From assembly GCA_963681505.1 (NCBI GenBank), contig OY811975.1, positions 9,179,434 through 9,243,433 of the forward strand: a stretch of DNA of 64,000 nucleotides. The letters run 5' to 3'. Shown piece by piece: positions 1 through 64,000 of this stretch (within the stretch, counting starts at the first letter, position 1; every line of letters starts with the position of its first letter). Made by a program: the position numbers and the translations under genes. The DNA comes from Eunapius fragilis (taxonomy: Eukaryota > Porifera > Demospongiae > Spongillida > Spongillidae). The notes beneath the pieces were generated by a model. It made no database searches, was not told where the DNA came from, and worked only from the letters and a program-made list of their open reading frames with translations.

Positions 1-72
1 AGATCGTCTGTTAGAATAGTAGTCCTATATATATATAATAATAAATAAAAAAGCGTAATCATAATCTATTTA

Positions 73-623
73 CTAAACTTGACACACCTTAACTCTTTTC
101 ATAATCTTCTTCTCGGGTGGTACAGTGTACTTGCTGTGCCTGAGGTGGCCCCGCACTGACTCAAGAAGCTTGGACTTTAACGTAGTACTCACGTCTGACC
201 ACACAAATGAGGGCAGAACCTCTGCCAATTCATCACTGTTCTCGTGGAACGCGTCCTGTAAAATTGTCTGCACAAGAACGCAGAAGATGCGTATGTGCAT
301 GTCAGCTCATTGCCGGCATGTATTATTTGTACACTAACCAAGGGTACAACGTCTTTCGCTCGAGGTGAGTCACTTCGCCCGCGATCCGAGTTAGATGCGC
401 TGACTATAAAAAGCATGAATTCGTCTATGTATACCGCCTTAAAAACAACTAGCTTACATGTACAATCCCTCATTGTAGTTTTGAGTTCATTCACGGTCTT
501 ATCGATCTCATCAATACGGTCGACGACGTTCTCGAGCAAGGCGAGCCTATCTTCCAATTCCCTTACTTGCGTCCTTAATGCAGACCAATCCCCAGCCGGT
601 TTTCGAGACTGTTGGGTAGACAT
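73..623 (-). CDS. Small coiled-coil protein encoded divergently in the CACTA element (3 exons, 141 aa)
   Basis: I do not recognise this protein. The model joins exons 623-458, 403-339 and 267-73. Donors GTAAGC and GTTAGT and pyrimidine-rich acceptors keep one open frame; introns are 54 and 71 bp. Residues about 13-50 (RTQVRELEDRLALLENVVD onward) have heptad-like Leu/Val spacing typical of a coiled coil. The C-terminal exon is charged, starting TILQDAFHENSDELAEVLPS and ending in a basic stretch with KKIMKRVK. The ATG is 125 bp from the transposase ATG on the other strand, so the two genes probably share a bidirectional promoter. By analogy with the second, DNA-binding product of plant CACTA elements, it may be an accessory protein, but that role is only inference from position. 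Confidence 0.55.
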
Positions 624-748
624 TGCACACGTGCATGCGTTGCAAAAACTATGAGTCAGCATACACGTGTCAGTCACGTTTCACAATGCATAAATGCACA
701 TTTAATGAGCTTGCAATCCCGCCTTTTTCAATACGATACCCAAGCAAA
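624..748. promoter_or_regulatory. Presumed bidirectional promoter between the two CACTA genes
   Basis: This 125-bp gap separates the two start codons, which point away from each other. Transcription of both genes must begin within it or within the adjacent reading frames. I see no clear TATA box. The call rests only on geometry. Confidence 0.35.
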
Positions 749-3700
749 ATGCCTAAGAAAAACTATCTCCATTCGTGCGATTGTGCAAGGTGCAAGCGAA
801 GGTATACCTTTTCGTACTCGACTGTACGAAGACATCGGACGATTTACGGTGTGGAAAGTGGGGCTACAGTACCAGAAACAGCATCGACAACTGCATGCGC
901 TAACGCAACGGTGGATTCTAATTCAAGCACTTCTGTGATTACTGATCGTAAAGTTTTATGAGCGCGCTTGCGTGTGATAATCACTGCACTTCTATCGTGC
1001 ATGCATTCTTTAGACAACAGTGGACTTGTATTGGATGTTGATAATGAAAGTGGTTCAAAAACACAACTGCAGGCAAATGCATCATGTGGGGATGACGGCT
1101 GCAGACATGATCTGGACATATGCTCAGATTCAGGTACATGAATGGAAACGTACCAAATTACTAACCTAGCTTGTAATTGATTTTCATGTAGAGAATGAAG
1201 ATGATTTTGCTGGTACTGGATTAGAAAAATTCCCACAGAATTGCTGTGAGGCAGAAGAATCAGGTACAATAGCATGTATATGTATATAGGTATGGTTCTT
1301 TCAGAACAAGCATAATGAGCGCTAGCCATTGCAACATATAAGTTCATGCTCATATAAAATGTAGAACTAAAGATTGAGCAACTTAATATAGTGCAGGTTA
1401 ATGTTATGCAAGGAGGATTGAACAAAAAATGAATACATCACTGAATGAGTTGCTTTACTTTTTAAGGAATGGGCTGTGTGGTTGATACTGAAAATGTCTC
1501 TACATATGCTGGGGACTGTGCAATGGATTGTACAGAGGAGGAAGTGATTGAAGAAGGTGAGCATGCAGGTAATTTTATAACAATGAGCAATGACAATATA
1601 TATGTGTTCAAATATGCTGCATGCATACGTGAACTATTCATGTCAATTATAATGTATATGTCATATCATGCATTTCAATTAGATTGTGGTGAAAATGATG
1701 ATGAATCTGTTCTGTATTCATGCCAACGACAATTACTTCAAGGTATGTGAGTATATCGTAGTAAACAAAAATTATTAATAAAATGCATGACAGTTGATGA
1801 CACTGCAACTTCGGCCAGTATTTCTGAATCTGCAAATCCTTCCAAAAGCAGTAATGAGAGTCAAGGCAACTTACAACACATCACACCTCCATCCATGATG
1901 TTAAGATGGATTTGTACCTTGCTCTTAAGGATATCTATAATTTTCAGATTGACACAACCAGTTATTGCATGCATCTGTGGCCTAATATCAGTAGTACTGA
2001 AGCTTACCTCACATCCTTTACATGCTGTATTTCCCACGTCACTGTATGCATTACAGAAAGTGGTTGCATTGCCTAAAATAGAGAAAACAGTTTATGTTGT
2101 TTGCCCTAATGACACTTGTAACTGTCTTTACAATCTGGAAGAAGCTCAAAGGGTTGCACATTGCAAAGCAGTACATTTTGGGAAAAAATGTGGTTATGAA
2201 CTAGGATACTTCAGAAATTTGGCATTTGCCCAGAAGAAATGGTCCTATCACAAAGCATTTCACTTTATACCACCTTCTGTTTGGTTAAAAGCTATGTTCA
2301 GTGATGAACCATTTCGTACGCTATTGGCTACATCACAAAACAGAGAAGTAGCATCTGATGAAAAACAAGATGTGTATGATGGTGAAATTTGGAAGGAGTT
2401 TCTTGAAAATCCTCTCGACACATCAGTGCCATTTCTATCAAATCAAAACAACATTGGTTTAATGTTGAATGTTGATTGGTTTAAGCCATTCAAAAGATCT
2501 GAATATAAAGTGGCTGCTTTGATGATGACAGTGCTGAACTTACCACGAGCAGAGAGATTTAAGGAAAGATGGACAATGGTTTTAGGCATAATACCTGGGC
2601 CAACAGAACCAAAAGGAAATATTAACACATTTCTTAAGCCACTGGTGGATGATTTGCTGCTCTTGTGGGATGGCTTGCCTTTACATCCTGAAGGCAAAAC
2701 TGTAAAAGCTGCACTTATTGCATTGTCTGCAGATATGCCTGCATTACGAAAAGTCTCCCAGTTTGTTAGCCACAAAGCAGATTATGGTTGCTCACGATGC
2801 AAGTTCAAAGCTGAGAGGGAACCTTCAATGAGAGGGTCATCAGGGAACATGAGTTACTTGACATCAATTATGGCACCTAACAGAACAAAGGAGGAGACAA
2901 ATTTACAATCCAAAGAATATCTGCTTGCCAAATCCAAAACGGAAGCCCTTTCTATTCAAAAAAAGAATGGGGTTCGGTATAGTGAACTTATAAGGCTACC
3001 ATACTTTGATATTGTTCGAATGTCTATAACGGACCCTATGCATACATTCTTATTGGGTATGGCACACAACGAAATCAAACTGTGCCTTTCTTCTCTACCT
3101 AAAGACAAGAAGTTACAGTTCCAGGATCGCTTCAAACATGTCAAAGTACCATATGATGTAGGACGAATTCCCACTGGCATTAAAGATGAGGATGATCTTC
3201 CTGGCATGACTGCACAACAGTGGAAAAACTTTCTGTGTATTTATGCCAGGCCTTGCTTTGCAGGGCTGCTACCTGTGAGCCAGTATCAGTGTCTCTGCTT
3301 GCTCTGTGAAATTGTAGAGATTATTATCAAGCCGTCATTACTCCAAGATGACATATGCATGTTATATACAAAGCTTTACCAACATCACAAACTGTTTGAG
3401 AAGGTCTATGGAAAGTGGAAGGTTTCAGTTAACTACCATCTAGCACTGCACCTTCCTGATGTTGTTGCTGATTATGGCCCCCCACATGGGTACTGGTGTT
3501 TTGGGTATGAGCGTATGAATGGAGTGCTTGCAGACATTCCAAACAGTAACAGAAACATTGAAATACAAATATTAAACAAAATAATACAGCAGTTCTGTTT
3601 CAACTGTTATACTGATCCTCTAACACCAATGGATGAAAAATTTATGTCTAAGGCTTTAATAGAACTTACTAGTGTGGACAGAAATATTTCCACTAAGTAT

Positions 3701-4300
3701 AATGAACTGAAACACTTGAAAGAACTTACCCAAATAAGGGAGGACATGTTTGAGTATTATAGAGCAATTGATCGTGGTGACGTTATTGACTGGCCAATTG
3801 AATTGTTGCATCCCAGCAAGTTTAAAGTTAAAGTTGATGACAGTTTCTACCAGGAGATCACACTATTTTGTACCAACTCGTTCAACAATGAAGTACATGT
3901 ATTTCCAAGAATTGATAAATTTGGAAGGTGCCGGGTAAATGGACAATTATTTTCATCTGATTATAATTCAACTGATAGAGGTGCATTGATACAAGCAATG
4001 TTTGTAATGAATGACAGCAATGAACTGCACCCTTACTTTGGGATTGTGAGATTCTACTTCCAAATATGCATTAAGCATAAAAGTGACACTGGAAACCTCC
4101 AAAATGTAATACTGGCTTATGTAACTTGGATGGTGTTTAAGACACCTGAGAAAGATAAATTCTCAAACCTATATTTAGTGAGTGATGCATTTTATCAACG
4201 CGATAAGATCATTAGTCCTCGAAGGTTTATCAGTCGCTGTACCCTGGTACGTGGTGAGAAGAAATCTTCATATTATGTTGCCAATCTACCAGAGATGTAA
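749..4300 (+). CDS. CACTA/EnSpm transposase, Tnp2 family (6 exons, 1015 aa)
   Basis: This protein catalyses excision and integration of its transposon in the nucleus. Exons are 749-947, 1014-1133, 1192-1263, 1467-1556, 1683-1742 and 1794-4300. All five introns (50-203 bp) are phase 1 with GT-AG ends, and the four internal exons are multiples of three, so the frame is intact. The N-terminus has a Cys cluster, CDCARCKRRYTFSYSTVRRH, of the type seen at the start of animal Tnp2-like proteins. Small acidic exons follow, then a CPNDTCNC...C zinc-like motif near residue 285. The Tnp2 core contains NVDWFKPF (Asp ~408), IPGPTEPKG, ALSADMPALR (Asp ~494), a C-x2-C, DPMH (~594) and FGYERMNGVL (Glu ~753), in the family's order. 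It looks undamaged, so the element may be recently active. The assignment to Tnp2 is secure; the first exon start is probable. Confidence 0.87.
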
Positions 4301-4439
4301 CTGAACAATGTACTTCAATGTATGAATGTGTGCAGTTATGTTGAACTGTTGTGTATGCAGCATGTATATTGTTGAAAGCCATAACTACAATGACTGGCTA
4401 AATGTACTAATAATAATATATTAAATCATATGTATTGTT

Positions 4440-4759
4440 GGATTTCTTAAAATCACTCATTGATTCCCAATCTGAAGCCAATCATGTGAAAAATCCAGCG
4501 CATAATCAAACAGGATTTGGTGCACATTTTCCAAGCATAATCTAGTAGAAAATCTTTTCAAAATCTACACTAGATTTGTCAAAGGATTAAAAATCTATGG
4601 GAAATCAAAAACAGATAAAAAATCAAACACGAAATCATTCGTGTGATTTAGAATCTAAATAAATCTTCATTTGATTTCAAATCATAAGTAAATCAAATAA
4701 ATCAATTGTAAAATCGTTCTCACAATCAAATAAGATTCGACGCGTTTTTTCCCTGTGTG
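4440..4759. repeat. Subterminal repeat region and right terminus of the CACTA element
   Basis: AAATC and its complement GATTT occur at very high density in both orientations through this stretch. This is typical of CACTA subterminal arrays that bind transposase. It ends ...GCGTTTTTTCCCTGTGTG. Outward reading of the end gives ACACAGGGAAAAAACGC, repeated exactly at 36067. Confidence 0.7.
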
Positions 4760-4943
4760 TTCAGGGCGTGGTCTTCATCGTTGGTGTACAGCGCATCCTC
4801 TGTATGAAAAAAAGTGTGTGCCGGTGCATGTGGATCAGAGATGGAGGAGGTGACTCACCGTATTCCAACGGTACCCCGCTGCAGAGAGCGGCTGCACCAA
4901 ATAGAATGGCCAACGAGATCCAGGTCATTATTTGCGATTGCAT
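4760..4943 (-). pseudogene. Secreted-peptide gene copy, cut off by the CACTA insertion
   Basis: Exon 1 (4943-4859) encodes a signal peptide starting MQSQIMTWISLAILFGAAAL and ending VPLEY, nearly identical to the intact gene at 18815-19412. The donor GTGAGT, the intron and the first 40 bp of exon 2 (4799-4760) are also conserved. The sequence then switches directly into the CACTA terminus. The rest of the gene would lie left of the transposon, outside the window. Upstream homology to the intact copy continues to about 5125, so the promoter was duplicated too. Confidence 0.75.
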
Positions 4944-5394
4944 GCATGACTGAGCCCCGCAACGAGCTTATATGTGCTGCATGAGAAGTCCCAAACACTA
5001 TTTCCTGTGACAACATGCAGATCTAGAAATAAACAAACACTCGCAGCGACCGGCAAACAGACGGCGCTGTTTTAATACTTTTAGCATATGCAATTGCCGC
5101 TGTTTGAGGTTTTCCTTCCTCCCTAGACAACTGGTCCAGCAATTTCGGACATCCATAGACGTCTGTACATTGAAAACTCATGTAAAGTATTAGATTTTTT
5201 AAAAACATGAATGCAGTAGGATTATTTTTCAAAATATAAATCATGCATTCTTTTGTTTTTCACTTTCATCTTGAGAGCAGAAGAATCAACAACAAAATTA
5301 ATCACTTTTGCCAATTACGTAATAATCTTATCTTGAGCCAATAATGATTAATAACATGCCAATGGTGGGCGCGTCCTTATGGAGCAAGTTATAG
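4944..5394. other. Duplicated 5' flank (to ~5125), then unassigned spacer
   Basis: 4944-5125 is the same sequence as 19413-19590, upstream of the intact secreted-peptide gene. From 5126 to 5394 I see no gene, only A/T-rich spacer. Confidence 0.5.
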
Positions 5395-5430
5395 CAAGGA
5401 TTATTAACAATTACAGGTTAATAATCCTTG
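5395..5430. mobile_element. 36-bp palindromic micro-insertion with 7-bp target duplication
   Basis: Two 14-bp perfect inverted arms (CAAGGATTATTAAC and its complement) enclose an 8-bp loop. GTTATAG flanks the palindrome directly on both sides (5388-5394 and 5431-5437). Perfect arms plus an abutting direct repeat indicate a transposed unit far shorter than usual MITEs. Confidence 0.55.
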
Positions 5431-5437
5431 GTTATAG

Positions 5438-5808
5438 GTGCTGGTGAGTGTGTGAGTGGGAGGAGCGTGTCGTTTTCTAAATGCTCGTAATGTGCGTCTG
5501 GTTCAAAACGTTTGAAAATTTCTTTCATCGGCGTTCCTATATCGACGAACATGCACTCGGCGTGTATCAACCTGTTCTCTACGACTGCGTAAGTTAACAG
5601 TCTGTTGCTATATATCGCGCATGACAAGTACACCACGCGCGCGCACACAAACATCCACACATACGACTAGATCTTTTTCCTGGGTGTATATTAGGAAGAA
5701 TCTCTTTTCTTTAGCTGATGCAGATTAACTGGTTGGATTGGTCTGTATCTCTAGCCGCTAGTCATTTATGTCATCTGGGTGTGGTCTATAGCCTGGGCAG
5801 AAATGTGT

Positions 5809-5854
<46 letters not shown>

Positions 5855-6049
5855 GTGTGTGTTTGTGTGTATATATGTGTGTGTGCACTTTTTCCTAGGA
5901 TGTATTAGGAGAATCTCTTTATGTAGCTGGTTGGGTTGGTCTATGCGGACTATGCCCTGGGCAAGAAGGAGTTTAAAAAATACTACCGTAAAGTACCACG
6001 AATAAGCTCCCCCCCCCTCCGCCTTATTGTCGTCATCGTACAAGAAGGC
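5438..6049. repeat. Spacer with (GT)n microsatellite at about 5803-5885
   Basis: An interrupted GT tract of about 80 bp lies in the middle. Open frames across it are repeat artefacts. A minus-strand frame at 5418-5660 (80 codons) has no recognisable features and no supporting splice context. Nothing else is supported here. Confidence 0.6.
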
Positions 6050-6347
6050 AACAACAAGCAGTTTCGTGTTCGTTTGATGTCACAAAACCGCGTTGTTGTA
6101 GAGAACAAAACTATTTTCCAAACTCGTACCCAGTCCCACTTGTTCTTGTTCTTGTTGTTGTTCTTGACCACGCATAACTCGGGATAGGAACACTTTTAAG
6201 AAATGAAAATCACACCAATGGCTTCAGAATTCGTTGGCATTCTCGCTTCTGTGGTCAAAACGTCTCGAGGCTACATGACATAAATCGGTGGTTGTGCTAG
6301 CAAATCACGTATAGTTAAGCCTACTGCACTGGCACGACTCGGATAGG

Positions 6348-6379
6348 CAGGGTTGCCGCGATATATCGCGGCAACCCTG
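6348..6379. mobile_element. 32-bp perfect palindrome with 8-bp TSD (micro-hAT MITE)
   Basis: The insert is a perfect 32-bp palindrome, CAGGGTTGCCGCGATA followed by its complement. The 8-bp sequence CGGATAGG flanks it on both sides (6340-6347, 6380-6387). The 8-bp duplication and CAG..CTG ends fit the hAT superfamily. The end resembles the 10841 MITE (CAGTGTTGCCGC), so it appears to consist of just two abutting TIRs with no interior. Confidence 0.75.
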
Positions 6380-6597
6380 CGGATAGGTCATACTTCAACG
6401 AAGTACTAGTAGTATACATGATGTAATCAAATGTGTACGGTCTGGGCACTACACGTAGTGGTAATTAACTGTGGCATGTATCCGGTTTTGCACTACATGT
6501 ATTTAATAACGTGCACGTATGTACAATAATCATTCTTGTGCTTCGATCGTAGTTGGTTTGACGCTCTTTGTAACTTAGTGAAGTTTTTTTAATCAAA

Positions 6598-7007
6598 ATG
6601 CCTTCACGTCAGGAAAAGAACGACGAGCAAAGTACCTCAAAACTCGAGACGACGTATTAAATTCTGCCCGAGCGAGCTACAAAGCAGAGCCTGAAAAGAA
6701 ACGGGGCTCTCTAAACGCAAGGTATCGAGCAGAGCCTAAAAAGGAACGAGCCTTGAACGGTGAGAAGTATCGAGCAGAGCCTGAAAAAAAAAATGGGCCT
6801 CTGAACGTGAGAAGTATCGAGCAGAGACAGAAAAAATAACGGGCCTCTGAACGTGAGAAGTATCGAGCAGAGCCTGAAAAGAAACGGACCTCTCGATGCA
6901 CCAGGTATCGAGCGGAGCCTGAAAAGGAAAGGGCTGCTAAAAGACAACGATATTTGCAGAGTTCAGAACGTGCTCGCTTGGCGAAAAGAGTTAAGGTCAC
7001 TCAAAGG
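6598..7007 (+). pseudogene. Broken exon with 45-bp repeats encoding YRAEPEKKRAS-type units
   Basis: From about 6666 to 6960 a 45-bp (15-codon) unit repeats six to seven times. It codes for variants of YRAEPEKKR followed by a basic segment, a charged helical repeat seen at the N-terminus of some invertebrate transposon proteins. Length changes and stops break the frame. The exon ends at a good donor, GTATGT (7008). The homologous exon of the inverted copy lies at 10440-10560. Function unknown; I infer a DNA-binding or coiled region of a transposon protein. Confidence 0.5.
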
Positions 7008-7171
7008 TATGTCGTACTTGTGCTTGTACCAGTAGCTACCTACGCTTACTAAGCTTGGTTTACAATATGACATTGGTGGCTGAACATTACGGATCATTTA
7101 CGGATCAATTACGATCATCAACTACATCAAATACGCATCGGAATAATGTGCATGAAAAAAAACGAAGGAAA

Positions 7172-7403
7172 CAAGTAAATAAGAATCTTCTCAATGAGAA
7201 AGTTGGTGGGATATAAGATTTGAAGGCAATGATGGTGCAAAAAGCAAGGAAACAAGGTCTGTAACAGTAAGGGAAAATGTCATAGTCCTATATTTAGTAC
7301 ACATAGTATATGCTACAAACGGGCCGCTAAATATAGGACTATGTCATTTTCCCTTACTATTACAGATCCTTGTTTCCTTGCTTTTTGCCTTCTTATTTAC
7401 TTG
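7172..7403. repeat. Foldback (long inverted repeat), copy 1
   Basis: The arms pair around a short loop near 7302-7325. The most regular part is CTGTAACAGTAAGGGAAAAT ... with its complement near 7335-7365, and CAAGTAAATAAGAA pairs with its complement at the outer ends. The same foldback occurs at 10034-10306. Confidence 0.7.
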
Positions 7404-7420
7404 TATAACTTTATGTATGC

Positions 7421-8155
7421 TGCTGCTTCAGTTGGTCATTCCTTACATGGCAGTGATGGCACCTTGTGGACATCAAGATTGACATTCACATACACAGCAA
7501 AATGTCGTTTACTGGGTGAAATATGCATGCGTACATGTACCATAAGCAGAGTGATAAGCTGTACGTTCATAAGGTTGACACAGTCTGGTTCATACAATCT
7601 AGGGAAATCCTAGTAGAGGCTTGATACACCATATGCTAAACAAGAAGCTCCGCATATTAGGAACAGGCTAGCAACATAAACAGAAAAGTGCATATCCAGA
7701 AATGCCCCATACATTGGAGGACATTCATAAAAAAATTCCAAATTGAATTCTATAAGATTTTAACATATAGCGGAATTTTTTACTTTCCACTACAAATATT
7801 TCAATTTCATATTGTTATGTATTATGAAGTAAAAGTCAAGATATGTTCTTTAATTACTACATTGTTGTTGTAATTTTTGGGGGGGGTCGATTAACTAGTT
7901 ATTATAGGAATTAACTATGTTTATGACGAATTATAATACTCTCACCAATAATATAAATAATCTCGATCAGACAGGTGTATCTGTGTCGAAATGACCGGCT
8001 GACTTTCGATGCTAGCATAAGCGTACGCAAGGGGAAGGGGGGGGGGGGGGTCGATGGGTTAGGACGACCCCCCTCCCCTAAGCAAGGTCACCTTCACCGG
8101 CCATTGGATTTTTTTTTTTCAAATCGCGTATCGGTATTTTACATAAATTACGCTG
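7421..8155. other. Unassigned spacer
   Basis: No gene is supported. The stretch holds A/T-rich sequence and a G-rich patch at 8032-8051. Confidence 0.5.
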
Positions 8156-8530
8156 CAGTAGCCGGCGTATCCAGGATTTCATTGAGGGCGGTGATTAAGG
8201 ACAGGCCAGGTATGATTAGTGGGGGGTGGGGGGGGGGGGGGGGGGGGTTGCTATCCGCTTAAGACCCAATTTATACGAAAATTGGGGGCCCTTTTATTAT
8301 TTGGCATAGGGCCTACTCTATTTTTTTTTTAAATACGTTATTACCTAGCTTCGGCTATACTTATAACCGTTAATTATGAACGATAACGTATTTGCTGTAT
8401 GCCAAACAAGGGGCCCCCACTTTTTGTATCGGACCTTAAGCGGACAGTAACCCCTCCCCCCCACCCCCTCCCTTTTCGTATCGGGTCTGACCTGAAGCAC
8501 CCCTTCGCTGAAATCTGTATACGCCACTGA
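8156..8530. mobile_element. Degenerate hAT-like element with G tracts
   Basis: The left end resembles CAGTAGCCGGCGTATCCAGG; the right end, read outward, is CAGTGGCGTATACAGATTTC. These are variants of one TIR. Long G runs lie inside, together with two inverted matches to a GGTCCGATAC / GGGTCTGACC module. No target duplication is visible, so the ends are approximate. Confidence 0.4.
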
Positions 8531-9331
8531 TGGTGGGCTATGCTATGTCTCCGCAAACAACTATGTGCATGCACATAAATTTTTCTCCTCGAATACCAAT
8601 AAATCGAAAGGTCTCTACTCCTCAATGGGGTAACTTTGTAGATATCAATCATTGTAAACTCATTTCACTTCCAATGCACCAACTGATATACACAAGTCCA
8701 CTAGTAATAATTATGGATCAACAATGACTATTGCATAGCATCATGTCATTATCATCTAGTTAGGAAAGGATTGCCATCTTCTTGAAATGGATTTCATTTC
8801 ATCCTATTTAAAAGAGACCAGTGAATCATACAGTTGATGGTGTACCAAGGCAATTTACCATTTGTAGCTTGGTGGATGTTATGGTGGAAGAGGTAAGACC
8901 AAAACCAACATCCAAGCGACAAACAAAAACCAATTAACTCTTATAGCTGATGATATATCACACTGCTGCTGCTACCTATTCCATAGATGCAGGAACTAAA
9001 GAAGGGTAACCCCACCAAATCCTCTGTGTAGAATTTATATCAGAAATGCCCTGCGTGCGAGTGTGCATGTGTGTGCGTGTAACAACACAATGTCAGTGTG
9101 CATGGGTTAAATTTGCAAGCCTACTGGATTTGGCTACAACCGTTTTAGTTCTATGTGACAGGCAAAGAGCAGCGATGCAGCTTAAAATGTAAGCATACTA
9201 TCATGCAGCATGTACTGAACTTTTGCAACTGATTTCTCATATGCTGGAATGATACGGATGTTAGTTGCGTGGTTTGGTTTTATACTAATATGCATTCCTT
9301 TCTGTGCGCTTATATCACAGTGCCGGTCAAA
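8531..9331. other. Unassigned spacer
   Basis: I see no gene, tandem array or inverted repeat here beyond short random frames. Confidence 0.5.
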
Positions 9332-9725
9332 AAAAAATTATTAGCCATGTTCGAAGATCTCAGAGGATGTTCTGAGCTTATAGCTACATTCTACCACTCT
9401 ATTGGTCCTTCTTCGAAGTTAGAAACGCTTTGAACATTTCGCCAGGTAAAATAGTGAAACCATATACCTCACATCAAGTTGTGCAAATAGATAAAATAAT
9501 CCATAGATTACATATGGTAGCAAAACACGTGATGTCACATGTTTTCATTGTCACAACAAAGAAGTAGTAATGACAAAGATTTCACTTAATTGGATTTCAT
9601 AGCCTGGCATGGAGTCAGCAAACTGGTAGAGAGATCAAAACACACCAAACACAAACAAGAATTTAGCAAGGTATTTGAGATGGATTATAACTCCTACAAT
9701 TTTGGCCTGCAAGGAGGAAGAAATA
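9332..9725. repeat. Dispersed repeat R1, copy 1
   Basis: This ~390-bp segment aligns along its length, same orientation, with 30112-30480. Shared blocks include GGTAGAGAGAT and GTATTTGAGATGGATTA. Many substitutions and small indels indicate an old interspersed repeat of unknown class. Confidence 0.65.
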
Positions 9726-9729
9726 ACCA

Positions 9730-9965
9730 TGAGTCAATGTGATTCATTAAGTGTTGACTCTGTTTATGCAAAAGATACATAAGAAATGCATCGATCACCC
9801 TAGGCCTTACCTTCCAAAAAAAGCCAACTCGTAAAAAAGCTCTGCCATTCCAGCCAGTCAGCATAATGCTAGAAATACAGATGTAATGATACAATGTGAA
9901 GAGTGTGCAATGTGGAGGCTTGTGCATTGTTTGATAAATTTTACCAGTGTAGAAAAGCCTGAACC
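9730..9965. repeat. Dispersed repeat R2, copy 1
   Basis: Very similar to 37520-37735 in the same orientation, including a long matching block around AAGCTCTGCCATTCCAGCCA. Both copies give open minus-strand frames with the peptide TLYHYICISSIM, which may reflect shared ancestry rather than coding. Confidence 0.7.
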
Positions 9966-10033
9966 TACAGCCAATGAGCATCCTCGCTACCAGCTAGATA
10001 TGGCTGTGGCATAATATAAATTTACAAGTTAAT

Positions 10034-10306
10034 AAAAAACCTTCTCTATGAGAAAGGTGGTGGGGTATAGGATTTGAAGGCAATGGTGGTGTAAAAACAA
10101 AGGAAACAAGGGTCTGTAATAGTGAGGGAAAATGTCTAAGTCCTATATTTAGCCTGTTTGTAGCATATACTATGTTCATGAGCTAAATATAGGACTATGA
10201 CATTTTCCCTTACTATTACAGACCCTTGTTTCCTTTGTTTTCACACCACAATTGCCTTGGCTTCAAATCCTATACCCCACCAACTTTCTCATAGAGAAGG
10301 TTTTTT
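10034..10306. repeat. Foldback (long inverted repeat), copy 2
   Basis: Arms of about 120 bp (10034-10157 and 10183-10306) are nearly perfect complements, from AAAAAACCTTCTCTATGAGA inward to CCTATATTTAGC, around a ~25-bp loop. This is a better preserved version of 7172-7403. Transcripts would form a long hairpin. Confidence 0.8.
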
Positions 10307-10840
10307 GTTTACTAGCTTCATTCATTTTTCCTTTGTTCGTGCACATCGATCCGTAATGTTCAGCCACCAATGTCATATTTTAAACCAAGCTTAGTAAGAG
10401 TAGGTAGCTACATTTACTTACCTTTGAATAACTTTATCGGTTAACTCTTTCGGGCCCTCGTTTGGTTTTGCAGGGTACGCTTAGCCTTCCCGTACCACAG
10501 TCTCTTCGCCAAGCGAGCAGATTAAGGACTCTACCAATAACGTTGCCTTTTAGCGGACCGTTTCTTTTCTCGGATCTCCTTGATGCCGCCATTCTTACTT
10601 AAAGATATCTAAAGTGTTATCTATTTATGCGTCTTACATATACCGTATAGTCAATTGTTAACCAAAATATAACATCGGCTATTTTATATGAAAGCGGCTC
10701 TTCCAGCCTATTCTGAAGCTATTAATGAAATTTTCATTGTTTGAAAATGTTCCTATCCCGAATTATGCGTTGCCAAGAAAGTGAAGGAGACCATGTTTCG
10801 GGACTGGGTACGAGGGCGGGCGGTACCCTTTTGTTCTCTA

Positions 10841-10933
10841 CAGTGTTGCCGCGATCCACTTAAGATCAAAGGAATCGTCGAGCTCGATAGTATGGGATCG
10901 ACATATATCGACGACTCGTCAGCGGCAACACTG
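10841..10933. mobile_element. hAT-type MITE, 93 bp, 8-bp TSD
   Basis: The termini CAGTGTTGCCGC are perfectly inverted. The 8-bp target duplication GTTCTCTA lies immediately outside both ends (10833-10840, 10934-10941). The homologous site in the inverted copy (near 6098) has a single TAGAGAAC and no insert, so the empty site is directly visible. The ends and 8-bp duplication assign it to hAT. It encodes nothing. Confidence 0.9.
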
Positions 10934-10990
10934 GTTCTCTACAACCGCGCGGTTCTGTGACATAAAGCAAACACGAAACTGCTCATTTTT

Positions 10991-11907
10991 GACTTCTAGT
11001 TCGATTGCTATAACATGCTAAACGATCCGATCGTCGGGAGTCTAGTTAGAGACGGGTCGCGTATTTTTAATGAGATTCAAAGTCGGGGTTAAATCCTGTA
11101 TGGAAGTTTCCAGCAAAACTTCCGATATGCACGTATTGTTGATCACCACAACGCTCCTGGCAAAAGTGCATTCTCAACTGCACTCCACGTTTATCCTCAT
11201 GGAAAAAATGATACCCGTCTCGATGAGGACAGAAGGCAGACTGACTGAGAGCTCCTACTCCAAAAGAATAACGTACGGCTTGAAAGCCCCGAGGAGAGTA
11301 ATGATCATGCAGAGAACCATCGTGTTTCCAGCTTTAAATGTTTGTGTCAAAGTCTCTCATATCGAGAAATGAGCGGTCAACGGGAGCTCTTCATTAATTC
11401 GCGGTTTGCGTAATCACGACATATTTCCGTAATCGTTCCATACACAGTATGGGGAAAGCATACCAAATGTTTTTTACAACTTAGCTCATGACAGAATGTT
11501 AGTGCGGCACATTTGGCAAGATTTTTCAACACATCATTATATTTTTCCCGAATAAGCCCTCGGTTCCATTGAATTGTACGGGCCTTTTTTTCAAATGTTC
11601 ATGAAGTCAACGGGGTGAGTTCCTCATCACAAAATTCCACAGTCTATAACGTCAAAACCTTAAAGCTGTACCGTTAGCTTATGACAGAAAAGTATAACTG
11701 ATACACAAAGCAACCATTTTCCGCTTTTAAACTTAGGCCTTCGTATTTGAAAATTCGGTTCCATACTCCACAGAAGTATTCCTTCTTGGATTTCATAGTG
11801 TCCCCGTCTCGTGCCCAAAAATTGAAATACAGTAAGGACGTACTTAGTCTCGTACCCAGACGTAGTTTTATATACGTCTGCTTTACGCTCCATATTACGA
11901 GATTACG

Positions 11908-11908
<1 letters not shown>
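10991..11908. other. Unassigned spacer
   Basis: Short frames only. A segment near 11195-11290 weakly resembles 38855-39210. No gene is supported. Confidence 0.4.
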
Positions 11909-11946
<38 letters not shown>

Positions 11947-11985
11947 TGCGTGCGTGCGTGTGCGGGGGGGGGGGGGGGGGGGGGA
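11909..11985. repeat. GT / GTGC microsatellite followed by poly-G
   Basis: A (GT)n run passes into GCGT repeats and ends in a long G tract. Long frames through it are artefacts of the repeat. Confidence 0.9.
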
Positions 11986-12208
11986 GGGGGCGCGAGGATT
12001 GTGAAGCACAAAGTCTTCCCCCACTGCCAAGTGGCAGACAGACAAAAACCTCCCGGCCTTTAACAAAGCAGTCTTCTGATAATGGCGAAGCGCTGGCTAT
12101 CCTAGTTTTAATACAGCGCTCGACATGGCGATTTCAATGCTTTTTAGGTAGTGCTCCGTCTCGTGCCCACAAAATTGAAATTTGGACGACGCGCTCTTTC
12201 CTGCTATT

Positions 12209-12516
12209 CAGTGGCGGATACGGGGGGGGGGGGGGGGGGAAACTGGGTTTTGCCCCCCCCCCCCCCCCCCCGCCAAGTTAGAAATTAAATATTCATAGCT
12301 ACAAGGGGCGGTGTCTTACGTCGCCCTGATGATACAAATACAACGAAAACGCGCCGAAGTAACATGATAACAGTAAAAAGCGGCTGGGGCAAAGCCCCAG
12401 ACCCCGGGTACATCTTCCTCTCTTACGCGCAATATTTCGTAGCCACGCCCAAACCATGATTATTAACGCCCCTCCCCTTTGCCCCCCCCTCGCAAAAAAT
12501 TCTGGATCCGCCCCTG
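12209..12516. mobile_element. hAT-like non-autonomous element with G tracts
   Basis: The left end starts CAGTGGCGGATAC. The right end read outward is CAGGGGCGGATCCAGAAT. The pentanucleotide CTATT abuts both ends. Internal G and C runs lie close to the left end. The TIR type is widespread in invertebrate hAT MITEs; the duplication is shorter than the usual 8 bp, so the boundary or class may be imperfect. Confidence 0.5.
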
Positions 12517-12780
12517 CTATTACTGCTAACGCTACTGACGGCAAGGTTTGTTGCTCAATTTCAGTGCAGCTCATTTATATCCTGTATGCAGGGACCGCTG
12601 CATAGCAAAGTGGTCACTAAGTAGTAGCTTGTTCAGCCGACAGCATGCGTATGTGACACTTTATATTCACGGCTGCCTGCAGCTGCTATTGGGTATATAG
12701 TGCCGGAGCTAGAACTACGCCTCGGTACCCTACAGTGGCATGCGCTGTAGCCTTGAGCACTAGCAGTGTGTCATAAGTCG

Positions 12781-13020
12781 TATAGAGGGGTTGCAGTGTC
12801 ATCCCGGGAAGGTTCATAACAATAGCAGTAACAATCGCCGCCATGTTTTTTGGTGCCCTAACCATTGATTTTTTCAATAAGTGTCGAGCACGTACGTTCA
12901 CGTACGTGACACGCATTTATAAACGATGACGTTTAATAGTTAGGACACCAAAAAACATGGCGGCGACACCAAACAAACATGGCGGCAACCTTCCCGGGAT
13001 GACACTGCAACCCCTCTATA
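12781..13020. mobile_element. 240-bp MITE with long terminal inverted repeats
   Basis: About 33 bp at each end are perfectly inverted (TATAGAGGGGTTGCAGTGTC ...). Imperfect pairing continues inward, including a CGCCATGTTTTTTGGTG module. TA at both borders would fit a TA-inserting superfamily such as Tc1/mariner, but part of that TA may belong to the TIR. No coding capacity. Confidence 0.75.
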
Positions 13021-13050
13021 GCCGTGCGTGTAGTTCTAATCAATGCACAC

Positions 13051-13078
13051 GGGGGGGGGGGGGGGGGGGGGGGGGGGG
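13051..13078. repeat. Poly-G tract (28 bp)
   Basis: An uninterrupted G run, one of several in the window, each probably unstable and able to form G-quadruplexes. Confidence 0.9.
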
Positions 13079-14328
13079 AAATGTTCTATCGCGTTTTGTT
13101 GTACATGAGTTGGTCGCCAACCTTTCTCTATAAAAGTTGCATTACTTATATGTATGATCAATCGATGGAGTATTTTTGTCCCACAGCATTATAGTCATAC
13201 TTGACGCCACAGTCGTCTGCAATGAATTGCCACCCTCTATCAACAAACACAGGTAATAAAAATATGTGGTACATGTAGATGCGTGATAACCACTACTTCA
13301 GGCTCTGATAATCTGACCTATGGATCAGGTCCCTACTACAATACAATGTAGTGGACTACTTTGATAAATTTGTTAGCTTGAATTAAGGAAGGGTGATATG
13401 GAAGTGGTATGAAGAGACTTCAGTCTCTCAGTCTGCCCCAAAAATAAAATTATGGTTAGTAATACATTATGCACTTATGGCTGAGCCATTTTGCAATGCT
13501 ACCAAACCAGCATCATTTGGGTTCACATGGAATAGTTCACATTATTATCACATATTGGTCCATTACCAACTTAGCCACACTACCCTGTACTCAACCGCAA
13601 TGGTGTGCACAGGTATATGAACAAAGCTGCAATCAGAAAACGTGTTAGCTTTTTTTCCAATTGAAAGTGTGCAATGGAGCCATTCTGTCTGGCATGCACG
13701 TGTGCAGCATTGATGCAATGTTGGAAGCAAAGGATGGCTATTATGGGTGGTGGGCAAGTCCTAGTTAGCTATGGGATAGTGTCCAACAATTTGTGCATAA
13801 CATGTAACTAAATGTAACAAAATCCTCTAACCAAAATCCTGACATTACATATAAAGAGTTTCGCAGCCTTTGATCGTATGTGCTATACTTAATAAGGGTG
13901 CACCTCCACCCCTAAATCATGCTATGTTGAGTTGATGTTATCTTTCCATAAATAGTTTGATTGGGTTGTGTAGAAACAACATCTAGGTTTACCTCTGCTG
14001 ATATTTAATAGGATCAACTTAACACACTGGCCATTACATCTCAAAATGAACTTGAATTTGTACCATTCAAAATCGTTGGATTTATAAGCATGCTATGTGT
14101 GGTTGTGTGGATTGTTTTAATGCGAGGTATGTGCATGGCTAAATGTGAATCTGCATTGTCCATCACTCTCTCTCCCTTTCCCTGTTCTTCCACCTTTCTA
14201 TCTCTCCCAAAGGTAGCGCTGCATGCAGATGACAGATTGAGTGAGCCTGAAGGCACATGATTCAAAACGAAGTATTGTTTGGTGCCAGAACGTAAGACTA
14301 AGGCTGTTGTTAGTGCATGTGTACTTTA
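13079..14328. other. Unassigned spacer
   Basis: No gene or repeat stands out. The frame at 13393-13620 has no recognisable feature. Confidence 0.45.
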
Positions 14329-14480
14329 GTGTGTGTGTATTTTGTGGTGCATTTATGTGTGTATGTGTGTGTATGTGTGTGTATGTGTGTGTGTTTCTTT
14401 GTGTTTGTGTGTGTGCGCATGTTTCTTTGTGCATGTATGTATTGGTGTTTGTGTGTGTGGTGCATGTGTGTTTGAATGTG
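14329..14480. repeat. Interrupted (GT)n microsatellite
   Basis: GT repeats broken by A and C substitutions. Reading frames on both strands (Cys/Val or His/Thr rich) are artefacts. Confidence 0.9.
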
Positions 14481-14715
14481 TGAAAGAATACTGGACGCTT
14501 TATGACAAAACCAGGTTTGTGGTATATAATACATAACAATTATAAACTAGTATCAATTTCAAACCCACATATCTTCCAAGCTAAACCCATGTCCTTCCCA
14601 TTTTCAGGACTTATTGCCACATCAGTATTTAATTCTATTTTTACACACTGTGAGTTCCTTACACTCGTCCGTACTGATATTTGGTAACCTTAAGGGTTAA
14701 GAACGCATAAACCGG

Positions 14716-15240
14716 ACTGGTGTGTGCTGGTTTGGCATGTTGTTAGTGTGCAGGACTGGCGTGTGTACTGGACTGGTGTGTTGCATGTACTGGACTGATG
14801 TGTTGTATGTACTGGACTTGTGTGTTGTATGTACTGGACTGGTGTGTTGTATGTACTGGGCTGGTGTGTTGTATGTACTGGACTGGTGTGTTGTATGTAC
14901 TGGACTGGTGTGGTACATGTACTGGACTGGTGTGTTGTATGTACTGGACTGGTGTGTTGTATGTACTGGACTGGTGCGTTGTATGTACTGGACTGGTGTG
15001 TTGCATGTACTGGACTGGTGTGTTGTATGTACTGGACTGGTGTGTTGTATGTACTGGGCTGGTGTGTTGCATGTACTGGACTGGTGTGTTGTATGTATTG
15101 GACTGATGTGTTGCAAGTACTGGACTGGTGTGTTGTATTTACTGGACTGGTGTGTTGTATGTACTGGACTGGTGTGTTGTATCAACTGGACTGATGTACT
15201 GGACAAGTGTGTTTTATGTACTGGACTGGTGTGTTCATAA
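14716..15240 (+). repeat. 22-bp minisatellite array A
   Basis: About two dozen units of TGTACTGGACTGGTGTGTTG plus TA, with point variants and occasional short units. Because 22 is not divisible by three and no frame of the unit contains a stop, all frames stay open and read the same 22-residue cycle. That explains the long but meaningless frames on both strands. Confidence 0.95.
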
Positions 15241-15700
15241 GAATATAAGTGTGTTATCTGTACTGTTGTATGCACTGGACAAGTATGTTGTAGGTGTGAT
15301 GTACCTACTGGATTGCAATGTGGCACTGTGGTCACTGTGATCCAGAAACCTACTTTAAATGACACTAAGTACTCTGATTATGGGTGTGTGTGTGTGTCAC
15401 TAGTTTCCGAGTCCTACATGCAGTACAGAGGCATTAGCTATTAGCTGGCCTATCTGCTTGCCACCACCTCACATGTTTCGTCATAGCAAACTGTGCGTGT
15501 GCTTGTGTGCGCGTTTTTTTGTTACATGTATGTACATGGTCCATTTCTAGGGGTCTGTAGCTTTTTACTGGAAGGAGCCTTGATAGTGGCAGTGAAACCC
15601 TATCTCAATAGATTTGTAAGGACTGGGCCACTGGAAAGTTTACATGCTGAGCTATTCACACACATGGCTTCATATAAACCCATGGCTTCTCCAAGGCAGT

Positions 15701-15850
<150 letters not shown>

Positions 15851-15993
15851 AGGGGTGGGGGGGGGGGCACCTAAATTTACAAATTCTGAGGATGGTACAC
15901 TGGTGTCTAGTTCTTCTCACCACCACCCTTCCTCTTTAACAAAGATGCAGGGGCAATGCCCCAACCCCCTTTCCCAGTTGAGTACATGCAACA

Positions 15994-16230
15994 GTGTATT
16001 ATGTACTGGACTGGTGTGTTGAACTGGACTGGTATATGTACTGGGCTGGTGTATTGGACTGGTATGGCCAGTCCAGTACATACAACACACCAGTCCAGTG
16101 CATACAACACACCAGTCCAGTACATACAACACACCAGTCCAGTACATACAACACACCAGTCCAGTACATACAACACATCAGTCCAGTACATACAACACAC
16201 CAGTCCAGTACATATAACACACCAGTCCAA
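15994..16230 (-). repeat. 22-bp minisatellite array B, mostly inverted relative to array A
   Basis: It starts with about three units in the orientation of array A. It flips at about 16068 (TGGCCA) and continues with about seven units in the opposite orientation. Confidence 0.9.
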
Positions 16231-16629
16231 CACAGGATGGATGGGCCCCTTTAAAAATAAAGATTGGTGTGGCGGTAAGTCCTGAAAATAGTGTGGCAGT
16301 AAGTCCTGAAAATAGGAAGGGCATTTTAGCTTGGAAGACCTGTGGTTTTGAAAGTGATGCTAGTCCGTTTATTTTATACATGTATACCACAAGCATGGTT
16401 TTGTAGGCCACAGCATGAAGCAGTATGTAAACTATCTTAGTCCAGGTAACCACAAATTTGACAGAGAGCTGATAATTCTAAAACTGCGTCTGGGTTTGTT
16501 TTTGAATGTCAATGTCTGTCTTTGACAATGCGTATGACATGATTTTTGAAATAGATGCTGGCCTCATGAAGGCACTTGCCCAGGAGACTACCGCTGATTG
16601 CAGATTTCCATCTTAATGTGCCCCTCCTC

Positions 16630-16631
<2 letters not shown>

Positions 16632-16690
<59 letters not shown>
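16632..16690. repeat. (GT)n microsatellite
   Basis: An uninterrupted GT run of about 58 bp. Confidence 0.95.
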
Positions 16691-16691
<1 letters not shown>

Positions 16692-17124
16692 CAGAGCCCT
16701 GCCTACCAACCCATATTGGAGTAAGGTCTGGAGAAGAAAATGGAGGTCACTACCATGTGCAGGAATCAAACTTTTATGTATGTATGTTAAATTTGTTTGG
16801 TAGTGTGATTCTGTGTGAACATTTCGGTTCTCTCCACATAAAATGATTTCTGTCACAATGGGCAAATGGCTCACACAGCAGGGGACTTTCATGATGATTC
16901 ACACGTGTGTGTGAAGCATGGCATGGGACATTGGCTACAAAATTGTCTACATGTAGATGTGACAAATCAATTTGGGATCTGTTTATACAACATGACCACT
17001 ACTGATTGATGTGGTCAAGAAACCTTATGAGCATGCAACATCCACACACACACACACACACCACCACCACCACCACCACCAGCAAACAGTTCGTGGACAA
17101 GATCTTGCCCATGGTGGCAAGATT

Positions 17125-17440
17125 CAGCGGTGGATACAGGTTTTGGGGGGGGGGGGGGGGGGGGGGGGCACGGATGGTGGGTGTGGCTGGGGGTGGGGTG
17201 GGGTCGGCTTCTGGCCCGATACGAAAAGCGGGGGGGGGAGGGGGGGGGGGTGCTGTCGGTTTATGGCCCGATACGAAAAGTGGGGGGAGGGGGGGGGGGG
17301 GGGGTGTGCTGTCGGTTTCTGGCCCAAACGAAGAGCGGGGGGGGGGGGGGGGGGGGGTGCTGTCGGTTTCTGGCCCAAAACGAAGAGCGGGGGGTGGGGT
17401 GCTGTCGGTTTTTCTGGCCCGATACGAGGGGGGGGGGTAT
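17125..17440. repeat. G-rich tandem repeat with GGCCCGATACGAA modules
   Basis: Five degenerate units of about 55-65 bp each combine GCTGTCGGTTTCTGGCCC, GATACGAAAAGC or AAACGAAGAGC, and a G tract of 8-23 bp. Relatives of the GATACGAAAA module occur at 8400-8480, so it seems part of the same hAT-like repeat family. Frames rich in Gly or Pro are artefacts. Confidence 0.75.
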
Positions 17441-17960
17441 GATCGCATATCGGGGGGCCCGGGATATAGTACAGTAGTAGAGTTCATGCGTGCGGATATC
17501 TTTCCTCTAGGCCTCCTGTCAAGATCTTGCTCTTCTTGGCAAGAATCTTGCCCAAAAACATTTTGCTGGGACCAGACCCCTGAATATACATCACTGCATG
17601 CATGAACTGCTACCACACAACAAGGGTTATGTTTTAAAAGTACAGGTCCTGCTATGAGGTTCTCAACGTGACATCACTGTATCTTAGAACGTACAATAAA
17701 AAATAATAAAACGGTAGCCATACATATCTTGAAAGAGAACTACGGGGTTCCGAAGGCTGTAGGGATTAGCGCTTAAGTTTAATGGTAAATGGGTACTATA
17801 TGTCGCGGCCAACGTCCGAGTTTGTGCTAATTGATGCGCATCCACCTCTTGTAGGATGGGTGGGGGGGGGGGGGGGGCTATTACGTTACAGTGTAGGAGT
17901 TTATTAACGAAGCGCAATTAAAATAGCAGTTATTGAGCAGTTAAATTGTAATTACAAGCA

Positions 17961-17990
17961 AGTCTCGTTCTCTGGCCCGGGAACGAGACT
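17961..17990. repeat. 30-bp palindrome with GTCTCGTTC arms
   Basis: AGTCTCGTTC and its complement enclose 10 bp. The arm resembles the end of the MULE-like element at 51041 (TAGTCTCGTCCC), so this may be a collapsed remnant. No target duplication is seen. Confidence 0.5.
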
Positions 17991-18814
17991 ACGACGGTAA
18001 TTAATTTTTTGTCTTGATTTTTGTATAACATTGCTTTATTGCAACGCAATGAAAACTACAATTCGAATTCAGACTAATTTTTAGTATATTCCGTGGTCAT
18101 TTAGAATTCAATTTGAAATAAAATGCAAGATGACCGCCGATGTATGGGCGATTTCTCCATATGTATATATATGTCTTGAATAGGTAGTTGTTACCTTAGA
18201 GACGTCTGCTCGATGGAGGGGGGGGGAGAGGGGGGCACTTGCATACCAAATAATTAATATCCATAGAGAAAATCAACGTTTTGTTTGAATCTTGCATCTG
18301 TGCATACAAATATTGGGGCATGCATCGAAAGCTTTGGCGCTTCGCGCGGGGAGGAGGGGGGCGGGGAGGGAGGGGAGGGGGGAGGGGGGGCCGCACCATG
18401 GTAGGATCCATATGTCATTTCCCCTTGGAAATATATGAGAGGACGCCTATGTTGTTACTGACTACTGGCGCCATTATTCATCACATTACGGAATAAGTTA
18501 TCAATGGTTGAAGGATGTATCGATTGTCAGAAGCATCATATCAGACCCGCTTTCTGTCTTTGTAGCAATGATTACATAGTAGTATTCTAATAAAAATAAA
18601 TGGGTCGAAGAGGTGTCCTTGTGATAGGCGTCTACTATGGTATACATAGTCATATACGCGTGAACGCATCATTTAACCATTCGCAGTTTCGTATCAGTAA
18701 TTAGCAGCATTCATTATGCGCCAACTCTACACAGCTCATGCATGCATATACTTACATACATACACTAGCTCACAGTGCTATAAAACTACAGCAGTGCAAG
18801 GAACAAGGCTAAAT
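17991..18814. other. Unassigned spacer with purine-rich G tracts
   Basis: Two G-rich stretches (18218-18237, 18346-18390). No supportable gene. Confidence 0.45.
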
Positions 18815-19412
18815 TTAACCCCATTTCCATCGCTTAGGACTCGAAGAAGGGGGTAGTTTCCTGCGCGGTGTTTTTTTGCAGGGCCAGTATTTTGTTCGTT
18901 GGCAGAAACGATTCCATGGCCTCCAAGGGCGTCGCGTGGGCTCAGTGGGCCTCACAGGTGCATCCGTAAGATTGGTAGGGGCCGGGTAGGGTGCATTTGT
19001 AGGGGTTGGCGTATCGTCAGAAGGTGCAGGTGAAGCCGGTGTGTTTTCATCGTTCGGAGTGTCCTCTGATGGAGCCTGTGGAGCGCCAGCATTTGGACCA
19101 TCGCCGTCACCTTGGGTCTCGTGTACTGCATGCGGGAGAATGCATGCATGACAAACTTATCTATTAACGAACGCATACATGACACATACCTTCGTTTTCA
19201 CTGTCTTTAATATAGCTTTCTAAGCTGTTCAGGCCGTGGTCGTCATCGTTGGCGTACAGCGCATCCTCTGTATGAAAAAAAAGTGTGTGCCGGTGCATGT
19301 GGATCAGAGATGGAGGAGGTGACTCACCGTATTCCAGTGGTACCCCGCTGCAGAGAGCGGCTGCACCAAATAGAATGGCCAACGAGACCCAGGTCATCAT
19401 TTGCGATTGCAT
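18815..19412 (-). CDS. Secreted basic Cys-containing peptide precursor (3 exons, 157 aa)
   Basis: Not a family I can name. Exons are 19412-19328, 19267-19190 and 19125-18815. Both introns are phase 1 with donors GTGAGT and GTATGT. Residues 1-23 form a signal peptide with core SLAILFGAAALCSG. A short acidic segment follows (DALYANDDDHGLNSLES), then a Pro/Thr/Ala/Asp-rich linker. The C-terminus is strongly basic: RRPWRPWNRFC is followed by C-x7-C spacing (FCQRTKYWPC) and KKTPRRK. These are the only two cysteines after the signal peptide, so one small disulfide loop is likely. Signal, acidic spacer and basic Cys-bearing end is the usual plan of secreted peptide precursors, but activity is unknown. 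A duplicated, transposon-broken copy lies at 4760-4943. Confidence 0.7.
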
Positions 19413-19590
19413 GCATGACTGAGCCCCGCAACGAGTTTATATGTGCTGCATGAGAAGTCCCAAGCACTATTTCCTGTGACAACATGCAGATCTAGAAATA
19501 AACAAACACTCGCAGCGACCGGCAAATAGACGGCGCTGTTTTACCTATACAATTGCCGCTGTTTGAGGTTTCCCTTCCTCCCTGACAATA
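19413..19590 (-). promoter_or_regulatory. 5' flank/promoter of the secreted-peptide gene
   Basis: Conserved with 4944-5125 upstream of the broken copy. The minus strand has ATATAAA at 19442-19436, only about 24 bp before the first ATG. If this is the TATA box, the RNA would begin at or just past that ATG and translation might start at Met5 or Met6, which still yields a good signal peptide. Confidence 0.35.
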
Positions 19591-19739
19591 AGACGTTCGA
19601 TATTCAAATCCTTTGATTAAGGAACAGCTACTTCATCTGGTATTTTAGCTGGTGGCTTACCATTGCATGAAATCAATATAACTGGATATGTGATGCTACT
19701 GTAAAGCCTCTTTGTTCCAACCTTCTAGCTACTTCTCCA

Positions 19740-19925
19740 CACTGTTAAAAAAAAGGTGTTACCGCAACACACTTAGGGGTGTTCGTATGCATGTTTAAAA
19801 ATAACACCCCCCTGGGGTGTAGTCGTAACCGCTCATGAGTGTTATGGCCAACACCCCTGAAGTGTAGCCAGTACACTCTATTGGGTGTTGACAGAGGTAA
19901 CAATATCTCGTATATTTACCGTAAA
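19740..19925. repeat. Possible second CACTA-type terminus with GGTGTT repeats
   Basis: The stretch begins CACTGTTAAAAAAAAGGTGT, the kind of end carried by many animal EnSpm elements. It continues with direct and inverted copies of GGTGTT/AACACC. The opposite end was not found. Confidence 0.35.
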
Positions 19926-20115
19926 TTGATGGTCCCTGATATTAATAAACTATACAACAACACGTTCAATTGATTTTAATAAAATTGTGATAAATAAATA
20001 TAGCATTAAAAAAACACATAAAGAAAAGTAGATGTCTTTACACGCTATAACGATCGAGCAGGTTGTTTCTCTGGTTCAGACACTAGAAAATCAAGAAAAC
20101 TAATAAAGGACACGA

Positions 20116-20537
20116 TCAGTACGAGACATCTCTGACCTTATATCTTGGGTGCATGCAGCCGTCACGCTCGCGAAGCAGAGGAGACCATTCTGTAACAATA
20201 ACAATGTCAGCCGTACTAATCGAGAAGCTTACCTCGAAAGCTTGGTAGGGCATGTCCTTTTAGTCTTATGAACTCTGTAAAATAAGATGGGGGGGAGGGG
20301 GGGGGGGGGGGGGCGTTACACGTTTCCTTACGCAGTGGCCCATATAGTGCGGTAGCGCACGCTGTAGTAGTCGGGTAGCACGGTAGTAAAAATTTTCTTT
20401 GCGTATATTATATTTGGCAGTCTACAGAGAAGTGGAGTTATACAGGCATTCCGAACTGCTGCACTAGTATACTCACCACGAAAAAATCGACACATTCTCT
20501 CCAAAGCGCTCAACTTTTTTTTACTCGAACGAGGCAT
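20116..20537 (-). CDS. Small basic protein, 3 exons, 58 aa (hypothetical)
   Basis: Exons 20537-20477, 20274-20233 and 20189-20116 join in one frame. Both introns are phase 1; donors are GTGAGT and GTAAGC, acceptors TTATTTTACAG and TTATTGTTACAG. The product starts MPRSSKKKLSALERMCRFFR and continues EFIRLKGHALPSFR; its last exon contains REWSPLLRERDGCM. It is basic with no signal peptide. The first intron contains a long C/G tract. I do not recognise it; consistent splice signals are the only support. Confidence 0.35.
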
Positions 20538-20789
20538 CGCTAAACGTGGTAAGAAAACAACTGGGTATAAACCAAGCCAAATATATACAATGCAAACATA
20601 CCTTTCACAAACAGCGCCATTAAAAGGGCCACGAACGTACGCGTGCTATTAAGGGTCACGCATGCGCAATGAAATAGACACAGCCAGATGATATCCAGCT
20701 CATTATCATTAAAAAAAAAGCCTAACTCACAACATATAAATAGTTGATCCAATTATCACATCATGCTGGTGCCAAGCTCTTGGAGGGGG

Positions 20790-21190
20790 ATGACCTAAGC
20801 TGCATGAAGGGGGCATCCCCGTGAGATGGGGAGGAGGAAGAAGTCACTCAACCACGCCCATACAGTCACTTAACCAGTTCACCTACACAACCACACCCAC
20901 AGTTTCCTAACCAGTATGCCCACACATACTTACCAGTGATGCCCACACATACTAACCAGCATGCCCCACACATACGAACACACACTACTACCCTAACCAG
21001 TACACGTCTCCAGTGGACTCAGTGATTGGTTCCTCCCTCTGTCGTGGGAGGTGAAGTGGAGGAGGAGGAGGAGGGGGAGTCCTCACGACACCCAGGGAGG
21101 TGGTCATAGTTGTCATTGTCTAGACTGTGAGATCTTGGACGCATGAAGAAAGCCATGCCCCCAGATGCCCTGCATGAAGAAAGGCTTTCA
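20790..21190. repeat. Duplicated spacer unit, copy 1
   Basis: Closely matches 22085-22640 in the same orientation. The unit begins CTGCATGAAGGGGGCATCCC, contains CACACA/TAACCAGT reiterations and ends near GATGCCCTGCATGAA. A minus-strand frame (21207-21019) reads RSHSLDNDNYDHLPGCREDS, which looks protein-like; the other copy has a 1-bp insertion in it. Confidence 0.6.
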
Positions 21191-22084
21191 GAGGGGGGCA
21201 TGGTCAAGTGATGACAGTGGAGAGGGTATGCTCAGGTATGAGGAGGGATTGTTGGTGGAATCCTTCAGCCGTCGACCTGAGGGTTTCACAGTTAACCACC
21301 TAGGGAGGTTGGAATCTCTTCCGAACAGGCTCCGCTTGAGGTGGAGAGGAGGGGTGCACAGTTGTCCACGTGGGTCAGGATGTTACAGAAGGTTCCCAGA
21401 CTTTGCTGATACACCTGGACCATAGGGCATTGCAGGGCAGCCACCTTGGAACTTATGGGCCTGAGGTTAGGAGGTGGCCAACACCTGTTCTCCTTGAGTG
21501 AGGGAGGGGGTGGAGGTGACGGCAACATTAGGTTTATCAGGTCGTGTATCTCGCTCACATGTGCCAAAGATGATTTAACCCCATCCACACCAACTCCCTC
21601 CATATGCAATTGGGGGTAGGGATCCTTGGTCTTGGAGGGGATGACCTCCGCAGCATGAATCCCTGTGGAGGGAGCGTTGAGACACTCAACCACACCCACA
21701 AAGTCTCCTAACCAGTTCAACAACACACACAAATACACCCACAGTCCCCTAACCAATATGCCCACACAACCACATGATCTCCATGGAGACCATGTCACAT
21801 GATCCCCTCCATGGCTACCTTTAGTTATGAATAGGGTGACAGTATTCTGTACATGTGAAAATGAAACCCTACCCAGCTATTGACTCAACTTTCAATGAGA
21901 TCACACCAATCACATGATCTCCATGGAGACCCACACATCCGAATCACAATGGAAACCTTCAGCATTGCCATGACAATGATTTTTAACCCTGTACAAGAGT
22001 CACTAAAAAATGTGTCCAAACTCTGTCACTGGTAGCCTACCCTTAAAGCAGGTGGGTAGCATTCGATTTCATCCAGCATATTTC
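21191..22084. other. Spacer with short direct repeats
   Basis: CATGATCTCCATGGAGACC occurs near 21774 and 21915 and again near 22652. A CCCCTCCATGGCTACC block recurs at 21804 and 22694. The 168-codon minus frame at 21292-21798 has no recognisable domain. Confidence 0.4.
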
Positions 22085-22713
22085 ATGACCTCCGCTGCAT
22101 GAAGGGGGCATCCCCGTGAGATGGGGAGGAGGAAGATATGTTGAGACACTCAACCACGCCCATACAGTCACTTAACCAGTTCACCTACACAACCACACCC
22201 ACAGTCTCCTAACCAGTATGACCACACATACTAACAAGCATACCCACACATACTAACAAGTCGACCCACACTACCACCTTAACCAGTACACCCTCATGAA
22301 TTTGTACCTCGAGTTGCAGTACTAATGAATTAATGGAAACATTTTTTTACTTACAGTTTAGTGGCACCAGCCCCAAACCTTCCCTGTGGTACAGTCCCTG
22401 CACTCTCCTACAGCATACAACCCTACCCTTAAGATGGTGGGTGTGGCCTTACATGTCTCCAGTGGACTCAGTGATTGGTCCCTCCCTCTGTCGTGGAAAG
22501 TGAAGTGGAGGAGGAGGAGGGGGAGTCCTCACGACACCCTGGGGGGTGGTCATAGTTGTCATTGTCTAGACTGTGAGATCTTTGGACGCATGAAGAAATC
22601 CACGCCCCCAGATGCCCTGCATGAATAAAGGCTCTTATTCCCACACAACCACATGATCTCCATGGAGACCATACACATCCAAGTCACATAATCCCCTCCA
22701 TGGCTACCTTTAG
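22085..22713. repeat. Duplicated spacer unit, copy 2, abutting the gypsy remnant
   Basis: Second copy of the 20790 unit plus the CATGATCTCC block. At 22713/22714 it changes directly to gag sequence, marking the 5' truncation point of the retrotransposon. Confidence 0.6.
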
Positions 22714-25700
22714 TGGTCGGCGGAAAGACGACTTGAAATGGCGCGTGAGCAATTTATTCACGGTGTTATCTCTCCTTCTGTGCAGATGAGGCTTTTGAGG
22801 AAGCAACCAGAGTCTTTGGAGGCTGCACTTGCTTTGGCTAGCCAGTGGGAATCAGTGGAGCTGGCTCAACAAAGCCTACGCGGAGATCTAGAGAAACAGG
22901 GGTCAGGTGCAAGTCTTGCCGTGTCAGGTGAACGAGACCTGGTACAAGGTGCATTGCGAGCTAATACGGTGGAAGAGTTTGCGTTACAAGTCCAACAGCT
23001 GTCACAGGAGATTTTTAAGTTGTCAAGTCGGGAAGTCGGTGAGAAAAGGAGCACTCCGAAAAGGGTCCCTGTCTGTTGGAACTGCAAGCAAAAAGGGCAC
23101 ATACGGCGTAATTGTCCTCAGCGGAAGGAACGGAGTGTATCTCCGAAGGAGAGTGGGAAGGACAGGTCAGTGAAGTATACATCGGCTGTGGCATGCACGT
23201 TGATACTGCAGGGTATGGTTGGGGGTCGTCCCACACGTATGCTAGTGGATACAGGATCATCCGTTACTCTTGTGCATGAAAAAGTGTGGAATGACATTTC
23301 TCAAGACAGGAAACTCGTGACACCCCAATGTCCTGTGATGGCAGTTAATGGAGACTCGTTAAGTCTATGTGGACAGATTGACCTTGATCTTACGGTGGGA
23401 AAGCATGTGAGAACTCATACTGTCCTTGTTGTGCGTGAGATGACGCAGGAGTGTTTATTGGGAACAGACTTTCTAGAACAATACGGGTGTGTTGTTGACC
23501 TGGGGAGAAGAACAATGATCATGTTAGGCCAAACAATACCCCTAGACACCTTGTACGGGTCGTGCATATCTACATGTCATGTGTTTGTACAGGAGACAGC
23601 TGTCGTGCCACCCTATCACGAGATGCGATTGCAGGTTCAGTTGGAAGGTGCGAAAACGGACGGGGACTATATGTGGGTCTGTTCCAGCCATAGGCGGAAA
23701 TATCTACTCAACGCGGACTTCTTTTTGCCTGTTCTGTATCTCCTGTCTATGATGGCAAAGCAGTAGTTCAGCTGGTGAACCCCTCTGCAGTTCCTGTGTT
23801 GGTCAGGTATCCCCATGGGATGGAAGAGAGGGAGCGAATATGGTTGAGCCTGCATTGGGCACACGGCTTCCAGCTCGATCAACAGAGGCAATTGGTAAAG
23901 CAGTTGGGGAATTAATGGGTGACACATCGGGGTTGTCAAGGGAGGAGTGTGCTAAGTTGAAAGCAATTTTACATCATTTCTCAGATGTAATTTCTGTAGG
24001 TGACGGTGATTTAGGGCGTACCAATGTCTTACGTCATACCATCAACTCAGGTGACACCCCCTGTTCATCAGCCGGCGCGTTTCATCAACGTGACGTGGTA
24101 CAGAAAATGATCCAGGGAATGCTCCAACAGGGGATAATAGAGCCGTCCGGAGGAGCATGGGCCTCGCCTATTGTTCTGGTTAGGAAAAAGGACGGTTCAT
24201 ACAGGTTTTGTGTAGATTTTCGTCGCCTGAATAGCGTTACAAAAAAAGACGTGCACCCTCTTCCCAGGATTGATCATGCTCTGGACACTTTATCCGGCTC
24301 CAAGTGGTTTTCAACCTTAGATTTGGCAAGTGGCTACTGGCAGGTCGAAATGGATCCTGCGGACAAGGAGAAAACTGCGTTCATCACTCCGTTTGGTCTA
24401 CATCAGTTCCGAGTAATGCCGTTCGGACTAACGAACGCTCCAAGCACGTTTCAGCGGTTAATGAGTATGGTCCTGGCAGGACTCAGTTGGGTAACATGCT
24501 TGGTATACCTTGATGATATCATCATTTTTAGTCGAACGGTGGAAGAGCACTTGCAGCGGCTTACAGAGGTGCTACAGAGGCTTAAAGGAGCGGGGCTGAA
24601 GATCAAGCCTAGCAAATGTCATCTGCTTTGCAAGAGTGCGGTATCTGGGCTATGTGGTTTCAGAGAAGGGTATAGCTGCGGATGCTGACAAGATCAAGTG
24701 TGTCGAAAACTGGCCTACACCCACTGACCGTGAAAGCCTGCGACAGTTCTTGGGGTTTGCTTCCTATTATAGGAAATTCATTCGCAATTTTGCAGACACC
24801 GCTGCTCCTCTTCATGCACTAACAGAAAAATCCAAACCCTGGTACTGGACTGAACTATGTGATAAGGCATTTGTGGCTTTAAAGGGTAAGTTAGCTTCGC
24901 CCCCTATTTTATCCTTCCCACAGTTCGACAGAACATTTGTGGTTGATGCTGACGCCAGTCAGGAGGGTGTTGGAGCAGTACTATCACACTTGGACAATGG
25001 AAGGGTGATCGCATATGCTAGTAGGGTGCTTACAAAGGCGGAATGCCAATATTGTGCAACGAGACGTAAGTTGTTGGCATTGGTATGGTCGGTTCGTCAG
25101 TTTCGGGCTATCTGTGGGGACGAAGGTTTGTTGTTCGCACCGACCACAGCGCGCTTCGTTGGTTACGTAGTTTTAAAGACCCCCAGGGTCAGGTGGCGAG
25201 GTGGCTAGAGATTCTCGCTGAATTTGATTTTGATCTAATTCATCGTCCAGGTCTTCGTCATGGCAATGCAGACGCCCTTTCAAGGATCCAGTGTAAGCAG
25301 TGTGGTATGCACAATGGCATTGCCTCGCCGTGTTTTTTCCACAATGCGTTTGGGGCCGTTAATGGTAACGGTGGTAATTGGTGGTCTGGATCGGATGTGC
25401 ATTTGAGGCAGGCCTCTCCGTTTTGCCACTGGAGAACCCTAAGGAGATGCAGGGGTCTGATGCTAATCTTCGAAGGGTAATTTCCTGGATAGAAAATTCG
25501 TCTCCACCAGCTGCTTTACCAAATGAGGGCAGTTACACTCTGCAGACATTGTGGGCACAGTATAAACACCTGGTAGGTCGGGATGGGGTTCTGTTTAGAC
25601 AGTGGGAAGATGTTCCGGGAAAGAGTTGCAATAAACATCTTCAGTTGGTAGTACCTCGGAGTTCGATAGGCTCTGTCCTGCAGCAACTTCATAGCTCTCC

Positions 25701-27009
25701 CAGTGGTGGTCATCTTGGAATTTTCAAGACTTTGGAGAAAGTCCGCGTTCCCGTTTTTACTGGCCGGGTCAGCGCCATGACATCGAAGACTGGTGTCGAG
25801 CTTGTGAATTTTAAGTGTGCGGCACGGAAGTCACCTCCACGGTGTAATCGTGCCCCAATGCAGCAGGTGTTGGCTGGTGGCCCATTCCAGCGTGTGGCCA
25901 TGGACATCCTGGGTCCTCTGCCGCTCACGGATAGAGGGAACAAGTACATTCTAGTGTTAGGGGATTATTTTACGAAATGGGTGGAGTCTTATCCAATACC
26001 TAACATGGAAGCAAAAACTATTGCTAACATGTTTGTGAGTCATTTTGTCAGCAGGTTTGGAGCCCCTGATGTTCTGCACACCGATCAGGGGAGGAACTTT
26101 GAGTCCGCCCTGTTTAAGGAAGTGTGTTTGCTGTTGGGAGTTCACAAGACAAGGACTACGCCTTATCACCCGCAATCTGATGGGTTGGTCGAACGCTTTA
26201 ATCGTACTTTGCTTGATCTCCTTAGCATTGCATCGAGGGAGGATGAACGAAATTGGGACCTCTGTATTCCAGCAGTGATGCTAGCCTATCGTACAAGTGT
26301 GCAGGAGTCCACTGGGTGTACGCCATATTTCCTCCTCTTCGGACGTGAGGCCAGACTGCCGGTGGATGTCATGTTTGGGTTGCCTCCAGATGTTCCACCT
26401 CAGCCGGTACACCAATATAGCAAAGATTTGAGAGCTCGACTGGACACTGCGTATGAGAGGGTGCGAGAACGGTTAGGATGGCGGCAGCGCCGTCAGAAGA
26501 TGGTGTATGACCGCAGACGGACGGGAAGGCCGTATGGGATTGGTGAATGCGTTTGGTTGTATTGTCCTGCTGTGCCCAGGGGGAAGTCGGCTAAATTACA
26601 CTCTTATTGGCAGGGTCCATATAAAGTAGTGAAAGTGTTCAGTAATGTGTTATACTTGATCCAACACAGGGACTCCACTCGCAAGAAAGTTGTTGTTCAT
26701 TTTGACAGGTTGAAGCCGTGTGCACGGGGAGGTACATACGAACAAGGGGCAACCGCACCACGTGATGCAGCTGTTTTTTCTGAGGCTGAGGAATCAGATG
26801 TATCCGATGCTGAGGAATCTGAAGATGACAACTTGGTGATTGCTCCTCAAGAGGATAATCTCGAGCCAGAGCGCTAGGAGGAGCAACATGAAGTGGAGCC
26901 TCAGGATGATCAGCAGGAACAGCCGCCAGTGGAGCCATTGCCACTTCTCCGACAGTCGAAAAGATTGAGGAATTGGCCGGACAGATTTGGAACGAACATT
27001 TTTGACTAG
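22714..27009 (+). pseudogene. Ty3/gypsy gag-pol, 5'-truncated and frameshifted
   Basis: It aligns along its whole length with the intact element at 51775-56526. In order it retains the end of gag, a CCHC knuckle CWNCKQKGHIRRNCP (~23072), protease DTGSSVT (~23248), RT motifs FCVDFRRLN (~24205) and YLDDIIIF (~24506), RNase H DADASQEG, and the integrase core with HPQSDGLVERFNR. Breaks lie near 23760, 24060 (deletion), 24640, 25110 and 25480; paired shifts at 25750-25830 destroy the integrase HHCC finger; an in-frame TAG sits at 26875 before the ancestral stop at 27007. Divergence from the intact copy marks a separate, older subfamily. Confidence 0.9.
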
Positions 27010-27036
27010 GGACAGATTCACTAGGAGGGGGGATAG

Positions 27037-27149
27037 TGTAGCGCATGCGCTATAGCTGCTCTTATTATGGACATGCGCAGTGTTTACACCTGAGGGTATT
27101 TAATGACGTGCTGTACGATCTTATTTGATTAAACACTTTGATTGCTACA
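27037..27149 (+). repeat. 3' LTR of the decayed gypsy element (about 113 bp)
   Basis: It starts TGTAGCGCATGCGC right after a polypurine tract (GGAGGGGGGA) and ends ...ATTGCTACA. The first 13 bases equal the intact element's LTR but the rest differs. No matching 5' LTR is present. Confidence 0.65.
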
Positions 27150-27165
27150 ATTTCATCTTATACAT

Positions 27166-28258
27166 ACATTTTTGATTGATTGATTGATTGCATACATATA
27201 AACAGACATACATATGCAAAAAGGCAAGTAGTGGCACGATGTGTACGTGCACTTACAACTGCCTAAACTTGGGAGGGATATAACATACAAAAGGGTGAAA
27301 GGTCCACAGATCTAAGTCGGGTACGAATGTTCAATGAAGTGACAACATCTTGGGGTAAGTGGTTCCATATAGGTATCACACGTTCAGTGAAAAAATGCGC
27401 TCGGAATGCATGATGGGGTAAATGTTTGGATCGCAGGATATAAGGATGACCTCGGATGGAATACGGCCTAGCCGGTTTGGCGAAAAAACTCTCAAAAGGT
27501 AAATCAACCAGGTTATTGTAGATCTTGTAGCACATGACAAGGTCGTAGAAGACTCTCCTGTACTCTAAGGACTGTAAACCCAGGTTCGCAAGGCGATCAT
27601 CATAATCCATATATGGTATACCAGCACGTTTGATTATGGCACGAGTGAAAAATCTCTGAACACGTTCAATACATTGAATATCTTTATGGAACCAGGGATT
27701 CCAAACTTTCCAGAAGGGGACGAACATACACCTTATAAAGACGCACAAGGAGAGACACATCATTAGAATGAAAGCATTTTAAGAGAAGACAGCTCCTATT
27801 GAAAGCCATGGCAGCAATGTTTGAGCAATGCATACTTGGCGTAAGGTCTGAATTCAAACACACCCCAAGATCTCTTATAGATGATACAAATTGCAAAGGA
27901 ATACCAGAAAGTGAGTAAGGTGAAGTAGGCTCATAACCACGAGAACCAAAGGAAATGACAGAGCACTTGGAATAAGCAACAGTCAGTTGCCATGTCTTGG
28001 ACCATGAACAAAATTGATTTAAGGATTGTGTAAGTGGTGTATTTTGATTTTCAGTATAACCAAGATACAGTTTTGTGTCATCGGCAAAGATTTTAATGCC
28101 AGCTGGAGATTGGACATGGTTAGGAAGGTCATTGACATATATCAGAAACAAGAGAGGACCAAGGACAGAACCCTGAGGTACACCACTGGTGATGAATTTA
28201 GGAGATGATACATCAAGTCCTACATATACACATTGTGTAACCCAAGGCCTTCTATAAA
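27166..28258 (-). mobile_element. 5'-truncated LINE (non-LTR retrotransposon), 3' part of pol
   Basis: Minus-strand frames give reverse transcriptase motifs in order: SGVPQGSVLGPLLFLIYVND (about 28200), then the catalytic FADDTKLY box, then a C-terminal LINE segment with DIQCIERVQRFFTRAI and PIWNHLPQDVV. A frameshift with a small deletion lies near 27700. The 3' end is followed by a short ATCA repeat (27173-27190), as in CR1/Jockey-like tails. It begins abruptly at 28258. This is a dead-on-arrival copy. Confidence 0.85.
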
Positions 28259-28410
28259 TAGCGAGCAGTGTACTTAATAACTACTACAATATAACCACTA
28301 TACAAACTATAATGTCATACTTAAATCACGGCACCGGCAGATCCAATATATGCCTCGGCGCAGACGGACCATAAAGAACGAACACATGTACACAATATTG
28401 GTGTGTGTGT

Positions 28411-28432
28411 TGGGGGGGGGGGGGGGGGGGGG
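28411..28432. repeat. Poly-G tract
   Basis: About 22 G residues, with further G/C-rich sequence to 28500. Confidence 0.85.
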
Positions 28433-28547
28433 CCGGGGGGCCATATCATGTAGGGCCCCTTCTATTATAACATTGGGGGGGCCCGGGTCCCGATGCCCTC
28501 CCGGTTCCTACGCCTATGTTGGTTACATTCTTCCGAGATCGAAAAAG

Positions 28548-28574
28548 CAGTGGCGGATCCAGAATTCGCCACTG
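28548..28574. mobile_element. 27-bp palindromic hAT-end remnant
   Basis: CAGTGGCG and its complement enclose 11 bp. The left half (CAGTGGCGGATCCAGAAT) is the TIR type found at 12209, 12516 and 63298. It looks like two termini joined with almost nothing between. No clear target duplication. Confidence 0.45.
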
Positions 28575-28664
28575 CATGCAAAGGCTTATCAAATGATCTC
28601 CTATGATATAGCTGTACTGCCCGTCTGTTCAGTCTCAGTTTCTCGATCAGTCATGAAAGATCTG

Positions 28665-30050
28665 CGTGCTCTCTCTATTTCACATCAAAGGTGATGCTTG
28701 CAGAATAAAATGGTGGTTTATAAACAAGCATGGAAAGGAGACAGGCCGATGCCAGACGGCAGAGATAATTGATGAAAATTATAGAATATGCATGAGAAGA
28801 ACAACACTGCACAGGCAGACATAGTTGACGAATATCATCTAGACATCGAAGGAGGGTTTGTACCGCTGAAGTAGGGGCTGAAATTACGGATATAAGTATG
28901 TATGCCTCCTGGAGGAGCACTTTCATCCACGGGTGCGGCGCCAATTTAGGGGCGTTACGTCACACTATTTATCGCTGTTTGGGACTCCTCCCTCCACCAT
29001 CAAAAATCATCACACAATTTATAATAATCGCCCCAACTTACATCACATGACCCACCCCAGTCGCCAGCTGTCTTCTCCATTTTAACCGCCATTTTCCATG
29101 GACTTTGAATTATTTTGTATTGCTACATGGGACCCATTCGAATCCTTAGAAACAGTTCAAAAGTCAAATGTCCCGATGGTACGTTACCTATTCTAATAAA
29201 AGCAATTTATGTTTTGTAAAGCCACACCATCCACTGTGTAAAAAGGCTTGTTATAACTTGTGTATTGGGACGCTATACATACGTTATAAGCAATGCATTG
29301 TGTATATATGTATAGCGTGCACAAGTTACACACTGTGTAGCCACTCACTGCTTCACCGGTTCATAGGCCAGTCAAACAGTGTACAAGTCTATGCCATTTT
29401 AAATTGCATCTCTTCCTTTAACCCCTTCTCTCACCCGTGTTAAGTATGATTTCCTTTGCTGCATTCACTTCAGCAAGGAGTAATTATGATTCATATGCCG
29501 CAACGCGTAATGAACTGATCACTGATTAATATCGTTCGATAATGTGGAATTAGGCAGCGTGACGAAATTCGTAAACTATTATCCCCTTATCTTGATTTCC
29601 ATGGCATGCAGGAACGACCAGCTGAAGTAGTAACACATAAAATTAGCTGAAGCAGTTATAATACGAAGAGACGAAGAAGCCGACCCACCAGATAAATTCA
29701 AAGAAAATGGACGTTATCACAACAGATGCAAGAACGGAACAAAACGCGGCGAATTTCTCGTACGGAGGTAGTCGGGAAGGACAGCTGGACTAGCGTAGGT
29801 CGAAATGGGACCAGAAGCCAGGCAAAGGTTGCGGAAGACCCAAGTGTTTTCGAGCCCTGTGTAATTCTGTGAGAAAATCAACACGCTGCGCTGTTTTTTT
29901 TTTTGTTTGTATCAAGCATGTCTGTTCTGCGCCTTTTTTATTCCGACATCATATGCCCGCTTATCGCTCAGTAATTATTTCTATTTCTATTCATATAATA
30001 AAAAATTATCCTATGATCCCTTAACATATTTAATTTACACGTGCATGGGT
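28665..30050 (+). repeat. Segmental duplication unit D, copy 1 (with CaaX pseudogene)
   Basis: Matches 39230-40330 along most of its length and 43005-43980 over the gene-proximal part, same orientation. All three share an upstream TGACGTAACG block, the stretch around ATTCATATGCCGCAACGCGT, a 5' UTR and the 61-codon frame. Confidence 0.8.
29707..29872 (+). pseudogene. 61-codon CaaX-protein gene, broken copy
   Basis: It starts like its paralogues (MDVITTDARTEQNAANF). A 9-bp in-frame deletion follows, then an 11-bp deletion that shifts the frame and produces a TAG at codon 29. The 3' part still encodes EDPSVFEPCVIL and the same stop. Upstream, the TATATAA of the other copies is replaced by GCATGCAGG. 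Promoter and frame are both lost, so this copy is dead. Confidence 0.75.
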
Positions 30051-30111
30051 GAGCATACCCCTAGATGGTTGCCATTTTAGTGCTATAAAAGCAATCTTAG
30101 ATGGTAAATAC

Positions 30112-30480
30112 AAAAGTGTTGGCCATGTTTGAAAATGTCAGAGGGTGTTCAGTGCTTATAGCTACAATCTACAACTCTTATGCATTGCCGGGTTCTTCTT
30201 GAAATTGGAATCACTTTTAACAATTGGCCAGGCATTATAATATACGTCACATTGAATTGTGCAAATAGTTCAAATAATCTATAGATTGCAGATGGTAGCA
30301 GAACACATAAAATCAAGTGATTTCATTGTACGATGTAGAAGTAGTAATTGGACTTCATAGCCATGGGGTATTAGCAAAGTGGTAGAGAGATAGAAACAAA
30401 CCAAGCACAAATAAGAATATAACAACGTATTTGAGATGGATTACAACTCCTAAAAGTTTGGCCTGCATGGAGGAAGAATA
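30112..30480. repeat. Dispersed repeat R1, copy 2
   Basis: Second copy of the 9332-9725 repeat. It borders the 3' end of the membrane-protein gene remnant below. Confidence 0.65.
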
Positions 30481-30594
30481 ATCATTAGCTATTGCACTGC
30501 TAGATAAAAGCTATCTGCATGCAATACAAAACATTTCATTTAAGCAGATTCAATTGCCGGGCATTGATTGATATGCTCTGAAACTAACTTTCAC

Positions 30595-32640
30595 CGATCC
30601 TTTATGAACTTACACCATATCTGGTGGAAGTGGTATATAGAAGGAAGGAGTCAAGTTCTTCCTGTGGTGTGTCTTTGTATGTAAATGGACGAGCAGAAAC
30701 CTCCAAACCAAGTGGTCTGAGTTTGAGGCATTCTCGTGTTAGCCTGGCAGCCTGAACATTGGGGATACAGCAGCACAATGGATGAAGATTGCTCATTATA
30801 ATGCACTGCTGCCCTAAGTATTACACCATACCTGGAGAATTGGAGACGACGTTAGAAGTAACCATTGGGTAATGTTGAATATGCCAACAGCATAGCCCAA
30901 ATGTGATCCAGTACTTTTGAGTGAATATAAGTCTACACATGCTGAGATAAAGATACAGAGATGATGGCAATGAGACGTACTATGTCTTTAAATGTGGCTG
31001 TTAGTAACAAATAAAATGATGTGCATTCCAACACAACAGCACAAGGTAACAGTGTGCAGCTCACATGCAATAACATTAGATCCAAAAATGAACAAGCAAA
31101 GTGACGTGATATACGAGAGCTGTCCATTGAGTACTGCTAGGATGCCATGGGCATAATGGATATCCTGGATGAGGAGGGGGAGGAGGAGGCAGAGGAGGCG
31201 GAGGAGGAAAAGGGAGGAAGAGGAAGAGCAGGAAGAAATGAAGAGGGAAGAGTGGAGTTAAATGGCATTGAAGGATAAGGTGGGTTGGAGAAAAATAACA
31301 AGATCTGGAGGATCCCAAAGAGGAGGGGCGCATCACATTCACAATCAATTACTTTCACATATGGTATTGACTCTGACAAATGTGTATGCAATAATTTTTT
31401 CTAATAATATTTACGAACATTTTCAGCTGTACTTATATACAGTTCTGCAGTTTTCGACTACCTTAATCTCATCTTGAAGTGGCCGTGACTTGGTTCTGAC
31501 CTTGATGAAGGTACTTCGAAGGAAATAAATAACCAATTCACACTGTGATATGTAGTTGATCACCACAGTAGTGTATAAAGCATCAAAAGTAGAAAATCCA
31601 ACCAATGCGCTGATGACAAGTATGTAACGTCCTGCACCATGGATGAGCCTTGAATTATTGAAAATGAATGACGTATGAAGCTATGTTATTTGAGTCAGTT
31701 GTATACATTGCTTGAATGCACCACATAAAATGGACATTTGGTGTCATTAGTTTGCGCACACAGCTGCAGAGGTTTTATTTGTACACAAACTGAATTTGCT
31801 TACATCATTTCAGCTGCAGAGGTATTATTGCACACAAACTGAATTTGCTTACATCATTTCATTTGGAAGAGGCCCACCAATGGACGTACCAGGATCTAGC
31901 AGCCGAAGGCTAAACATCCTCATGACACTGGTGATAGCTGTGAAGGCCATCCATATAAAACCACAAACCAGAATGATCCTGATGAGGAATAAGAAGTGGC
32001 TGGTTCAATTATATAGTGAAGTCTGCCCAATTGCACAATGCAGATATCAATGACGCTTCCTAACAGGCCAGTGTTTGGTAGGCCTTGATTACATTAATTC
32101 TGTTGGTGCCTGATGTTTGGTAAAGAATTGTCAACAGGTTGTAGGTATTGTTCCATGCTCTATATATATTTAGCTTTGCTACCTTGCATAGCGTAGGCTT
32201 TGACATATGCATGTACACTTATATAGCTACCATTACAGTGGTACACAATATCTGATGGGCAGACCTCCAAATATGAAACAATTGGGAATACCAAAGGGTT
32301 ACATTACTGTACCTGTCATGTGTGCATTCTTGACATCTAACTCACTGTAGTGTGCGGATGAGGCTTTTGAGGAAATGTCTTGTTGAGGTATCACTGCAGC
32401 TGAGGAACACCTTTATTGAAACAACAGCAGTTTATAAGTGAAGTGATATGGTTGCTGATTATCTATCAATTGGCTTACTTTTTCTATGAGAGATGACAGG
32501 TATTCTGGCTCCAGGTAAAGGAATAGATATGCACCCCAGACATAGACAATGAGTATTATAATATCCTTGAGGACAGTTGTCAACACTATTTTGTTGGAGC
32601 AATTTATGGATGTTTGGTTTTCCAACAACATTGCAGCAGC
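30595..32640 (-). CDS. Multi-exon membrane protein, possibly gustatory-receptor-like (approximate)
   Basis: Several minus-strand exons encode hydrophobic segments in order: KDIIILIVYVWGAYLFLYLE (donor GTAAGC at 32478); LIRIILVCGFIWMAFTAITS with LLDP (donor GTACGT); ALYTTVVINYISQCELVIYF followed by LRSTFIKVRTKS; AVLNGQLSYITSLCLFIFGS; and last LGLEVSARPFTYKDTPQEEL, ending SFLLYTTSTRYG at donor GTAAGT (30600). TM segments, a Leu-rich helix after the middle TM and a D/E-L-x-S/F-rich C-terminal exon recall animal gustatory-receptor-like 7TM proteins, but this is from memory of family style. Exon phases do not all join in my model, and the final exon was not found, so it may be incomplete or a pseudogene. 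An inverted partial copy is at 44743-45383. Confidence 0.35.
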
Positions 32641-33465
<825 letters not shown>

Positions 33466-33901
33466 GAGGGAGACTTCATACCAACTTCTGGAAGTAAAGG
33501 TATGGCAGCAAAACTGTCCTCTTGCAGTGTTTCAAGGCCTGCTCTGTTGTCTCAGAACAAAATACCTATGGATGTACATGTAGGAGAATTTTTTTAGTTC
33601 TAGCAAGCTTGTAGCAGTGAGAGTGAGAGTGGTATATTGTGCAGATAATGAAAATGTGCAGTTGAGAGGGAGGTTGTCACATTATCAGGGGATGAGGGGT
33701 TTGCATAAGAGAACATTAGAGGGGAGTGTGTGTGTAGTGTGCATAAGGGAAGGGTGAGAGGGGTAGGTGAGCATGTGATTGGGCAAGGTGTGGATGTGAC
33801 ATTGTGTACACATGAGACAGTGTAAATCACTATGGCACCCATTGCTGAGACAGAAACAAACTCTGCGTGCTTTAAATGTGTGTTTGTGTGTGAATCTTAA
33901 C

Positions 33902-34330
33902 CTCCACGGCTTCGAATTCTTCACCATCATAACTCTTCATTGCCAAGCTGATGCTATGACTCAAAAGTGCAACGTCTTCTGTACTACTAGGTGTACTACT
34001 TGGTTTCTTTTCAGGGACATGTCTGCTACCTCCTATCCCCAGGTGGGTGCACCAGTGACATAAAAAGAATAGATTTGCATTCATTATTCATTGTGCATCA
34101 CATTTGTGCTAGAAATGTGTAGGTTATGCACAGGGGATGCAAGTATATGTATTTACAGGCATATCAACACATCAGCTCAACTATTCATGTACATGTAAGC
34201 ATTAGTTCCACTCCTGATTTATAACCCCATCAGGCTATTGCATGCCCACTACACACACTCCTGATCACTCACCTCTCATTTCTTTTTCCAAGCCTTTAGA
34301 CTGATACGAATAAGTGAAGGGTCGTTCTAC
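33902..34330 (-). CDS. Two linked exons of an unknown gene, downstream of a Pro-rich repeat
   Basis: The upstream exon ends ...RPFTYSYQSKGLEKEMR at donor GTGAGT (34272). It joins in phase 1 to exon 34032-33902, which encodes GGSRHVPEKKPSSTPSST and SISLAMKSYDGEEFEAVE and ends at donor GTTAAG. Codon-like character and matching phase support real coding sequence. The upstream exon is open through the 21-bp minisatellite (34370-34800), which would add a Pro-rich tract of up to 200 residues. The gene's start and end were not found. Confidence 0.35.
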
Positions 34331-34369
34331 TCCAGCCACACCAGAGTATGGTGCACACCTGTTGTATGA

Positions 34370-34800
34370 GGAGAAGCCATTGATGGGAAGAGGGACCATT
34401 GAGGGAGAGGAGGGGTCATTGAGGGGAGGCAGGCCATTGAGGGGGAGGAGGGGCCATTGAGGGGGAGGCAGGCCATTGAGGGGGAGGAGGAGCCATTGAA
34501 GGGGAGAAGGGGCCATTGAGGAGGAGGGGCATTGAGGGGCGGGGCCATTGAGGGGGAGGAGGGGCCATTGAGGGGGAGGAGGGGCCATTGAGGGGAGGCA
34601 GGCCATTGAGGGAGAGAAGGGGCCATTGAGGGAGAGGAGGGCCATTGAGGGGGAGGAGGGGCCATTGAGGGGGAGGGCAATTGAGGGGGAGGAGGGCCAT
34701 TGAGAGGGAGGAGTGGCCATTGAGGGGGAGGAGGGCCATTGAGGAGGAGGAGGGGTCCTTGAGAGGGAGGAGGGGCATTGGGGAGAAGGAAGGATCATTG
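34370..34800. repeat. 21-bp minisatellite (GGGGCCATTGAGGGGGAGGAG family)
   Basis: About 20 units, mostly 18-22 bp, vary in G number. On the minus strand all three frames are open and read PSSPSMA, LLPLNGP or PPPQWP units, so the 241-codon frame is not by itself proof of coding. Confidence 0.9.
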
Positions 34801-36066
34801 AAGGGGAGTAGTGACAGCTTTTAGTTGAGATTGGCCACCAATATATTACGGTAGCCACATATCCAGAATATATAGCTTTGTGTATAACAAATGCTATATT
34901 TGATATCCTTGCAACAAGCTGTATTTCAAGCGTCTTGGAATATATATTTCTCAATAATTCTAACCAGCCCCAATTATTCAAATCCACCAAAGGAGAACGG
35001 TACTAGGCCATACTAGTTACTATAACTGCATTGTGGAAGGCAACAAGCTAACACTTGAAACAAGTGTCCTTGAATAATGATATAACATTCCTTTTTAGTT
35101 GGGAAGTACTTGAAGTTTTCAACTGAATTGCAAGAGACTAGCAATGCAAGTCGAAATTTACTTTTCGCAATATGCAGTCTATTAAAAATGGTTATTACAA
35201 TATTACAATACCATTGTCTGAATAACTTTAGTTCATGTTGTCAAATTGATGTGTACTCTGGTTGAATGCATGCATACTAGACGCAGTGTCATGTGGCAAA
35301 ATGCCGGAGCAATTTTGGCTAGATGTGTCGCACCAACCACCTCTTGTGACTTTAAGTTGTGATTTTTATATATAGTAGTCAGCATGAACGTATGTATCTT
35401 GCTGTTATGTTACAGTTATTGGTTCGTGAACCACTCAAAGTCATGGCGCAGTGAATGATGGCACGTGCTTGCTGCAGCTTCTCTCAAAGTACTGGACGGC
35501 AGCAATTGTTGATCTCCGACATAAAAGCCTTGAGTGGTTCAACCCTCATCAGTAGCACTCAATTCAACAGGAAATATTTCCTGTGGCATAGATACCGATT
35601 GATTCATAACCAGACAATGATGAGAACAGTGAAGATATGGCTGTACCATCACAACCATAACATCGTCGTTTTGAAGACTGTGACTTTCTCGATGCAGACG
35701 ATGAAGAACCTGAAATATTGTATCGAACTATTGGTCCACACGTAAAACTACAAAGAGAAGCTAGTTACCGATGAGTATATAATGCGTGGCTTAATATTGA
35801 AGTTCGACAAGTAGCTACTACTCTATTAGATCAACTTGCTTGGTGAAGGCTATACATTTAGTTATGTCTTGTTTCTCCGAAATGCATGCAGCATGTACAT
35901 GTATAATCATGTGACCTGTATATATTAATCTGGTTGTTTGTAACGATCTATTTAATTGCATGCAGGGGCGCGTCCCTGGCCTTCAGGTCGGAGTTTGGCC
36001 TGAAAAGGTCCGGCCTGAAAGGTCGGCCTGGCCTTCGGCAACCCTGGAACTTAAATGTAACACGTT
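34801..36066. other. Unassigned spacer
   Basis: No gene can be defined. Near 35655-35770 one frame reads DCDFLDADDEEPEILYR, faintly like the N-terminus of PIF/Harbinger transposases, but stops follow and I do not call it. Confidence 0.35.
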
Positions 36067-36195
36067 ACACAGGGAAAAAACGCTTGGAATCAAGCTCTGA
36101 TCTTTACCAGAGGATTTTTAAATCGTCTGCAAAATCACTGCGTGATCGAAAATCTTACGCATGCTTGTGATTTGTATGCGATTCTCAAAATGATT
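36067..36195. mobile_element. CACTA terminus related to the element at 1-4759
   Basis: ACACAGGGAAAAAACGC is identical to the outward end of the 4759 terminus and is followed by AATC/GATTT-rich subterminal sequence to about 36195. The other end was not found, so this is a fragment or a short internal-deletion derivative. GTT precedes it, and GTT is also next to the 4759 end. Confidence 0.6.
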
Positions 36196-36368
36196 TCACG
36201 GATTTTTTGGTGGTTCACAAGCACACACACACAAACACACACACACACGTCCACATATATATATTTATGTACGGATAAACGCCCACCACACCTGCATGCA
36301 TGCGTATAGCAATGCTGTGTTACTTACCTCACGCAGTCGTCTGATGTTACACTGCTCTGAGCCATGTC

Positions 36369-36409
36369 TGCCACACCCACACTATCGAATGATCGGTGTG
36401 GGCGTGGCA
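36369..36409. repeat. Stem-loop, 14-bp arms
   Basis: TGCCACACCCACAC pairs with GTGTGGGCGTGGCA (one mismatch) around a 13-bp loop. It may be another tiny palindromic insertion or a simple hairpin. Confidence 0.4.
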
Positions 36410-37519
36410 GTCATTCTAAATAAGGTCATACTGAAGCATAGCCCTTTGTTTCCGGTCATAACTGTTATTATAATAATTTGCCTCGTAAACAATGTTCATC
36501 TAGAGACACATGGGTCCTCATTATCGTCAATAATAGTTGGGGTTACTGGTTCGTGCGCGACAGGTTCAAATGCTATCGGAAAACAACTGATATAATGACT
36601 AACTCGTCACTCTCGCACGGCTGATTCCAAATATTAAGGCAACTGACATTTGCATGGTGTATACATGATCACTGCATGCACGTTCACGTGCCCAGCTGAT
36701 AGCAAGTGGTTGCTAAGCATCCCTCTACAGTTCGTGACAAAACATTTGCGACTATTAATGACATTATAAGTACCTCGGGTCATTCTAGCATCTCAAGAAC
36801 AGTGAGAGCCATAAATAATGGAGGTCAGTTGAATGCAGCGTATGCAGTAATACATGCACCATAAGCATGCAGCACGAGATGCAGTGAATATTGGCTTATT
36901 GACCTAAAAATGCACTTTAATTTGCTTCTCCGTCATGTTCAAATGTGTCAGGCTACTTGGAATGGAGGAGCTGTATGCAGGCAGATTCTATTAGCGCGGG
37001 GGCAGATAGGGGGTGGTGTGTGTGACCGGGGCCCGGATTCTAGCTAATAATGAAAAATTAATTAGAATTATAGTGTGCGAGGTCAGACATGAATATTTAA
37101 CGGGGGGTGGGGTGGGGTGAGATCAATGCGTACGCTTCCCCCTAGCAGAAACCGACGCATGTAAATAAAACGCTTTAAATAGCCGCATGTGGTTTACTTC
37201 ACTCCATCTCCGGCCTCCTCATCTATTCGATTTCTCATCGCATCCCGCATTAAAAACCATTACTAATTTTTATATTTGAACCGAATTATTTTTATTAATG
37301 GCCACTGATTGCATTAGTGTGTTAAGTTCTATTGTGAAATGCTTGTTTGTATTATGCAAGTTGATACTCCAGATTTCAAATTGTTTGTTAGTATAGTTTG
37401 ATTAGTGGACTAGCGATCGCACTGGCAGTTGATAGACATTGCCACAGCCTTTAAAAAGCTAATTTGGATAGAGTTACGATTATCTAATTTAAAATATGTT
37501 TTAAAAGTTTTGTCAGTAA
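36410..37519. other. Unassigned spacer
   Basis: The 99-codon frame at 36296-36595 has no recognisable features. Nothing else is supported. Confidence 0.4.
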
Positions 37520-37735
37520 GTGTTGAAACTCTGTTTATCCATGCAAAAGATACATATGAAATGCATCGGCCTTTCCTTCAAAGAAAAGCTAACTCGTAAA
37601 AAAGCTCTGCCATTCCAGCCAGTCTGCATAATGCTAGAAATACAGATGTAATGATACAATGTGAAGAGTGTGCAATGTGGAGGCTTATGCTTGTGCATTG
37701 TTAGATAAAGTTTGCCAGAGCAGAAAAGGCTGAGC
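37520..37735. repeat. Dispersed repeat R2, copy 2
   Basis: Direct copy of 9730-9965, high similarity with small indels. Confidence 0.7.
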
Positions 37736-39229
37736 TCAGTGAAATATTTGAGAAATGTGTGGAGCATCACTCTCCGACCTATGTCTGTCTGGAAGATTGT
37801 GTGATGTTGTCAGAAAGTTTCGACATCCTATATGAAACAGTTATACTAAGGAGCCCATTTCCTATTACTGTGCGACAGACATAGCCTTGAAAACACGGAG
37901 GGTTATTATCCACAATGCTTGGATAGACCTAAAGAAAATGAAACAGTTTTTGTATTGTCCGTTTCTTTCTGTTCATTGCTTGTATTTAAGTTAATGTGCA
38001 GCGTTGAGGGTTTCTGTGATATGAGGTATACATAGCATTGATTGATGTGCTATAATTAATTGAACAGCCCGCCCGCTTTTTGGATAAATACCAACAATCA
38101 ACGAATAGGCTCCTTAAGCAGCAAGAGAAATCTGTTGTTGGTTTATTTAGAGTAGTCAATAGCATTTGGACATGTTTTGTGTGCCAAATTAAATGTTCTA
38201 GGCTTTAGCATGAAATCCTGCAAAGTTGTTATACATGCAATGACCTGACCGCGTACGAGAATTATCGTAAGGGATTTCTATTCAGACTGTTTTGGAGCAT
38301 TGAAATGGCCCAAACACAGCTCCATCATGATGGTTGGTCAGCCAGTACGGTTTCCATTCAAAATAATAACGAAACTGCATGCATATATCTCAGAGAACTT
38401 TATATCATTGTAGATCTGCATGTTGCCAGGGCGTATGAACTGCTAAATTGAGAGCGAGAAGTGTGGGCAATCTCTGTCAATATTCGATGTCTACCTACTG
38501 GCACTTTCTAGTAACCATTTCAGTTGTGACTGATGGTTAATTTCATGTGGGACGGGGGCGGGATGGAAGGTGCCTAGTAAAGAGAACCAAGCAGTCAGTG
38601 ATTGTAACATCAGATTGGTGTCGAGCGCCAATCGCTGCAACAGTGGACAGCGACATCAATATTTGTCTTATTTGGCGTTCCATTATACGCATATACAAAG
38701 GTTTGTTCCGATGAGATACATGTAAGGGGGCGTCTCCAAACTATTTTGGAGAAGATAGCGTCATCTTGACGTTGGGGGGGGGGGGGGGGGGGGGGGATGG
38801 CTTCATGCTCATTACAAAGAACTGGCATTGCATGTCAGGTTTAACTTTGCCTTATGGAAAATATGACACCCGTCTCAATGTATCATGATAGAGAACAGGC
38901 ATATTAACCTCGATCTAGTGAAGAAGAATTTTGCATGCATTTACGGGAAGCACATCGGCTAAAATTTGATTATATACAATTCGTGATAGCCATGCAGTAG
39001 TTGATGTATCCTGAGCTATCTGAACTGAAGCCTGCATGCATGTTTAGCCCCATTGGTTTTGCTGGACACGTATAAGCTATTGCACAGTGCTGACTGTAAA
39101 CTTGAGTGCAATAATACGAGCTGCTGCTCCAAGCCCAGACGTTCTTTATTGCATTTTTGTGACTGAGAGCTATTCCACTCCCTAGACTCAAAATAATTAA
39201 TGTATGGCTTGAAAGCCCCTGTTCAGTCC
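37736..39229. other. Unassigned spacer
   Basis: A poly-G run at 38775-38796. No gene is supported. Confidence 0.4.
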
Positions 39230-39914
39230 CAATTTCTCGATCATTCATACAATTTCTGCGTGCTCTCTGTATTTTACATCAAAGGTGATGCTTGCAGAAG
39301 CATAAATATGGTGGTTCGTAAACAAGCATGCGAGAGGAGACAGGCCGATGCCAGATGGCAGAGATTTATTAGAAGAACAACACGGCACAGGCAGACTTGG
39401 TTGACGAAGATTATCTTGACTTCGAAGGAGATATTTTAGCGCTGAAGTAGGGGCTGAAATAACGGATATATCTGTTTGCTGGTGGAGCCATTTCACTATA
39501 TCCGCGGGTAGAAGGTATATGCTGATGCCGGTTATGTGACGTACGTTGGGGTGATTATTATAAATCGTGTGATGGTTTCTAATTGAGGAGGGGGGAGTCC
39601 CAAACGACGATAAAAAGTGTGACGTAACGTCCCTAAATTGACGCTGCCATCATTTTCCAGTAATTCCCAATTATTTGATATTCTACATGGGGCCCTGTGC
39701 CCTTTTAAACTGCTTCCCTTCATGTAACCACATCTCTCACCCGCGTCAAGTATAAGTCTTCCGTTGCTGCATTCACTGCAGCTAGGAGTTGTTATGATTC
39801 ATATGCCGCAACGCGTAATGAATCTGATAACGGATTAAATTTACATATCGTGCAACGTGGCATTAGGCAGCGTAGACGAAATTCATGTATTATCACCTTA
39901 TCTTGATGTGCATG

Positions 39915-39922
39915 TATATAAG
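39915..39922 (+). promoter_or_regulatory. TATA box of CaaX gene copy 2
   Basis: TATATAAG lies 85 bp before the ATG, inside a block (GAACGACCAACTGAAGTAGT downstream) conserved between copies. Confidence 0.55.
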
Positions 39923-39999
39923 GAACGACCAACTGAAGTAGTAACACATAAAGTTAGCCGAAGCGGTTATAATACGAGAAGTCGACCCACCAGATCAAA

Positions 40000-40185
40000 A
40001 TGGACGTTATCACAACAGAAGCAAGAACAGAACAAAACGCGGCGAATTTCTGCACCGCTGTGTACGGAGGTAGTCGGGAAGGACAGCTGGACTACACTGC
40101 AGCGAGCGTAGGTCAAAATGGGTCCAGAAGCCATGCAAAGGGTGCAGAAGACCCAAGTGTTTTCGAGCCCTGTGTTATCCTGTGA
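40000..40185 (+). CDS. 61-aa protein with C-terminal CaaX box CVIL, copy 2
   Basis: Not recognised. The frame starts MDVITTEARTEQNAANFCTA in an AAAATGG context, continues with a Gly/Ser/Gln/Asn-rich middle and ends EDPSVFEPCVIL plus stop. CVIL fits the CaaL consensus for geranylgeranylation, which would attach the protein to membranes; G-protein gamma subunits end this way, but the helical body of that family is absent. It is 61 aa, acidic-to-neutral, with no signal peptide. Against the 43671 copy there are about ten base changes and no indels in the frame, although the flanks differ by many indels, suggesting constraint. It could alternatively be a transposon-encoded peptide, since it lies in a repeated unit. 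Confidence 0.55.
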   Translation: MDVITTEARTEQNAANFCTAVYGGSREGQLDYTAASVGQNGSRSHAKGAEDPSVFEPCVIL

Positions 40186-40682
40186 GAAAAATCAACACGC
40201 TGCGCCTATTGATTCTATATGTCTGTTCTACGCCTTTTGTATTCCGACATTATTGTATGCCCTCTTATCGTTATTCTATTTATACAAAAAATTTATCCTT
40301 CGACTGCCTTAACATGTGTACACGTGTATGGGTGAGCATCGCCTGGATGGTGGTCATTAAGTATTATCTACCAATTATTATCTAACGAAAGATGGCATTT
40401 TTGTCTTAGCTAGCAAACGTAATGAAAGGTTGAGGGTCAGGGACGACATGACGGAGTAGCAAGGATAGACAAAGGAGGTACAGGAAATGATCATGGTGGG
40501 TCATGTGTGATACAATCCAGCTCGATTATTTCAACAACAAATTAAAACGTAACTATGCAGTGTCCTCAACCTTCATGATTGGAAGCAGTTTTGAACATCT
40601 GAATGCAGACACAACAGGAAGAATTGAGGACCTGTATGCCCATGTCTGAAGAATAGAAAAGAAGTACATGGAGGCTGATGTA

Positions 40683-40822
40683 GCTGCGGTGAAGACGATG
40701 CAGCATTAGACACGAGTGATTCAGATGTGGAGAGTGTTGAAGACCAAGAGGACCCTCCCCATTCTGAAGGCAGCAGTTCTTTTAATGACGTGGACAGCGA
40801 GTCAGATACGGACGAAATGTAA
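40683..40822 (+). CDS. Possible acidic C-terminal exon (unknown gene)
   Basis: After a candidate acceptor (GATGTAG), one frame reads ALDTSDSDVESVEDQEDPPH and ends DSESDTDEM plus stop. Strong Asp/Glu/Ser bias is typical of nuclear-protein tails. No upstream exon could be joined with confidence. Confidence 0.25.
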
Positions 40823-42906
40823 TACATTCACACTTATTCTTTAATGTCTATCTGCGCAAGCATCACGTTCCTCAGGGTAACGTAACCATGGTCCAAATAA
40901 TCAAGTTTTGAAAAATGGTTGGAATACACATTAGTTGTAATGATTAAAACTGCAGGTGTCTTATTCAGAGCGAGGAATTCCATGTTCTAGATACCAGTTC
41001 ATACATTGGGATCCTCCTTGTGGCCACATACAGAGATCCTCTTTCTGACCGTAAACTACAGTCACAACAAAGCCATCTGTTGGCCGACTGCATGTCACAC
41101 AGTAGTAGTGACCATTGTTCTTTTCCTTGAAAATACGGACACATACTTCCTCCTACACAACACTGCATGCTTTGAATCGTACCAGCAAATCATCGCGCCA
41201 TCGATTTCATCAGAGAGTAGCTTAAACAACGGTGACAAGCGGCGACGAACGCAATGTCGAAAGATCAGAGCGCGGAGAAAGACAATATAGTTGTGTTCAT
41301 CACGTGCCAGTTAATCGATCTTCTACTTATAGTACAATGAAAATACAAGCCATCAATGTACGTTCCCCAGGGGTAACGCGTGATCATTTAAACATTAAAC
41401 GTTTCGAAGTGATTTCATGTGAATTTCATTAGTGTCTGTTAAGACTCTTTTGAACGATGATACGGAGAGAAGGTATTTTAATAACTTGAATGCAGGACTT
41501 ACTCAAGTGTTATAACGTTCCTCGTTTCCAGTGGAGTCGGTAGTGAACTGGTAGGCATAGCTGAGATACGCTTGGCTATGATACCGGCCTAGGTCAGCAT
41601 TATGCGCATGCACGCCTCAATCGCTTACCACCAGCAACGCAGCTAATGACGTCCCTAAAAATATTTCTAAAAATGAACAGTCACTATTACTTATTTATCT
41701 GTATGCTTGCAGGCAACATTGAATTTTAAGGCTATGCCTTGCATGCAAGTTCGATTTGGTATTGGCAGCTGGGAATTCACTAAAGATGATCGTTGATCCC
41801 TATAAGTGCATGGTGCCATGAGTTATCCACGCATGGGTTAAGGTGGTAGTCTAGACAACCGCACTACATTCTTATATGTGTCGCAATGGTATTTCTCCCT
41901 CTCGGCCCGCTCATGCACCAGCTTCAGCTGGCTTTGTAACAGCTAACAAACCATGAGCAATGATATGGCCGGAAGGGCCATAGTTGCTATAAGTGGTAAA
42001 AGAGTCCGAAGTATCTCTTTCATTACAGTGCAACTGAAAGTGATGCAAGAATTATTATACAGTTTTTCCATATAGACTCGGGATACGGCAAATTCAGTAT
42101 ACCTTGTACTTGCGCCTGCTGGTGAACGCAGGCAAGAATCAGTTCGATCATTTCCAGCTGACAACGCCACATATATATTCTTGAGAATGGAAGCATGCAT
42201 CATTAAAAATGCTAATTGACACGAATTGGTTTCCATGCAAGGTAAAGATAGGGCAGTAGGATAAGTATACAAAAATTATCGTGATATTTCGTGCCAAATA
42301 AATAGTCTAATGCAAGCCTACAAGCGACGGGCTGTTGTATTAGCCATGTTTGCATCACTGTTGGCAGTACAACTGTGAAATTTTAATTTCGTAACATTTT
42401 TCATGACTTATGATCTCATGGCATGCAATAAATTTAGAATGAATTGGTTTCACTGCGAAACATCCTCCTTTGCTGGTGCATATTGAATACAGAGTTTACC
42501 AGATCATTAAGGGATAGTTGCAAGGAAATTGTCTTGGTAAGTCAGAAGGTGTTAGTTATTGTATTTCGGATCAACAATGCAATTCAATCTACATTGAAAA
42601 CACTCCTCACCTACTGCCTACTCATGTGCATTTATTTTATTTTATTACGTCAGCTATAGTTGAATTTGAATGACTCTGTAAGAAAGTGTTGATAAGACAA
42701 AGCAGTGAAACCTGCATAATTGTCATAATTGTAGATATGGTGAATCCTCGCTATACCAGCTAGAAAGTCATGAAAGCTGCCAGCTGTAGCTGTCCATCAT
42801 TTATTGCAGAAAAATCTGGATGCATCCTTCATCACAACAACAAACGGTCCTAGTAGCAGTGCACTTTGCCACATGACAAAAGATAATTAAGCTGAAGGAG
42901 CACTTT
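40823..42906. other. Unassigned spacer
   Basis: Only short frames without features. No repeats noted. Confidence 0.4.
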
Positions 42907-43559
42907 CACTAAGTCCGAGGGGGGGGGGGGGGGGGGGGGGCGCGCGGCGGCGGTAGAGCGTGACGTAATTCGGGTGGGGGGGGGGGGGTGGGGTGGGGTA
43001 TTAATAATTGATCATATGACTGTCTGGTAAGGTGGGAAGGGGAGTCCCATACTACGTTTATTAATGTGACGTAACGGCCACTAATTGACGCCACCATTGT
43101 AGTGCGTGTATTGCAAGTGGACTTCCTAATCTGTATAACTGCATGGTCGTAGGACACATGAGGGCCCATAGAAACAGTTCGCAATCCAATGTCTCCATGA
43201 TATTTTACATGTTCTAACAAACGTAATGTGATGTATTATGGGGCTGTAAAAGGGATGGGGTGGGGCTGTTATGCGTTGAGGGGAGGAGATCGGCTACTCC
43301 CTGTGTAACCTTTGATCTCACGCCCATGTTATGGTGTATAAGTTCTATTGCTGTATTCGATTGCTGTCAGAAAGGTTAGGATTTGGATTATGATTTATAA
43401 AGCCGCAATGAGTAATGAAGTAAATGAACTGATCACTAATTGCAATTATGATATCGTCCGATGGTGTGGAATGTTTTATTAGGCCTTATAGACGAAATTC
43501 ATATGTGAACGTCTATTATCACCTCATCTTGATGTACACGAGGTGCTATCTCTGTCGTG

Positions 43560-43567
43560 TATATAAA
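43560..43567 (+). promoter_or_regulatory. TATA box of CaaX gene copy 3
   Basis: TATATAAA followed by the conserved GACCAACTGAAG block, about 110 bp before the ATG. Confidence 0.55.
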
Positions 43568-43670
43568 GAATGACCAACTGAAGTTAAAGTAGCACATAAA
43601 TCTAGCCGAAGCGATTATAACGAAGATTGAAACGAAGAAGAAGTCGACCCACCAGAACTATTCATATAAA

Positions 43671-43856
43671 ATGGACGTTATCACAACAGATACAAGGACG
43701 GAACAAAACGCGGCGAATTTCTGCACCACTGCGTACGGAGGTAGTCGGGAAGGACAGCTGGACTACACTGCAGCGAGCGTAGGTCAAAATGGTTCCAGAA
43801 GCCTTGCGAAGGGTGCAGAAGACCCAAGTGTTTTCGAGCCCTGTGTTATTCTGTGA
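43671..43856 (+). CDS. 61-aa protein with C-terminal CaaX box CVIL, copy 3
   Basis: Same length and layout as the 40000 copy: MDVITTDTRTEQNAANFCTT, conserved YGGSREGQLDYTAAS centre and VFEPCVIL end. Differences from that copy are about half synonymous and half conservative. The TATA box, 5' UTR and the stretch after the stop are also conserved. A Cys at the fourth position from the end in all three copies argues that prenylation matters. Function unknown. Confidence 0.55.
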   Translation: MDVITTDTRTEQNAANFCTTAYGGSREGQLDYTAASVGQNGSRSLAKGAEDPSVFEPCVIL

Positions 43857-44165
43857 GAGAAATCACCTATTGATTCTATGTGTTTGTTTGTATTAAGCAT
43901 GTCTGTTCTGCACCTTCCGACATCGTATACTCTCTTGTCATTAATTATTTCTATTCATTTCAAAATCAGTCTGCCGTATGTGGTAAAGTAAATTGATGGC
44001 ACATCAATGCATGCGGAGTTCTTTTTAACCTCCTATATGCATGAACGGCGTGCTGCAAATATACGCAGCAATTTTCGATGCGGCGCACTCAGCTTTGCAC
44101 ATACATGGCGCACATGATTATAACATTACCATGCAATATACAATTATCAGCCCCGTGTCATGCAA

Positions 44166-44264
44166 CCCCAATTAGATTTTGGCCGTTCTCACCGACTTTA
44201 ATCATGGATACAGTGTTATAAGATTAAATTAAAGTCGGTGAAAACGGCCAAAATCTAATTGGGG
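44166..44264. mobile_element. 99-bp hairpin element (MITE-like)
   Basis: Arms of about 38 bp beginning CCCCAATTAGATTTTGGCCG pair almost perfectly around a ~22-bp centre. AA lies outside both ends and could be a 2-bp duplication. It encodes nothing. Confidence 0.65.
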
Positions 44265-44742
44265 AAAACGTAAAATATGAATGGTCCGCTGACATTTGTT
44301 TTTGACATAATTTATTACTACGACCATTGAGACAACAAGTGGTTCAGCGTTAGAATCAATGGTCGGCTTGAAGTACACTGGTATGCAGGAGGGTCCAAAT
44401 CGGTGAAAGCCGATTTTTGATCTTGACAAATCCTCTCGTTGAAAACCTCTAACTGAGGATTATGAATTTTTAGGTGCTAGAAAATGTATTACTTGCTTCA
44501 CAGACATTAAACATCTGCATGCAAAACATAGTTCAAATATGCATGTTGCAACATTGCACATTTTCATGAACCTGCAGAATTTTACATTCTGTATTGTCTT
44601 CCATTGCAGCTGAACATCAGATAGCTGGGGTATGTCTTATATCCTACATTGTCTAACCAAACAGACCCTGTTCCTTGTCCAAAGTATGCAACTGAGAAGC
44701 TAGTTCCTCCTACAAAGCATTGAGACATTTGTTGGACTATGC

Positions 44743-45383
44743 ATGCATTATGCAATCATTGATCCTATAAATCTGACATTCCTAGTTCCTGCAGATGGTG
44801 ATCAACTAGTATCGCAGTGTGAACTGGTTATTTATTTCCTTCGAAGTAAATTCATCAAGGTCAGAACCAAGTCGTGTCTATTTCAAGACGAGATTAAGGC
44901 AATCGTAACCTGCAGAACTGTCATACTGTACATATAAATATAGCTGAAATATTATTAGAAATATATAATTGCACACACATTTGTCAGAGTCTATGCCAGT
45001 AATTGATTGTGAATGTGATGTGTGCCCCTCCCCTCTCTGGGGTCCTCCAGTTCTTAATTGTTATTTGTTTTCTCCATCACACCTTATTCTTCAGTGCTAT
45101 TTAACTCCACCCTTCCCTCTTCATTTCCTCCTTCCCTTCTTCTTCCTCCCCTCCTCCTCCTCTGCCTCCTCCCCTCTTCCTCCTCCTCTTCCTCCTCCTC
45201 CTCCTCCTAACCAAGAATGTCCATTGTGCCCGTGGCATCCTAGCAGTACTCAATGGACAGCTCTCATGCATCACGTCACTTTGCTTATTCATTGTTGGAT
45301 CTAATGTTATTGTATGTGAACTGCGCACTGAACTTGACTCCTTCCTTCTATACACCACTTCCACCAGATATGGTGTAAGTTCG
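44743..45383 (+). pseudogene. Inverted partial copy of the 30.6-32.6 kb membrane-protein gene
   Basis: In reverse orientation it matches 30595-31570. Shared exons encode SQCELVIYFLRSKFIKVRTK and the stretch ending LDSFLLYTTSTRYG-like at donor GTAAGT (45372), and a CT-rich tract mirrors the GGA-rich tract at 31170-31250. Upstream TM exons are missing and the central exons carry frame changes, so it is probably a fragment. The SRCR fragment begins about 140 bp further on. Confidence 0.45.
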
Positions 45384-45521
45384 TAAAGAATCAGTGGAAG
45401 GAGCATAGCAATCAATGCCTGGTAATTAAATCTACTCACGTGGGATGATTTTTAGGGCATGCAGATGGCCTTTGTCTAGCACTGCAATAGTTAATGATTA
45501 TTCCTACCTCCTTGCAGACCA

Positions 45522-45612
45522 AACTGAGGCAAGACTGTGGGATTGTCGAAAAGAGGTGTAGGAAGTCACGACTGTTCTCACATTGAAGATGCTGGTGTCA
45601 GATGCATTGCAG
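45522..45612 (+). pseudogene. SRCR-domain fragment (second half-exon)
   Basis: It matches the end of exon 5 of the SRCR gene (60262-60352), coding for [19 protein letters not shown] sequence (one Arg/Gly region altered) and ending GVRCIA at donor GTAAGT. The following intron sequence is also shared. The first half of the exon is missing. Confidence 0.75.
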
Positions 45613-45677
45613 GTAAGTTCATCTTGTCTCAAACATTATAACAACATTATTTTTGTGCAATCCATGATGCATGATCA

Positions 45678-46060
45678 GATGGCAAGCGACCAGATGGTTG
45701 CTCCATTGCCCCATGGAAGTCTGGCCAGTGTCTTGTTTGGGACTTTACTTGTGTGGACACCTTTGCAGCCTCATACATATCTGATGCCACAAGGGAAGCT
45801 AGAGCTGTAGCCACAGCTGCTGAAGCCAGGAAGAAGGGAAAATATGCTCTGCTGTCCAAATCCCACCATTTTGTACCAATTGCCATTGAGACCTCTAGTG
45901 TCCTGGCCCTGATGCTCTCAGTTTGCTCACAGATATCAGCAGGCGCCAGCAGAGCATGACATATGATCACCAGTCCCTCCCATTCCTTCTCCAGAGAGTG
46001 TCCATTGCACTACTGCACAGCAATGCTGCCTCTGTATTGGGCACCACAAGTAGCATGTAA
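45678..46060 (+). pseudogene. Retroelement pol C-terminal fragment
   Basis: One frame reads RPDGCSIAPWKSGQCLVWDF then CVDTFAASYISDATREARAV and FVPIAIETSSV. After a frameshift it continues FLLQRVSIALLHSNAASVLG and a stop. This W-D-x-T / D-T-x-A-x-S / PxAIET / RxSIAxxxxNAASVLG pattern is one I associate with the region after reverse transcriptase in retroelements of aquatic invertebrates; I cannot name the clade. It is inserted in the intron of the SRCR pseudogene. Confidence 0.6.
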
Positions 46061-46159
46061 TTTATATAGCGTAACCCTGTGTATCCAGTACCATTTACAT
46101 ATTGTATATCACGTTCATAATTTATGTGATTATTTGTAACTGAAAAAAAAAGTACATGT

Positions 46160-46160
<1 letters not shown>

Positions 46161-46193
<33 letters not shown>

Positions 46194-46845
46194 AGAAATC
46201 TGTATGGACCCCATCGTCCAATACTGTAGAGCTTGAAGAGAGGATTACGAATCTCCTTTTAAAATAAAAATCTGACTTTAGAGAGAAAAAGATACGAGGG
46301 ATTTATAAACGAGGGCGTAGGCGTAGGGGGTACCACCCTACGCCCCTTACATTTTCGTATCTTTTTTGTTTCACTTCAGACTCACGTGGGAGTCACAACG
46401 ATCTATTCCTCGCAGTGAAAGCAACTCATTAGCACCCAAGTACGATCTGTAGACCCTCGCTAAAACCTAGAGCGATGTAGTTAACATTTTAACCCGGCCG
46501 TTCCGAAGATACGTGTAGTAGGTTTAATTACCGGGTTAAAACATGCTCAAGCTTTTAGCGAGGGTTTACAAGTTGTACTTGGGTCCTAACTAGCTAGCTA
46601 CTTTCATTGCGAGGAATTGATCGGTATGAATCCCATGTGAATCAGAAGCAAAACAAAAGAGATAATAAAAAGGAAGGGGCCTAGGGTGGTACCCCCTACG
46701 CCCTCTTTCTAAAATCCCCCGTATCTTTTTTCTCTTAAGGAAGATTTTAATTTTAAAAGCAGATTCGCAATTCTCTCTTCAAGCTCTACAGTATTGGACG
46801 ATGGGAGTCTATACAGATTTCTTTGCCCCCCCCCACCCCCCCACC
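46161..46845. mobile_element. ~690-bp palindrome (foldback element) bounded by poly-G and poly-C
   Basis: The left arm (46161-46495) and right arm (46540-46845) are inverted copies of about 300 bp at an estimated 85-90% identity. They begin with a 32-bp G run and its C counterpart, then GAAATCTGTATGGACCCCAT / GAAATCTGTATAGACTCCCA. The loop is about 40 bp. It interrupts intron sequence that is continuous in the intact SRCR gene near 60415, so it is an insertion. Confidence 0.8.
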
Positions 46846-47025
46846 CCTTGTCGAAGTCAAGTATGATTTAGTTTCATGATAAATATGCATATATTGATTT
46901 GTTTCTTTAGAATAAAGATGCTGTATTTCTGATTCTACTTGTATATTCATTCATCTTATGCAATTGTATCATTATTACAATACTCATCCTAAGCTTTTTA
47001 CAATTGAAGCACTTTCAACACTCTG

Positions 47026-47419
47026 GTTTCAGCCTGTCCATTGTACATCAGGAAGTGTGCGTATTGTGAATGGTCCGACATCAAGTGAAGAAAGAGTAGA
47101 AATATGCCACAATGGAGTGTGGGGGAAACTGTGTGATGATAAAATGGACAACACAAAAGCAATTGTTGTCTGAAAACAACTGGGATATTCATGTTAGTGT
47201 CCCATCCTGTGTTTTGAGGATCTCATAAGTTATCTGCACTCATAAAGGTGGGACCGCAATCGCTGTTGCGCATTATGGTCAAGGAAAAGGGCCGATATGA
47301 TGGACGATGTAGCATATGCCATATGTGAAACCAGACTGTATGACTGCCCTAACCGTTGCTTTGGCAGTCACAACTGTGGACATAATGAAGATGCTGGTGT
47401 TCAGTGCACCAGAAGGTTT
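47026..47419 (+). pseudogene. SRCR domain pseudogene (copy of exons 6-7)
   Basis: Matches 60814-61190 of the SRCR gene. Damage includes a 7-bp insertion near the exon start, TGA replacing the Cys codon after IVV, loss of the WDN tryptophan, a GTGAGT to GTTAGT donor change and frameshifts in the second half. [10 protein letters not shown] and [16 protein letters not shown] remain readable. Confidence 0.85.
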
Positions 47420-49480
47420 GTATAACCCCGGATAAATATTGCGCTTTGCCAGCCATATCTACCAGATACCGAATGCATAGAAATCTATATACATCATATT
47501 TTTTTATTTTGTTATTAATTCTCTTCTTTCCAAAATAAGGTGAAACTGCTAATTGCCAGAGACCACTGTAACATTTCATAGCAGACTTTCTTTTACCATA
47601 GCTTTTGATTGTAGATGAGCTGATTCTGCATAGTTGTTTGCATACTATTCCACTGTTGCATAAATCAAAGTCACATTTCATTTAACTTACAGTTACTACT
47701 ACCGGAGCCTTATAAGAGATAAAGAGATATGTTCTGAGTGATTAATGCAACTGTAAAGATGCGATAGTAGGGGAGACTAGGATTAAAGGTTGCAATTTAA
47801 ATATTCTTTTCAGTAAACATTTTTCTACAATCATACATGTATGGTAACATAATGGGTTTTCCAGTATTTCTTTATATATATTTATATGCACTCGAAAGTG
47901 AAGCAATTTATTTGCGAGAATCTGCCCTCTCCCATGCAGGTATGACTATCCGAGTGATACATAACTATTTATATTATGGCCAAGTTCACAGTTCATAGTT
48001 CAGAACATTACTAGCTCAATGGGAAGCTTGGTCAATGAACAAACCTAACCATATGACTTGTAGCTTTGGTCTCACCTATACAATACCTTATTGGATCCAG
48101 ATATTAATACATTATCAAAAAAAAAACCATGTCAACCCCCTTTTAAGCAAAAGTCGAAACTAAACAAGCTCAGTAGGGTGCATATAACCACTATCAGGTT
48201 ATATAGGATATTCGCAAAAATCTGTTCGAATAACAAAGCGCATTATTCGGAAAAATCAGTTATAGAATTCTGTCAGGTGATTCAAAATCAGTTCTAATAG
48301 CCCTTAACATTATTCAGAAGTTAGGACCGTCCCTTGGTTTGAATATAAACCTAAAAAAGTGTGAACTGTTGGGAGCCGGAGACCTGTCTCAGTTGTCTTA
48401 TGTTTCAAACTTTGAGCAACAGTGTTCATAATGAAGAGACCAAATAAATGACTTTTTGGCTTTTTCGCTTGTCATTTTGAACCTTTTAGGCTACAAGTAA
48501 GGTAACTGGATTTTCACATTTAGCCATCACTTCTGCACCAGAAAAAATTGTTATGAATGAATATCAATAGGTGGTGACAAGTAAACAAACTTTGTTCCAA
48601 ATCACCTTTTTCAGTAGCAGTTTCCCTGGGGAACGTAGATAAGCGTTCAAATTTTTTAAAAATAGGTACCCTGCATTAGTACTTAAGTGCATGCAAACTA
48701 GACTTCTTAAGTGTAAGTCGTTGGGATGATCAGTCCCGATTTACGATTTTTTGAGGTGCCGCGGGGTTCGCCTGGATTAATTTGGACAAATTAATCCGAC
48801 CTAAGGCCAGAAATTTACTGGATACAACATAAAGGTCCCTAAGGTATTCATATATTTTAAAATAGTTTTTGAACACCTTTCTTTATGATTCAAATCTTGC
48901 TTCAAAAGCTTAAAAGCTGAAAAATGTCGCGAAATTATTGATGTGGTTGTGCATGGGTCTTTCATTTATGTATCCAACATGGAGTATTTATAGGATGTAC
49001 CCATCGGATGTGATATTTATTGAAGTGTGCTTAAGGGGTTAAAGTATGTCACGAATTTTAATGTGATTGTTAGCAAAAAATTATATACTCCAAATTTTCT
49101 TAAGGGCAGCTCAGACCGTTACGCGATATTCCGGAATCTCTAGTATTCTTGACGTCATAAGTCATTGCATGTGTATGAGTGGGGTAGAGCGGCCGGCTAG
49201 CTACAACCTTTTGTGCGTGATCGTGTGAGTTTCGAGATATCTTCAATTCTTTTCAGAACCAAATTAAACAGTGCCATTCTATCGTGAAGTGTTATTTAGC
49301 AAACGAAAGCGAGATATGACAGTGCTTGTGGCAAAGTTGGAATCCAGCCACTTCTTTCCCACCTTCAGCCGGGAGGTAGGAATCATTGACTCCCATGTTG
49401 CTCTTGTCGTACTCCGTTTTTGTGGAAGTTTTTCCAAACCTTCCTACATAGCTAGAACTACACCACCTACTCATCAGCAT
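47420..49480. repeat. 3' flank duplicated with 61200-62360
   Basis: Long stretches match the region downstream of the SRCR gene, e.g. around 47500-48300 vs 61290-62100, and 49340-49470 vs 62250-62370. The copies differ by indels, with extra sequence at 48400-49300 here. This shows one ancient direct duplication of the gene's 3' half plus flank. Confidence 0.75.
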
Positions 49481-51040
49481 GGGCAGACGTACGAAGGGGG
49501 CGTGGCAGATAAAGAGGGGGGGGGGGGGGGTTAATGATTTATTCCCAACTACAAATGCAGATTGCCTAATTTCCTGCTACGATAAAATTATCGAAGGGCT
49601 GGGGGGGGAGGGGGGGGGGGGGGGGGGGGGTTAAACCTCCACTAGATCCTCTACTATCATGTTTAGTAGGCGATGCTATAAAACAGCCTCTACGCCCGGC
49701 AGGTTACCAATATGAGGGGGGTTGGGGCCATTGGGGCATAGCACTCCACTCCCCGCTATATGGCGTCCCCTCCCTCCCCCTTGCCCAAATCTTCCCCACC
49801 CCGGCGTCATGAATTAATTAAGCATCTTGAATTGTTCTACTCCACCGTCCATATTAATGAGTGTTTCCGGCCAACGCCCCTTTAAAATATAATAAGACAC
49901 AGGTGCACCATCAAACCTTCACCAAACACCGGGGAATCAATCTTGGAATCAGTGACGCTAGAAAAGTAGACGCTGCATGCATAAAAAAGCATAGGCGGCG
50001 CTGACGCTACGGCAAGTACGGCGAACGCCGTAGCACTTTTTATGAACAGTGCGCGCCGCCGTACCATTTTTTTTTTCATGTGTAAGATCATCTCACTTGC
50101 TACACCCCTGCTCATATATTGAAGACCCTCTTTCCAACCCCCCCCCCCCCCCCCCCACCCCCCCCCCCCCCCCCGGTCCGCCGTATCACTTTTTTTCCGC
50201 CACTGAAAAAGGTTAGGTTGGTTTACTCCTTTTGTGAAATTTGTCAGTGGCCTTCTCCACAGAGAGGCAGAACATTTCAGGGGCGGATACATGATTTTAG
50301 CATGAGGGTGGTTTGCTTATGAATATTAATGAGATGTATTACTGCCTATTGTCAATACCGATTTCTAATTACTCGCAATTATATTATGGTTGAAACAGAA
50401 TGCAACGATACCTGCAATGGTTGCATTTTTTGAAGCATGTAGCCACCAGCATAGCAGTCCAGTGGGACATATCGTATGCTCAAACATGTGCTTACGATCT
50501 TCGTTTGCTCTGGTTAGTGCATCAAGCTTGTGTCTGAGGGGAACCAGTGTAGAGTACAGAAATGGGCTGAGCTTTTACAATGGGGCATCACTTAATTCCT
50601 ACAATCATGTGTTAGCACCTATCGGTACTTGATTTTGTCACATGGATGCGTTTATATTGTATAACTGTACGCTTACCCTTTTTTTTTAATATAAAAGGTC
50701 GCCAGTATCTGTGGCCATATAGTGACATGAAGATAATGTGGAGTGATGGTACAATAGGCAGATGTTTTTGTTGTTTTTAAAAAGTGCATGTTTATTAAGA
50801 GGCGGATACCAACAGGCGTGCTCTGTACTGTTAACAGTAATGTTATCGTTTATTTTACCGTATAAATTTACTTTGGTTTATTCGGGAAAATATCCTGCTT
50901 CCTTTGGTATATCAAAACATAGCACAATAGTGCGTGAGAGTAGTAAAGAAGAGTTGTGGCCCTGGTTCCGCTTATGAAGTAAATTAATAACCATGCAGAG
51001 TAGCCCTGATCATCACTGGCTCTGCTTCATATAGAGCCAG
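49481..51040. other. Spacer with poly-G/C tracts; partial match to 56985-57290
   Basis: G runs near 49600-49630 and C runs at 50141-50174. 50740-50880 is a direct repeat of 57150-57290, and 50638-50735 is an inverted match to 56985-57075. No gene is supported. Confidence 0.5.
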
Positions 51041-51350
51041 TAGTCTCGTCCCGAGACCCAGATTCCCAACAGCTGCGGGTGGATTACATCACCGCTATCC
51101 ACTTAAACAGCTGCGGGTGGATTACATCACCGCTATCCACTTAAACAGCTGCGGGTGGATTACATCACCGCTATCCACTTAAACAGCTGCGGGTGGATTA
51201 CATCACCGCTATCCACTCAAACAGCTGCGGGTGGATTACATCAACGCTATCCACTCAAACAGCTGCGGGTGGATTACATCACCGCTATCCACGTAGCGGT
51301 GATGTAATCCAACCGCAGCTGTTGGAAATCTGGGTCTGGGGACGAGACTA
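51041..51350. mobile_element. MULE-like element, 310 bp, with 9-bp TSD and internal 38-bp repeats
   Basis: Terminal inverted repeats of about 60 bp start TAGTCTCGTCCC. The 9-bp sequence TAGAGCCAG abuts both ends (51032-51040, 51351-51359), the duplication length expected for Mutator-like elements. Between them, six units of 38 bp (AACAGCTGCGGGTGGATTAC + 18 bp) follow in tandem from 51068; the unit is itself the inner part of the TIR. Confidence 0.8.
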
Positions 51351-51629
51351 TAGAGCCAGGGACTATAGAGCCAGGGCCATATAACCATTAATTCTTATCG
51401 ACATACCCACACAACTTCTTTGCTTTACAAACACATTTGTCAAAAGCATTGCAAAATGAACAATGATTGTACATATTAAATCCTTTGGAGGTTGTCAGGA
51501 ACACCTAACATGACACATCAGGTGTGAATTGCTATGATAGCAACTAAGACTTGTGCAGGTTTTGGCTTGCTTGAGCAGGACTATGCCTGCCTGGGCCAAT
51601 TAAGCTTATAAAAAGGTTTGGCATGCATG
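51351..51629. other. Unassigned spacer before the gypsy insertion
   Basis: A partial further TAGAGCCAGGG repeat at 51364. No gene. Confidence 0.4.
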
Positions 51630-51757
51630 TGTAGCGCATGCGTAGAATTACTTATTGGTGCTGTGTCATGCTCATGCGCAATAGTTGTATACACCATTAT
51701 TTAAGCCGCTGTATTATGTACCGAGTCGTTCGATGATTAAACTGATTTGACGTCACA
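51630..51757 (+). repeat. 5' LTR (128 bp)
   Basis: TGTAGCGCATGCGT ... GACGTCACA. It holds GTATTATG and ATTTAAG motifs that could serve in its promoter. Identical to the 3' LTR. Confidence 0.95.
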
Positions 51758-51758
51758 C

Positions 51759-51776
51759 TGGTGTCAGGAGTGGGAT
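51759..51776 (+). promoter_or_regulatory. Primer-binding site
   Basis: TGGTGTCAGGAGTGGGAT lies one base after the LTR and is complementary to a tRNA 3' end of tRNA-Leu type (assignment from memory). Its last bases overlap the gag-pol start codon. Confidence 0.75.
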
Positions 51777-54700
51777 GGCCACCGAAGAGCAAGACATGGA
51801 GGTTGACAGGCAAGTTCCCACAAGTGGCGCTAATCCTTTACAGGAAGGAGCAGGCGTAAGAACCACCAGGTTTAGCGTGCGGCCACCTTCGCGATTTGCG
51901 GGAAAGGGAGCTGACTTTGCTATATGGATTCAGCGCATCGAGCTCTACTTTAAGGAAGCCGGAGTTCCGAACGATAAGCAAGGCCAGGAACTGGTCTCTT
52001 TGTTGGAGGATGAGCCATTCCGTATTGTAAGTCAAATGGGTTTGTTGGATGTAGAAACCGGGGTTGACTACGCAGCTGTGAAGAAATGTCTCGAGGGACA
52101 GTATGCTCCGCTAGGGGTAGAGCTGGATTGGCAGAGGAAGTTCCATGCAGCGCAGCAGAAACAGACGGAGTCCTTAATAGAGTTCTCGGCAAGGTTGCGC
52201 ATGTTAGCAGATAGGGCTTACCCGTTGTGGCAGTCTAGGGAACGACTAGAAGTTGCGCGTAACCAATTTATTCGTGGTATTATTTCACCTTCTATACAGC
52301 TGAAGCTATTGCAGGAAGGGCTGGACACATTGGAAGCTGTTCTTGCCTTGGCGTGCCGGTTAGAGTCGGTGGAGTCTGCCCAGAAAAGTTTCCAGGCAGG
52401 AAAAACTGCAGCCGCTAATACCACGGAGAGCGCTGTCTCTTCGGAAGCCGAAGGTGCGTCTCTCTTCTCTTCTGCAAGGAGTGGCAGCTATCAGGACTTA
52501 GTGGCGCAAGTGGCAACGTTGTCAGGGCAGTTGAGTAAGTTACGTCTGGACAAGGCGGAGAAACGGCCAGCAAGAGCGAAGAAGCGTCCAGTATGCTGGA
52601 ATTGCGGGAAAGCAGGCCACGTGCGCAGGGGTTGTCCGTTAAGGCGTTCTACTGAAGACAGTGACGAAAGGTCAGTTAAGCATACCTCTGCAGTTGCCAG
52701 CACTCTAACCTTGAAAGGTTTCGTGGAGGGCCACCCTGTTTCCATGTTAGTAGACACGGGATCGTCGGTTACCCTGCTGCATGAGAACGTTTGGAAGGAG
52801 GCCGTGAAGAACAGCAAACTGGAACTAAAAGAGGCCAGGTGTCCTGTAATGGCAGTTAACGGTGAGAGTCTTCCTCTATGTGGTCAGGTGTATGTGACTC
52901 TACAGGTGGGAGACTATGTTGGAGCACACAATGTCCTGGTTGTGCGAGACATGACGCAACAGTGTTTACTGGGTACAGATTTTCTCGAACAATGTCATTG
53001 TGTTATTAACATGGACAACAAGACTTTAACATTGGCAGGTCACCCACGTCCGGTGCAGTTGTGTGCCGGCGAATGTAGTTCTACATGTCACGTGCTGGTA
53101 CAGGAGACCACCGTTATTCCTGCCTTCCATCAAGTTCACCTTTCTGTTCACCTGGATGCCAACGCAGAAGAGGGTGCATTCAACAGTGGCTGTGGATTGT
53201 TTGAACCCAAGCCAGAGTTTCCGGATCGGCATGGTGGGTTACTTGCTGCACATTCTGTGTCTCCAATCCTGTCAGGGAAGAACGCAACGATACAGTTGTT
53301 AAATTTGTCAGCTGTACCTGTTACTGTGTACGCGGATGAAAAGGTAGGTAAGATGTTTCCCTTGCAGGATGCTGATTTGGTGAATTTAGTGGAGCCGTCG
53401 TTGGACAGGAAACCAGTTGTCCGGTCCCAAGAGGCCATTAATAAGTCAGTTGAACAGTTTCTGTGTAATGTGCATGGCTTAACTGTAAGCGAGAAAAACC
53501 AGCTGACAGATTTGTTGTATGATTTTTCAGACGCTATTTCGGTTGGGGATGGGGACCTGGGACGTACAGGTTTATTGCGTCACAAAATTAATGTTGGTGA
53601 TGCCCCACCCATTCGACAGCAAGCTCGCAGGTTACCGTTTCATCAGCGGGACATGGTACAGAAGATGATTCACAACATGCTGGACCAAGGCATAATAGAG
53701 CCTTCTGAGAGCTCCTGGGCATCTCCTATAGTGCTGGTAAAAAAGAGAGACGGTTCGTTCCGGTTCTGTGTCGACTTTCGCCGTCTAAATGAGGCAACGA
53801 AGAAGGACATGCATCCGCTTCCCAGGATAGACGATGCTTTGGACAGCCTCGGGGGAGCGAAATGGTTTTCTACCATTGATTTAGCAAGTGGCTACTGGCA
53901 GGTCGAGATGAATCCAGACGACAAGGAGAAGACTGCTTTTATCACACCATTTGGGCTCCACCAATTTCGGGTAATGCCGTTCGGGCTAACCAATGCCCCC
54001 AGCACGTTCCAAAGACTAATGAGTTCTGTGTTGTCGGGTCTTTGTTGGACCACTTGTCTAGTTTATCTAGATGACATTATTATTTTCAGTCAGACAGTGG
54101 ATGAACATCTTCAACGGCTGGCAGACGTGTTTCGAAGGCTGAAAGAGGCGGGGCTGAAGGTAAAGCCAAGCAAGTGCCAACTATTACGTAAGAGCGTACA
54201 GTACTTGGGGTACATTGTATCCGAAAAGGGCGTGGAGGTTGACCCAGGAAAAACTGGTTCTGTCCGCGAATGGCCTGTGCCACATAATCATGACACTCTC
54301 CGCCAATTTTTAGGATTTGCTTCCTACTACAGAAAGTTCATTTCTGGTTTTGCTCGGATAGCCTTTCCTCTTCATGCTCTGACGGAAAAGTCCAAACCAT
54401 GGTTTTGGTCCAAGCAGTGCGACGAAGCGTTTATCTTGTTGAAAGATAAGTTGTTGTCACCTCCTATTTTGTCATTCCCTCAGTTCGACAAAATGTTCAT
54501 ATTGGACACGGATGCTAGTCAAGAAGGACTTGGCGCAGTGTTGTCCCAGGAGGGAGAGCGAGTAATTGCGTACGCCAGCCGCGTGCTCACAAAGGCGGAG
54601 CGCCAGTATTGTGCAACCCGGCGGGAGATGCTGGGAGTTGTGTGGGCCGTTCGAAACTTTCGATCCTACCTTTGGGGCCGCCATTTCATCGTCCGCACAG

Positions 54701-56526
54701 ATCATAACTCCTTGCAGTGGCTACGCAGCTTCAAAGAGCCGCAGGGCCAAGTTGCGCGTTGGTTGGATATTCTTGCTGAGTATGATTTCGTCATTGAGCA
54801 TCGACCTGGAGAGCGTCATGGTAACGCTGATGCACTCTCAAGGCTTCCGTGTAAACAATGTGGGTTCGAGCCATCAGCCCCTCCCCTTCCTAGCAGCAGT
54901 ATTGGCCAGAGGGAGAGCGTTTGTGTGTTGTCTGCCGGAGACCCAAAACAATTACAACAAGGAGATCCTGATCTGGAGCAGGTGATATCTTGGGTGAGAG
55001 ATAATGCATTTCCTCCCACCCTTCCCAGACATGGAAGCTACTGGTTGCAGACGTTATGGTCCCAGAAGAGCCATCTGTTACTTAAAGAAGGGGTCCTCTA
55101 CAGGCGTTGGGAAGACGTTCCTGGGAAAGGACAGAACAGGCATCTTCAATTGGTCATACCAAAGTTCTCTGTACAGAGTATTCTAAAGGAGTTCCACGAT
55201 GCACCTACTGGAAGTCACCTTGGTCAAAAGAAAACCATGGAAAAGATTCGTTCGCGCTTCTACTGGCCTGGCCAACGACACGATGTAGAGAATTGGTGCA
55301 GGGCTTGTGAAAAGTGTCTGTCCAGAAAGTCACCATCCCAAGCAAGAAGGGCTCCTATGCAGTCTGATTTGGTAGGATATCCACTACAACGCGTTGCCAT
55401 GGACATATTGGGTCCGTTGCCCAGTACCACCAGAGGTAACAAGTATGTGTTAGTTGTGGGAGATTATTTTACTAAGTGGGTAGAGGCTTATCCAATGATT
55501 AATATGGAGGCAAAAACTGTTGCGGATTTGTTCGTGCACCAATTTGTCTCTCGTTTTGGGGTTCCGGATACTCTGCATACAGATCAGGGTCGTAACTTTG
55601 AATCTTCTCTATTGAAGGAAGTATGCCAACTGTTGGGTGTGTCTAAGACAAGGACATCCCCATATCACCCCCAGTCTGATGGATTTGTTGAGCGATTTAA
55701 TCGTACACTGCTTGACCTCCTTAGCATTGCAGCTTCCGAAAATGAACACGACTGGGATCTGCGTCTTCCGCTAGTGATGATGGCGTATAGAACTAGTGTA
55801 CAGGAGTCAACTGGGTGTACACCATTCTATTTGATGTTTGGGCGGGAAATTTGCCTTCCAGCAGATGTTATGTTTGGTCTTCCCCCAGCTTCTGCACCTC
55901 AACAGGTCAATCAGTATGCTTTGGATCTAAGAACACACTTGGAGACAGCTTATCAGAGGGTACGAAGCCATATGGAAATGCAACAAAGACGCCAGAAGGC
56001 ACTATATGACAAGACAGCAAAGGGGCATCCATTCAAGGTTGGTGATCTAGTATGGTTACACTGTCCAGCTGTTCCGAGAGGTAAGGCACCAAAGTTGCAC
56101 TGTTATTGGCAAGGTCCTTACAAGGTTGTGAAGCCGTTGGGTGATGTGCTGTATTTACTTCAGCACAGGGATTCTCCTCGGAAGCGTACTGTTGTGCATT
56201 TTGATAGGCTGAAGCCTCATGTAGCCCCGCCACAGACAGAGGAGGAGGATACTTCAGTGGAGGAGGAAGATTTGCCACAGACAGAGGAGGAGGGGACCTC
56301 GGGGGAGGATGAAAATGATGGGTATTTTCAAGCAACAGTTTCAGATGAGGATGACGTTATGGAAGAGAAAGAGTCTCGAGAAGATGATGATCCGGAACCA
56401 CTTGTGATTGAGTGGGAGACACCACAGCAAAATGTAGCGCCTCCCCAAGCTGAACCTGTAAGGTTGAGGCCAGTTCGGCAGAAGAAGAAAATAGACCGCT
56501 ACGGACAGAATATCTATGACACTTAA
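51775..56526 (+). CDS. Gag-Pol polyprotein of the Ty3/gypsy element (1583 aa)
   Basis: One uninterrupted frame encodes all proteins. Gag is about 1-270, with CCHC zinc knuckle CWNCGKAGHVRRGCP (~273-287). Aspartic protease: MLVDTGSSVTLLH (~323). Reverse transcriptase: FCVDFRRLN (~664) and YLDDIIIF (~764). RNase H: LDTDASQEGLGAVLS (~910). Integrase: HHCC finger with C-x2-C (to ~1180), catalytic Asp in RVAMDILGPLP (~1209), Asp in TDQGRNFES (~1269), Glu in SDGFVERFNR (~1305). A GPY/F-type module (YWQGPYKVV) follows, then an acidic Glu/Asp tail. No chromodomain and no envelope gene. Fused gag and pol without a frameshift is one of several arrangements in this group. All key catalytic residues are present, so it appears competent for transposition. 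Confidence 0.95.
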   Translation: MATEEQDMEVDRQVPTSGANPLQEGAGVRTTRFSVRPPSRFAGKGADFAIWIQRIELYFKEAGVPNDKQGQELVSLLEDEPFRIVSQMGLLDVETGVDYAAVKKCLEGQYAPLGVELDWQRKFHAAQQKQTESLIEFSARLRMLADRAYPLWQSRERLEVARNQFIRGIISPSIQLKLLQEGLDTLEAVLALACRLESVESAQKSFQAGKTAAANTTESAVSSEAEGASLFSSARSGSYQDLVAQVATLSGQLSKLRLDKAEKRPARAKKRPVCWNCGKAGHVRRGCPLRRSTEDSDERSVKHTSAVASTLTLKGFVEGHPVSMLVDTGSSVTLLHENVWKEAVKNSKLELKEARCPVMAVNGESLPLCGQVYVTLQVGDYVGAHNVLVVRDMTQQCLLGTDFLEQCHCVINMDNKTLTLAGHPRPVQLCAGECSSTCHVLVQETTVIPAFHQVHLSVHLDANAEEGAFNSGCGLFEPKPEFPDRHGGLLAAHSVSPILSGKNATIQLLNLSAVPVTVYADEKVGKMFPLQDADLVNLVEPSLDRKPVVRSQEAINKSVEQFLCNVHGLTVSEKNQLTDLLYDFSDAISVGDGDLGRTGLLRHKINVGDAPPIRQQARRLPFHQRDMVQKMIHNMLDQGIIEPSESSWASPIVLVKKRDGSFRFCVDFRRLNEATKKDMHPLPRIDDALDSLGGAKWFSTIDLASGYWQVEMNPDDKEKTAFITPFGLHQFRVMPFGLTNAPSTFQRLMSSVLSGLCWTTCLVYLDDIIIFSQTVDEHLQRLADVFRRLKEAGLKVKPSKCQLLRKSVQYLGYIVSEKGVEVDPGKTGSVREWPVPHNHDTLRQFLGFASYYRKFISGFARIAFPLHALTEKSKPWFWSKQCDEAFILLKDKLLSPPILSFPQFDKMFILDTDASQEGLGAVLSQEGERVIAYASRVLTKAERQYCATRREMLGVVWAVRNFRSYLWGRHFIVRTDHNSLQWLRSFKEPQGQVARWLDILAEYDFVIEHRPGERHGNADALSRLPCKQCGFEPSAPPLPSSSIGQRESVCVLSAGDPKQLQQGDPDLEQVISWVRDNAFPPTLPRHGSYWLQTLWSQKSHLLLKEGVLYRRWEDVPGKGQNRHLQLVIPKFSVQSILKEFHDAPTGSHLGQKKTMEKIRSRFYWPGQRHDVENWCRACEKCLSRKSPSQARRAPMQSDLVGYPLQRVAMDILGPLPSTTRGNKYVLVVGDYFTKWVEAYPMINMEAKTVADLFVHQFVSRFGVPDTLHTDQGRNFESSLLKEVCQLLGVSKTRTSPYHPQSDGFVERFNRTLLDLLSIAASENEHDWDLRLPLVMMAYRTSVQESTGCTPFYLMFGREICLPADVMFGLPPASAPQQVNQYALDLRTHLETAYQRVRSHMEMQQRRQKALYDKTAKGHPFKVGDLVWLHCPAVPRGKAPKLHCYWQGPYKVVKPLGDVLYLLQHRDSPRKRTVVHFDRLKPHVAPPQTEEEDTSVEEEDLPQTEEEGTSGEDENDGYFQATVSDEDDVMEEKESREDDDPEPLVIEWETPQQNVAPPQAEPVRLRPVRQKKKIDRYGQNIYDT

Positions 56527-56531
56527 AATCT

Positions 56532-56546
56532 CGGAGGAGGGGGGGT
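56532..56546 (+). promoter_or_regulatory. Polypurine tract
   Basis: GGAGGAGGGGGG just upstream of the 3' LTR, the plus-strand primer site. Confidence 0.8.
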
Positions 56547-56548
56547 AG

Positions 56549-56676
56549 TGTAGCGCATGCGTAGAATTACTTATTGGTGCTGTGTCATGCTCATGCGCAA
56601 TAGTTGTATACACCATTATTTAAGCCGCTGTATTATGTACCGAGTCGTTCGATGATTAAACTGATTTGACGTCACA
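56549..56676 (+). repeat. 3' LTR (128 bp)
   Basis: Base-for-base identical to 51630-51757. Confidence 0.95.
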
Positions 56677-56680
56677 CATG

Positions 56681-57462
56681 CATAGGGGGTCGGAGTTCTA
56701 GTAATGAGAGTGTCGTAAATTGTATTCCAGTGCTATTTGCAGTCCGGTTGTGCGCACGCTCTACGAGAAGCGTATACCGCCTTCACATGCAGTTGTACAA
56801 CCGAACGGTTTTCATTAGTAACAGCTGGAGCTCCATACAAGGACAACTTCCCTCCATTAAAATCCATAAACTCCTCAAAAACTGAAAATCACCTTCAATA
56901 TATAAGTTCCCATTAATTAATATCCATGTAGGCATGACATGTACACAATACCTATATAATTTCTTCCCCCAGGGTCCAGGCATCGTCTTCATGTCACTAT
57001 GGCCACAGATACTGGCTACATTTTATATTTTTTAAAATGGTAGGCGTACCGTCATACTATATAAACGCATCCATTTAAGAAAAAAAAAAAGACATTCAAG
57101 ACTATATAAAAATTAACCTAGTTTTCAAGCATGCCTCGAGGAGGAAGGAAGGTGATGGTGCAACATGCAGATGTTTTGTTGTTAAAAAGTGCATGTTTAT
57201 AAAGAGGCTGATACCAACAGGCGTGGCTCTGTAGTGTTAGCAGTAAAGCTATCATTTTTTTAAACGTAAAAACGAAGTTTACTTTGTTTTAAACAAACTA
57301 TACACTGTTGGTACACAACACCGTTCAGTCATAGAACTTTCTGTTTGTTTTTGTCATTCATTATTTCCGATACACAGCATTCGATGTTAGGTGGGTGAAC
57401 TTAAATTATCCGGAACAAGCAAGGATGACACACAAGTGACACAACGCACTTTTTTCAGCTAC
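56681..57462. other. Spacer; part duplicated with 50638-50880
   Basis: 56985-57075 matches 50638-50735 inverted and 57150-57290 matches 50740-50880 directly. Otherwise nothing is supported; the final part is the upstream region of the next gene. Confidence 0.45.
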
Positions 57463-57470
57463 TATATAAA
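57463..57470 (+). promoter_or_regulatory. TATA box of the SRCR gene
   Basis: TATATAAA, 47 bp upstream of the ATG, a suitable distance for a short 5' leader. Confidence 0.55.
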
Positions 57471-57509
57471 CAGACCTATTGAATAGCTCGAGCATAGTAC
57501 AACCAGGCA

Positions 57510-61200
<3,691 letters not shown>

Positions 61201-62370
61201 CCCCATATAAATTTGTGCTTTGCCAGCCATATCTACCAGATACCGAATGCATAGAAATCTATATACATCATATTTTTCATTTCTTTATATATATTCTTCT
61301 TTCCTAAATAAGGTGAAACTGCTAATTGCCAGAGACCACTGTAACATTTCATAGCAGACTTTCTTTTACCATAGCTTTTGACTGTAGATGAGCTGATTCT
61401 GCATAGTTGTTTGCATACTATTCCACTGTTGCATAAATCAAAGTCACATTTCATTTAACTTACAGTTACTACAACTGGAGCCTTGTAAGAGATAAAGAGA
61501 TATGTTCTGAGTGATTAATGCAACTGTAAGGATGCGATAGTAGGGGAGACTAGGATTAAAGGTTGCAATTTAAATATTCTTTTCAGTAAACATTTTTCTA
61601 CACTCATACATGTATGGTAACATAATGGGTTTTCCAGTATTTCTTTACATATATTTATATGCACTCAAAAGTGAAGCAATTCATTTGCGAGAACCTGCCC
61701 CTTCCCATGCAGGTATTACTATCCCAGTGATACATAACTATTTATATTATGGCCAAGTTCACAGTTCATAGTTCAGAACATTACTAGCTCAATGGGAAGC
61801 TTGGTCAATGAACAAACTAAATCATATGACTTGTAGCTTCGGTCTCACCTATACAATGCCATAATGGATCCGGATATGAATAAATTATCAAAAAACTCAT
61901 GTCAGCCCCCCTTTTAGCCAAAGTCGATACTAAACAAGCTACAGTAGGGTGCGTAACTGCTATCAGGTTGTTTATGTTATTCACAATAATCTATCTCATA
62001 GTGCATTATTTGGAAAGATCCGTAATAGAATTCTGTCAGGTGATTCCAAATTAGTTCTAAAAGCCCTCACCATCATTCAGTAGCTAGGACCGTCCCTTGG
62101 TTTGAGTATAAACCTATAATAGTTGGGCGCAGGAGACCTGTCCCAATTTTTGTATCCCTTTGTCTAATAGTTATTGGACTCCCCCATTGGGGCTGATGAG
62201 TTTTGTTCACAATTTATTACCATGAAGATTTCCACAGCATCTGTTCTGCTTTCCCACCTTCAGGAGGTAGGAACTATTGACTCCCATGTTGCTCTTGTCC
62301 TTCTCCATTTTTGTGGAGGTTATTCCAAACTATCCTACATAAGTTAGAGCTACACCACCTACGATGATGG
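61201..62370. repeat. 3' flank of the SRCR gene, duplicated at 47420-49480
   Basis: Non-coding sequence shared with the flank of the SRCR pseudogene, same orientation. Confidence 0.7.
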
Positions 62371-62736
62371 CAAGTGCAACCCTCAAGCAGTTTGATAGTA
62401 TTGCTCACCTTGGCATAGATACCACTACAGAGCCATGGCTCCGAGCACAGTTTAGCCCTTGAAAAGGAGGTTTGGGACTCCATTCCCTATTCCATTATTA
62501 CTCCGCGGCCTATATTGCCTCGCTTTGCAATTCTGATTGTGCCTCTCCAGTTGATTTTACCTCAAAGCAGCAATTGATTTATAGAATCTCTATGTGCTGC
62601 CCTCAGATTTGATTTAAGGACAATCTGTTTTGCATACCTTGCGTTCTGAATGTAGACTCTCAGTGCTATTCTTTTAACCAACTGCTTGATTCTTTGCCAT
62701 GTGCCCATAGGGCATGACTACTGTCAGCATCCGCCG

Positions 62737-62773
<37 letters not shown>

Positions 62774-63707
62774 ACAGCTGCTTGGTTGAGTGTCACACCA
62801 TCTGTCAGTTTCATTTAGATTAAGCATGGTGGCTTGCCCCCCTCCCCCTCTTTCCCCTGGCATGTCGGGTACTATACCTCCACCCACCGTGCCCATTGTG
62901 CCCAGGGAAGATCCTGGACCCTTTGTGCCATCATAGCACCACATGCAAATGGGAGGAGATGTCATCACCACGTTACAACCATCTGTGGAATGGTATACAG
63001 AGTGCTTGCGATTGTGCCTCCTTATATGTCTCCTTGGAAGCCGGGAGTGGCTAAGGCTCGGGTGGACTCCAAACTCATACTAGTGACTACCTAGGGTATT
63101 AAAGGTTCAGCAGCATTTGATGTAGCGGTAATTTCCCCACCATAAACAACAGTCTTGTATCTGAAGCGGGAGTTACTGCTAATGTGGCTCCCAGGGTAGC
63201 AGTAATTATGAAGCATGAGGAGAATGATGTTAAATCAGTCCTAGTATCGTTGTCAAAGAGGACCAGGTACAAATTAGTTTCATGCTGCTATCCAGCTCAG
63301 TGGCGGATACAGGGCAGGGGGGGGGGGGGGGGGGGGGGGTGTTCCAGAGGTTGGACACAACACACACCCTCGGAACGGATTATGAATATAATTATGCAAT
63401 TATGATAACACGTAGATATCTTCTCATGAGCATTGCAATGAAGCGTTCGAGATTGGTATCACTGTTTGCGTATTTTTCCAAGAGATCAAGAGGTTGGTCA
63501 GATTTTAGAAGCACCATGTGCCATGAGAAGTACGGTGCCCTTCCAGTTGTGTGCTAGATGTTACACATTGTTTAACACCGTATCGATGCTGATTGCACGC
63601 ATGAATTGATACCAGCACGGCGACTGTTCGATCTCATAAACTATAATAGTTAAAACCAACTAGTTACCTGAGAAATTAAAGAGTGAAATGTAACCTTTTT
63701 CTATCAG
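62371..63707. other. Spacer with poly-C (62737-62771) and poly-G (63319-63339) tracts
   Basis: A 35-bp C run and a ~21-bp G run. The G run follows CAGTGGCGGATACAGGGCAG at 63298, the hAT-like end seen elsewhere in the window. No gene is supported. Confidence 0.5.
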
Positions 63708-63879
63708 GAGATACTTTGACCACTCCCGAGCCTGCCTCCTGTTTCATTTCAACCAGCAGCACTGGTAATGGGTTACTGACAATGCATGTAATTTTGGAAT
63801 GATGCTTAACCCATCCTACCAGCAGCTACTTTCACTATTCCCGAAACTGCATGCTGCTCCACTTCAACCACCAATGCTG
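63708..63879 (+). CDS. Tandem 57-bp mini-exons encoding Thr/Ser-rich repeats (gene continues past window)
   Basis: Two exons of exactly 57 bp (63708-63764, 63823-63879) are each flanked by AG and GTAATG and are phase 1 at both ends. They encode DTLTTPEPASCFISTSSTG and ATFTIPETACCSTSTTNAG. Introns between them share ...TTGACAATGCATG(T/C)AATT..., so exon plus intron was duplicated as a ~115-bp unit. A third unit starts near 63943 (ATCFTTPELVYSSSASICT), but its acceptor reads CCG instead of CAG. The composition suggests a mucin-like or extracellular stalk. Start and remaining exons lie outside the window. Confidence 0.5.
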
Positions 63880-64000
63880 GTAATGGATGAAATTGACAAT
63901 GCATGCAATTATGGAATTATATGACACCTTTCCTGTCCGGTGCTACATGTTTCACTACACCTGAGCTTGTATATAGTTCCTCTGCAAGCATCTGTACGTC

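Follow-up and report, generated by a model that had tools for sequence, protein, structure and literature searches.

The P transposase of Drosophila cleaves its element 17 nt into the terminal inverted repeat (TIR), with a 17-nt stagger (PMC7776569). The joints that excision of P{wa} leaves on the chromosome, as given in Table 1 of Chan et al. (2010), keep 17 nt or fewer of each TIR, carry microhomology or inserts at the junction, and mostly retain intact 8-bp duplications (PMC2895639). Here, we examine two short palindromic inserts in a window of 64,000 nucleotides of DNA from the sponge Eunapius fragilis (contig OY811975.1), using searches of the genome (218.9 Mb, 24 contigs).

An earlier note on this DNA had placed palindromic inserts bordered by direct repeats at positions 5395-5430 and 6348-6379, and we find both there. 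It had grouped them as one class and suggested that they may be the smallest products that a hAT transposase can move. This account is partly supported: the insertions are real, whereas a single class of tiny mobile elements is wrong or unsupported. We put the probability at roughly 80% that the two inserts are different after-effects of DNA transposition, a P-type excision scar at 5395-5430 and a collapsed hAT-like MITE at 6348-6379, and most likely neither is a tiny element moving as such. Two testable processes thus take the place of what might have been a new class of 30-bp transposons. The kinds of event involved are already known, and what is new is the set of natural P-type scars in this genome; no title among the matches listed from the open-licence PMC articles dealt with mining an assembly for ultra-short P scars, which is weak evidence of absence.

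Palindromes and host repeats in the window

When hairpins with arms of at least 14 nt and loops of at most 8 nt were tallied, the window contained seven centre/loop combinations (a single hairpin may be scored more than once), against none in each of 10 first-order Markov sequences. The host repeats of the two main inserts abut, occupying 5134-6023 and 6022-7388 of the window. The features of the first locus are as follows.

5388..5394, + strand: left 7-bp target-site duplication GTTATAG, as read in the window; eight empty host copies have a single GTTATA[A/T]
5395..5430, + strand: 36-bp probable P-superfamily excision scar, made of 21 nt from one TIR, of the A subtype, then a G and 14 nt of the other TIR
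5431..5437, + strand: right 7-bp target-site duplication GTTATAG, as read in the window
5134..6023, no strand assigned: host repeat amplified with the scar inside; three copies compared (L010, L016, and L022) are 92.6-96.3% identical and hold the same insert

The 36-bp insert reads CAAGGATTATTAAC-AATTACAG-GTTAATAATCCTTG, that is, two perfect 14-bp arms around an 8-bp loop. A search for the empty-site sequence, allowing up to three mismatches, returned the eight host-repeat copies without the insert, a sample selected by querying for the empty sequence itself. The empty copies differ from the filled ones at the last target base, GTTATA[A/T] replacing GTTATAG, and for this reason we regard them as a sister lineage. 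Copies of the second host repeat that lack the insert at 6348 exist as well (see below), and both inserts are accordingly insertions with target duplications, as had been proposed.

The existence of insert-free copies of both host repeats also bears on the idea that the palindromes arose by chance or are intrinsic hairpins of the repeats that hold them. For 5395 and 6348 we give this idea practically no credence, but it does hold for two other groups of hairpins. The 30-bp hairpin at 17961-17990 (AGTCTCGTTCTC...GAACGAGACT), which had been listed as a similar collapsed end, has 47 strand matches at 40 places within three mismatches, and neither the window nor any of the 20 fetched copies has a flanking duplication; 19 of the 20 have both flanks in common and one (L147) only one. 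It was rejected as a third scar: it belongs to the interior of a dispersed repeat, in which the hairpin is conserved. The second group, a 35-bp hairpin of the form CAAGGATTACTT...AATCCTTG, came to light among palindromes of the form CAAGGATT...AATCCTTG, of which there are 122 sites genome-wide (50 listed). All 14 fetched copies (L090-L103) lie in one context with no duplication, and the hairpin was discarded as a second short-element family; its likeness to the scars is confined to its ends.

The remaining palindrome, 27 bp at 28548-28574 with a CAGTGGCGGATCCAG end, had likewise been listed as a collapsed end. Its ends presumably resemble hAT termini, but we could not confirm it as flanked by a duplication: no clear 8-bp duplication is seen, and the sole other exact copy (C5:9095211, about 113 kb away and in the opposite orientation) has the same flanks, so that two copies share the same surroundings.

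The parent transposon of the 36-bp insert

The perfect 14-base arm of the 5395 insert has 180 strand matches genome-wide, and these lead to its parent, a transposon of which two copies (L070 and L071; 4507 and 4510 bp) are 99.2% identical and which has a perfect 35-bp TIR, CAAGGATTATTAACTATTACATGGATTGGAATCCG. A TIR subtype with A at position 15 (CAAGGATTATTAACAATTACATG) occurs at other loci, and the window insert is of the same subtype. Perfect 7-bp duplications flank all six long facing pairs examined in L070-L074, which range from 845 bp to 7.9 kb. Separate frames of L070 match three Pfam domains above the cut-off, TNP-like_RNaseH_N (1.6e-17), TNP-like_GBD (1.1e-6), and TNP-like_RNaseH_C (6.6e-7), and the Tnp_P_element HTH falls just under it (1.5e-4). 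The two frames of L071 that were scanned gave no Pfam match above the cut-off, and the five segments scanned with Pfam contained no THAP domain. The 569-aa frame had no direct match in PDB and the parent transposase none in NCBIfam, while with a profile built from 16 relatives the best match was 6p5a, the Drosophila P transposase (6.9e-17), followed by one at 0.041. Relatives of the parent transposase comprise 62 matches, including proteins of the sponge Amphimedon queenslandica (33% identity) and the thrips Frankliniella fusca (27%).

On these sequence characters, namely a predicted P-type RNase H core with a GTP-binding insertion, the TIR, and the 7-bp duplication, we assign the 4.5-kb parent to the P superfamily and not to hAT. 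The two inserts of the window do not, then, form one class as the earlier note had it, the one at 5395 having P-superfamily ends, a 7-bp duplication and a P parent, and the one at 6348 being a hAT-like MITE with an 8-bp duplication.

P-type transposase domains are common to the sponge transposon, Galileo, P, and Pdre2, and the sponge TIR is set apart by its length of 35 bp and its start, CAAGGATTATTAAC. A 7-bp duplication is shared with Galileo, whose target is reported as GTANTAC in PMC4168063; the 12 duplications here read approximately G-T-[CT]-N-A-A-C. Pdre2 is described in PMC10983969 with a 13-bp TIR and an 8-bp duplication, against 35 bp and 7 bp in the sponge.

Two of the long loci have a composite structure. 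In L072:259-8147, 7.9 kb separate facing CAAGGATTATTAAC ends within a perfect 7-bp duplication, GTCACTC; the copy is perhaps nested, and its internal frames, going by motif, are what we take to be retroelement-like. L073 holds two facing pairs, L073:401-1499 (1099 bp) and L073:5251-8446 (3196 bp), and they are probably an inverted duplication of one insertion, since the same target duplication occurs in inverted orientation between them (GTTGAAG and CTTCAAC).

Short P-type sites and the excision reading

A search for short P-type forms of 25-55 bp counted 53 sites, 50 of which were listed: 39 of the window type, one in a second setting (context B), and 10 others. The 39 have the interior of the window insert or a near variant of it, and since all 12 of those whose flanks were read sit in the 5134-6023 host repeat, they look like one amplified event. 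The probable scar became high-copy as a passenger inside its host repeat; a scar that rides in this way can mislead MITE annotation. Context B (28 bp, duplication CTCGAAC) is likewise amplified, and none of the 20 matches to its empty-site sequence read as empty.

The 10 other sites each lie in their own surroundings and differ in their interiors. At seven of them the flanking 7-mers match, perfectly at five (L077, L085, L131, L135, and L136) and in six of seven bases at two (L132 and L134), for which the chance probability is about 1e-18 if equal base frequencies are assumed; no matching duplication flanks the other three (L107, L129, and L130). A target duplication around truncated TIRs is thus found at the window, in context B, and at seven of the 10 others. 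Weaker duplications were seen at L021 (5/7) and L083 (3/7), the latter sharing its flanks with L084. The 44-bp forms L129:61-104 and L130:61-104 have the longest arm pairs, with 19-21 nt on both sides, between unrelated flanks, and our guess is that they may be ends joined from two donor sites.

Short forms that end in inverted repeats and are flanked at several places by 7-bp duplications, with the window form or near variants making up 39 of the 50 listed sites, are what one might expect if these 27-44-bp forms were the smallest units that a transposase can mobilize, that is, ultra-short MITEs. But with every flank-checked member of the 39 in one host repeat, these look like one insertion, and no two of the forms at separate sites agree in both arm lengths and interior. 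For the same reason, and with the 32-bp form at 6348 unique within three mismatches, the proposal that a hAT transposase moves units of 32 and 36 bp is unsupported. The internal 10-bp transposase binding sites described for Drosophila P elements in PMC10983969 also speak against mobile units of this size, although this argument is weak because, according to the same source, the Drosophila transposase also excises zebrafish Pdre2, which is without those sites. We consider an ultra-short MITE very unlikely.

We favour excision scars instead, and measured the retained TIR arms at 14 sites (the window, context B, the 10 others, L021, and L083), allowing one substitution, by which alone the left arm of L131 and the right arm of L021 attain their length. 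The longest of the 28 arms is 22 nt and 12 are 19-22 nt long; the TIR itself runs to 35 nt, and with both 22-nt values ambiguous by overlap, the ceiling lies at about 21 nt. Between the arms there is an overlap of 1-2 nt at six of the 14 sites (a single base at four of the six, which could be chance) and a filler of 1-11 nt at the other eight. In the 39-bp scar L132:61-99, the filler agrees in 14 of 15 nt with the sequence spanning the scar's own left border between duplication and TIR, and the sole mismatch is the base at which the two L132 duplications differ; this is the one site where templated filler was seen, and it resembles the insertions tied to polymerase theta in PMC2895639. Like the P{wa} joints of that study, these sites have a truncated TIR on either side of microhomology or a templated insert, with a target duplication at each outer edge. 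Unlike them, they have 7-bp rather than 8-bp duplications and arms of up to 21-22 nt rather than 17 nt, and they occur naturally, in a different genome, where one has been amplified within a repeat.

An alternative is that P-type copies shrank by ordinary internal deletion, through slippage or aborted gap repair, and not by the joining of ends cut by transposase. The P superfamily does include copies with internal deletions, such as those of zebrafish Pdre described in PMC10983969, the MITE at 6348 in the same window did shrink between direct repeats, and the overlap at six of the 14 junctions would suit such a process. Against it, all 28 arms stop at 22 nt or less despite a 35-nt TIR, for which the chance probability is about 5e-7 for 10 sites under a null of uniform breakpoints that ignores microhomology bias, and the templated filler of L132 fits a cut at a fixed place. 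So does the distribution of distances between facing neighbours among the first 100 of the 180 listed 14-mer places: 17 pairs span 36 bp, one spans 37 bp, and seven span at least 845 bp (up to 10.7 kb, a pair that may join two different copies), with none of 38-844 bp, a gap that rests on the listed part of the matches and on perfect 14-mers only. Internal deletion appears improbable to us, if less so than an ultra-short MITE.

Under the favoured excision reading, a P-superfamily transposon would have inserted at the 5395 site, duplicating 7 bp, and its transposase would later have excised it by a staggered cut in each TIR, some 21 nt in from the tip, so that single-stranded stretches of TIR stayed behind on the chromosome. 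These tails would then have been trimmed, annealed, or filled and finally sealed by end joining, to give a target duplication, up to about 21 nt of TIR, a junction, up to about 21 nt of TIR, and the second target duplication; the scar would have spread as a passenger of the repeat holding it. No complete P element was seen in any copy of the window's own target site, and excision at 5395 is therefore deduced from the sister sites. The proposed position of the cut comes from the likeness of the arm ceiling to the Drosophila joints, with about 21 in place of 17.

On balance we lean, by a modest margin, towards the view that the transposase of this P-superfamily branch cleaves not 17 but about 21 nt, or two helical turns, inside the element ends, and that scars in assemblies can reveal the cut geometry of a transposase and the end-joining pathway where no transposition assay exists. 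If the excision reading is true, old excision events become recognisable in an assembly, the arm ceiling gives an estimate of the cut position of an uncharacterised transposase, and the microhomology and templated filler of the joints give information on how a non-model organism repairs double-strand breaks.

The 32-bp palindrome and a 103-bp MITE at the same site

The second locus comprises the following features.

6340..6347, + strand: left 8-bp target-site duplication CGGATAGG, from the window reading and host-copy comparison
6348..6379, + strand: 32-bp perfect palindrome, probably a collapsed hAT-like MITE; unique within three mismatches and an exact deletion product of a 103-bp MITE (L128/L002)
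6356..6371, no strand assigned: 16-bp self-complementary unit CCGCGATATATCGCGG, the deletion junction; the 103-bp MITE has two copies of it, as a direct repeat, and the window insert one
6380..6387, + strand: right 8-bp target-site duplication CGGATAGG, from the window reading and host-copy comparison
6022..7388, no strand assigned: second host repeat, of high copy number, that received the MITE; 712 candidates, 40 scored

Genome-wide, no second copy of the 32-bp palindrome was found within three mismatches, and its first 20 bases have 19 strand matches at 15 places. Among 30 loci of the host repeat, chosen by similarity and including the window, all 29 others are without the insert, and 28 of these have one intact CGGATAGG, L050 showing two changes in it. 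One further host-repeat copy, on C2, carries a palindromic MITE of 103 bp at the identical position, with CGGATAGG on its left and AGGATAGG on its right (a 7/8 match, L128). A search across the left junction of the 6348 insert gave only the window and the C2 copy as exact matches; a third match, with two mismatches (L127), was dismissed as a further insertion copy, being an unrelated place.

The 103-bp MITE starts with CAGGGTTG-CCGCGATATATCGCGG and finishes with CCGCGATATATCGCGG-CAACCCTG. Since CCGCGATATATCGCGG reads identically on both strands, its two occurrences in the inverted arms also form a direct repeat, 71 bp apart, and deletion from one 16-mer to the next yields the 32 bp of the window letter for letter. 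This exact relation to a MITE at the same site makes a collapsed MITE the best reading of the 6348 palindrome, and the collapse of a palindrome after insertion, which the earlier note had offered as its other option, fits this locus. The same note had held that a palindrome that is unique, with flanking repeats that also surround unrelated sequence, would make the duplication a matter of chance, a clause that fails here in view of the empty copies and the full-length copy at the same site.

We propose that a copy of a 6022-7388-type repeat would have received a 103-bp hAT-like palindromic MITE, whose insertion duplicated 8 bp, that the segment bearing it persists today in two copies, and that the window copy would have lost 71 bp, from one 16-bp direct repeat to the next, so that just the 32-bp palindrome was left, perhaps through slippage during replication or annealing of single strands across the hairpin. 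With one full-length copy known at this site, the suggested direction of change leans on the full-length copies elsewhere. Five other paired copies of the MITE were seen, two with perfect 8-bp duplications (L008 and L118) and three with none visible (L005, L123, and L126).

The palindrome and the 103-bp MITE could also be two independent insertions at a hot spot, and with only two insertion-bearing copies known, there are no further copies to support shared descent. This would, however, require insertion by the same family at the identical base position, with the duplication the same but for one base and with the two inserts standing in an exact deletion relation, and all 29 of the other host copies examined are empty. 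We hold two independent insertions to be scarcely probable beside the collapse of a single MITE.

The source of a transposase for ends of the 6348 type was looked for beside one related end (L004), which adjoins a frame with a BED zinc finger (2.5e-11). The finger was all that was found there, and the 4 kb beyond it (L163) contained open frames of at least 100 aa but no matching end.

The resemblance that had been noticed between the ends of the 6348 palindrome and a longer MITE at 10841 is borne out (CAGGGTTGCCGCGAT and CAGTGTTGCCGCGAT, respectively). The latter spans 10841-10933 (93 bp), with CAGTGTTGCCGC ends and an 8-bp duplication, GTTCTCTA. We take the 6348 element to match the class of hAT-type palindromic MITEs, with which it shares a CAGGG-type end, an 8-bp duplication at some copies, and a near-perfect palindrome of 96-103 bp. 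It differs from them in the shortening of the window copy to 32 bp, the stretch from one 16-bp direct repeat to the next having been lost.
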